Assembly: GCA_937864295.1 (NCBI GenBank)
Contig: CALMJA010000093.1
Coordinates: forward strand, 1 to 48,358
Direction of reading: 5' to 3'
Length of the DNA: 48,358 bases
DNA from: an uncultured Candidatus Altimarinota bacterium
Lineage (GTDB): Bacteria > Patescibacteriota > Gracilibacteria > BD1-5 > UBA6164
This document shows, one piece after another, positions 1-48,358 of the stretch (the stretch's first letter is position 1; each line of letters begins with the position of its first letter). The notes below the pieces were generated by a model that saw only the letters and a program-made list of their open reading frames with translations, made no database searches and was not told the origin of the DNA. Both the position numbers and the translations under genes were made by a program.

Positions 1-1135
1 TTTCTGAAAATAAATTCCCGAAATATTCTGAAAACTATGGTTTTGAAAATTTGAGTAATTATTGTAGTGCATTAGAAATCGTAAAAAAAGACAAAAAATT
101 TAAAGACAAAATATTTAATTATGATTTTCTAATATATAAAATAATTATATTAGTTGTGATTTTATTTTCAACAGCCTACTTTATTTGACTTGCAATATCT
201 AAAAATAACAATAAATTAGTAGATATTAACAATGATATAGAATCAGCAAATATTTATTATGAAAATAATAATTATTTAGAAGCAATAAATCTATATGAAA
301 AAATACTAGAAGATTGAATAGTAACTCCTGAATTGTTAAACAATACTTTTACAAGTTATGTTAAATTATGAAGATATGATAAAGCATTGTATGTAATAAA
401 ATTTATGGTTTCTAATTTCTGAGCAAGTGAATCAATAATTTGATCACATATAGAAAAAGATAATTTAAGTGATAGAATAATTTTACTTTATAAGTGGTTC
501 TTGAAGAAGATTATAAAAATCCTGAACATTTATTAGAAGTTGCAAAATTACTATATGAAGCTTGAGATTACTATTATGATTTAGATGCTAAGAAATATTC
601 ATTTGCAATTTTTACTCAATATATGAATGCATATATACTTTTAGATGATGCAATTAAAATAGATCCAAATAATTCAGAATATTATTTTTATCAATGAAGA
701 TTAAAAATGGATATATGAGATTCTTTTGAAGATTCTGAAAAAAAATTAAAAAAAGCAGTAGAATTAAAAAATGATGATTATAGATACTATTATAGATTAT
801 GAAATGCATTAATGCATCAAAATAAATATAGTGAAGCAAAAGAAAACTTTTTAAAATGAATTGCATTGAACAGTGATTATGAAAAACTTCACTTAAATTT
901 ATGAAATATGTATTTCGAACTTTGAGAAAAGGAAAAATGATATTTAAGTTATGAAACATGATTGAAGATTTGTAAAGAAATGTGTGATTGATTCTATAAT
1001 AATATAGGTAATGAATTGTTAAATGAATGAAAATATATAGAAGCTAAAGAAAGCTATCAAAAAGCGCTTGAAATTACCCCTGAAAAAGCTGAATTAATAA
1101 AAAAATTAGAATATTTAAAAAATAAAATAAAATAA
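1..1135 (+). CDS. TPR-repeat membrane protein, 5'-partial, frameshifted
   Basis: The reading frame enters at base 3 and continues to about 491; it then has to shift by one base to continue to TAA at 1133-1135. TGA is read as Gly throughout. The first part has a short cytoplasmic stretch, one hydrophobic segment (about bases 140-200) and then helical repeats with TPR character (Asn-rich, Y..G.Y..A...Y). After the break, repeats of the type Y.EAKE.Y.KALE continue to the end. Restoring one A at 491-494 (tataag to tataaag) rejoins the frames, so this is either a recent one-base deletion or a sequencing error. TPR proteins act as scaffolds for protein complexes; no specific partner can be named. 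The N-terminus lies outside the window. An AT-rich hairpin follows the stop. Confidence 0.75.
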
Positions 1136-1137
1136 AA

Positions 1138-1165
1138 ATCATATAAAAATTTATATGATTTTTAT
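1138..1165 (+). terminator. Intrinsic terminator after TPR gene
   Basis: A 10-bp inverted repeat (1138-1147 with 1150-1159) with a two-base loop is followed by a T-rich run. It begins three bases after the TAA of the TPR gene. Confidence 0.7.
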
Positions 1166-1239
1166 TTTATTTGTCACTTTTTTTTATCAATTCGTTATAA
1201 TATATGCAATGATAATTTATATAATTAACTTATTTTAAT

Positions 1240-2154
1240 ATGAAAAAAATAATTTTAGCTACTCTAGCTTGAAGTGTATTATTTGCAAATTGAGTATTTG
1301 CTGATGAAAAAATCAGTGAAAATATGGAAACTATTGATATTATGCCTATTACAACTAGTTATTACCCTATTGATAATATTTCTGAAAATGATATCATTAT
1401 TAGAAATAATTATTTAGAAGCAGATTATGAATATAACAATGTAAATTATTATACTTCTAAAATAAAAGCAGAAAATATTGTTGTACCTAAAGATATAAAA
1501 GAAAAAGCAAAAAAAATATACTTTTTAGTTGAAGAAGGAAATAATCCTATTTTCTACAAAGATATGGTTGCTTCTGAAGCTGGTTATGCTACTGAAACAG
1601 TAAAAACTGAATACAATTATAAAATAGTTGATTTCAAGGAAAATTCTAAAGAATATACATTTAAAAATGCTGATTTAGTAAAAGATTTTACAAAAGATGA
1701 ATTTAAAAGTGTTACTATTACTTTGATGGCTGAATTTTCAGACAATGAAAAATTAGCAATTTCTAATCCAGCATATGTTTACATATCAAATAAAGAAGAA
1801 GTTTTAAATCAATTATTAATGAAAAAAAATCCAGATAATTATTATTATAGTTTTTATAATTCAACTAACCTAGAAACTTACTTAGAAAAATTAGCTGAAA
1901 AGAAAACTAGAGTTGAATATAAAGCTATTCTTAGTAAAGCTGATAAAAAAATAGTTGCTTTATCAAAACAAAATAATGAAGGTATTAAAACTCTTTTAGC
2001 AAGCTTAAAAACTGAATGAGATTTTGCTAAAAATGTAAGTAAATATGAAACATTTAATGAAACTAGAACTTTACTTCAATGATTAACTGTTGCTGTAAAA
2101 AATCAACTTCAAAATGTAAAAGCATTTGATGCGATTGATTCTATTTTAAAATAA
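1240..2154 (+). CDS. Secreted protein of unknown function
   Basis: 304 residues with TGA as Gly. The start at 1240 is chosen because it gives a classic signal peptide: MKK, a hydrophobic core that includes two TGA-coded glycines, and a cleavage site after FA at about residue 21 (VFA-DEK). The mature protein is acidic to neutral, rich in Asn, Lys, Tyr and Glu, and has no Cys; the C-terminal third looks helical. I recognise no family. It has its own transcription unit, closed by a bidirectional hairpin shared with the convergent TPR gene. The export signal is clear; the function is unknown. Confidence 0.8.
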
Positions 2155-2162
2155 AACAAAAA

Positions 2163-2190
2163 AAGTATTTGATTAATCAAATACTTTTTT
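2163..2190. terminator. Bidirectional terminator
   Basis: A perfect 24-bp palindrome at 2163-2186 (core tatttgattaatcaaata) has A-runs on the left and T-runs on the right, so it serves both the secreted-protein gene and the convergent TPR gene. The same 18-bp core recurs at 5730-5747. Confidence 0.8.
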
Positions 2191-5115
2191 TTAGTTTAAT
2201 AATACATCTCACATAAGTGATTCATCCATTATTTGTGTATCTTTATATTGTTTAAAGTACATTTTTTTTCTCCAATCACTTACCAATTTTTCTGTTCAAT
2301 CTAATTGAGAAATAAGAGCAACAAATGAAATAGAATAATCATTTAATAATTTATGTAAAAAATCTAACTCTTCTAATGACTCAATTTCAGTAGATAATTT
2401 TAATAATGATTTATACACATGGTTAGCATAAAAATCTAAAATTATTATAGCTTTTTTCATATTATCAACTTCTAAACCTATTTCAGAGCTTATATCTGGA
2501 TCAGTTCAACAAATAGGTAATAAAGTTTCATTTAAAAATTTAGGTAAAACATATATAGGAACATTATGAAAAATAGAAAATGCTGTTATTCAATGTGAAA
2601 AAATATTTACTGATTTAGATCAATCAGTATACATCAAATCCATTTTACTTGTTATAAATGATGACATAAATTTTAATTTTAATGAATCAAAATTTATTTC
2701 TGAATCCATAGTTTTTATCGCATGACATTTTTCCATAAATAAAGCTAAAGTTCATTCTGGTACATCTAAAATAGGTATATTTTTATTTAAAACTCCCATA
2801 AATGCACTCATTGCTTCACTTAAATTTCATTTTAAAATATGATATGAATAAAGATACAAATCCATGTCATATTTTGATTTTAGACCAGTTTGAATCATTG
2901 AGTATGCCCTATCTAAATCTCATTTATTTAATAATACTCCTATTAATTTAGATAAATTATTTATATTTGAATCTATTGTATATGCTTCTTCAAATTTACT
3001 AATTGATTGATCAAAATAACCATTAACTTCATATATATTTCACAATTGGAGAGTTCCTTCAGTTGCTTCAAAATCTTCTGCAGTTTTAAAACTCAGCATA
3101 ATTGTTTCTGGTCATTTTTTTTGTAAAATTGCCATATTTCAATTACAAAGCATCAAATAAGATAATTCTTGTTCAGTAATATCTTCACTTTTTTGAAGTT
3201 TTATCATAAAACTACGAATATAACTCAAAATTCATCTTGCTCAATAAGTTTCTTGAAAAATTACATTTAAACTTTTTAATGATTTTCTTAATTCAGAATT
3301 AGTTCAAATATTTACAAGTGATTCTAATAAATAATAAATTGCATATATATTATTTACTAAAATATCATTATTAACTACTAAATCAATAGTTAAATCATAT
3401 GAATTATCAAAAATTAATAGAGTGAAAAGTAATAAATCATCTTTTCCTAATCCATCTAAATCATATTTTTCCATAAATTCTCAAAAAGCTTTTATATCCA
3501 TATTTGGAAAATTTCTTGAGATTAATTTTTCTATAAAAAATAACAATGCTAATTCTTTATTTTCAGTTAATATTTCTGGATAATCATCTTCTCCTATATC
3601 TATAGAATCACGGGCAATATTTTGTAAATTAACTCTTATATATTTACCATATTTAACATCAATTTTATCAATAAAATCATTATATGATTTATGTAATAAT
3701 GGTGTAAATGTATCTATATAATCAGCTTCTCTTTTTAAAATTTGTGTAGAATTTGGAATTTCATTTTCATCCATTTCATCAATTTCTTTATAGCATTTTT
3801 CTAAAAAAGGAAATAATTTTTTAGACATAACTTTATAATTTTTTCAATGAAAAAATATCATAGATAATGTAGCTACATACATAGCTAAATTATCAAAAGT
3901 ACCAAATGAAAATTTTTCAGAATCATCCTCTTCATCTTCAATTGATTCATTAGGTTTTGAATTTAAATCTCATTTTACAAGCAAAGAAATATGTTCATCA
4001 AAATATTGAGTTAATATATTTATTTTTTCCTCATCTCTAGAAAAAGACAAAATATTCAAATCACTTAGATGTTCAGCTAAATATTTATCTTCTTTTAAAA
4101 TAGTAATATGAACTTGCATTAAAAACAATTTTCTAATTATCAAAGAATCATATTCTTGCCTATCATGTTCTGATAAATTATTTACTCATATTATATTATA
4201 AGATTCAATTTTAGAACGAACAACTTCTAAATTTCATTCTATATAGTTATTTGCAACAAGTGAGATTTTTTGCATTGGTTCAAGAATAACTATTTCATTT
4301 CCTAAAAAATGATTAGCCATCATAACTTCAAAGTTTTTTAAATCAACATCATCTTCAATTATAAAACTATACATTATAAAAGGTAAAACTACTTTTTCTT
4401 TTGTATTTCATTTTTCATTATAAGTAGTTGATATTAATTTTGAATAAAACTCTTTTGCTTTAATTGTATTTCAAAGTTGATTATACATTATGATAATATT
4501 TTCTAAAAATATTTTATCTCAATATATATTATATGCTTGTTCCAAAAGACTAATTGCAAATTCATTTTCTCATAACTCTTTATATGCAAGTGCAGAATAT
4601 AAATATCAAATTTCATCTCAATTTGATATTAATATATCATATGTTGATATTGCTTTTTTAAAATCACCTTTTCTTTCATAATCTTTTCATAGAGTAATCA
4701 AAAATTTAGAATTTTCTTTATATGATTCTTTTTTATTTGCAGTAGTCATTAATAAATTAATTTTTCTATTTATGACTTCCATAAACTCTAAATCTGATTT
4801 CACTTCTGGGTCATGCATTTCTAAAACAGTACTACTATATACTTCATTTAAAACTTCAACAGGTACTACAAAGTCACATGAAATAAGAGTTGCTAAAAAT
4901 CAAATTGCAGCTTCAAAATCCCCTATACTTGTTAAATATAGAGGAATTGTTTGTATAACAGAATTATCGTCTTCTTCTTTTTGATCAAGAGATTTTAATA
5001 TTACTCTTAATGCTTTTACACGTGTATCTCTACGTTGATTTGTAAGTTTATCAATAACATTTTCTGGGAAAGAATCTATTAAACACCTAGTTCTATCCAT
5101 TATCAAATCATTCAT
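2191..5115 (-). CDS. Very large TPR/helical-repeat protein
   Basis: 974 residues, one continuous frame with TGA as Gly and no TAA or TAG inside. The start at 5115 gives MNDLIMDR. It has no signal peptide or membrane segment, so it is probably cytoplasmic. Between about residues 130 and 270 there are clear TPR units (G.F.KAI..Y..LI..., Y..LAYKELGE...A...LEQA, N..IMYNQLGN..KAKEFY), and similar helical units appear to run through the rest. A very acidic EDEEDD segment lies in the middle. Such proteins usually assemble other proteins; no enzymatic domain is visible. It is transcribed divergently from the small basic-tail gene at 5255. The exact function is unknown. Confidence 0.8.
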
Positions 5116-5254
5116 ATTAACTATTTGTAAAAATTAATATTCGAATTATAAATAAATAGTATATTATGTCAATAATATAAAAAACTATATATAAACTTGC
5201 ATTAAATTGTAATTATGTTAATATATTAGTATTATTTTTTTAATAATAATTAAT

Positions 5255-5458
5255 ATGACAACAAATAAAGAAAATATTGAAAATGAAGAAGTGGAAAACA
5301 AAATTGAAAATGAAGAAAAAATAGAACACCCTGTTATACCACCAGTTGCAAAATACACTAGACCACCTGCATATATAAAATGAAATACTCAAGTTAGATG
5401 AAATCAAAATAACTTTACAAAACAAGTTCAAAGAAAAGCTTCTTGAAGAGGTAGATAA
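5255..5458 (+). CDS. Small charged protein with basic RG-containing tail
   Basis: 67 residues. The N-terminal third is a highly acidic Glu/Asn run, followed by a Pro-rich linker (HPVIPPVAKYTRPPAY) and a basic Gly/Arg/Gln/Asn tail ending SGRGR. Three glycines of the tail are TGA. This layout (acidic head, disordered linker, RG-like tail) suggests an RNA- or nucleoid-associated disordered protein, which is inference only. The stop is 13 bases before the VF530-type gene, so the two are probably co-transcribed. Confidence 0.65.
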
Positions 5459-5471
5459 TAATAAATATAAA

Positions 5472-5729
5472 ATGAAAATACTAAATAAAGAACCAGAAAA
5501 TAGAAATGATGATATATTACATTGAGTTACATTGGCTATGATTCTCGATTATCTTATAGAAGAATATGGTTTTGAAAAACTTAGTGAATTGTTTAATATA
5601 AATTGTTTCAAAAATAATCCAAGTAAAGATTCAAGTCTAAAATTTCTAAGGAAAACGCAGTGGGCTCGTTTACAGGTACAAGGTTTATATGTAAAATCTG
5701 TTTTAAATAAAAGAAAAACAAAAAAATAA
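5472..5729 (+). CDS. VF530 family (DUF2132) protein
   Basis: 85 residues. The middle matches the VF530/DUF2132 family closely: LHGVTLAMIL.YL.E.YGF..L.E..NI.CF.N.PS..SSLKFLRKT.WAR..V..LY. Members are short proteins that have been described as DNA-binding; the biological role is not established. ATG 5472 is chosen because the family motif begins shortly after it. It is the second gene of a pair with the 67-residue basic-tail protein. Its TAA lies inside the palindrome that terminates both this gene and the convergent one. Confidence 0.85.
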
Positions 5730-5757
5730 TATTTGATTAATCAAATATTATTTTTTT
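5727..5757. terminator. Bidirectional terminator containing both stop codons
   Basis: A perfect 24-bp palindrome (5727-5750) is flanked by A-runs and T-runs. The TAA of the VF530 gene (5727-5729) and the TAA of the convergent gene (complement of 5748-5750) are its two outer ends. The core tatttgattaatcaaata is identical to that of the hairpin at 2163. Confidence 0.85.
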
Positions 5758-6785
5758 GTTTTATATTTTTGTTTACGTTTCTTATTTTTTATTTCATAAG
5801 ATTTTAAAATTATATTATTCCATTCTGGTCTTTTTTGAATAGACAAGACTATATTTGCAACTTCAGGTTTCATAATAGAATCTTCTTTTCAAGAGTATGC
5901 TTCTGATATTGCTTTAGATATAGCAGTAAGTTTATGTTTTTTTGAAATTTTTTCTTTTTGCTTAGAAAGTAAATCTGTTTTTTGTGAATTTACTTTCTTA
6001 TGTAAAACTTCTTTAATTAAAGTTTCTCTAGTCTGAGAAATTTCAATATCTGTTTTTTCTAAATCAGATTCTATTTTTGGTTTTATTACTTTACCAAAAT
6101 AATTTATAGTAACAGATTTTATAATATACTCTGGAATTTCTTCTCAATTTGGTCACATATATCAAGAGAAAATATTTCTTTTAGGTTCAAATGATTTTTT
6201 TAATGCTTTTGATTCATCTGATAAATCTTTATCAAATATACTATTTATTTGAGAATCAAGCCAAGTAGCTCTCAAATATCCAGATTCTAAAGTAAAATTT
6301 AAATCAGATGTATTATTGTGTCCATCTACAAATATATATGCTTCTCAATTTATAGAATATATTTTATTAGTAGTAGATGAATAAATTTTTGTATTTTGTT
6401 TAAAAGTTTCTATATATTTTCAATCCAAACTATAAAATTTAGAATTTGAATCTAATATAAAATCATTATTTTTAATAGTATATAGAGTTTCTTTTAAAAT
6501 TGAAATATCCAAATTTTTAATAACTTCTGTCTCTTTAAAAGAATTTGGTTTCAAATTTTCAAATGAATTTACTTTTGAACTTCATGAAGAAACAGTATTT
6601 CAAAACAATCATGAAAAACCTAGTTTTTTATTATCATTAAAAGGAGTGAATCATTTTTTAATAATTCCTTTAAGTTTTTCTCAAAAAAATCAAACATTTT
6701 CTTTAACAGATTCAGCAAATCACTTTAAAGGTTCAAATTTTTTTTGATCTAAATATCTATCATCATAAGCTGGAACAAAATTCAT
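5748..6785 (-). CDS. Uncharacterised 345-residue protein
   Basis: The continuous frame starts MNFVPAYDDRY and ends in a strongly basic tail (KKNK, KKRKQKYKTKK). It has no signal peptide and no clear membrane segment. The N-terminal 90 residues are Gly/Phe/Lys-rich and look flexible. The middle is beta-like (SLDGKYIETF, YSIDGEAYIFVDG), and the last 110 residues are helical and Lys/Glu-rich. No family is recognised. It lies 16 bases downstream of the frameshifted gene at 6802-8044, which has a similar Lys-rich, FF.KLK-like terminal segment, so the two are probably one operon and may share a complex. Confidence 0.7.
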
Positions 6786-6801
6786 ATATTTAAATTAATA
6801 A

Positions 6802-8044
6802 TTATGCTACTTTTTTATTTAAAAAACTACTTATTTTATTTGAAATAAAATTTTTAGTTTTAGCAAAAAATCATTGTTTTTCTTCTGATTTTTTTATATC
6901 TCTTTTAATTAAAACTCATGAATTATATATTTTATTTATATTTAATAATTCAATTTTTATAGTTCAATTAGCTTGAGTTATTCAAACACGAGATTGTTGT
7001 CATGAAACAAGTTTTGAAGGATCACAATATAATTCTGTTTCAATTAACTTATCATTTCATAAAAGTTTATATTGTATTTTAAATTTAGATTTATTACTTC
7101 AATTAATACTTTTATGTGAAATTATATTAAAAGTATCATATCATACTATATCTAATGATATTATATCACTTTCATCTTTTGAAGAATCTATATCCAAAAA
7201 AGATGTATAAAATAATTCATCATTTGCAGCAGCTCAAAATTTTTTGTGTAAATCATTTCTAAGATAAATTGAAAAATCTGTTGCTTTATCTTTTTCTCTT
7301 GCTTGAACTGATTTAATTGCTGATAAAACTTTTTTATCATTTAAATTTAAAGAATCAATTCAAACTACATTATTAAAGTTTGATTTTACTCATAAAACTA
7401 AATCTTTTGTAGTTTCGCTTAAAGGTAAATCTAATTTTTTTTGAATAAAATAAATATCTTGATTTTTTACTTTTCAAGAACTTATAAATGCTTCCCAAGC
7501 TCTTTGACGAGTAATAGAAACAACATCTTTTTTTTCTTTGATTATAACTATTAATTTCTAAAGAAATTTTTGATAATCTTGATTGAAGTAAATCAATATG
7601 ATTTCTAAGTCAAATCCAATCATTATTTGCATTTTCTTCTTCCAATATTGATATAACTTCATTTATTTCATCTTCTAAATCAAGTATAATTTCAGAAGTA
7701 CTAATTTTCATTGGTTGATTTTTTAAAAAATCTAATGATGTATTTAGATAATTTAAATATCACTTAATCAAATTTAATCACAAAAAGTAAAGTGAATTTT
7801 CATAATTTTTAGTAGTATATAACTTAGTATTTTTTCAATTTAAATCTTGATTATGTTGGTCTAAAATTCATAAAAAAATAGAAAAAAAACTTGGCCAATT
7901 ATCATCTCAATTGGATTCATTTAGAGATTCTATTTTGTCATATAAATCTTTAGGCGCACCAACCTTTTTACAAAAAAATAAAAAGTATTTTATAAATCAA
8001 TTTGATTTTCAAGAATTAATTCAAGAAAAATTATTAGTATTCAT
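6802..8044 (-). CDS. Uncharacterised protein, frameshifted in an A8 run
   Basis: From the ATG at 8044 the frame encodes about 170 helical, acidic residues, ending at a run of eight A on the coding strand (complement of 7528-7535). One A fewer joins it to a second long frame (DVVSITRQRAWEAFI... to the TAA at 6802-6804). Upstream of the run the second frame has a TAG at 7558-7560 and no start codon, so the two parts must be one gene. The total would be about 413 residues, with a soluble N-terminal helical domain, a central mixed domain and a Lys/Phe-rich C-terminal segment. The one-base excess may be a mutation, a homopolymer sequencing error, or may be corrected by transcriptional slippage. 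The function is unknown. Confidence 0.65.
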
Positions 8045-8129
8045 TTGATATAAAGTATTATATATAAATTTTTGATGTACTATATAATAAATAATAAATT
8101 AATTATGTCAATATAATTATTTCAATAAA

Positions 8130-8155
8130 AAACTCACTTTTAGTGAGTTTTTTTA
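8130..8155. terminator. Terminator hairpin (aaactcact type, copy 1)
   Basis: AAACTCACT at 8130-8138 pairs with AGTGAGTTT at 8142-8150 across a TTT loop, with A- and T-runs outside. It ends the lipoprotein gene on the minus strand. The same 21 bases occur at 9923-9943. Confidence 0.75.
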
Positions 8156-9373
8156 GTATCATGTTATATCATCTGTATTACAATTCAATGGATCGTCTAT
8201 ACATTTATCAATAGATGTAGTTCTAATAGCTCTTTTTGTAGCAAATTCATTTACAACTCAAAATGTTTCTTTTGATACAGTTGAAATTGTACTTCAAAAA
8301 ACTGGAACATAAGATGTAGCATATTCTAATCACTCTCATAATAATATACTTCACTTCAAAACTTCTACTTTTCCTTTATCTAATTTTCACTCTTTTCATA
8401 ATTTTTCTATTTTTCATAATTTATCCTGTATTTCTTTGATTTTTTCATATGATTCTTTTAATTTCTCATATTTTTCATTTACACTATTATAATATTCACT
8501 TCATTTATCATAAGTTTCTTTCATTTTTTCTAGATTTGAAAGTGTATATTTCATACTTTCTCACGATCTTTTATAAACTTCTTCTAACATTTTTTCTTTT
8601 GCTTCGTCCAATACTGCATCTTTTGAACTATTTATTTCATTATTTACCATATCAACCAAAGTAGTTTTTACAGTATCTACAAGCATATTTGCATTTTCAT
8701 CCAATCTCTTTGTTGTTGTTTCTATTTCAGTAATTTTTTTTAATCAATCCAATTCTTTTAATGTATCTCATCAAAATCATTGTCTTTGTTTAGCATAACT
8801 ACTAGCAATTTGTTGTTTTAAATCTTGATCATTAACTCATACCAATATCTCATCTTTTTTCTTTGTATAGTATTCTAATTTTTCAATATCTGATAATTTT
8901 TGAAAATTTTCTCTAAATTTTTCTTCTGCTTCTCTTTTACTTTTCAAAAGTGCTTCTGTTTCTTTAAATCAAACTGAATATTCTATTTTAGAATCCAATT
9001 CTTTTATTTTTTGTTCTAAAGTACTAGATAATTTTGTTCTAGTTCAAGATTGGCATTCAGTTTTTGTATAGGACATTGCTCATTCTTTCATCATATCACA
9101 AATAGATTCATCTCACATATTTATTGCTACTTGCATATAACACTTATCTCTTGGTGGATTTGATCAAGTATTTTTAAAACTTGTTCATTTTATATTTTCA
9201 CAAGCTTCTGGTGATGAAGATTGTACAGCAATAAATTGAAAACAATGATCTCAATCTGGTACATATGTACAAGCCATATTTCAAGCAAATTCTATAAATC
9301 AGCATGAAGACAATAATATAGTTGAAAAAAAACTAAGTAATATAAGTTTTATTTTTGATTTTAAATTTTTCAT
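8153..9373 (-). CDS. Lipoprotein with Cys-rich domain and long coiled coil
   Basis: 406 residues. The N-terminus has a signal peptide with a lipobox (LLSSC at about residues 19-23), so the protein should be lipid-anchored outside the membrane. Residues 35-115 hold about six further cysteines with spacing like C...(P)RDKCY...A and a second C..M motif. A long heptad-like helix follows (about 120-330; EAEEKF.ENFQKLSDIEKLEYYTKKK, LSNLEKMKETYDK), and then a C-terminal domain with two Cys. No family is recognised. The layout suggests a surface stalk with a disulfide-rich head. It is followed upstream on the same strand by a four-helix membrane protein, with a gap of 22 bases. Confidence 0.75.
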
Positions 9374-9395
9374 AATATTGATTTTATATGATAAA

Positions 9396-9842
9396 TTATA
9401 TATTTTTTTTAAACTTTAATATTGAAAATAATACAACAAGTAATAAAATAAATGATGAAGATATTATAATTGGATATGAAAAAGTTAATATTATTAAATT
9501 TAAAAAATCTGCATATCTTGGTTCAAATAATAATAAATCTATTCATAAAAAAAGAAAAAATCAAAAAATCAAAAAATATATAATAATATTGAAAATAAAT
9601 GATTTAACTCTAAATATAATTTTTAAAAAATATAAAAAATAAAATATAATTAATGATAAAATTGAAAAAACTAAAGGTGTGTATAAAGCATATTTTTGAT
9701 AGAAATCTCTATATTTTAAACTTTCTAAAACTGGTTCCTTATCAAAATAAATAAACAATAATAACAAATAAAACAATAATCCAAAAATAGAGATTAAAAC
9801 TAAAGGCATAATCTTTAATTCTAATATTTTTTTATTTTCCAT
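9396..9842 (-). CDS. Small polytopic membrane protein
   Basis: 148 residues, starting MENKKILELKIMP. Four hydrophobic segments are visible (about residues 12-32, 54-75, 83-102 and 120-140), with a short soluble segment (FDKEPVLESLKYRDFYQKY) between the first two and a similar one (FEPRYADFLN) before the last, so the protein may be an internally duplicated two-helix hairpin. TGA-coded Gly joins what would otherwise be two fragments. The function is unknown. It lies directly upstream of the lipoprotein gene and is probably co-transcribed with it. Confidence 0.7.
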
Positions 9843-9922
9843 AATAAGTAATTTAGAAAATAATATAAAGTTATTACAACTGTAAATATAATATTAGCCT
9901 TTTAATTTAAAATGCAATAAAA

Positions 9923-9947
9923 AAACTCACTTTTAGTGAGTTTTTTT
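9923..9947. terminator. Terminator hairpin (aaactcact type, copy 2)
   Basis: The 21-base stem-loop is identical to that at 8130-8150. It lies just beyond the stop of the secreted coiled-coil gene and ends that minus-strand unit. Confidence 0.75.
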
Positions 9948-9948
9948 A

Positions 9949-10674
9949 TTATAGATCTTCAAATATTTCATCAATATTTATTTCACTACTTGCTTCTAAT
10001 TTTTCTTGAATTAATTCTTTTAATGCTGTTAATTGTGCAAGTGCACTTTCTTTTGTAGCATATTTTTCTATTAATTTATTTGTTCTTTCAAGAGCTTTTT
10101 GTAATTGTTCTTCGCTTAATTTACCTAATTTTTCTCATAATTTTTTAGAATAATTTTCTTTATATTTTTTTACTAAATCTAATTTTTTTTGTTTTAAATT
10201 ATCCATTGTAGTTAATTTTTCTTCTTTCATTTTTTTAGCTTCTTCTGCTAATTTTTGTTTCTTTTCTTCTATTGCTTTAACTACTTCATCTTTTTTAATT
10301 GATGATTCTTTTGTAATTGAAGTAACATTTTCTTTTAAATTTGAAACATATTCTTCTCTTATTTGTTTTAATGCTTTTAATTTTGTTTTATAAATATCTA
10401 AATTACCAGCATATTGACTTCCCTTTTCACTTGAAATATATTCAACATCTCAAGTATATCCTTTTATTTTTTCATCAATTCTTTTAAATTCTCATTTTAA
10501 TAATTCACTTTTAAATTCTTCTCTAAAAGAATTTAAATATTTTGTATATTCATCAACAGTAGATTTTTCTGATGTTGTTGAAATACTAGAAGACATTTCT
10601 TCTGCATTTACTTGAACACTTATAAGTAACAAAACAATTAACATAATTGTATTTTTCATTTTATTCATAAGCAA
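9949..10674 (-). CDS. Secreted coiled-coil protein
   Basis: 241 residues. There is a signal peptide (hydrophobic TIMLIVLLLISVQ, cleavage after VNA at about residue 24), then a Ser/Thr-rich stretch, then almost continuous charged helix (KIEEKKQKLAEEAKKMKEEK...) to the end. ATGs at 10674, 10668 and 10659 are all in frame; I took the first, but the third (MKNTIML) gives the more typical signal peptide. The family is unknown. An exported or periplasmic coiled-coil rod is the only supportable description. Confidence 0.75.
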
Positions 10675-10767
10675 TAAAATTAAATATTAAAATGTAATTT
10701 TTATAATTACAAACTTAATTAAAACATAAAATAAAATATATGTCAAATAATATGAGTTATTTTTTTA

Positions 10768-11700
10768 TTAAACTATAACTTTCATATTTTTACCAAAATC
10801 ACTTTTATTTAAATATGATATATATGATTTTATATTATCTTTGAAATAAGGTGGAAATTGTCATTGAATTTTTCATACTATATAGTATCAAATAGCCATA
10901 AATCAAGCAAGTCATATATTTTCTGGTAAGCTTATATTTAAAACTTCCCCATTATAATAAATTTCTTCAGAACCAAATTTAATACATAATTCCTTTTTAT
11001 TTGGTACAACTGTTACAGCATGCTTTAATTCTTCAAATGTTTTTATATCTCTTGATACATTTCTACCAAAAAGTTCTATAAATTTTACATCTATAAGTGG
11101 TGCTATTCAAGCAAATTTATTTGGTATAGCAAATAAAAATCAGTTATATGTATAAAAATTATTTGGTAATATTTTATCCAGTTTATTCTCTATAAATTCC
11201 ATTATTTTAACTGGATTTTCATTTGTCTTTGCAAAAATCCATCACATATATGTAGATGTATTATATGTATATGGTTCCATATTTTTAGGAGTAACTATAA
11301 CATTTTCTTTTCAAATAATAGAATTTGTTTCATTTTCCTTATTACATGTGATAAGTTTAACTTTTAGATTCTTTGAAATAGCATATTTAGCTATAATTGG
11401 TGCATGTTTACCTCATGATGCACTAAAAATAACAACTCAATCTACTCAATTTATATTTATTGATTCTTTATAATTATTTTCATCAGCAAAAACAGCATTT
11501 GTATTTTCATATATAATTTTACTAGTATTTTTTGCATTACCAGATCAGATAATAACTGGTTTATTAAATCAAAATTCTCAAAGAGAAAAATCTTTATTTA
11601 CAGAAAAAAGCTCTAAAGCAGACATAACAACTAAATCTAAGTTTGGTACATTATCTTCATTTATATTACTTATTTTATCTAAATATTTAATCATAATCAT
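10768..11700 (-). CDS. SIS-domain (sugar isomerase-like) protein
   Basis: About 310 residues, with possible starts at 11700 or 11694 in the same frame. The segment DGVVIFSASGGKHAPIIAKYAISKNLKVKLITC has the SIS pattern: beta strand, Ser/Gly-rich phosphosugar loop, helix, strand. EPYTYNTSTYMGWIF follows, as in isomerase-like SIS proteins. A first, degenerate Rossmann unit (PVIIGSGNAKNTSKIIYEN) precedes it. The family binds phosphosugars as isomerases or as regulators; which of these applies here is not visible. Many of its glycines are TGA. It is a single gene. Confidence 0.6.
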
Positions 11701-11766
11701 TTTTTTACAATATATTTAACTCTAATTTAATTAAATAACTAAATATTACAAATTAAATAACTAAAA

Positions 11767-11800
11767 AAAGCTTACTAAAATAGTAAGCTTTTAATTTTTA
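11767..11800 (-). terminator. Terminator of cold-shock gene
   Basis: AAAGCTTACTA (11767-11777) pairs with TAGTAAGCTTT (11781-11791), loop AAA, with a T-run on the minus strand. Confidence 0.75.
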
Positions 11801-11807
11801 AACTCAA

Positions 11808-11999
11808 TTATATTACTTGAACATTAACTGCATTTAAACCTCTTTTACCTTGTTCAACTTCGTATTGAACTTCATCACCTTCTTTAATTTGACCATTAAC
11901 ACCAGAAATATGAACAAAATATTCATTATTTGATGATTCATCTATAATAAAACCAAACCCTTTAGTATCATTAAAAAATTTTACTTTACCTGTATACAT
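11808..11999 (-). CDS. csp: Cold-shock domain protein (CspA family)
   Basis: 63 residues, the normal CspA length. RNP1-like KGFGFI at about residues 13-18 and RNP2-like YFVHIS at about 26-31 are intact. Family members bind single-stranded RNA and act as RNA chaperones in the cytoplasm. All glycines are GGN rather than TGA, as in the L31 gene, which suggests that highly expressed native genes avoid TGA. There is no Shine-Dalgarno sequence before the ATG. The start is fixed by the conserved M.G.VKFF opening. Confidence 0.95.
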   Translation of the reverse strand: MYTGKVKFFNDTKGFGFIIDESSNNEYFVHISGVNGQIKEGDEVQYEVEQGKRGLNAVNVQVI

Positions 12000-12030
12000 T
12001 TGTATAAATTTAAATAATTATAAGGACTCC

Positions 12031-12059
12031 ATTATACTTGCTTTCAAAAAAAAAGCTAA
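12031..12059 (-). promoter_or_regulatory. Probable promoter of cold-shock gene
   Basis: On the minus strand there is a TATAAT (complement of 12031-12036), 17 bases downstream of a weak -35 (TTAGCT, complement of 12054-12059). This gives a leader of about 25 bases before the cold-shock ATG. Confidence 0.45.
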
Positions 12060-12133
12060 TTAAAATAAAAAAATGTTTTAATTCCCTAAATAATGGCTTA
12101 TATCCTAATAAATATAAATAGATGCTAAAAAGT

Positions 12134-12161
12134 TTTGCAAATAAAAAAAATAGTATATAAT
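12134..12161 (+). promoter_or_regulatory. Sigma70-type promoter of Dps-like gene
   Basis: TTTGCA (12134-12139), 16-base spacer, then TATAAT (12156-12161). The Fur-type palindrome follows six bases later, over the expected transcription start. Confidence 0.6.
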
Positions 12162-12166
12162 ATTAG

Positions 12167-12181
12167 TGAGAATAATTCTCA
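12167..12181 (+). promoter_or_regulatory. Fur/PerR-type operator
   Basis: TGAGAAT-A-ATTCTCA is a perfect 7-1-7 inverted repeat. It differs from the canonical Fur-family TGATAATNATTATCA at one position per half. It sits between the -10 box and the ATG of the Dps-like gene, where a bound repressor would block initiation. A Fur-family regulator gene lies 2.6 kb downstream. The assignment is by similarity of motif and position. Confidence 0.6.
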
Positions 12182-12205
12182 TTTTAATTAATAAAAATTA
12201 AAACT

Positions 12206-12556
12206 ATGAAAAACTTACATCAAAAAGCTCTAGAAGCTTATATAGAAATGCTTCAAATTCATATAGATACTAAAACTACAGATTTATTATTTCATAAAGA
12301 AACTGAAAGTTTTTATGATACATTATTTTCTGTTGCACATAAAATCTGAGAAAGATATGTTGATTTAGATTGAGAATTGGTCGATGGTTCCCTATCAAGC
12401 AAGAAAAAAAGAGCAAATGAAATTATATCAAACCTAAAAAGAGAAATAGAAGAATACCAAGCAAGCAATGATTTAACTCTTTGAACTGATGATTTACTTT
12501 GAGGTTTAGCTGATGATTTAGAAGATATTGAATGAACATCTAAAGCATTTTTATAA
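12206..12556 (+). CDS. Dps/ferritin-like protein (tentative)
   Basis: 116 residues, all helical. FHKETESFYDTLFSVAHKIGERYVDL resembles the ferroxidase helix of Dps proteins (FH..H.FFE..Y.ELAE..DEIAER). The end (LGTDDLLGGLADDLEDIEGTSKAFL) resembles the last Dps helix (T.DLL..LI.DHEK.AWMLRA.L). It is shorter than Dps (150-170), and the equivalent of the first Dps ligand His is uncertain, so iron oxidation is not proven. A Fur-type box overlaps its promoter, fitting iron or oxidative-stress control. It stands alone between two terminators. The alternative is an unrelated four-helix protein. Confidence 0.5.
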
Positions 12557-12560
12557 TAAA

Positions 12561-12587
12561 AAACTCCTTAATTAAGGAGTTTTTTTA
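12561..12587 (+). terminator. Terminator of Dps-like gene
   Basis: AAACTCCTTAA pairs with TTAAGGAGTTT (12561-12582), followed by a T-run. Confidence 0.8.
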
Positions 12588-12683
12588 TTATTTGACTTTT
12601 ATTATATATTATTAATAGTACTATTTGACATTTTTTTACATATGTAGTAAACTTTTTAAAGTTATATGAATAATAATTAAATT

Positions 12684-14648
12684 ATGTTTAATAGAATATT
12701 TTTACCTACAATATTAGCAATTCTTACATATTGATTTTGGATAAGTCCTGACTTCAAAGAAATATCAGCATGAGTTGCTATTTTCTTATTTTGAATGTTA
12801 TTTTTACAACAATGATTCAAAGCTTTTACTTGATGAATATTGGAAAAAATATTACAAAAAAGTAATGATAGAATGTGGAAGAGTTTACTTTTTTGATTTA
12901 GTGCATCTACACTAATGCAATCTAGTTCTCTAGTTTCTATACTTACTATTTCATTTTTAAGTGCTGAATTAATAACACTTATTCAATGACTTTGAATAAT
13001 TTTTTGATCAAATATAGGTACTACAACTTGAGCATGGTTAATTGCTGCATTTGGTATGAAAATAAATATTTCTGCATATGCTATGCCTATGCTAGTTTTT
13101 GGTATGATTTTTTCGTTTCAAAAAAATAAAAATTTTAAATGAATTTGATCTATTTTAGCTTGATTATGATTTCTATTTTTATGAATTCATTATATGAAAG
13201 TATGATTTGAATCATTTCAAACAAGTATAAATCTAATAGAATATGCTATGACTGGATTTTTATGAATACTTGTATTTGTATGAATTGGTATTTTAGCAAC
13301 AATAGTAATGCAATCAAGTCATGCTACAATAATACTTGTAATTGCAGCCTTGGCTACAAAACAAGTTACTTATGAAAATGCACTGGCTCTTGTTATATGA
13401 GCAAATATTTGAACTACAATAACTGCAGTTTTATGATCACTCACTTGAAATATAAATTGAAAAAGATTAGCTATCGCTGATGTATTATTTAAAACAATAA
13501 CTTGAATAATATTTATAATATTTTTAAATCAAATAATAAATATAGTTGATATATTATCAAATATAATATGACTAAATAGTGAAAACTATACCCTTAAATT
13601 AGCTCTTTTTCATACACTATTTAATGTAATTTGAGTATTAATTTTGATACCTTTTATAGATAAATTAATAAATTTAGTAAACAAAATTTTTCCAGATAGA
13701 GATAAAAATTCAAATAACTTATATTGAAACTTGTATCTTAACAACGCAGTTTTTGATTTTCCAGATACAGCATTGATATCATTAATAAAAGAAGTTAAAC
13801 ACCTATATAAAAACACAATTGAAGTATTAATAGAATCAATTTGATTAGAAAAAAAAGATATAGAATGAGATTATAATTCTACTGAAGTTATAAAAAAGAT
13901 AAATATTTTGGATTCAGAAGAAATAGATGAATTATATAATAAAAAAATTAAATTCTTATACGGAGAAATAATTGATTTTGCTACAAAAGCACAAGCTAAT
14001 AATCCAGACAAATATGCAAATGATTTCTATAAAATAAGATATGAAAGTAGAAGATTAGTAGAAGTTGTAAAATCAATAAAACATTTACAGAAAAATGTAA
14101 ATAAATATATAAAATCAACAAATCTAGAGATAAAAGCTCAATATGAAAATATAATAATAGATTTAATAAATACTATTAAATTAATTGATGAATTAAGTAA
14201 TAAAAATTTAAATGAAGAAAAGCTTAAATTACTTGCGAAAATAGAAATAAATAAAAAAGAAAGTGATATAATAAATAATTGAATCATTGATTCATTAATT
14301 AGAGAAAACAGAGTAACAAATGAAATGGCTACTTCCCTAATAAATGATTCAAATTATAAAAATCTAGCTTTAAATAATTTATTAGAAATTGCTGAATTTG
14401 CATTTAATAATGAAATTTCAGAAGAAATAGTAGAGATAAAAAATAAAAAAAATAAAAAAATTAATAATTGGTTTAATAAAACTTTTTGATTATCTGAAAA
14501 AGAAATTGAAAAATCAATAAAAAAATTAAAAAGGAGAAAAACATTTTTGAAAAACAAACAAAAAAAAGAAAAAGATAAAGATGAGATTTCAAAAATAAAA
14601 GAAGAATTAAAAAATATAGATTTTATTATTGAAAAATATAAAAGATAA
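12684..14648 (+). CDS. Na/Pi cotransporter family protein
   Basis: 654 residues. The N-terminal 350 residues form about nine membrane segments with the two signature repeats of the Na/Pi cotransporter family: LMQSSSLVSIL at about residue 77 and VMQSSHATIIL at about 209. Each is followed by a GSNIGTT or GANIGTT loop in which several glycines are TGA. The C-terminal 300 residues are a cytoplasmic, charged, PhoU-like helical region ending in a Lys-rich tail. The family imports phosphate (or a related anion) with sodium. There is no SD. The stop overlaps the terminator hairpin. The start is supported by the immediate first membrane helix. Confidence 0.85.
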
Positions 14649-14672
14649 GATAAAACTTATCTTTTTTTATTT
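14641..14672 (+). terminator. Terminator of Na/Pi transporter gene
   Basis: AAAGATAAG (14641-14649) pairs with CTTATCTTT (14656-14664), then a T-run. The stem includes the TAA stop. Confidence 0.7.
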
Positions 14673-14678
14673 TTCTCT

Positions 14679-14707
14679 TTGACAAAAAATATTTTTTTAT
14701 ATTATAT
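14679..14707 (+). promoter_or_regulatory. Promoter of the zinc operon
   Basis: TTGACA at 14679-14684 is a consensus -35 box. An AT-rich -10 (ttatat at 14702-14707, or an overlapping variant) follows after 17 bases. It lies 32 bases before the ATG of the Fur-family gene. I see no clear Zur palindrome in the gap. Confidence 0.55.
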
Positions 14708-14738
14708 ATTTACTTTATTGATACTAAGTCCCAATAAT

Positions 14739-15134
14739 ATGAACATAGAAAAAATTCTAAAAGAAAAACAAAATAGAGTTACTCCTGAAAGAATAGCTAT
14801 ATTTAATTTTTTAAAAACAAAACATATATTTACATATAATGACATAATGGAGAATTTCAAAGATATAGCTAGGGCTTCTATTTTTAGAACACTAAATCTA
14901 TTTTTAGCATTAGGAGTTATAAGAAAAGTAGATGTTTGAGATACTGCAATGACCTATGAAATAAATGATGAAAATCATCATCATGAACATATGAAATGTA
15001 ATAGCTGTAATTCTATTATAAGTTTTGAATCAGATAATATATGTAAAAAAATATTTGAAGAAGCTAAAAAAATGTGATTTGAAATAAAATCACACAATAT
15101 TTGAATTACATGAATTTGTAAAAATTGTTTATAA
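14739..15134 (+). CDS. zur: Fur-family regulator, probably Zur
   Basis: 131 residues. The N-terminal winged helix (KQNRVTPERIAIFNFL...RASIFRTLNLF) is the Fur DNA-binding domain; the usual ..S.AT.YR.L helix is recognisable as ARASIFRTLN. The metal-binding half has a His cluster (HHHEH), a first CNSC at about residues 88-91 and a second CKNC at about 127-130, the structural zinc sites of Fur proteins. The genes directly downstream encode a zinc ABC importer, so Zur is the likeliest subtype. ATG 14739 is chosen because upstream in-frame sequence overlaps the -35 box. The gap to znuA is 14 bases. Confidence 0.85.
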
Positions 15135-15148
15135 CCTAAAAAAGAAAT

Positions 15149-16165
15149 ATGAAAAAATTAATTTTATGAATAATAGTAACAATAGTTTCAATAATTACTT
15201 TAGTTTGAATTGCATGATTTATTAAATTTAATGTATTAAATGATGATATATATGTTGAAACTAATAGTTGAAATGTAATTAAATATAATGATATAATAAA
15301 AGTCGAAACTTCTATTATACCTCTTGGTTCCCTTACTAATTATATAGGTTGAGATTTTGTAGAAGTAAATTCAATTGTACCTGCAGGAGTTAGTCCACAT
15401 GGTTATGATTTAAAACCAGAACAAATGGTTGATATAGCTGAATCTGACTTGGTAATATATTTAGATTTAGAACATATAGATGGTTTTTTAGATAAAGCAA
15501 TTTCAAATAAAGATAAATTAGTAGTTTCGAAGTGAATAGAATTAATAGAATGAGCTGAACATAGTCACGAAGATGAAGAGTGAGTTGAAGAAGAATTGCA
15601 TGAAGAAGATGAACATCATGAAGAAGATGAACATCATGAAGAAGAAGGTCACTCTGTTGACCCACACATTTGGAATGGTACAAAAAATGCAATAATTATT
15701 GCTGAAAAAATAACTAAAAAATTAAGTGACTTAAGCCCTGAAAATAAAGTTTATTTTGAAAATAATCTAGAGTCTCTAAAAGTTGAATTAGAAAAAGTAA
15801 AAAATGATTTTTTAGTTAAAATAAATGGTAAAAAACAAAGTGAATTTATTATATTTCATGATGCTTATAATTATTTATTTGATGATTTGTGAATTGATTC
15901 AAGTAAAAGAGTAGTATTTCAAAAATCAGTATTAAGTGATCCAAATGGTGCTGAAATGAAAGAATTAATAGATGAAATAAAATTACACTGAGTTAAAGTT
16001 GCTTATAAAGAGCCTCAATTAAGTGATTCTAATTTACAAAAATTATCAAATGAATATAATTTAGAAATACTTGTATTAAACCCTCTTGGTTCTGATATAA
16101 GCAAAAATGGTTATATAGAAAATTATAAAAATAATCTTTCAGCTTTAGAAAAAATATATGAATAA
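15149..16165 (+). CDS. znuA: Zinc/manganese ABC transporter substrate-binding protein
   Basis: 338 residues. The N-terminal hydrophobic segment (about residues 3-25) acts as signal or anchor. The cluster A-I binding-protein fold is clear: first metal His in SPHGYD (about 84), then an unusually long acidic His loop at about 136-170 (repeats of EDEHHEE), then DPHIW. The later segment E.IIFHDAYNYLF provides another His, and the last metal carboxylate region is near the end. His-rich loops are typical of zinc-specific ZnuA and capture zinc for the permease. The TAA overlaps the first codons of znuC, so translation is probably coupled. Confidence 0.92.
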
Positions 16166-16928
16166 TCTTAAAGAAAAGTGAGTTTTAAACTCAAAAGAAA
16201 ATCAAGTTAAGGAAATACTAAAATTAGAAAATATTTTTTTGTCTTATAACAACAAAAAAACTTATGTCTTAAAAGACATAAGTTTTTCGGTTTTCTCTTG
16301 AGAAGTTCTTAGTATTATTTGAGTAAATTGAAGTGGTAAATCTACACTATTAAAAGTAATTGCTTGAATACAAAAAATTGATGATTGAAAAATCATAAAA
16401 AATTACAAAAAATTATCATATGTACCTCAAAAAATAAGTTTAGACAAAACTTTTCCTATAAAAGTTTATGAATTTATAAAAATATATAATGAAAATATAG
16501 ATGATAAAAAAATAATAAATTATTTAAAAAAATTTGATAGTGAAAATTTATTTGAAAAAAATATAAGTTCTCTAAGTGGTTGAGAATTTCAAAAAATACT
16601 TATTATTTCGGCTCTACTAAATGAACCTGAATTAATTTTACTTGATGAACCAACAGCTTGAATTGATATAATTTGAGAAGAAATTTTTTATGAAATAATA
16701 AAAGAAGTAAAGAAATTATTTCCAAAAATTTCAATTATACTTGTTTCACACAATATAAAACTAGTATATAAAAATAGTGATAAAGTTATATGTCTACATG
16801 AAAATAATTTTTGTTGTCATGGTAGTCCACTTGAAGTTTCAGAAAATAAAATAACAGAAAGTATTTTTGGTAAATATACTCTACCATACAAACACAATCC
16901 ACATAATAAAAATACTCATAATAATTAA
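16158..16928 (+). CDS. znuC: Zinc ABC transporter ATP-binding protein
   Basis: 256 residues. Walker A is GVNGSGKST with the first two glycines written TGA, the signature is LSGGEFQK (second Gly is TGA), Walker B is LILLDEPT, and the switch is VSHN. The C-terminus is His/Asn-rich (KHNPHNKNTHNN), as in some metal-transport ATPases. It energises zinc import by ZnuB. ATG 16158 overlaps the znuA stop by eight bases. A later ATG is not available before the ABC fold, which starts at about residue 22. Confidence 0.93.
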
Positions 16929-16931
16929 AAT

Positions 16932-17735
16932 ATGTTTGAAATATTACAATACTCATTTTTTCAGAATGCACTTTTAGCTTGAATTCTCATATCACTTATA
17001 TCTTCAGTTTTATGAGTTTTTATAGTGATGAGAAAAGAAGCAAATGTAACTCATAGTATAGCAAATTTTTTATTTTTATGAGTCGCTGTTTCCCTATTTT
17101 TAAATTGAAATTATTATTTATTTGCTTTTATATTTGCTATAATTTGAAGTTTTTTAATTTATTTTATTGAAAAAACCAAATTTATAACTAGTGAATCTAC
17201 AAAAGAAATAATTTCACAAGCTTGAATTGCATGAGGTATATTTATACTTTGATTTATATGAAATTTAACTTTAGATATAAACAATTTTTTATTTTGAAGC
17301 ATACTTTTTATAAATAAAAGTGATTTAATTATTTTATGAGTTTTATTATTTGTTATTTATATATTATTATATTTTTTCTCTAAAAAATTTTTAAGTATAA
17401 TAATAAATGAAGATATCGCCAAATCTAGATGATTAAAAGTAGATTTATATAACTTATGCTTTTTAATTATATTGTCTATATTTATAGCACTAAGTATAAA
17501 AATGTTTTGAATAATGCTTATTTGAGCATTTTTGATAATACCTGCTAATATAGCAAAAATAGTATCTAGTAGTTTAAAAAATGTGTTTATTTTCTGAATT
17601 ATATTTTCAACTTTAAGTGTAATAATATGACTTTTTACTTCATATTTTTTATGAACATCAAGTTCAGCAACAATAGTTTTGATATTAATAATATTTTTCA
17701 TAATAGCTATAATAAACAAAAGAGTAAGAAATTAA
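16932..17735 (+). CDS. znuB: Zinc ABC transporter permease
   Basis: 267 residues with about eight membrane helices. The family features are visible: an N-terminal QYSFFQNALLAGILISLISSVLGVFIVMRK segment and a THSIANFLFLGVA motif corresponding to the conserved ..SHA..G.A of ABC-3 permeases. It is the third gene of the operon, three bases after znuC. The stop codon sits inside the terminator palindrome. It forms the zinc channel in the cytoplasmic membrane with ZnuC. Confidence 0.92.
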
Positions 17736-17752
17736 TTTCTTACTCTTTTGTT
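17721..17752. terminator. Bidirectional terminator after znuB
   Basis: AGAGTAAGAAAT (17721-17732) pairs with ATTTCTTACTCT (17735-17746), with A- and T-runs outside. It overlaps the znuB stop and lies just beyond the stop of the convergent HD-domain gene. Confidence 0.85.
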
Positions 17753-17754
17753 TA

Positions 17755-18864
17755 TTAATTTGGATACATCAAATTAAATCAAAAAATATTTTTTCATCTT
17801 GTATCACTATATCATACTTTTGCAAATGCTATTTTCCAAGATTCATAAAATGGGTAAATTGTAGTTTTTGTGTTTGGAACTGCTCTTTTAAAGAAAAAAT
17901 GTTCCTCATCATTTTCAATCAATTCAACATATTCTTCTATTCTAGTTTCAATTCATTTTTCTTCAAAAGACTTAAGTATAGATTCTAAATTAAAAAAATA
18001 AATAGCATCTAATCTTCTAATCATTTCAGTATATGCAATATATTTTTTATTATCTTCTTCAAATTTTGAAAACATTTTATCATATGGGAATTTAGATATA
18101 ACAAGTTCTCTTAAAAATTCTATATCTGACTCAAATAAAAATCTTATTTTTTCAAATTTAGATTTATCATTTTTAATTCATTTTAATATATTTAAATAAT
18201 TTTTAAATGGTTCTATAAAATTTCTATTTCATAAATGTAATTCATGAACACAAAACATAAATCAATCTATTTTATCTAAATATGAAACTAATTGTCATTC
18301 TATTGTAGTTTTACTTTCTGCATCATCATATTTAGCTTTTATATCTTCTTTTGTTCTTACTGATAAATGATCTTTTTGATAAATTGTTAATACTTCTATA
18401 CAAGCTTTTTCTATTTCATGTAAAATTGTATTTGCTTCATCACTAAGTGACATTTTAATATCTGTAGGAATATCTTTTAATGGATTAATTCATTCTGAAT
18501 CATCATGTAATAAAGATAAATTTAAAGCATATTCTATATTTATTTCTCTAGGTAAATTCAATTTTAATCTATTTAAATTAACTTGTAATATAAAAAAATC
18601 TAGTTCTTTTATCATTTGAAATAATCTAACTTGATGAGTAAAAATATTATCACTTACTTTTTTTTCTATTCATGGAAATCTTTGTGTATCTATCAAATTT
18701 TGAACCCAAACATTATGATCAATATTGATTTTATTTTTTTGATTGCTTAAATTTAAAACATAAAAAATATCCTTAATAACTTTTTCTAAAGGTCAAAGAG
18801 CTTCTCAATATTTTCACAATTCCCCAACCAATAATTCTACTTCAGAAATAGTTAATTTAGACAT
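17755..18864 (-). CDS. HD-domain phosphohydrolase-like protein
   Basis: 369 residues, cytoplasmic. Residues about 75-220 match the HD layout: THQVRLF (first His), LSLLHDDSEG (the HD pair), then LHEIEKACIE and AKYDDAES...EGQLVSYLDKIDGFMF, where the last Asp would complete the site, much as in YfbR-type 5'-nucleotidases. The C-terminal 130 residues are helical and not recognised. The family cleaves phosphate esters of nucleotides; the substrate is not predictable here. It is convergent with znuB. Confidence 0.55.
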
Positions 18865-18947
18865 ATATATTTTAAATAAATAATTATATAAATTATATCA
18901 TAAACAATTTTTAAACTCAAAAATATTGTATTAATATGTATATATAT

Positions 18948-18976
18948 TTGACATATACCATATTAAGTTTTATAAT
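18948..18976 (+). promoter_or_regulatory. Consensus sigma70 promoter of foreign-looking mini-gene A
   Basis: TTGACA (18948-18953), 17-base spacer, TATAAT (18971-18976): both hexamers are perfect, the strongest promoter in the window. Confidence 0.85.
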
Positions 18977-18998
18977 ATAATTAGCTAATTTTTATATC

Positions 18999-19003
18999 GG
19001 AGG
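18999..19003 (+). promoter_or_regulatory. Strong Shine-Dalgarno site of mini-gene A
   Basis: GGAGG five bases before the ATG at 19009. Native genes in this window lack such a site, so it marks the gene as different. Confidence 0.85.
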
Positions 19004-19008
19004 AAAAA

Positions 19009-19209
19009 ATGAGCTTTCAAAAAATGGTACATAAGCCTAATGGTGCTTATGTAGAACTCAAGGTTGGTCATGGAAACAAGATCTATCTTGACGGATCTGA
19101 GACCGGCTACAAAGTTGGTGGTGATGGAAAAATCTATACCAATTCTGGAAGCTTTGTTTCAAAAGCAACAGTCGAGGAATTTTGCAAGTCTCAAGGCTTG
19201 ATAAAGTGA
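19009..19209 (+). CDS. Foreign-looking mini-gene A, ends in TGA
   Basis: 66 residues if TGA at 19207-19209 is a stop. Composition is unlike its neighbours: GC is clearly higher, it uses codons such as GAC, ACC and GGC, and it has about ten glycines, none coded by TGA. It has a perfect sigma70 promoter, a GGAGG site, and a GC-rich terminator 12 bases after the TGA. Under code 25, ribosomes would read through the TGA into the terminator and nominally for 127 codons to TAA at 19588, so the design fits the standard code. The protein is Gly/Lys-rich and probably beta-stranded (YVELKVGHGNKIYLDG), with a helical end; no family is recognised. Confidence 0.7.
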   Translation: MSFQKMVHKPNGAYVELKVGHGNKIYLDGSETGYKVGGDGKIYTNSGSFVSKATVEEFCKSQGLIK

Positions 19210-19221
19210 TTCAACTGAAAG

Positions 19222-19249
19222 AAAAAACTCGCACATGTGCGAGTTTTTT
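19222..19249 (+). terminator. GC-rich terminator of mini-gene A
   Basis: AAAACTCGCAC pairs with GTGCGAGTTTT across an AT loop, followed by T. It also faces the stop of the multicopper oxidase gene on the other strand. Confidence 0.9.
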
Positions 19250-19250
19250 A

Positions 19251-20897
19251 TTATTTAACACTGAAATGCATCATCATACCTGAAAATAAATGTTCTGATA
19301 TGTGACAATGAGCCATCCATTCTCAAGGATTACTCATATCAGCCAATATCTCTATATTTTCTCATGTTTTTATTAAAACAGTATCTTTCCAAACAAGATT
19401 TGTTTGTTTTTCTCCATTTCTTTCTAATACTAAAAATCTTTGTCCGTGAAGATGAAAAGGATGTTGCATAGGATGAGCTCAATCTTTTTTATTTTCAATA
19501 CGAATTTTTATAATATCACCTTTTTTGAATTGCCAATTTATATCCATATTTTCTTTTTTTGTATCCTCATCAATTATCTTCCATTCATAATTTAGTGAAG
19601 TTGATTCTTTATTCATCATTGGCATATTATCATCCCATTCAATTTCATCATTATTTCACATCATATGTCATCACATCATTCACATATCACTTTCATCAAT
19701 TCATCATTTTTCACCAATATTTCATAATTCTAAAGCTAATTTTTTATCAACTTCTTTTGAAAAATATTGTCTATAATTTTCTATATCTTTTTTTACAATT
19801 TCATTTGTATTTAAAGTTTCAAATTTGTCTTTAAATGATATATCTACTTTTTCACTAGAAACATTAACTTTTCATAAAATTATATCTTCATCTGTTGTTG
19901 AATTTAGTATCTCAAAAATTCATGAATCCGGAGCATATAAATCAACAATATATCTTTCTCAAGGAGAAATAATTAAAGATTCAATAAATTTTTCTTCTTC
20001 ATATTTTCAAATATCACTTCAAATTAATTTCATTTTAATTCAAGGAATTTTTAAATTAAAAACTCTTGTATTAGCTGTATCAGTTATATAAGCTCTAACA
20101 ACTTCACCAGACTTCATATTAAATTCATAATCAGAACTACCATTTACAAACATAGTATTTCAAAATCTTCACATGAGTACATAATTTGTAAAATCTTTAT
20201 AAAATGGTTTTACTTTATCTCAATTTAATAAAATATCATCTAATATAATTGGTCCTTCACGATTTACAAAGTTATTAGAATCCTCTCAAATCGGTTCTAC
20301 TATATAATTTCAATAAAGTCATAATTCTTGTTGTATATCCTCTCTTAAATGTGGGTGATACCAAAAAACTCATTCGTCAGGAAAGCTAACTTCATAAGTA
20401 AAACTACTTCCATATTTTATAGGGTCTTGTTTTCACATCATATCTTTTACAACTCAATCAAACATATCACTAAGTCTTAACCCATGAGAATGCAGTGTTG
20501 TTTCTAGATCAGGAACTTTATTTACAATAGTAATTTTTGCTTTTGTTCAAACTTTTGCTTTTATTATTGGACCAGGAATACTACCATTATAAGAAAGCAT
20601 TTCTACCTCTTTATTTCAAATCATTTTTTTAACTTTAACTATTTCAATTGTATAATTATCACCTTCTTTTAAATTAACTATTTCTTGCTTTTTTTCTACA
20701 ATAGCTTCTATATTTTTTCAATAAATAAGTTCTTCACTTGATACATTTTTATTACTATTATTACCATTCATATTCATCATATTTGAATGAAAATAACCAA
20801 CACTATACATAAATAAATAATAAAATATAACCAAACTTAATAGAGAAATTAAAGATATTATTATACTTTTATTAATATTATTTTTCATATTTTTCAT
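19251..20897 (-). CDS. Multicopper oxidase
   Basis: 548 residues (start 20897, or 20888 in the same frame). There is one N-terminal membrane segment (signal or anchor), then a short Met/Asn-rich stretch and cupredoxin domains. All copper motifs are present: LHSHG at about 140, WYHPH at about 190, HPFHLHG near 465, and HCHISEH near 528 for the type 1 and trinuclear sites. A Met/Asp-rich loop (GMMGGHMMG) near 400 resembles the Met-rich copper regions of CueO-type cuprous oxidases. Probably it oxidises Cu(I) outside the membrane. It lies 30 bases downstream of the copper ATPase, in one operon. Confidence 0.93.
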
Positions 20898-20927
20898 ATT
20901 TTTAAATTTAATAAATAAATTATTTAA

Positions 20928-23900
20928 TTACTTTGTTCATCAAACATCTTTATTCCATATACTTATACCATTTGGCATTTTTCATACCTTTATTTTTCAT
21001 ATTTCTTTTCAAAGAGAAATATCAATTATTGAAATATCATCACTAAGTAAATTTGTAACATAAGAATATTTTCAATTGTTATCAACAACTATTCAATGTG
21101 GTGCTAATCACACCTCTATATATGAATCAATAGTTAAATCATCAATATTTAATCTATAAACTAAATTATTTTTTTCTTTATCAAAATAATAACCTTGATC
21201 AGCAATATATAGATATTTTGAATCTGGAGTTGCATATATTTGAACTGGTCATTTTGACTCTTTTGGTAAATCAATTAAATTTGTTTTAGATGTTTCTATA
21301 TCATAAACTAATATTTGTTTAGAACTATATAAAGTTGCAAAAGCATATTTTCAATTTTTAGTAACTGCAGTTTGTACAACTCAACTATCTAATCATATTT
21401 TTTCTAATTTTTTTGAAACTATATCAAAAATTAAAAATCATTTTCAATCTAACAATGCAATAAAAATCCTAGAATCATCATTTGATAACCTTAAACCATG
21501 AGGTCAACTTCAATCTCAAAGACTGATTTTTTCTTCTATATTATAAGTTAAAGTATTTATTATATATAACTCTCATTTTTCTTGCAATGCTACATATGCT
21601 TTATTATTTTTTGATGATAATACAATATGAGCTAAATGAGTATCATAATCTATAGGAATTCTTTTTATTATTTTATCTGTAATTGGATCAATAACTATAA
21701 CTTGATCAAATATTTTATTTTTTTCAACTTTTTTATTTTTTTCATCTCTCATTACATTTGCAGTAACCCAAACACTTTTACCATTTGGAGAAACTTGAAC
21801 ATTATGAGCCATAAATAATATTTTTTTTCAATTTTTAACTTCAACAAGACTAATAGTTTTGATAACCTTTTTAGATGTTGAATCTATAACTTTAACTTTT
21901 GATTCTCATTCCAAAGCAACATATACTTTTTCTTCAATTAATTGATTATTAATTTTTAAAGAAAATAAAAATCAAAATATAAGACTTAAAAATAATATAA
22001 TTATAAAAATAATTTTCTTTAAACTTTTTCAACTATTAAATCTTTTCAACCTCAAACTATTACTAACTACACTTACACTACTCATACTCATAGCAAAACT
22101 TGCAAATATAGGATTTAAAAGTCATAAGATAGCCAAAGGAATACCTATAGTATTATAGATAAATGCCCAAAATAAATTTTGTTTAATTATAAAAAGTGTT
22201 TCTCTTGATAATTCAATCGCTTGAATTACTTTTTCTAAATTTCATTTTACTAAAACTATATCACTTGATTCTATAGCAATATCGCTTCAAGTTCACATAG
22301 CTATTGATAAATCAGCTTGAGATAATGCTGGAGCATCATTTATACCATCTCATACAAAAGCTACTTTTTTTCATTCTTTTTGTAGTGCGATTATTACATT
22401 TAATTTATCTTCTGGCATAACTTCAGAAAATATAGTGTCTATTCATATATTTCTTCATATAAATTCTGCTGTTTTTTTTGTATCTCATGTAAGCATGATT
22501 ACTTTTATACCTTTTTCATGTATTTTTTTGATAGTTTCAATAACTCCAAATTTTGGTAGATCTAGTAATCAAATGATACCAAAAATCTCATTATCATTTC
22601 AAATTATTATTGGTGTTTTTCAAGATTCTGTAAGTTTTTCAATTTGAATATTTATTTCATCGCTTATTGTTTCAAATAGTTTTTTATTTCATAATCTTAT
22701 TTTTTCTCAATTTATTTCTCAAATTATTCATTTTCACCTTATTTCTTCAAAATTATTTACATCATAAATTTCATTTTTAAAATCATAATTTGATATAGAT
22801 TTTGATAATGGATGATTAGATAATATAGATAATGATTTTGCAATTGATATAAAAACTTCTCTATCTTTTGTTAAATTAATTATATCTGTAACTTCAGGTT
22901 TTCAATTTGTAAGAGTTCCTGTTTTATCAAAAACAATTACATCTAATTTACCTGCTTTTTCCAAAGTTTCAGCATTTTTTATAAGTATACCATTTTTTGC
23001 TCCAACTCATGTTCAAACCATAATTGCAGTAGGTGTTGCAAGTCAAAGTGCACAAGGACAAGCTATAACCAAAACGGCAACTGATCTAATAATTGATATA
23101 CTTATATCTCATGTAACAAAATACCAAAAAATAAAGGTTAAAATAGAAATAATTATAATAATTGGAACAAAGATTCATGAAATTTTATCTGCCAAATGTT
23201 CAATTGGTGCTTTTGAACTTTGTGCTTGTTCTACCATTTTTATAATATTAGCCAAAGTTCAATTCGCATTTGTTTTAATTACTTTTACATTTATATTTCA
23301 ATCTAAATTTATAGTTGATCAAAAACATTCACTTCATACTTCTTTATAAACAGGTAAACTTTCTCAAGTTAACATTGATTCATCTATATTTGCACTTCAA
23401 GTTAAGATAATTCAATCAAGAGGTATTTTTTCTCATGATTTTACAACCACAACTTCTCACTCAACTACATCATCTATATTTTTTTCTACAACTTTTAATC
23501 AACTTAAAACATAGGCTTTTTTTACTCATAATTCAAGCAATTTTGATATAGCATCTCACGCTTTTGCTTTAGCTTTTGCTTCTAAATATTTTCATAAATT
23601 TATAAGAGTTATAATAGCAACTGCTGCTTCAAAATAGACAACATATCAACCTAAAAACATAACAATAAAAGAATATATAAATGCTGTTAATGTTCATAAT
23701 GATACTAAAGAATCCATATTAAAATGTAATTTCAATAATGATTTAAATGCTCAAATATGGAAATGATATCAAAATATAAAAACAACAATAGCTGATAAAA
23801 TAGAGTAAATATACATCAATAAATCTACTCATAAAAATGTTTTTCAAATCATATAATCACTAAACATCATTGAAAAAACAGGGATAGAAAAAATAAGTGA

Positions 23901-24164
23901 TCATAAAAATAATTTTAGATATTTTTTTTCAGTTTCTTTATTTTTATTAATTTTTATATTTTCTTCTACTTCAAATCAATTAGATTCTATTTCTTTTTTT
24001 ATTCTTAAAAAATCAACTAGATTTTCATCAAATTCTACATTGGCTATATTTGTAGCCAAATTTATACTAACTTGTTTAACTCATGGTAAATTTTTTATAG
24101 TATTTTGATTTAAATTTACACAACTAGCACAAGTCATTTTTTTTATAATAAACTTTTTTTTCAT
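20928..24164 (-). CDS. copA: Copper P-type ATPase fused to a C-terminal beta-propeller
   Basis: 1078 residues in one open frame. Residues 1-70 are an HMA-like domain with TCASC at 11-15. The P1B ATPase core follows: LTGES, the CPCALGLATPT metal site, DKTGTLTNG phosphorylation site and GDG-type hinge region, ending in the usual [29 protein letters not shown] tail. Instead of stopping, the frame continues through a hydrophobic helix (about 712-735) into some 340 residues of YncE/NHL-like repeats ([39 protein letters not shown]). No TAA or TAG occurs in the joint (22020-22091). It exports Cu(I); the propeller should lie outside the membrane and may hand copper on. The fusion is unusual. Confidence 0.88.
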
Positions 24165-24170
24165 ATTTCT

Positions 24171-25505
24171 TTATTTAATAATTATTTGTCCTTGAGTCAT
24201 TCACATACTAGCACAAACTATGTCGTATTTTCAAGGTTTTGCATTATAAATTTCATACTCGATATCAACTCATTTTGTAATTCTAGAAACTTTATTTGAA
24301 ACACCTGGAATAACTTGAGTAGACATACATCCAATTCAATTTGATGTTGGTGTTATAATTATTTTATAATTTCCTCAAGATTTTAGTTCTATAAAACTAG
24401 GTATAGTTTGATATCAATTATGACTAACTTTTACTATTTCTAATTCTTTAGTTAAATCTGCATTTGGATTAAAATATTTTTCATCTTGAACTTTATTAAA
24501 AGAATTAATATTTAAATCTATGTATTTCAAAAGATTATATGAGTTTAAAATAGTAGAAATTCAAAAGAAAATAATAACTGCTCATATTATTTTACTTAAA
24601 ATTACAAATTTTTTATTTGTAAAATAACTAGATCCTAATCAAAGAGAATATAAAACTGGAAAAGTTCAAAGTGCAAAAAACATCATAACTAATCATCAAA
24701 CTAAAAAACTTCAACTTCAAATAGCTAAAAGTTGCATAGTCTGTGTAAATCAACACGGTAAGAAAAATGTTAGAGCTCAAACTATTGGAGCATATTTAGG
24801 ATTTCAAAGTTTTTCTATTTTTCATATAAAACTTTTTGGCATATGTACACCAAATTTAGTTATGCTAGGCAGAATTCATAATATATTTAATCACATATAA
24901 AATAAAAGTATACCTACAAAAAATGTAATTATTCAAGTAAAAGTAAAATTAAAATTAATTGTCTTCCCTAAATATCAAAGAATTCCTCATAATATAAAAA
25001 ATCATAGTATTCTTCATAATTGAAAAGATGTTTGAACTTTTAAATGTCATAAAAATGATTTTTCTTTATCAAAATATTTTGAAAAGCCAATTATAATTCA
25101 TCATGTAATTGCTAAACAAGTAGAAATACTTGCTACAATTCATATCAAAATTGCACTCATATAATTTATACTATTTGTATCTGGAATAAAAGAGTTTAAA
25201 TCAAAAATTTTAGATGAAATCAATAATAAAACAACAATCATAATTGCTATAATATTTAATAAAAAATTATTTTGATTTACTTCTGATTTTATTTGATTTT
25301 TTTCTTCACTAACAGAAAAATTATTTTTTTCTATAATTTCAACTATTTTTTTATAATCAGATTCTGATTTATATTCTACCTCCATTATTCCCTTTTTATG
25401 ACTTACCATAATGAGATTAACATCTTTAATATTTTTTAATTCTTTTTCTAAAATAACCTCACAACTGATACAATGCATTCATTTAATTTGAATTAATTTT
25501 TTCAT
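24171..25505 (-). CDS. HMA - TauE/SafE-like membrane - cupredoxin protein
   Basis: 444 residues. Residues 1-70 are a heavy-metal-associated domain (IQIKGMHCISCEVIL, MHCxxC at about 10-14). A linker and about seven membrane helices follow (85-370), with the GILLFYMGLNILG and PCGFTQTMQ segments seen in the sulfite-exporter TauE/SafE (cytochrome-c-assembly-like) family. The C-terminal 70 residues (IIITPTSNGIGCMSTQVIPG, YDIVCASMGMTQGQI) look like a small cupredoxin with possible Cys and Met ligands. The architecture suggests copper or heavy-metal handling across the membrane. Only six bases separate it from the copper ATPase. Confidence 0.8.
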
Positions 25506-25529
25506 TTTTTAAATTTTAAACAAAATAAA

Positions 25530-25605
25530 AACTATATATTTAAAAATATATTAAATTCTAAAAAGAATTTTGGCACAGAAAAATGCCTATATTTATTTAT
25601 ATAGT
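25530..25605. repeat. Inverted repeat between copper genes
   Basis: The arms aaaaactatata (from about 25526) and tatatagttttt (to about 25610) face each other around an interior hairpin (attctaaaaagaat). It lies just after the stop of the small His/Cys-rich gene and may partially terminate its transcript or separate it from the next gene. No other gene fits here. Confidence 0.45.
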
Positions 25606-25610
25606 TTTTA

Positions 25611-26027
25611 CTAAGTATTTGATTTAACTAATCAAACAAGATTTATGTATAAATTATTTTGTACTACTAACGGTATTTTATAATTGGGTGGCGATGTATT
25701 TCAAACAAAATTCCAATCAAAAACTAAATTATCTAAAACTCAAATATCAAAAAATGAAATTATCGTTTTAAATTTTTTAAATGTATTTTGAGTATTATTT
25801 GTTATCAAAGAATTATTTGTAGTATAATCTTTATCATAACAACAAACACTTTCACAATCATCAAAATCACTATTATCAGAATGATGACAATCAGGTATAT
25901 CTTGAACTTCTATGTTATGATTTCACATAGAAAAACTTATTTCATCACCAAAAGCCATAACTATGTTATGGCTAAAATTTACAAATATAAATATTGTAAA
26001 TAAGAGATGTAAAATAAATTTTTTCAA
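25611..26027 (-). CDS. Small exported His/Cys-rich protein of the copper cluster
   Basis: 138 residues from a TTG start at 26027. TTG is chosen because it gives a proper signal peptide (LKKFILHLLFTIFIFVNF...VMA). An ATG further in would remove it. The mature part begins with a metal-binding-like stretch at about residues 40-65 (PDCHHSDNSDFDDCESVCCY), then a conserved-looking hydrophobic end. It is the first gene of the copper cluster on this strand. Its small size, export signal and Cys/His cluster suggest a periplasmic metal carrier. No family was recognised. Confidence 0.55.
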
Positions 26028-26086
26028 GATATTTTAATTAGTTTTATTAAAATAATCTTAACTAATTTTTTAATAAATACAATTAA

Positions 26087-27292
26087 TTATTTTCTTATAC
26101 CTAATTTAGAACTAAATCACTTACCTACTAAATCCATACCAAAAGCTATTTTATGATTATCATATTTTAAATTTATTTCATTTAATATTGTATATATTTC
26201 TTTTTTATTATTTGGTTTTAAAAATGTTTTCTCGAAAATATTTGTTTGATGAAATGATATATCTTTTAAAAGTGAAAAAACAATTCAAGTACTTCTATAC
26301 AAAATCCTACTATCAAAATAAATTTTAAACATATTTTTTATTACTTCTAAAAGCACTTTCCTATCTGTAGTAAAAATAGGCAAAGTATAATGAAATATAA
26401 AAGTTTGTTTTTCTTTATTTCTAAAAAATATAGATACTTTTTTTGTTTCATAATTTTTTAAAACAAGCTCTTCATATAAATAATTAAAATTTAAAATGAG
26501 TTCTTTTAGTAAAAAATCTCTATCATTTGTTATATTTTTATTAAAACTTCTTCACCTACTTATAGATTTAGAAAAATGTGTTTTTTTAATAGCAAAGGCA
26601 CTTACTCCAGATAATTCAAGCCATAAATCAGATCATGTTTTTCAAATATTTTTTTTCAAATACCAATAACCCAGAGATATAAAATCATATATATTTTCAC
26701 ATTTATATTTGAGCTTATCTTGCATACTTTTTCATATAAAAGGAACTATAGAAATAGGTAAACTTTTGTATAAATCTTTACTATTTCAAGTATCTATAAA
26801 AATACCTTTGGGTTTATTTAATTTAGAAAATATTTTTGCTTTTATTTTTGTTGTACTTACTCAAATACTAACTGGAACTCAAATATTATTAAAAATATCT
26901 CTTTGCAATTTCAAAATATAAGCCTCTAAATCCATATTTAAAAGTTCTGGCAATCAACTAATATCACAAAATGCTTCATCTATAGAAAAAGGTTCTATAT
27001 AATAAGTATTTTCAGATAAATACGTCATTAATTTTGAAGAAACTAAACTATAAAAATCATGATCACTTGATAAAAATGTTCATTTTCATTTCAATATATC
27101 TCGAGCTTGCCAAATTGGAGTTCAAGTTTTTATCCCAAATGCTTTTGTTTTATAATTGCAAGCTAAAACAATTTCATCACCTACTATAACAAAATCATTT
27201 TTAATTTTTGGATTTTTAAGTATCTCACATTCAGCAAAAAAACTATCACAATCTATATGTGCCCACAATTTTTTAGAAGTATTAAATTTCAT
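26087..27292 (-). CDS. dinB: Y-family DNA polymerase (DinB/UmuC type)
   Basis: 401 residues. The N-terminus carries the Y-family catalytic motifs: AHIDCDSFFAECE (first Asp pair) and YYIEPFSIDEAFCDIS (second acidic motif at about 105-118). VSIGVSTTKIKAKIFSKLNKP follows, as in the palm/finger region, and PFIGKSMQDKLK is the helix-hairpin-helix. The C-terminal little-finger region is present but diverged. It copies damaged DNA in translesion synthesis. There is no SOS box that I can recognise. It is expressed alone. Confidence 0.88.
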
Positions 27293-27351
27293 ATTTTTTA
27301 TATATACAAAATATATACTTTATATTACTCTATTGTTTTAAAAAATCAAAA

Positions 27352-27376
27352 AAATAACTCTAAAAAAGAGTTATTT
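27352..27376 (-). terminator. Terminator of the dioxygenase gene
   Basis: AAATAACTC (27352-27360) pairs with GAGTTATTT (27368-27376), including the TAA of the dioxygenase gene (complement of 27371-27373), with a T-run on the minus strand. Confidence 0.7.
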
Positions 27377-28138
27377 TGTAATTATTATATTGTTTGTAAG
27401 AGAACCATTGCTTATATTTTCATAAATATAAGTTAATTTTTCATCTTTTAAAGTTGCTCACAAAATATACAAAAGAGGAACAAAATGATCAAAACTTGGA
27501 ACACTTTTTTTATAATCATTTATTTTTTCATAATTTACTATAGTTTCAAAATCATTTTCTAGTACAGATTTTTTAATTTTTTCATCAAAATCTTTCGCCC
27601 AAGGAAAAATTATATTTTCTTCCCATACAAAATCTCTCAAATTATGAACTATACTTCAACTTCAAATTATAAGTATTCCCTTTTCTCTCAAAATTGATAG
27701 TTTTTTTCATATTTCAAAGTAATCTTTTGAATCAAGTGAAGAGTCAATACTCATTTGTACAACAGGAATTTGAGAATCTGGAAATAGTTTTTTTAAAACA
27801 GTCCAAGCTCAATGATCAAGTCAATAATTTAAATCTTCTATAACAAATGGTAATATTTTTTTAACTTCATCTATCAAAAAAACTGAAGTTTTTGCAGGAT
27901 AATTTAAATCATATAAATCATCTGGAAAACCATAAAAATCATGAATTGTTTCTAAATCACTATTTGTTGTTATATGAGTTCATCTAGTAATCCAATGAGC
28001 TGAAACTATAAGTATAGCTTTTATATCAGATTTTTCTAGTGATTTTCATATTAAAGAAAGTTTATCATTGATAGGATTTGACTCCAAAATTCTCATAGGG
28101 CTACCATGATCTACATATAAAAGAGGTGTTTTTTGCAT
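27371..28138 (-). CDS. Class III extradiol dioxygenase, DODA/YgiD type
   Basis: 255 residues, the usual length. Motifs of the zinc-dependent 4,5-DOPA dioxygenase family are all visible: VDHGSPM at about 9-15, SAHW at about 47-50, TIHDFYGFPDDLY, SGSIVHNLR with the catalytic-site His at about 166, and SFDHFVPLLYILGA at about 225. The E. coli member has been described as opening catechol rings such as DOPA; the physiological substrate here is unknown. Its ATG is about ten bases after the T-run of the preceding terminator. Confidence 0.85.
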
Positions 28139-28151
28139 ATATTTAAAAATA

Positions 28152-28180
28152 AAAATTACTATATAAAGTATAGTAATTTT
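28152..28180 (-). terminator. Terminator of small membrane protein gene
   Basis: AAAATTACTATA (28152-28163) pairs with TATAGTAATTTT (28169-28180), with a T-rich run on the minus strand. Confidence 0.75.
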
Positions 28181-28194
28181 TATTTTAAAGCAAA

Positions 28195-28446
28195 TTATTT
28201 TTTACTTTTTTTCTTAGTTTTTTTAGGCAGAAAAAAAGGTCTTCATTTTCTTGGATGTTTATTTAATATATAAACATATTTCCACCAATATTTTCAAAGA
28301 AATATTCAAGAAATAATTATATAAATAAATAAAAGTATTTTATAAGAATCTAAACTTGGAAAAAATGAAACTAAAATTAAATATGGAAATATAGTTAGTA
28401 AAAAAAGTAGGACTATAACAAGAAAAATATAGATTAATTTTTTCAT
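28195..28446 (-). CDS. Small two-helix membrane protein
   Basis: 83 residues. Two hydrophobic segments (about 4-28 and 38-58, YKILLFIYIIISGIFLGKYWWKYVYIL) are followed by a strongly basic tail (HPRKGRPFFLPKKTKKKSKK), which should be cytoplasmic. Two glycines are TGA. No family is recognised; it has a native leader without SD. Confidence 0.65.
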
Positions 28447-28510
28447 AAATTAAAAATTATTTATTAATAATTTAAGTATATATCAATAAACGATTTTTTT
28501 CAAATATAAA

Positions 28511-28538
28511 TTGATTTAGAATAAAAGTTTTATATAAT
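28511..28538 (+). promoter_or_regulatory. Promoter of mini-gene B
   Basis: TTGATT (28511-28516), 16-base spacer, TATAAT (28533-28538). Confidence 0.7.
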
Positions 28539-28578
28539 CTGCTTGCTTAAATTTTCTAACCTTGTTGAGGAAAAAAAG

Positions 28579-28734
28579 ATGAATTTTGCAGCTGAAATAG
28601 CTTATCGATTATTGATATCGATAATGTTAATTTTTTTATTTTGCACAGTGACATATGTCCCTGAAGATGAAATGAAAAATCCCAAAATAACTCCTGGTGA
28701 TCAATTGATAATTGATTTATTCATGGAGGAGTAG
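28579..28734 (+). CDS. Foreign-looking mini-gene B, single-pass membrane peptide
   Basis: 51 residues. ATG 28579 is preceded by TTGAGG at a normal Shine-Dalgarno distance; an upstream in-frame TTG at 28543 is rejected because the SD lies inside that extension. Residues 7-27 (IAYRLLISIMLIFLFCTVTYV) form one membrane helix, with an acidic C-terminal half (PEDEMKNPKITPGDQLIIDLFMEE). It has no TGA codon and ends in TAG, so it can be translated under either code. Strong promoter, SD and GC-rich terminator group it with mini-genes A, C and D. No family is recognised. Confidence 0.65.
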   Translation: MNFAAEIAYRLLISIMLIFLFCTVTYVPEDEMKNPKITPGDQLIIDLFMEE

Positions 28735-28738
28735 TTTT

Positions 28739-28765
28739 AAGGCCCCCTATTGGGGCTTTCTTAAT
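28739..28765 (+). terminator. GC-rich terminator of mini-gene B
   Basis: AAGGCCCC (28739-28746) pairs with GGGGCTTT (28752-28759), five-base loop, then ctt and an A/T tail. Confidence 0.85.
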
Positions 28766-28829
28766 TTATAAATTTTGAAAAACAAAAAATAAAGTTACAA
28801 TTAAAACAATTTAAAAATAATTAAAAGTT

Positions 28830-30323
28830 ATGAGAATTGATTATCTATGACATAGTGAATTTATGATTCACATAAAAAATAAATCTGGCGAATATATAAA
28901 AATAATGTCTGATTCTTGGTTATCAGATTTTGTAGCATGAGATATGATGGCGAGAAATCCAAGAATAAAACTAGATTATGAAAAACTTAAATCTATAGAT
29001 GCTATTTTTTTAAGTCACTCTCACCTAGACCATATTGACCCTTATACTCTTATAGATTTATTTGAAAATCTAGAAAAAAAACCAGATATTTTTCTAGCAG
29101 AAACTCTGGCATTTTTAGAACCACTTTTTGTAAAAAATCTAAAAAATGTAAATATAATAATACTAGAAAATAAAAAAACTATTGATTATAAATGATTAAA
29201 AATAACATGATTAATTTATAAAAACAGTTTTATAACAAATGAAGATGATGTTATGACTTTGTTTATAGAAAATGAAGATGAACTAATTTATAGTGATGTA
29301 GATACAGAACCTGGTAGTAATTTTGAAGTTATAGAATATATGTATGAATTTTTTAATAAAAAAAATTATTCTCAAGTTATATACTTAGCAACTAGAAATG
29401 AATTAGAATGAAACCTAAAATTATTTGATGCAAAAAACGTAAAAGAAAGACAAAAAATAGATAGTGAATATAGAGCATTTAGAAAAGAAGAGATAATACG
29501 GGAATATGAAAAATTTGAAGTTGAATGAATAAATAGTTTTTATGAGACAAAAAATCTAAGCAAAATATTTATATGACAATGAATAGTTTTCCCAAAAGAA
29601 ATAAACTCAGAAGTATTTTGTTTAAATACTATGAAACTTGAACAAGTAAAAGATATAGAACAAAAAACTGCAAGAGATTTTGGTTACAAAACAAATTTTT
29701 CATATTTTAAATGATGACAAAGTTATATCATAGAAAACAATGTTATTAAAAATATCTGAAATATAGATTATTTAAGTGAAATTGATCTTATAGATGTAAA
29801 ACAAGATTTAACTTTAGATTTTTTTAGAAAACTAAATTTCGCTCCATTAAATAACGAAAAAAGAGAGATAAGAAAACAAAAAGAAATAATTCTAGACTTG
29901 ATAAATAATAGATTTTTTCCTTATGCACTAGCTAATTTAGAAATACCTTTAAAAGATGCTATATTAGAAAGTAGTAGAAAAAAATATTGTATAAAAATCA
30001 GATACGGAATAAAAGATGACTTTGAAAATATATATTATGTTTTTGATTTTGGTAAATTAAAATTTGAAATAGAAAACTTAGAAGATGATTATTTCAATGA
30101 AGATTATTGGGCAAACGATTTAGAAGATTTTTATAACTGAACTCAAGAATTATATTCAAATTTTTTACATAAACTTGATGAGAAAAAAAGTTATAGATTA
30201 TGGACATTTTTATGATCAAATTTTTTAAATAATGATTTATTATATAAAAAATTTGATTTCCATTTTACTAAAGCAAAAAATAAAGAAAGTATAAATGAAT
30301 TTGTATTAAAACATTATAAATAA
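28830..30323 (+). CDS. MBL-fold metallohydrolase-like protein
   Basis: 497 residues. The first 200 residues form a metallo-beta-lactamase fold: HSEFMI strand, then FLSHSHLDHID at about 58-69 with the HxHxDH zinc motif, then LIYSDVDTEPGSNFE giving another possible metal ligand, as in UlaG-like enzymes. About 300 further residues (Glu/Asn/Tyr-rich, mixed helical) are not recognised, so it is longer than simple UlaG proteins. It probably hydrolyses a phosphate or lactone bond; the substrate is unknown. It stands alone. Confidence 0.75.
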
Positions 30324-30400
30324 AAAAAAGCCCCCACCTGACACCAGGTAGGGGCAAGCTCATGATAGAGCAAGAGGAAACACAGAGAAATAACAAATAT
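30324..30400 (-). ncRNA. Candidate small structured RNA with GC-rich terminator
   Basis: On the minus strand a small hairpin (GCTC...GAGC, 30358-30371) precedes a strong GC hairpin (30330-30340 with 30345-30355, one mismatch, loop of four), followed by eight T (30322-30329 region). This has the shape of an intrinsic terminator for minus-strand transcription, yet no minus-strand gene precedes it. The GC-rich patch (about 55% in 30330-30375) contrasts with AT-rich flanks. A short ORF starting ATGAGC within it would read through the terminator and is not convincing. No promoter is clear, so the 5' end is uncertain. Confidence 0.4.
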
Positions 30401-30418
30401 TAATGGAAAACCAATAAT

Positions 30419-30447
30419 ATTGATAAAAATCTTGAACTATATTATAA
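30419..30447 (+). promoter_or_regulatory. Promoter of RNA methyltransferase gene
   Basis: TTGATA, 17-base spacer, TATAAT, about 30 bases before the ATG at 30475. Confidence 0.7.
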
Positions 30448-30474
30448 TTATATAAATAATAAAGTCAAATAAAA

Positions 30475-31224
30475 ATGATAAGCAAAGAAAAACAAAAATT
30501 TATAAGAATCTTGTGAGATAAAAAAACAAGAATAGAAGAATGACTTTTTTTAGTAGAATGAGAAAAGTCTATTTTAGAACTTTTAAAATCAAATTTCGAA
30601 ATAAAAAATCTATACATAACTAAAAAATTTGAAGAAAAACATAGTGATATTTTAAAAGATATTTATTATGAAATTAGTGATAGTGAAACTATAGAAAAAA
30701 TATCTATTTCAAAATCAAACAATGCTTGAATAGCTGTTGTAGTTTCTCCAAAAAATGATTTTTTAGAAATAAAATCAGGAGAATTTATAGTAGTTTTAGA
30801 TACTATAAATGACCCTGGAAATCTATGAACTATCATAAGAATCTGTGATTGGTATGGTATAAAAAAGATAATTGCAAGTAGTGATACTGTAGAATTAACA
30901 AATCCAAAAGTTGTTTCTTCAAGTATGTGATCTATTTCTAGAACAAGTATTTTTTATACTGATTTAGAAAAATATTTTGAAAAAAACTCTTCTAAATATG
31001 ATATATTTGGAGCATTTTTAAATTGAGAAAATATTCACAAAATAGATTTTAAAAAACATGATTGATGATTTATAATAATATGAAATGAATCTCATGGAAT
31101 AAGTAAAACTATAGAAAAAATTGTAACAAAAAAAATAACTATACCCTCTTTTTGATTTGCAGAAAGTCTAAATGCATGAGTAGCAACTGGAATAATTATA
31201 GACAATATATTTAGAACAAAATAA
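30475..31224 (+). CDS. TrmH/SpoU family RNA 2'-O-methyltransferase
   Basis: 249 residues, the common length. The three SpoU motifs are intact: motif 1 NDPGNLGTIIRICDWYG at about 103-119, motif 2 IIIGNESHGIS at about 200-210, and motif 3 IPSFGFAESLNAGVATGI at about 223-240 with the conserved SLN. The N-terminal substrate-binding domain (FLVEGEKSILELL) is also present. Such enzymes form knots and methylate rRNA or tRNA ribose using S-adenosylmethionine; the target base cannot be told. Many motif glycines are TGA. It is convergent with the DUF1846 gene. Confidence 0.9.
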
Positions 31225-31252
31225 AAGAAAGACTAAAGTCTTTCTTTTATTT
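31223..31252. terminator. Bidirectional terminator with both stop codons
   Basis: AAAAGAAAGACT (31223-31234) pairs with AGTCTTTCTTTT (31237-31248). The TAA of the methyltransferase (31222-31224) and the TAG of the DUF1846 gene (complement of 31233-31235) are inside or at its edge. Confidence 0.85.
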
Positions 31253-32282
31253 TTTGACACCTTTCAATCCATATTTTATCACCATCACCTCTATCTATTA
31301 TTTCTTGATACCAAGAAATTCTTCTATCTATTTCTTCTATTGATGCTTGTTTTATAATATCATCATTTATTATACAAAAACCTGCAGTATTTATCCCCAT
31401 ATCCGTTGGTGATTTATATGCTCTAGTATAATTATCAACTGGTAAAAATGCATTTGCTAAATCTCTAACTATTTCAAAAGCTTCTAAATCTCTATTATAA
31501 TTTACACTACTCATACTATAAGCTTTTTCATGATAATAATCCATCATATTATAATCTCAAATATCAGCAGTAGCAGCTTCATAAGCTAAATTTACTGGGT
31601 GATCTAGAGGTAAATTCCATATAGGAAATGTTTCATATTTAGCATATCATGACTCATGTAACATAGTTTGTTCTATATAAATTTGTCATAAACAAGTAGA
31701 CATTTTACCACTTGAACTAGCAGCTCAAGTAACCAAAACTAAATCTTTTTCTACATTTATATATTCGTCAAAACCATATCATTTTTCCGATAATACATAA
31801 TCTACATCTGTTGGATAACCTACAATTTCATTTCTCAAATATGCTCTATACCCTAATTTTTGTAATCTATCTTTATATTTTTTTGATTCTATTTCATTGT
31901 CTAAACTTACTCTATTTATAGAAATTTTTGGTCTAATTCAAATCTCTTTTTCTATATCAGAAATCATTTTCAGACAATAATCACCATAATCTATATCTTC
32001 ACTTGATAACTGTCTATTAGATGCTAAATCACGAGCATTTAGACAAAAAATAATCTCTGCTTTATCTTTTAAGTTTAGAAATATTCTTTTTTTACTATCT
32101 GGAAAAAATCCTGGTAATACTCTAGACGCATGTGAATCATACAAAAATTTACCTCATATTTCTAAATAAAGTCTATTTTTAAATTTAGATATTCTATCTA
32201 AAATAGCTTTTGTTTGTTTCGCAACATACTTTTCACCATCAAAACCTGGTTTATCATATTTTGTTACATCAGAAGTTTTCAT
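31233..32282 (-). CDS. DUF1846-family protein, short form
   Basis: 349 residues. Strong family match: GFDGEKYVAKQTKAILDRI, KNRLYLEIGGKFLYDSHASRVLPGFFPDSKKRIFLNLKDKAEIIFCLNARDL, then VTGAASSSGKMSTCLGQIYIEQ, a nucleotide-binding-like loop, and ETFPIWNLPLDHPVNLAYEAATAD. Known members are usually near 500 residues; this one ends at a TAG about 150 residues early, inside the shared terminator, so the usual C-terminal domain is missing. The function of the family is not established. Its ATG lies directly after a T-run of a hairpin. Confidence 0.88.
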
Positions 32283-32288
32283 AAAAAA

Positions 32289-32316
32289 AGACTTATATAT
32301 TAATTTATATAAGTCT
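32289..32316 (-). terminator. Hairpin abutting the DUF1846 start codon
   Basis: AGACTTATATA (32289-32299) pairs with TATATAAGTCT (32306-32316). On the minus strand seven T follow and then immediately the ATG of the DUF1846 gene (complement of 32280-32282). It may be a terminator for upstream transcription, or the AT-rich stem may hold the -10 of a leaderless promoter. Confidence 0.55.
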
Positions 32317-32344
32317 AACATATTTTTTAAAAAATAACAAAATT

Positions 32345-32370
32345 AAAACTGGAACGAAGTCCAGTTTTTT
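32345..32370 (-). terminator. Terminator of mini-gene C
   Basis: AAAACTGGA (32345-32353) pairs with TCCAGTTTT (32360-32368), downstream of the mini-gene C stop on the minus strand. Confidence 0.7.
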
Positions 32371-32376
32371 TCACCC

Positions 32377-32646
32377 TTAAAAGGGCAATTTGGAGTACAA
32401 ATAGGTTAACCAATAGTACTCCAGAGGAAAAGCAATAATAGCAGTTATCAAAAAAGTTATTCTTTCCCTTTTTTTCACTTTGTTATAAATAGCCTGCTTC
32501 TCTTCGTCTGGTGTGGTAGAGTCATAAAAAAATCTCATACCATCATAACCACTAAAGCTTATTGCCCTTACAAAATAATTAGTGACAATAAACATACCTA
32601 AAGGCCAAGCCAAGATGAAGAAAATCAAAGCCAAAACAGTTTTCAT
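32377..32646 (-). CDS. Foreign-looking mini-gene C, two-helix membrane protein
   Basis: 89 residues, ending in TAA. Two hydrophobic segments are visible: about 3-28 (TVLALIFFILAWPLGMFIV) and about 66-86 (ITFLITAIIAFPLEYYWLTYLY). Between them is a polar loop (YDSTTPDEEKQAIYNKVKKRER). GGGAGG lies seven bases before the ATG (complement of 32653-32658). Glycines are GGT and none is TGA. Tryptophan is TGG. It shares the small size, SD site and higher GC with mini-genes A, B and D. No family is recognised. Confidence 0.65.
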   Translation of the reverse strand: MKTVLALIFFILAWPLGMFIVTNYFVRAISFSGYDGMRFFYDSTTPDEEKQAIYNKVKKRERITFLITAIIAFPLEYYWLTYLYSKLPF

Positions 32647-32652
32647 ACCAAA

Positions 32653-32658
32653 CCTCCC
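32653..32658 (-). promoter_or_regulatory. Strong Shine-Dalgarno site of mini-gene C
   Basis: GGGAGG on the minus strand, optimal distance from the ATG at 32646; absent from native genes around it. Confidence 0.8.
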
Positions 32659-32677
32659 TATTTAATATAGCCAATAG

Positions 32678-32705
32678 TTTATAAAGAAAATAAAATAAAA
32701 GTCAA
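32678..32705 (-). promoter_or_regulatory. Possible promoter of mini-gene C
   Basis: On the minus strand, TTGACT (complement of 32700-32705), 16-base spacer, TATAAA (complement of 32678-32683). The -35 lies inside the distal arm of the tex terminator. Confidence 0.5.
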
Positions 32706-32726
32706 AAATAAATATTTTTGACTTTT
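32697..32726 (-). terminator. Terminator of tex
   Basis: A 14-bp stem (32697-32710 with 32713-32726), two-base loop, T-rich tail on the minus strand. Confidence 0.8.
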
Positions 32727-32734
32727 ATTTTATT

Positions 32735-34846
32735 TTAATTCAACCCCTTCATACTCAACTGAATCTTCCCTGTATTTTGATCAATTGCAACAATTTTCAC
32801 TTTTACTCTTTGTCATACTTCAAGCACTTCTTTTGGATCTTTTATAAACTTATCTGTTATTTGAGATATGTGAACAAGTCCATCATTTTTTGTACCAATA
32901 TCAACAAAAGCTCAAAATGCAAGTACATTTCTGATAACTCATGAAACAACATCTCCTTCTTTTATACTTTTTGGATCTACTTTAGTTTCAGCTTTTTGAT
33001 GTGCAGAATTTACTCTTTTTTCTATCCCGATTTCACTATAACTTTTTAAAATAAACTCTATAGTTTGTTCGTTTGCATCTTTATAAAGACTTAAAATAGT
33101 ATCTTTATTTTTACTAAAATCACTTGGTTTAATGTTGTTATCAATAACATATTTTGCAAGCTCATATTGTTCTGGATGAATATCTGTATTGTCTAGTTTT
33201 TCGCTACTTTCAGGTACTCTAAGAAATCATGCAGCTTGTTCGTATACTTTTTCACTTAATTGTTTTTTTAAATGAATTCTTGATTTATATGGTCTATTAT
33301 TATAAATCTTTTTTGCAGCTCTTTTGTCTATACCAGAAATAAATTCGAGTACATAACTTGATGCTGTATTTACATTTATACCTATATTATTTACTGTATC
33401 TTCAACTACAAATCACAATTTTTCTTCTAATTTTTTTTCTGGCATATCGTGTTGATACATCCCTACTCATATACTTCAAACTGGAATTTTTACAAGCTCA
33501 CTAAGTGGATCTATATATCTTCTACCGATTGAAACTGTTCATCTATCCAAACTATCTAATTCTGGAAATTCTTCAGCTGCTGTTTTACTAGCACTATATA
33601 CTGATGCTCCACTTTCATTTACTATGTAAATATCTACTTTTGTAATTTCATTTAACAAATCTATTGTTTCATTTACTCAAGTACCATTTCAAATAACAAT
33701 TACTTTTGGATCTTCTTTTTCCAAAATCATTTTCAAAATAGCTTTTGCTTCTAATTTTTTGTGTAAAAATATTTTTTCAAATGAAATTGGATTACCAAAT
33801 TCATCCAAAATTGCCATTTTACAACCAGCATTGAAACCTGGATCTATAGCCAATATTTTTTTACCATATTCTGGTTTTGTCATAAGCAAGTTAGACAAAT
33901 TATTTTTAAATGTGTCTATTGCTTCGTCTTCTGCAATTTCAGCTAAATTTCATCTAACTTCATTTTCTACAGAACCAAAAAGTGCTTCATAACCTTCTTT
34001 GAATCAAGCTTCTAATTCTACTATAAAAGGATATTTTGATTTCAAAATTCTAGCATAATGAAATGCAATTCATTCATAAGTTTTATCAGTTTTTTCTATT
34101 TTAATACTAAGTATTTCCAATTTTTCTCATCTATTTAAAGCCAAAATTTGGTATGGTTTTAAATATGAGATTTTTCATGAGAAATCTTTATAAAGTTCAA
34201 ATTTAGGTATTTGATTCCTATCTTTTTCATTTAATTTTTCAAGTGCTTTATCTGTCTTTATTTTTGAAGTTATATTATTGTATTTTGTCAGAGTTTCTAT
34301 TAAATCAGCTCTTAAATCAGCATTTGCTGAAATTTCAGCTCAGATTATATTTATACTTCATTCTATTATTTCCTCTCTAGAATAATCCTTTAGCAGATTT
34401 TCAGGTATCATAAAACCATCTCTATTTTTCTTTATTTCATCAGCAACAACTTGAAATCATTTTTCAATTGCAATCATTGCTTTTGTTTTTTTCTTACTTT
34501 TATATGGTTTATATATTTCTTCTACTTCTTTTAGAGTTTTTGCTTTTAATATATTTTCAAATAATTCAGGAGTCATTTTTCACAATTCAACTATACCATT
34601 TACGGCAGTTTTTTTAGCATTGTATATATTTTCTAACTTTTTTTGTAAATCTATAATTGCTCTTATATGATCTTCGTCTAAATTTCCAGTTTTTTCTTTT
34701 CTATAACGAGCTATAAAAGGAACAGTTGCTCACTCTGCAATAAATTCAAGTACAACTTGTACTTGGAAATCCTTAAATCCCAATTCTTTTGATACTTCTA
34801 TTATATAATTTGGTTCTGGTAATATATATTCTATTTCTTGTGTCAT
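32735..34846 (-). CDS. tex: Tex-family transcription accessory protein
   Basis: 703 residues, close to the normal 720-780. Features in order: N-terminal helical region with [21 protein letters not shown] (diagnostic of Tex), YqgF-like RNase H fold around residues 320-420 ([19 protein letters not shown]), helix-hairpin-helix part ([33 protein letters not shown]), and a C-terminal S1 domain at about 625-700 ([32 protein letters not shown]). Tex binds RNA and influences transcription and RNA turnover. Intact. Confidence 0.95.
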
Positions 34847-34933
34847 TGTAAAATATTTTAAAAAATACACTTTTTTTATTTTATAAGCTAGATTTGTTTT
34901 TGCAAGAAAAAAAGAAAATATAATAAAAATTTA

Positions 34934-36787
34934 TTATATTTTCTTAAACTCTTCTCTATATTTTTCTCAAATGTAATTTATAACAAATTCAGTTTTTAAT
35001 ACATAAGTAACTGATTCTTTATAAGTATTATTAGCTGAAACTATAGATACTTGCTTTTCTTTAATTTTTGTATTAATTAAATCAATTTGTGATTTTTTGA
35101 TACCTTTTTTCTTTAAACTTTCACGAAGAATAAAAATCTCATTTTCTAATTTTGCTATTTTTAAATCTCTTGCAGTTTTCATTTTAGACATTATCACTTT
35201 TGGGACTAAAACATTTTGATAATCTTCTGTTTTTGAACCTTCTGGCATAGCTCAAAATACTTCTCATACTATTCTTTTCATACCTCAATTATATCATGCA
35301 GCAAGTATAGAATTTAATCAAATTCTAGATTCTTTATCTTGTAATAAAGTAGACCAATTTCATCTAATATTTTGTGGTAATTGATAAATTTGATCATCAT
35401 AATGAGCTATTTGTAAACGAAATGTAGTTTTATGGTCTTTTGCAGCTTTAGAAAATTCTTCTTCTGGAAATAGATCTTTATATTTTTCATGATTTTTAAA
35501 AAGTTCATAAGTTGAAGGCATAATTTGTCATATTCATATAGCTCAAACAGGACTTTTTTGCCAGTTAAATGAATCTTTTCAATTTAATCACAAAGTAGTA
35601 AGTGCACGATTAATTTGTGCTACCATTATACCTTTAATAAGTTTTCTATCTTTCAAAGTAATTCAATCTTTTTCAAAATATTCCATATAATCCATTCTCT
35701 CAATTATATTTAAAACAAGAGGAAAACTTTCAGGAATAGCTTCTCAAATAGAAAATCAAGGAATAGCACTTTTATAAGAAGAAACCTTTTTTTGAAATAC
35801 TGATGAATATGTTGAATCCATAGTTTTTAATAAATACGAAAACCCAATTTTTTGAGTTTCAGCATTATCTTGTAATTTTGTATAAGGAATATATGAAAAA
35901 TAATTATATCTTTTTGTAACTGATAATTTTTGTTCGAGTTCCTTTATAATTGCTATTACTTCTGAATATTGTTCTTGTAATAATCTATGTTTAGCAATAT
36001 CTTTTTTCTTTTTTCACTTCTCACTTGCTTTAAAATCAGATTCTTTTTTTGATAATTCTGCTTTTTTTGATTCTAAAGAATCTTTTCTATTAGAATATTT
36101 TGAATAATCTGAATTTTCAAATGGATATAAAATTGATAATTGATAATTACTACCTCAATCACTACTTGAAATATTATATTCTGTATTGTATCAATTTGAT
36201 TTTGGAGTTGGTGTAAGTAAATAACTAACACCTGATTTAGTTACTTCTATTGATGTACTATCAGGATTTTTTGAAGGAATAGGAAGATATACTATTTTTC
36301 AATTAGATCAATTTATTTTTTGATGATAAGTAATCAAAAATGCTTTTCATGCATTGTTTCAAACTATTGAAACTTTATGTTCATCTAAATAATCTTTTGA
36401 TATTTTAGATAATAAATATAAATCTATTCTCTCTTTTTTTTCTACTTTTTCTTTTTCACTTAATCATAATTTAGATAACAATGTATCTATCCAATCTTTT
36501 GTTTCTTTTTGTACATTTTTAAGTTTATTTTCATTTTTTCTTCTTTCATATTCTGCTAAAATTTCTTGTGACAAACCTTTTGGTGAAACAGTTTTTGAAT
36601 CTGGAGTATTTGATTTAGAAGTTACTTCTTCACTAAATTTCAAATCAAAATCTCATGAATAATTATTTTTAACCAAAATTCATGCTGTAACAATAGCTGT
36701 TGCTAAAACAACTCCAGCAACAACTTTGTTTAATCATCATTTTTTATTTGATGAATTATGTGATTCTATATCCTCTAATCTTCTCAT
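34934..36787 (-). CDS. Membrane-anchored lytic-transglycosylase-like protein
   Basis: 617 residues. There is one membrane segment at about 17-38 with a short basic cytoplasmic N-terminus, so the bulk is extracytoplasmic. Residues about 370-510 resemble the SLT goose-lysozyme-like fold: KSPVGAIGIGQIMPSTYELF at about 410-430 and LNSILAAGYNGGMKRI at about 490-505, the two most conserved blocks of soluble lytic transglycosylases. The usual catalytic Glu in an E(S)xF block is not certain; ESF near 370 is a candidate. Coiled-coil segments flank this domain (about 260-300 and 525-575). It likely cuts peptidoglycan during envelope growth or assembly of a secretion device. Confidence 0.65.
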
Positions 36788-36918
36788 TATTTTTTAGTAA
36801 ATTTTATTAACTGAGAATTTTAAAATAAAATATAATATTGTCAAATAATATTTTTAATATTTTTTTGGCTTACTTTCAAGATATTTTAAAAGAAATAAAA
36901 AATAATAATAAAAAAGTT

Positions 36919-36946
36919 TTGACAAAGTTTAAATTAAGAATAATCT
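36919..36946 (+). promoter_or_regulatory. Possible upstream promoter of pncA
   Basis: TTGACA (36919-36924), 16-base spacer, TAATCT (36941-36946). It is 110 bases before the pncA ATG. The region 36788-37058 holds no convincing gene. Confidence 0.4.
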
Positions 36947-37020
36947 ATAAGTGTAAAAACAACACTATCTTTTTTAGAAAATATATAAAACATTTTCTTT
37001 TTTATTTAAAAAATAATAAG

Positions 37021-37033
37021 TGTATATTTTACA
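37021..37033 (+). promoter_or_regulatory. Probable NrtR operator before pncA
   Basis: TGTATATTTTACA is an 11/13 match to the perfect repeat before pncB. It lies 25 bases before the pncA ATG, overlapping the likely core promoter. Confidence 0.5.
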
Positions 37034-37058
37034 TATATTATATTCTAACTTCTATTAT

Positions 37059-37664
37059 ATGAAAAAAGAAGCAATGATAGTTGTAGACTATCAAAATGAT
37101 TTTGCAAATCCAAAATGAAGTTTATATGTAAAAGGATGAGAAACACTATTCCCTTTTATAAACTCACTTATGAGAGAAGTAAAATCTAAATCATGAATAA
37201 TTATAACAAGCCAAGATTGGCATCCAGAAAAACATATGTCATTTGCATCTACATATTGATTAGATGATTATAGCATGAAAGACTGAGAGTTAAAATGGCC
37301 AAAACACTGCGTTGCAGATACTTGGTGAGCAGATTTCTTAGATTGATTTAATAAAAATTTAGTTGATAGAAAAGTATTGAAATGATTTGAAGAAAACCTA
37401 GATTCATTTAGTAGTTTTGGTTGAGTAGAAAAAGAAACTTGATTAAATTTAGATGAGATTTTAAAATCATATAATACACAAGTATTACATGTAGTTTGAT
37501 TAGCAACAGAATATTGTGATCTAGCAACTATACTTGATGCAAGAAAATTATGATATGAAGTAATTGTTCACACAAAATGAATTTCTGCAGTCAATGTAAA
37601 CCCTAACGACTCTGAAAATGCAATAAGACAAATGAGGGAATCTTGAGCTATTATTTTACCTTAA
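37059..37664 (+). CDS. pncA: Nicotinamidase
   Basis: 201 residues. Cysteine-hydrolase fold with IVVDYQNDF (catalytic Asp at about 10), TSQDWHPEKHMSF with the metal-site His/Asp, KWPKHCV, and VVGLATEYCDLATILDA holding the catalytic Cys at about 152. It converts nicotinamide to nicotinate, the first step of salvage. It is the first gene of a six-gene NAD block. The stop is 35 bases from pncB; an NrtR-type operator lies in that gap and another before this gene. Confidence 0.93.
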
Positions 37665-37670
37665 AATAAG

Positions 37671-37683
37671 TGTAAATATTACA
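37671..37683 (+). promoter_or_regulatory. Probable NrtR operator before pncB
   Basis: TGTAA-ATA-TTACA, a near-perfect inverted repeat, identical (as reverse complement) to the site before nrtR. It lies in the 35-base pncA-pncB gap. Confidence 0.6.
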
Positions 37684-37699
37684 ATAATAAATAAAAAAT

Positions 37700-39052
37700 A
37701 TGAGAAATAATTTATATACACCTACTGATATATTTGCAGTAGCGAGAAATGAAGCAGAAGTAGATAATCTATTAAATACAGATATTTATAAATTTATGAT
37801 GCTTGATTTTATCTTAACAAAACCAGAATACAAAGATATAGTTGTAAGATGGAAAATGACTGTAAGAAGTAAAGATGTAAAAACAGCAAATGTAATTCCA
37901 AAAGAAAGTTTAATAGAACAATTGGAATTTACTAAATCTATAAAATGAATAAGTGAAGCTGATGCATCATATTTGAGATGAATGACAAGACCTGACTGAC
38001 AAAGACTTTTTAGAGAAGAAACTATAGAATTTTTAAAAAATTTTAGACTACCAGAATACAAGATATGAGTTGATGAGACAGATAACTATGAGCTAGAATT
38101 TACATGACCTTGGTCAACTTCTATTTTGTGGGAAATATATGGATTAAAAATCATAAATAGTTTATATCTATATCACTATACAAAAAAAGAAAAATTAACA
38201 AATGTTGAATTTAATCAAATCATAAATGAAACTTTAAATAGATTATACAAAGATATATGAATATTTAAAGAAACTCCAGAGTTAACTTTTTCTGAGTTTG
38301 GAACTAGAAGAAGTGCAAGTACAGATTTTCAAAGAATGGTTTTTGACATATTGTCATCTAGTCTACCAAATCAATGTTTATGAACATCAAATGTAATGTT
38401 ATCAAGAGAGTTTTGACTTGCTAATCCAAGATGAACAAATGCTCATGAACTTCGTATGATACCAACAGCATTATATGATGATAAAGAAAAAATAGTAGAC
38501 ACTATGTATGATATAGACAGACAATGGGCAAATCACTTCCCTGGACTTTCTATACTTTTGCCGGATACATATTGAAGTAGTTTTTATTTTAAAAATGCTC
38601 CAAAAGACATAATACAAAATCATAATTGATGTAGATTTGATTCAAAAGATCCTCTTATAGCTATACCTGAATATGTAGATTTTTTATTACAAAACAACAT
38701 AGATCCAAAAACAAAGATTGGTATACCAAGTGATTGATTAAATGCAATAAATTCAAGAAAAATATATGAAACTCAAAGTCAAAAATTATGAAAACTGACT
38801 TTTTGAATAGGAACAAATTTAACAAATAATACTAAATGAACTTGGCCAAGAAAAAACGAAAACTTATGACCATTTTGATCATTTTCAGTTGTAGTTAAAC
38901 CAAGTGAAATTCAAAGACCAGATTGAAAATGGGTATCATGTGTAAAACTAAGTGATAATTTTACAAAAGCTACTTGAGAAAAAGAAAGAATAGAACTTTT
39001 TAGACAAACTTTTGGCCAAGACTGAGCTGAAAAAAAAGAAGTTTTGGTATAA
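37700..39052 (+). CDS. pncB: Nicotinate phosphoribosyltransferase
   Basis: 450 residues. LLNTDIYKFMMLDFIL near the start and FSEFGTRRSASTDFQRMV at about 205-222 are typical; GTSNVMLSREFGLANPRGTNAHE follows with the expected His. Late motifs FGIGTNLTN and SVVVKPSE are present, as are TGA-coded glycines in the phosphate-binding parts. It joins nicotinate to PRPP to give nicotinate mononucleotide, using ATP. Its product goes to the NadD encoded three genes downstream. Confidence 0.94.
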
Positions 39053-39077
39053 AAAAATATAATTTAACCTTAAAAAT

Positions 39078-39968
39078 ATGGAAACAATAAAACAAATAAA
39101 TTGCTCTATTACAGAAGGACTAAATCCTGTAGAAAATGGTGCATGTGATACAAAAAATGAGATTAAAAACATACTTGCTATGCAAAATAGAAAACTAAAT
39201 TACAAAGAAGTAAGTGAAAAATTGATTTCACAATTAAAAGAATACTTAAATGCTTCATGACAAAAATGATTTGTAGTTTGAGTTTCTGGATGAATTGATA
39301 GTGCTCTTGTATCTACTCTTTGTGCTTTAACTTGAGAAAAAGTAACAGTTATGGATTTACCCATTCATCAAAAAAATGATGAGGTAAATAGAGCAAATAA
39401 TCATATGAATTGGTTACAAGAAAATTTTTCAAATGTAGAGAGATTTAGCATTGATTTAACTGAAACTTTTGAAACATTTAAAAAAGCTCTTCCTGAAATA
39501 AGTGATGAAACAGCTAGATATATGGCTTATGTAAACTCTCGTTCAAGATTAAGAGCAGTAACTCTTTATGCAATTTGAAATGAAAAAAATGCAATAGTAG
39601 CTGGAACTTGAAACAAAGTAGAAGATTATGGAATATGATTTTTTACAAAATACTGAGACTGAGCAGTTGATATAAGTCCTATTTGAAATTTATACAAAAG
39701 CGAAGTTTATGAAATGGCAAGATTTTTATGAGTAAATGATGAAATATTAAAAGCAAGGCCAACTGACTGATTACACCCAAATTGAGCAACAGATGAAGAT
39801 CAAATAGGTTGTAGTTATGATGAACTTGAATGGGCTATGGTACAATATGATGAATGAAAAAGAAGTAATAATTTTGATTGAAGAGAAAAAGAAGTTATGG
39901 AAATATATAGTAAAAGACATGAAGTAAATGCTCACAAAATGGTAATGCCAAAAGTATTTGAAATATAA
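39078..39968 (+). CDS. nadE: NAD synthetase (ammonia-type)
   Basis: 296 residues with no glutaminase domain. The ATP pyrophosphatase loop VVGVSGGIDSALVSTL is at about 68-83 (second Gly is TGA). NSRSRLRAVTLYAIGNEKNAIVAGTGNKVEDYGIGFFTKYGDGAVDISPIGNLYKSEVY is the family core, and RPTDGLHPNGATDEDQIG the end-loop. The first 50 residues are somewhat longer than usual. It amidates deamido-NAD, finishing NAD synthesis. 25 bases after pncB. Confidence 0.95.
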
Positions 39969-39987
39969 TATTTGATAAAAAAAGTAT

Positions 39988-40773
39988 ATGAAACAAATTG
40001 AATTTAATAAAAATATAGTATGTTTTGATGATTATAAAATAGAAGAAAATCCTTCCCTAAGAGATTTTTTAGAAAGTGATTTACTAAGAGAACTAATAGA
40101 TAGTTTTAAAGAAAAAATCATAGTAGTTCCAGGTTGAGACTGAACAATGCTTAGAGCAATAAAAGAAAATTATGAAAAAAATATGCCATTTTTATGAATA
40201 AACTTCTGACATAAATGATTTTTATTAAATTCAAAAGAATCAATTAATCCAAATACAGATTTTCTAGAGAGAAAATATCCTTTACTTGAAATAGAGCTTG
40301 AAACAAATTGAAGTATAAAAAAAGCAATTGCTGTAAATGAAATAGATATCAGATCCGGAAACTGAAAAATGATATCTTTGGATATTTCCCTAACAAAAAA
40401 ACAAAGCATAAATATAGAGTGAGATTGAATCCTTATATCGACTCCAGCATGATCTACTGGTTACAATAGTTCTCTTGGTTGACCTATAATTCCTCATACT
40501 CTAAATGCTTTTGTTATGACGCCAAAAGCACCTTGGAAACCAAAATTACAAGCTCCAGTTTTGATGAGAGATGATGAAATAATAGAAATCAAAAATGTAT
40601 GAAGACAAAATATGGCAGAAATATATTTTGATTCTGTAGAGTTCTTTAAATCAAATGAATTTAATTTAAAAATTCAAAAATATAGAGAAAATATCAGATT
40701 ATTAATATGAGAAGATTATTTAGATATTTGGGATAATAAGGTCCTTTCTGAACAAGGTTTTTTAGAAAAATAA
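39988..40773 (+). CDS. nadK: NAD kinase
   Basis: 261 residues. VVPGGDGTMLRAI (catalytic GGDGT, with two glycines as TGA) at about 47-59, GINFGHKGFLL, NEIDIRSGNGK and LISTPAGSTGYNSSLGGPIIPH are all expected. It phosphorylates NAD to NADP. 19 bases after nadE, same operon. Confidence 0.94.
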
Positions 40774-40795
40774 ATATTTTATAAGTTTTAAAAAT

Positions 40796-41380
40796 ATGGA
40801 AAATATAGCTATTTATTGAGGAGCATTTAATCCTCCTACTATCTGACATTTTCAAGTTATAAAATGAGTTTTAGAAAAAGGTATAGTAGAGAAAATCATA
40901 TTTTCACCTGACTGAACAAGAAAAGACAAAGACTACAAAATACAAAATATTGATAGAGAAAAAATACTTGAATTATTTTTTTCTGAATTAAAACAAAGAT
41001 GATTAAATGTAGATTTTGAAGATTATTTTTTAAAAAATCCTTGAAATACTACAACTATAGAAGTAGAAAATTATTTTAAAGACAAACTATGATTTTCACC
41101 ATATCACATATTTTGAATTGATACTATTTCAAGTATGCCAAATCGGGTATGAAATGATGAAAAATATATAGAAAATAAACTTAAAAAAATATTTATAAAA
41201 AGAAAAGGTTTTGAAGTTCCTATAAATTTAGAAATGCAAAATTTTAAAATTCTTGATTTAGAAATACTAGAAATTTCATCAACAACAGTTAGAGAAATGA
41301 TAAAAAATAAAATGAGAGTTGAACACATTTTAACTCCAAAAGTAAGAGATTATATAGAAGAAAATTGATTATATATTTAA
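40796..41380 (+). CDS. nadD: Nicotinate-nucleotide adenylyltransferase
   Basis: 194 residues. IYGGAFNPPTIGHFQVI holds the nucleotidyltransferase GxFxPxxxGH motif, FSPDGTRKDKD the substrate loop, and LEISSTTVREMIKN the C-terminal SSTxIR motif. It adenylates nicotinate mononucleotide to deamido-NAD. It lies between nadK and a Nudix gene, all with short gaps. Confidence 0.9.
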
Positions 41381-41390
41381 GAAAAAGATT

Positions 41391-41945
41391 ATGTTAAAAG
41401 AAATAAATAGAGAAACAATAATAAGCTGAAAACACTTAGAACTTGTAAAAATAAATCTAGAATGAGGCAAAGTTTATGAAGCTTGTTCTAGAGTATGAAA
41501 TAAAAATGCAGTAGCTTGATTATTGAGACATACACAAAATAACAGCTATATTTTAATTGAACAATATAGATATCCTGTAAAACAAAAAGTACTTGAACTT
41601 GTAGCTTGATTGATAGATAAAAAATGATTAAGTGAGCAAGAAATAATGCAAGAAGAAGTGGTAGAAGAAACTTGATATAAAAATATAAAAAGTATAGATT
41701 ATTTATGAGAAACTTCAGGAAGTGCATGAAAATCTAGTGAGACAACAACACTATTTGATATAGAAATAATTTGAGAAAAAGATAAGCAAAACTTATGAGA
41801 AATGGAAGATATAAAAGTAATAGAAATCCCATATAATGATTTTGATAAATTTATAAACTCTCAAATAAAATCTTGAATAATTATAGATCCAAAAGTATGT
41901 ATGGCTGTTTATATGACACTAGAAAAAACAAAAAAGTTACTTTAA
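41391..41945 (+). CDS. Nudix hydrolase, ADP-ribose pyrophosphatase-like
   Basis: 184 residues. The Nudix helix is AGLIDKKGLSEQEIMQEEVVEETGYK at about 72-97, with the EExxEE metal ligands (VVEETG), though the Arg of the usual REUXEE is Glu here. VEQYRYPVKQKVLELVAGLID-type sequence before it is typical of ADP-ribose pyrophosphatases. It would recycle ADP-ribose from NAD consumption. It is the last gene of the NAD operon. Its last nine bases overlap the end of the convergent TrmB-like gene. Confidence 0.85.
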
Positions 41946-42671
41946 ACTTTTATAAAGTAACTTAAATAATTTCTTTTGAAACTCTGCTATCTGTTTGTTT
42001 TCTATTATTATAGAAGTTTCAGTATTGAAGTCTATAAATCAAACTTTGTTGGCATAAATTGTCATAAGTATATCATCTTGAAATTCATCTATATTTTCTG
42101 GAATTACTTTTAATTCCCTCTCTAGTCTATTTTTTTTAGATTTAGAAGATTTTGATGACATAATAACATATCTTTCTAAATCTTTTTTATCTCTTTTTTC
42201 TCTATAATCTTTTGGTAAATAATTTTCATTAATAAAATCAGTATCTACTTCTGAAGTAACACGATAAAATACATCTCATTTTTTAGTTGATTCAACTATA
42301 TCATTAAACAAATTTGTAATTCAATTTTTACCTTGATTATAAGTTACAATTGGTTTTTTATCTATGCTTTCATACATATTTTCAAGAGTAGATAAACTAG
42401 ATTTTGTTTGTTCTTGAAGTTCATTATAAGCATCATTTATAATACTTGGTGATGCTGGAAAATAATATTTTTTCTTTCACTCCAAAGTAACAATTACAAA
42501 ACCAGATTCAATCAAATATGGTAATAATCTATAAAGTTGAGTTCTATGTAAAAGAGTAATTTCAGAAATATCTGTAATTGTTGATTTTCAATATTCAAGC
42601 AATTTAAGATAAATGATAGAATGATTTTTTGATAATCAAATTCACTCTAATATTCTTATAAATTTATTCAT
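41937..42671 (-). CDS. TrmB-like winged-helix regulator
   Basis: 244 residues. The N-terminal 80 residues are a winged helix (YLKLLEYGKSTITDISEITLLHRTQLYRLLPYLIESGFVIV), close to the TrmB/sugar-sensing regulator HTH. A helical spacer (NELQEQTKSSLSTLENMYESI) and a C-terminal effector-like domain ending in a beta-rich part (VWFIDFNTETSIIIE) follow. The effector is unknown. It is convergent with the NAD operon, and the two genes overlap by nine bases without any terminator hairpin visible. Confidence 0.6.
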
Positions 42672-42831
42672 ATGTTACAAAATGTTACTAATAATTTTAT
42701 TGTATTTTTTCTTTTATTATAAACAAAATAATTAAATATCAAAAAATAATTGAAACAAAATCATACTTTTAAAAATAAAATTTTATTTTTAATTTATACT
42801 GCTCTTGCATTTACAAATTAATTATAAAAAT

Positions 42832-43821
42832 ATGGAAAAAACAGTTATAGAAAAAAGCATAGCTCAATATAAATCAATTGAACAATATGCTCATATAAGT
42901 TTTGATGATGTTATGAATAAAGTTTCACAAGAAATAGCTGAATTAATAGAAGCAAAACAATCTTGAAATCAAGAAGAAACTTACAAAGAAGCATCTGATG
43001 TTTTGATAAATTTATTATCGATAAGTAGTGAACTAAATATAGCTCCTCTATCTTGAGAAAAAAAAGATTCTGACATAAATAGTTTAATTATAAACTTTTG
43101 AAAATGGAATTCAAAGATTCAAGAATTAAGAAATAGATATTCAAGAGAAGAAACAAATATAAGTGAAGTAGAAAAAATAACAAAATCACTTGTTAGTGAA
43201 GTATTAGCTTTTACTAATCCAGAATTAAGTATTGAAGAAATATTAAAAGAAGCAGTTTGTAAATTTGAATCAAGAAAAGATTTATACAAGCCAAAAATAG
43301 ATTTAAAAGATTTTATCTCAAGTTATCAAAATTTTCCAAAATCTTGAATAAATTTTAAAGATATTTCTCCATTATTAGCAAACAATGAAGCATTAAATTA
43401 TGCAATTTTTGAAATGGCTAACAATTGTAGAAATGCAGATGTAATAGTATGACTTGATGCTAGATGATTTATTTTTTGAACACTCATAGCAAAACAATTA
43501 AATAAACCATTTATAATGATAAGAAAAGCTTGAAAATTACCATGAAAAACAAAAGAAATAAGTTACTGACTTGAATATTGAAATGATAAAATACAAATTC
43601 AAGAAAATGCAATATTAGAATGACAAAAAGTAGCTTTAATTGATGATTTATTGGCAACTTGAGGAACTATAAAAGCAGCAATAGATTTAGTTGAATTATC
43701 ATGATGAATTGTTGATAACCTATCTTTTGTAATTTCTCTTGATGAAGAAAATTTAAAAAAACTAGACTCAAGAAAAGTCCTAAATTGATACAAAATAAAC
43801 AGCTTATTAAATTATAATTAA
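42832..43821 (+). CDS. apt: MazG-like pyrophosphohydrolase fused to adenine phosphoribosyltransferase
   Basis: 329 residues. Residues about 15-60 (VMNKVSQEIAELIEAKQSGNQEETYKEASDVLINLLSISSEL) show the EExxE-helix-D pattern of the MazG/HisE all-alpha NTP pyrophosphohydrolases. The rest of the first 150 residues is helical, perhaps a second half. From about 160 a complete Apt follows: [64 protein letters not shown] and the PRPP loop VALIDDLLATGGTIKAAI at about 268-285. Apt makes AMP from adenine and PRPP. A pyrophosphatase in the same chain could remove pyrophosphate-type by-products or clean nucleotides. The fusion is unusual. Confidence 0.8.
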
Positions 43822-43827
43822 AACATT

Positions 43828-44736
43828 ATGAAAACAATTCTTAGTCATCCAAATTTTGAATATTTAGCAGAAAATATAGCCAATGATAATAAATGAAAAA
43901 TAAATAAAGCAGATATTTCAATGAAAACTTTTCCAGATTCTTGGCCAAATATTTTTATAAATGATGTTAAAGATTTAGTAGAACATCAAGAAATAACTTA
44001 TATTTGAGACTTTTCAAAACCAGAGGATTTATTTATAAATTTTGCAGCAATTAGATGAATAATAGATTATTATGCAAATAAAGTAAGAGTTATACTTCCA
44101 TATTTCCCTGTTTGAACTATGGAAAGAATAGAAACAAAATGAGAAGTTGCAACTGCTAAATATTTTGCAGATATTATGAGCTTATTACCTCAAGCAAGAA
44201 GTGAAAAAACTTCAATTCATATATTTGATATACATGCACTTGTAGAAAGATTTCTTTTTGATTCTCGTCAAGTAAACGCTGAAATCCATACTGCCATGAG
44301 TTTACTTAAAAATGAAATAGAATGAAAAACTATTGTATTTCCAGATGATTGAGCAAAAAAGAGATTTGGAAGAGATTTTAATAATTTTGATACAATAGTT
44401 TGTTCGAAAATAAGGGTTTGAGATGAAAGACATATTCAAATAAAAGAATGAGATCCTGCTTGAAAAGACTTAATAATAATTGATGATTTAATACAAACTT
44501 GATGAACTATTAAAGAAACAGCAGATAAACTTAGAGAATTATGAGCAAAATCCGTTTGCGCTTACGCAACTCATTGAGTATTTCCAAATAATTCTCATAT
44601 AGAATTAGCAAAAAAACTAGATAAACTTATAGTAACTGATTCAATACCAGAAAATATATTATTAGCAAAAGAAGTAATAAATATGCAAGTTATAAGTATA
44701 AAACCACTTATAGAAAAAATAATTTTTAGAGAATAA
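43828..44736 (+). CDS. prs: Ribose-phosphate pyrophosphokinase family protein
   Basis: 302 residues. The layout is of a PRPP synthetase: an N-terminal fold with FPDSWPNIFINDVKDLVEHQEITYIGDFSKPED, RVILPYFPVGTMERIETKGE (modified pyrophosphate-site region), HIFDIHALVERFLF with the conserved DIH and, near 215-230, the ribose-5-phosphate loop DLIIIDDLIQTGGTIKE. It diverges from standard Prs (which has FxDGE and DLH), so it may be a distinct subgroup. PRPP feeds both Apt, just upstream, and PncB. Six bases after apt. Confidence 0.8.
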
Positions 44737-44768
44737 ACTTGTAAAAAAATAAGAGAGTATTATAATAA

Positions 44769-44783
44769 TTGTAATATTTACAA
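44769..44783 (+). promoter_or_regulatory. Probable NrtR operator before nrtR
   Basis: TTGTAA-TAT-TTACAA is a perfect inverted repeat. Its inner 13 bases are the exact reverse complement of the pncB site. It is 13 bases before the nrtR ATG, fitting autoregulation. Confidence 0.6.
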
Positions 44784-44795
44784 TAATAATTCTCT

Positions 44796-45515
44796 ATGAA
44801 TCATTTAATTAAAGAAAACAATTTTTCAAACATATGGGACCCAAATCTAAGCATCCCTATCCCAGCTATAGATATAGTTATTTTTACAATTTACCAAAAT
44901 GAAGTTTGTGTTGTGTTATTAAAACAAGAACTTGAATGAAAAAATAGTTATATCTTACCTGGTTGAATAGTAGCAAAATGATATTCACTAGAAGAAAATT
45001 TTGATAGTATTTTAGAAAGAAAAACTGGTATAAAATGAGTTTATAAAGAACAACTTTATACTTTTTGAAATCCAGATAGAGACAAAAGATGACACACTAT
45101 TTCTATAAGTTATTTTGCACTTGTATGAATGGATAATTTTCTTAAAAATGTAGATTTAACAAAAGTTGCAATTGTAAAATACAAAGACATAAATGAAAAC
45201 AATATTTGATTTAAAGATAAAAAAGTTGGGAGTGACCACTTAGACATAATCAGATATGCTAAACAAAGGTTAAAATGGAAATTAGAATACACAAATATAG
45301 CAAAAGATATGCTTCCAAAAAGATTTAGAATGAGTCAATTACAAGAGATTTATGAAATAGTATTATGAGAAAAAGTAGATAAAAGAAATTTTTGAAAAAA
45401 AATATTTAAGTTAAATATGATAGAAGAAACTTGAGAATTAGATAAATCTACTAATAGACCTGCAAAATTATATAAATTTATTGATAGTGAATTAAAAATT
45501 TACAATGTAATGTAA
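44796..45515 (+). CDS. nrtR: NrtR-type Nudix-related transcriptional regulator
   Basis: 239 residues. The N-terminal 150 residues are a Nudix fold (AIDIVIFTIYQNEVCVVLLKQELEGKNSYILPGGIVAKGYSLEENF). The catalytic box is degenerate (SILERKTGIKG instead of REUxEExG), as in NrtR regulators that bind ADP-ribose without strong hydrolysis. The C-terminal part (about 160-239; RFRMSQLQEIYEIVLGEKVDKRNFGKKIFKLNMIEETG) is the NrtR winged helix. NrtR usually represses NAD salvage genes until ADP-ribose-type ligands bind. Matching inverted repeats lie before this gene, pncA and pncB. Confidence 0.85.
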
Positions 45516-45542
45516 AAGACCAGCCTATGGCTGGTCTTTTAT
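45514..45542. terminator. GC-rich bidirectional terminator of nrtR and mini-gene D
   Basis: A perfect 12-bp stem (45514-45525 with 45529-45540; aaaagaccagcc), loop TAT, A- and T-runs outside. The nrtR TAA overlaps its left edge, and the mini-gene D TGA (complement of 45543-45545) is just outside the right. Confidence 0.9.
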
Positions 45543-45773
45543 TCATTTTTTCTGGCTTCGCACAAACACTTCAACGAACACATTTTTTTGTGGAACGTCA
45601 ACGCGGCTACAACCATATACAATTATTCCTTCTGGCTTTGATGGAAGTTCTTTGAGATTTAATTCTCTTTTGCATGAATCAATCTTTTTTTGAAGCAAAG
45701 CTTCAGCTTGATCTTTAGTGCAATCAGAGAAAAAAACAACTTCACCATTTTTATCAGAGATTTTATACCACAT
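45543..45773 (-). CDS. Foreign-looking mini-gene D, ends in TGA
   Basis: 76 residues if TGA (complement of 45543-45545) is a stop. Under code 25 it would add six codons ending in TAG inside the terminator. It starts MWYKISDKNGEVVFF, followed by an acidic helix (SDCTKDQAEALLQKKIDSCKREL) and a beta-rich end (GIIVYGCSRVDVPQKNVFVEVFVRSQKK); three Cys. Glycines are GGN only; codons such as CGC and GTC are used. AGGAA with a G-run lies before the ATG, and a clear promoter lies upstream. It is probably soluble. No family is recognised; it is grouped with mini-genes A-C. Confidence 0.65.
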   Translation of the reverse strand: MWYKISDKNGEVVFFSDCTKDQAEALLQKKIDSCKRELNLKELPSKPEGIIVYGCSRVDVPQKNVFVEVFVRSQKK

Positions 45774-45798
45774 TTCCTAAACCCCTTTTTTAAATTTC

Positions 45799-45815
45799 AT
45801 GAAACGAAGTTTCAT
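45799..45815 (-). promoter_or_regulatory. Palindrome at the start of mini-gene D transcription
   Basis: ATGAAAC-GAA-GTTTCAT is a perfect 7-bp inverted repeat with a 3-base spacer, directly downstream of the -10 box, so it covers the expected transcription start. It may be an operator or a 5' hairpin. Confidence 0.5.
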
Positions 45816-45816
45816 T

Positions 45817-45844
45817 ATTATAAATAAAAGAATATTTAAATCAA
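45817..45844 (-). promoter_or_regulatory. Promoter of mini-gene D
   Basis: On the minus strand, TTGATT (complement of 45839-45844), 16-base spacer, TATAAT (complement of 45817-45822). Both hexamers match mini-gene B. Confidence 0.7.
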
Positions 45845-45850
45845 TAGTAT

Positions 45851-45904
45851 TTATTTAACTTCTAATATTTATTTAACTTCTAATATTTATTTAACTTCTA
45901 ATAT
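45851..45904 (-). repeat. Three tandem 18-bp copies spanning the end of the SanA-like gene
   Basis: The unit ttatttaacttctaatat occurs three times without a mismatch. The copy at 45887-45904 encodes the last codons and TAA of the SanA-like gene on the minus strand; the other two lie downstream and each repeats the same end and stop. Confidence 0.9.
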
Positions 45905-46567
45905 TTGTTTTTTTGTATTTTCAATTTGTTCATCTGTAATTATATGTACTTTTTCTCAAAGATATTTTGGTTTATTTTTAAATATTTCTATTTCAAAAAA
46001 TGCTTTTAAGCGAGCAAATACTTCTCTTCTATTATTATAATCTTCTTTTATATATTTTTGAAGATTTGTTTCTACTCAATATACTTGCAATCAAAGTTTA
46101 TTTCAAATATACATTGCTCTTTTTAAATGAAAATCTTGTGTAAACAAAACAATTTCTTTTGCATCAAAAATCTCACGTGCTCTATACAAAGAGTCATAAG
46201 TATCAAAGCCAGCATAATCAAGATAAATATCTTGTTCATTAGCTCAAAGAGAAATTAAATAATTTTTCATTGATTCTGGCTCATTATAATTTATTTTTGA
46301 ATTATCTCATGACACGATTATTTTTTTTATTTTTCATGTTTCATAAGCTGTATAAGCAACTTTCAATCTATCTTTCAATATATCTGAAGGCATTTTATTT
46401 GGTAATATTGAAGCTCAAAAAACAAGTCATAAATATTTTTGATCTAGACCTTCTACATCATAAAAATAATTATCACTTGAAAAACTAAGAACATAATAAT
46501 TAACTCCAAATATAAAACTTGAAGTTAAAAAAATCAAACAAATAAATGATATAATATATTTTTTCAT
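45887..46567 (-). CDS. SanA/YdcF-like (DUF218) envelope protein
   Basis: 226 residues. There is one N-terminal membrane helix, then the DUF218 fold: LVFGASILPNKMPSDILKDRLKVAYTAYETGKIKKIIVSGDNS at about 48-90, YNEPESMKNYLISLGANEQDIYLDYAGFDTYDSLYRARE, and VLFTQDFHLKRAMYIG with the conserved His. Members such as SanA affect envelope permeability; the biochemical activity is not settled. The ATG overlaps the stop of the 38-residue peptide gene by one base (TAATG), so they are translationally coupled. The last codons are part of an 18-bp tandem repeat. Confidence 0.8.
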
Positions 46568-46683
46568 TATAAAAATTTTTCAAGTAATCTATAATAAAGT
46601 GGCATAAGAAAAACAAAAAATACACATATTAAAAACAAAATTCTACTTTTTGTAAAAAGTGGTTTTTTTTCATTATTTTCCAT
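46567..46683 (-). CDS. 38-residue single-pass membrane peptide
   Basis: 38 residues, ending in TAA that shares its last A with the ATG of the SanA-like gene. A polar start (MENNEKKPLFTKSR) is followed by a hydrophobic core (ILFLICVFFVFLMPLYY) and a short basic-acidic end. It may be a small partner of the SanA-like protein. It is directly preceded by the T-run of the miaA terminator. Confidence 0.6.
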   Translation of the reverse strand: MENNEKKPLFTKSRILFLICVFFVFLMPLYYRLLEKFL

Positions 46684-46684
46684 A

Positions 46685-46715
46685 AAAATGATTTAAAAGA
46701 TATTTAAATCATTTT
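46685..46715 (-). terminator. Terminator of miaA, abutting the next start codon
   Basis: AAAATGATTTAAA (46685-46697) pairs with TTTAAATCATTTT (46703-46715). The T-run on the minus strand ends at the ATG at 46683. Confidence 0.7.
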
Positions 46716-46726
46716 AAATCTTTTTT

Positions 46727-47629
46727 CTATATTTCCAAATCTTCTTCATATTTTCTAAACCAAGTTAATTGTCTTTTTGCATAGTTTCTATTATTTTTTT
46801 GTACTAGTTCTATACATTCTTGTAAAGATATATTTCCTTCTAAATAATCAATTACTTCTTTGTATCAAATAGTCTTAAGTCAAAAATCATCTTTTTTATA
46901 AGTATTTAAAAGTCATTTTACTTCCCCTTCCAATCAAGAATCAAACATTTGTTTTATTCTAAAATCTATTTTACTATAAAGTTCAACTCTATCTCCATCA
47001 TAAGGAGTCAAAAACAAAACATCATACTTAAGAGATTTTTCTGTTCTAAATTCAGTTTTACTTTTTCAAGTTAGAGTTTTAACTTCTATTGCTCTAATTA
47101 CATATCTATAATTATTTGGATGCAATTCTTTTGCATAATTTGGATCTAGTTTATTTAACTTATCCCATATATATTGATTTCAAAACTCTTTTCTTTCTTT
47201 ATCTAAAGAATCTCTCAAATTATCATCAGCTGGTATTTTTGGTATATCAAAATCGTAAATTAAACTATCAATATATAATCAAGTACCTCAACAAAGTATT
47301 GGTATTTTTCATTTTTTTATTATATCTTCTATGATTTTTTCTGCTGCAACTTTATATTCTCATACACTATAATCTATATCTGGAGTTATTATATCAACCA
47401 TATGATGTTTTATTCATTGCATTTCATCATTTGTAACTTTTCAAGTTCATATATCTAAACTTTTAAATATTTGTCTAGAATCTGCTCAAATTACTTCAGT
47501 ATTTAAATATTTAGCTACTTCAATACTAAGACCTGTTTTTCAGCTAGCTGTAGGTCAATAAATAACAATCAATTTTTGTTTATCAGTTTTTTTATTTAAG
47601 AAATCATTTATTTTGTCTAGAAAAATCAT
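46727..47629 (-). CDS. miaA: tRNA dimethylallyltransferase
   Basis: 300 residues. [22 protein letters not shown] is the P-loop at about 21-42, [19 protein letters not shown] the conserved DS.Q motif, [18 protein letters not shown] the GGTGLY motif, and RYVIRAIEV and [13 protein letters not shown] the family ends. It adds a prenyl group to A37 of tRNAs reading U-initial codons. This includes, notably, tRNAs that would read UGA in a code-25 cell. The start is supported by the P-loop distance. Confidence 0.95.
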
Positions 47630-47708
47630 AATTAAATTTTACAAATATTTTTAAAAGTGTACTATATAAAAGCTTTTTTTCAAGAAAAATATTTTTTTCA
47701 AAAAAAGT

Positions 47709-47736
47709 TTTGACATATTTGTGATTTTTAATAATA
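47709..47736 (+). promoter_or_regulatory. Promoter of the tRNA cluster
   Basis: TTGACA, 16-base spacer and TAATAT, about 22 bases before the 5' end of tRNA-Thr. Confidence 0.65.
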
Positions 47737-47757
47737 TGTCTCTCGCAAATGACACAT

Positions 47758-47833
47758 GCCAATATAGCTCAGCTGGTAGAGCATTCGCCTTGTAAGCGAA
47801 CGGTCATCGGTTCAAATCCGATTATTGGCTCCA
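47758..47833 (+). tRNA. tRNA-Thr(UGU)
   Basis: Acceptor arms GCCAATA and TATTGGC pair, the anticodon loop is CTTGTAA with TGT at 47791-47793, the T loop is GGTTCAAATCC and a CCA end is encoded. Confidence 0.95.
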
Positions 47834-47841
47834 TTTACAAT

Positions 47842-47908
47842 AAAAATAAATTACGAACTACGAGTTTAAAATAATTTTTTATCTTTGATTCGTAACTCGT
47901 AATTTTTT
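47842..47908 (+). terminator. Long inverted repeat between tRNA-Thr and tRNA-Tyr
   Basis: AATTACGA and TACGA face TCGTA and TCGTAATT around an AT-rich loop, followed by a T-run. It probably ends transcription after tRNA-Thr. Confidence 0.6.
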
Positions 47909-47916
47909 TATACTTT

Positions 47917-48001
47917 GGGCAGATTCCAGAGTGGCCAAATGGGGCGGACTGTAAATCCGCTAGCTATGCTTTCGGGGGTTCGACTCCCTCTCTGCCCACC
48001 A
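47917..48001 (+). tRNA. tRNA-Tyr(GUA)
   Basis: 85 bases, class II with a long variable arm. GGGCAGA pairs with TCTGCCC; the anticodon GTA is at 47951-47953 in loop CTGTAAA; CCA is encoded. Confidence 0.95.
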
Positions 48002-48014
48002 TAAAACAAAATAA

Positions 48015-48099
48015 GCCGGGGTGATGAAATTGGTAGACATGTTGGTCTTAGAAACCAATGCTTAATCGCATGCGAGTTCGAGTCTCGCCCTCGGCACCA
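48015..48099 (+). tRNA. tRNA-Leu(UAG)
   Basis: 85 bases, class II. GCCGGGG pairs with CCTCGGC (one G-U); anticodon TAG at 48049-48051; CCA is encoded. Confidence 0.95.
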
Positions 48100-48160
48100 T
48101 ATATCCAAATATATTTATATTTTTGCTTCGTACTAGGCGAACAAATTAAAATTAACAATT

Positions 48161-48358
48161 ATGAAAACAGGAATACATCCAGAATCAAAAGAAATTTTGT
48201 TAGTTGATAGAAGTGCTGACTTTGTTTTAAAAGTTAACTCTACAGCTAAAACAGTTGATACTTTCGAATTTGAAGGTAAAACTTACCCTTGTATTTTTAT
48301 AGAATCTTCTTCAGCTTCTCACCCATTCTATACTGGTGAACAAAAAATACTTAAAACA
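48161..48358 (+). CDS. rpmE2: Ribosomal protein L31, type B, 3'-partial
   Basis: 66 residues before the window ends. MKTGIHPESKEILLVDRSADFVLKVNSTAK matches the N-terminus of L31; FEGKTYPCIFIESSSASHPFYTGEQKIL is the type B (zinc-free) form, without the CxxC pair. Its glycines are GGN, like the cold-shock gene. There is no SD before the ATG, as in other native genes. A component of the large ribosomal subunit. Confidence 0.93.
   Translation, partial: MKTGIHPESKEILLVDRSADFVLKVNSTAKTVDTFEFEGKTYPCIFIESSSASHPFYTGEQKILKT

Follow-up and report, generated by a model that had tools for sequence, protein, structure and literature searches.

A MazG-type domain fused to adenine phosphoribosyltransferase in Gracilibacteria, next to a PRPP synthetase gene and often near NAD-salvage genes

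An uncultured Candidatus Altimarinota bacterium of the class Gracilibacteria carries a gene in which a MazG-type domain, modelled as all-helical and with an apparently complete metal site, precedes an adenine phosphoribosyltransferase (Apt). Two intact-looking active sites share one chain and have stayed together over family-level divergence. The parts are known; their combination appears to be new, as no published description of a MazG-Apt fusion was found among the matches listed, going by their titles and the start of their abstracts. In the reading that we favour, and hold with middling confidence, the Apt half would make AMP and the MazG half would hydrolyse an adenine-type or aberrant nucleoside triphosphate (NTP), its inferred substrate, to the monophosphate.

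A single reading frame with two domains

The window, by which we mean the whole stretch of 48,358 nucleotides that was analysed, comes from a genome of 1.28 Mb in 105 contigs, with the fused gene on contig C93. The initial annotation had placed a MazG-like domain ahead of a complete Apt, and this architecture is borne out, now with exact coordinates:

42832..43296 (+): MazG-type NTP pyrophosphohydrolase domain, residues 1-155 (motif, profile matches, alignment)
43036..43254 (+): helical insert in the MazG domain, residues ~69-141 (motif R100-x2-Y/F-S/T-R105; alignment, model)
43297..43821 (+): adenine phosphoribosyltransferase domain, residues 156-329, plus stop (PRPP loop IDDLLATGGT; NCBIfam, PDB, fold)

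Under translation table 25, positions 42832-43821 of the plus strand form a single frame of 329 residues, from an ATG at 42832 to a stop at 43819-43821. Read with table 11, the same stretch holds 16 internal in-frame TGA codons. We favour table 25, in which TGA encodes glycine, because these codons fall on glycines that are kept in Apt proteins, for example that of LEYG.

Three trivial origins were considered and rejected. The pseudogene that table 11 would suggest is ruled out, all of its stops being TGA codons read as glycine. A chance open reading frame is ruled out by the recurrence of the full-length fusion as one frame in 18 of the 353 genomes of the class, with synteny kept and dN/dS below 1: in ten congeneric pairs both halves stayed below 1 in every pair, at 0.16-0.52 for the N half vs 0.06-0.12 for the C half, which makes the MazG half the faster-evolving of the two. 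A phage or defence origin is likewise ruled out. PADLOC matches to the proteins tried were weak (best E 0.0016), none of the 31 matched phage records or 224 matched plasmid records reached at least 80% query coverage, and 77 peptide-pattern matches in viral contigs included no relative of the fusion.

An intact-looking Apt half

Judged by sequence and model, the Apt half looks intact and is of the ordinary adenine phosphoribosyltransferase kind. Residues 156-329 pass the Apt equivalog NF002636 (196.8 bits, cut-off 125) and miss TIGR01090 (176.0 bits, cut-off 185.85). A PDB sequence search matches 4lza (E 1.1e-41), and the model of residues 156-328 superposes on the APRT 9l6j with a Z-score of 27.0 and an rmsd of 1.5 Å over 168 aligned residues; identity to the two structures is 43-47%. 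The whole domain, the PRPP loop and the fold are thus those of plain Apt (NF002636; 9l6j, 4lza), from which the fusion differs by its N-terminal MazG domain. RKxGKLPG, EYG and DDLLATGGT are kept in all 13 rows of alignment A4, which covers 13 of the 18 fused proteins; the PRPP loop deviates from DDLLATGGT in G125 (DDILATGGS) and in G081 and G079 (LATSGT, LATAGT).

The source genome has a second, plain Apt in a cluster of its own, an MTA/SAH nucleosidase-LuxS-apt cluster that obviously serves adenine recycling, and the fused copy may therefore have a separate job. The plain Apts of the source genome, G003, G005 and G026 are all preceded by nucleosidase-like and LuxS-like genes, names that NCBIfam backs in the source genome and G003.

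Elsewhere in the phylum, G574 has a different Apt fusion (L103:1170-2465, minus strand), a frame of 431 residues. Its N half is presumably an MTA phosphorylase, from the look of its sequence; unlike MazG-Apt, it has no MazG domain and follows a plain logic, as a partner of that look would release adenine.

A remote MazG family member with an apparently complete metal site

The N half appears to be of MazG type, to consist of helices and to have its metal site complete. In the model, residues 1-155 form six helices and no strand (mean pLDDT 90.0); a single-sequence prediction of the N-domain was poor (mean pLDDT 43.7) and was not used. Fold searches with the whole protein were filled by APRTs, so that the N half is without a match to any solved fold. 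The putative metal quartet, E34, E37, E53 and D56 (ExxE-x15-ExxD), has the spacing of the Mg ligands of Mycobacterium tuberculosis MazG, given as E119, E122, E138 and D141 in the available part of PMC10014863. Its loss in orthologues had been named as the observation that would speak against a functional domain; a search for the pattern ExxE-x(12-28)-ExxD instead recovers the acidic residues in all 18 fused N-domains, always with the x15 spacing, and also in a stand-alone MazG protein of G013. Across 21 aligned sequences E17, D25, K30, E34, E37, E53, D56, N60, K144, R148 and Y152 never vary, and K144 and R148 lie in the last helix. The available part of the same source describes Campylobacter jejuni dUTPase as working with Lys175, Arg182 and Lys194 (PMC10014863).

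At the level of profiles the resemblance is weak. Residues 1-158 of the window copy score 20.9 bits against Pfam MazG, under the cut-off of 22, and the N half scores 19.9 bits against Pfam PRA-PH (cut-off 21.3) and 19.9 bits against the HisE equivalog TIGR03188 (cut-off 42.7). Each of the 16 sequences in the N-domain alignment matches MazG with an E-value of 1 or less, and the best of them reaches 1.9e-8. A whole-genome MazG search of 12 fused genomes placed the fused loci of G046, G031 and G055 over the cut-off, together with the stand-alone copy of G013; because no match at E<=0.001 came from the other nine of the 12 fused loci, among them that of the window, the N half is, by its sequence, a remote member of the MazG family.

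With the all-alpha NTP pyrophosphohydrolases, among them MazG of Escherichia coli and M. tuberculosis, HisE, dimeric dUTPase and DCTPP1, the N half shares its predicted all-helical build, the ExxE-x15-ExxD motif and the basic residues of the last helix. Unlike that superfamily it has an Apt partner and a helical insert of ~70 residues with an RxxYSR-like motif, and its window copy stays under the Pfam cut-offs. The insert lies between the third and the last helix and is missing in two compact stand-alone relatives.

One rare fusion, probably old

The 18 fused genomes span nine genera and three families, and two matches truncated at contig ends (G115, G119) are left out of this count. In a phylum-wide sample of 379 genomes the source genome alone had the fusion, and a scan of an 84,980-species collection with one narrow peptide pattern, which distant fusions would escape, returned 12 loci. 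The initial annotation knew of no common fusion of this kind, and rarity is indeed what we find, with none beyond these 18 genomes in the other searches run. The N-terminal extension of an Apt frame in G089 revealed no MazG motif on reading.

In an Apt tree of 48 rows (18 fused and 30 plain, leaving out the plain Apts of unfetched loci), the fused Apts, the contig-end fragment G115 and the plain Apts of G118, G120 and G121 form one group, with support of 82/97 that falls short of firm. The three plain Apts join the fused G031 and G122 at 100/99, and the plain Apts of the source genome, G003, G005 and G026 fall elsewhere. Since the Apt halves group together, one old fusion is suggested. A tree constrained to hold the fused Apts, G115 among them, apart from G118, G120 and G121 has a p-AU of 0.0552 and so escapes rejection at the 0.05 level, and later loss of the MazG half in some members is therefore likely, not proven. 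The N-domain tree is compatible with the stand-alone MazG of G013 being either a fission product or an ancestor. As the MazG half evolves faster than the Apt half and is absent from G118, G120 and G121, inside the fused group, it seems dispensable.

Its absence there, with the divergent TrmB-like gene described below still present in G120 and the downstream prs in G118, would suit a MazG half that acts as a sensor, binding an NTP as an energy or alarmone signal and tuning the Apt half with little turnover. Its faster evolution and its attachment to a committed salvage enzyme would suit a sensor as well. We nevertheless consider this reading unlikely, as the catalytic quartet and the lysine and arginine residues are invariant, seemingly beyond what binding alone would need, and G013 has these residues in a stand-alone protein as well.

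The core unit: regulator, mazG-apt and prs

The immediate neighbours of the fused gene are as follows:

41937..42671 (-): TrmB-like transcription regulator (Pfam match), divergent from mazG-apt
42674..42688 (+): GTTACAAAATGTTAC of the divergent promoter, a candidate TrmB operator, with similar boxes in several relatives by eye
43828..44736 (+): ribose-phosphate pyrophosphokinase, Prs (TIGR01251 120.2 bits, cut-off 113)

The Prs gene starts 6 bp downstream of mazG-apt on the same strand, and a canonical prs comes next after the fusion in 13 of the 18 fused loci. A diverged prs-family gene takes this place in G079 and, beyond a frame of 141 residues, in G081; G026, G106 and G107 have no prs next door. 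The TrmB-like gene diverges from mazG-apt in 14 of the 18 loci (none of the four f5 genomes), and the unit is probably controlled by this regulator. A pattern made from the candidate operator occurs three times in the window against a chance mean of 1.9, which is not above chance.

In several relatives a small conserved frame of 92-133 residues, typically ending like VTSDFPGYNESY-GTTTIKF, separates the TrmB-like gene from mazG-apt (or from one of its halves where these are separate). None was seen in the window, and a Pfam scan of five of the seven small frames gave no match at cut-off. Their positions, read from the loci, are:

L038:10419-10727 (-): small conserved frame
L039:10839-11156 (-): small conserved frame
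L040:9983-10270 (-): small conserved frame
L072:8155-8433 (-): small conserved frame
L043:5591-5944 (-): small conserved frame
L032:7057-7458 (+): small conserved frame
L075:2181-2489 (+): small conserved frame

Two further genes were noted downstream of prs in relatives. In the G046 unit an ADP-ribosylglycohydrolase (PF03747, 135 bits; L041:7685-8749, minus strand) directly follows prs, a further link to NAD and ADP-ribose. A protein of 602 residues, in which a CoaD-like nucleotidyltransferase domain (PF01467) is joined to a CoaE-like kinase domain (PF01121), lies two genes after prs in G046 (L041:5873-7681, minus strand) and next after prs in G052 (L043:1730-3538, minus strand).

NAD salvage is a frequent neighbour

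In the window the unit sits within a set of NAD-salvage genes:

37017..37033 (+): NrtR-like box before pncA (source of the search pattern)
37059..37664 (+): nicotinamidase pncA (Isochorismatase over the Pfam cut-off; NF008623 164.8, under the cut-off of 174; start from the family alignment)
37667..37683 (+): NrtR-like box between pncA and pncB (0 mismatches)
37700..39052 (+): nicotinate phosphoribosyltransferase pncB (best match NF003704 262.6, under the cut-off of 379)
39078..39968 (+): NAD synthase nadE (TIGR00552 177.9, over the cut-off of 63.65)
39988..40773 (+): NAD kinase nadK (both Pfam domains over cut-off)
40796..41380 (+): nicotinate-nucleotide adenylyltransferase nadD (best match TIGR00482 76.5, under the cut-off of 112.45)
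41391..41945 (+): Nudix hydrolase, probably of the ADP-ribose pyrophosphatase type (NUDIX 21.9, over the cut-off of 21.1; TIGR00052 40.9, under its cut-off)
44766..44782 (+): NrtR-like box before nrtR (1 mismatch)
44796..45515 (+): NrtR-like regulator, Nudix plus winged helix (NrtR_WHD 77.3, over the cut-off of 27; NF050029 122.7, under the cut-off of 400)

The full cluster lies by the fusion in G000, G001, G002, G003, G005 and G125, and NAD-salvage genes occur in the fetched stretch of 10 of the 18 fused loci, the window included (the G052 contig is only 6.9 kb long). A pncB match is found in 8 of 12 fused genomes and in 12 of the 48 others (Fisher p 0.014); counted by genus, it is found in 5 of 6 with the fusion and 8 of 27 without (p 0.025), both values being uncorrected for kinship; a genome that holds both the fusion and pncB occurs in only three of the six fused genera. 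Because four of the 12 fused genomes (G009, G026, G031, G034) have no pncB match, the link to NAD is not obligatory. We therefore take the core unit to consist of the regulator, mazG-apt and prs, and the NAD-salvage genes to be frequent neighbours of it. The initial view of mazG-apt and prs as a compact purine-salvage unit stands as regards the Prs link and the salvage setting, and is incomplete in that NAD-salvage genes surround the pair in the window and lie near the fusion in these ten loci.

The MazG half might conceivably take part in the recycling of NAD or ADP-ribose, cleaving a dinucleotide or phosphoribosyl by-product together with the Nudix hydrolase and Prs. The six full clusters, the NAD genes near ten loci, the ADP-ribosylglycohydrolase of G046 and the enrichment of pncB, at p-values that ignore kinship, all point this way. 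We regard this role as quite improbable, however, given the four fused genomes without a pncB match, the co-occurrence in just half of the fused genera and the eight fetched regions without NAD genes. Moreover, the known MazG enzymes compared here act on NTPs, and NrtR-like boxes precede pncA, pncB and nrtR, with none found upstream of mazG-apt in a pattern search allowing up to two mismatches. That search, with a pattern taken from the pncA site, gave 15 matches against a chance mean of 4.8, and most of the matches with two mismatches lie elsewhere.

Two other clusters of the window seem to concern metals. Positions 14679-17735 look like a Zn or Mn uptake operon (Fur-like regulator, binding protein with a His-rich stretch, ABC ATPase and permease). 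Positions 19251-25505 (minus strand) look like a copper cluster, with a multicopper oxidase, a copper P-type ATPase that has a long extension at its C-terminus (1078 residues) and a membrane protein that includes a metal-binding domain. Genes related to the copper cluster are found close to the fused gene of L040 as well.

Purine and pyrophosphate metabolism of the fused genomes

PF01259, the single marker of de novo purine synthesis that was searched for, gave no match in 13 of the 18 fused genomes, among them the source genome, and was found in five; since the genomes are 79-99% complete, gene absences are soft. Matches to family I pyrophosphatase (PF00719) were found in seven fused genomes and DHHA2-domain matches in nine, none having both. 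In G106 and G107 the search of three pyrophosphatase families came up empty, and the membrane pyrophosphatase PF03030 was found in none of the 18.

These counts bear on the proposal of the initial annotation that the N-terminal domain could help to drive the Apt reaction, which the analysis does not support. Apt releases pyrophosphate, pulling a phosphoribosyltransferase forward by its disposal would be useful in principle, and G106 and G107 might have need of it. MazG enzymes, however, themselves release pyrophosphate, as stated in the accessible part of PMC10014863, and 16 of the 18 fused genomes have another pyrophosphatase-type gene, which disfavours pyrophosphate removal; as a role of the MazG half it is unlikely, and that the half pulls Apt forward in this way we find scarcely credible.

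By family chemistry, the two products of a MazG enzyme acting on ATP, AMP and pyrophosphate, are also the two substrates of Apt run in reverse. A two-step converter from ATP and water to adenine and PRPP could be imagined on this basis, with the PRPP consumer pncB nearby. The reverse Apt reaction is unfavourable unless driven, and the adjacent Prs already supplies PRPP, both of which leave the converter very improbable. We are equally sceptical of its broader form, an ATP-driven valve in which the MazG half would feed AMP and pyrophosphate to Apt, in salvage or in reverse, and so set the balance of PRPP to adenylate for NAD salvage.

Discussion

NTP hydrolysis is the default expectation for the MazG half because of what is known of MazG-type enzymes, and the reading that we favour, AMP synthesis by one half and NTP hydrolysis by the other, builds on it. 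The Apt half would convert scavenged adenine and PRPP from the adjacent Prs to AMP, and the MazG half would convert aberrant or surplus adenine-type NTPs or dNTPs of the same pool to the monophosphate and pyrophosphate. The fused protein would then supply the adenylate pool and at the same time keep it clean. Many of these cells seem to be without de novo purine synthesis, and in several lineages the unit lies within or beside an NAD-salvage cluster, where AMP, ATP and PRPP would all be in demand. It is possible, as the initial annotation had it, that the domain degrades nucleotide by-products near the Apt site. A further MazG-family gene in the source genome (G000:C15, 49.8 bits) could do the NTP cleaning instead, which counts against our preferred reading. 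So do the score of the window's N-domain under the Pfam cut-off, the nine fused loci that gave no MazG match, the seeming dispensability of the MazG half, the five fused genomes with PF01259, the four without a pncB match and the altered PRPP loops of G125, G079 and G081.

Two known systems come close in logic. In the cyanophage S-2L, the MazG-like enzyme MazZ supplies a nucleoside monophosphate to a purine-nucleotide enzyme, according to the available part of PMC8342488; unlike the fusion, MazZ is encoded by a separate gene, is specific for (d)GTP and feeds PurZ, with no phosphoribosyltransferase involved. HisIE (HisE-HisI) likewise joins an all-alpha NTP pyrophosphohydrolase to another enzyme of phosphoribosyl nucleotides, as described in the accessible part of PMC10242683; it differs from the fusion in that it acts on PR-ATP in histidine synthesis and has a cyclohydrolase, not a phosphoribosyltransferase, as its partner.

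Gene fusions are strong clues to functional coupling, and the coupling here would be between base salvage and an NTP hydrolase of the house-cleaning type. Many of the bacteria concerned seemingly lack de novo purine synthesis, and the fused gene lies beside a gene for PRPP synthesis and often near genes for NAD synthesis. Were the hydrolase to act on the products of salvage, base salvage would have a built-in clean-up step. The fusion also offers a MazG-family protein whose physiological substrate may be guessed from its fusion partner.
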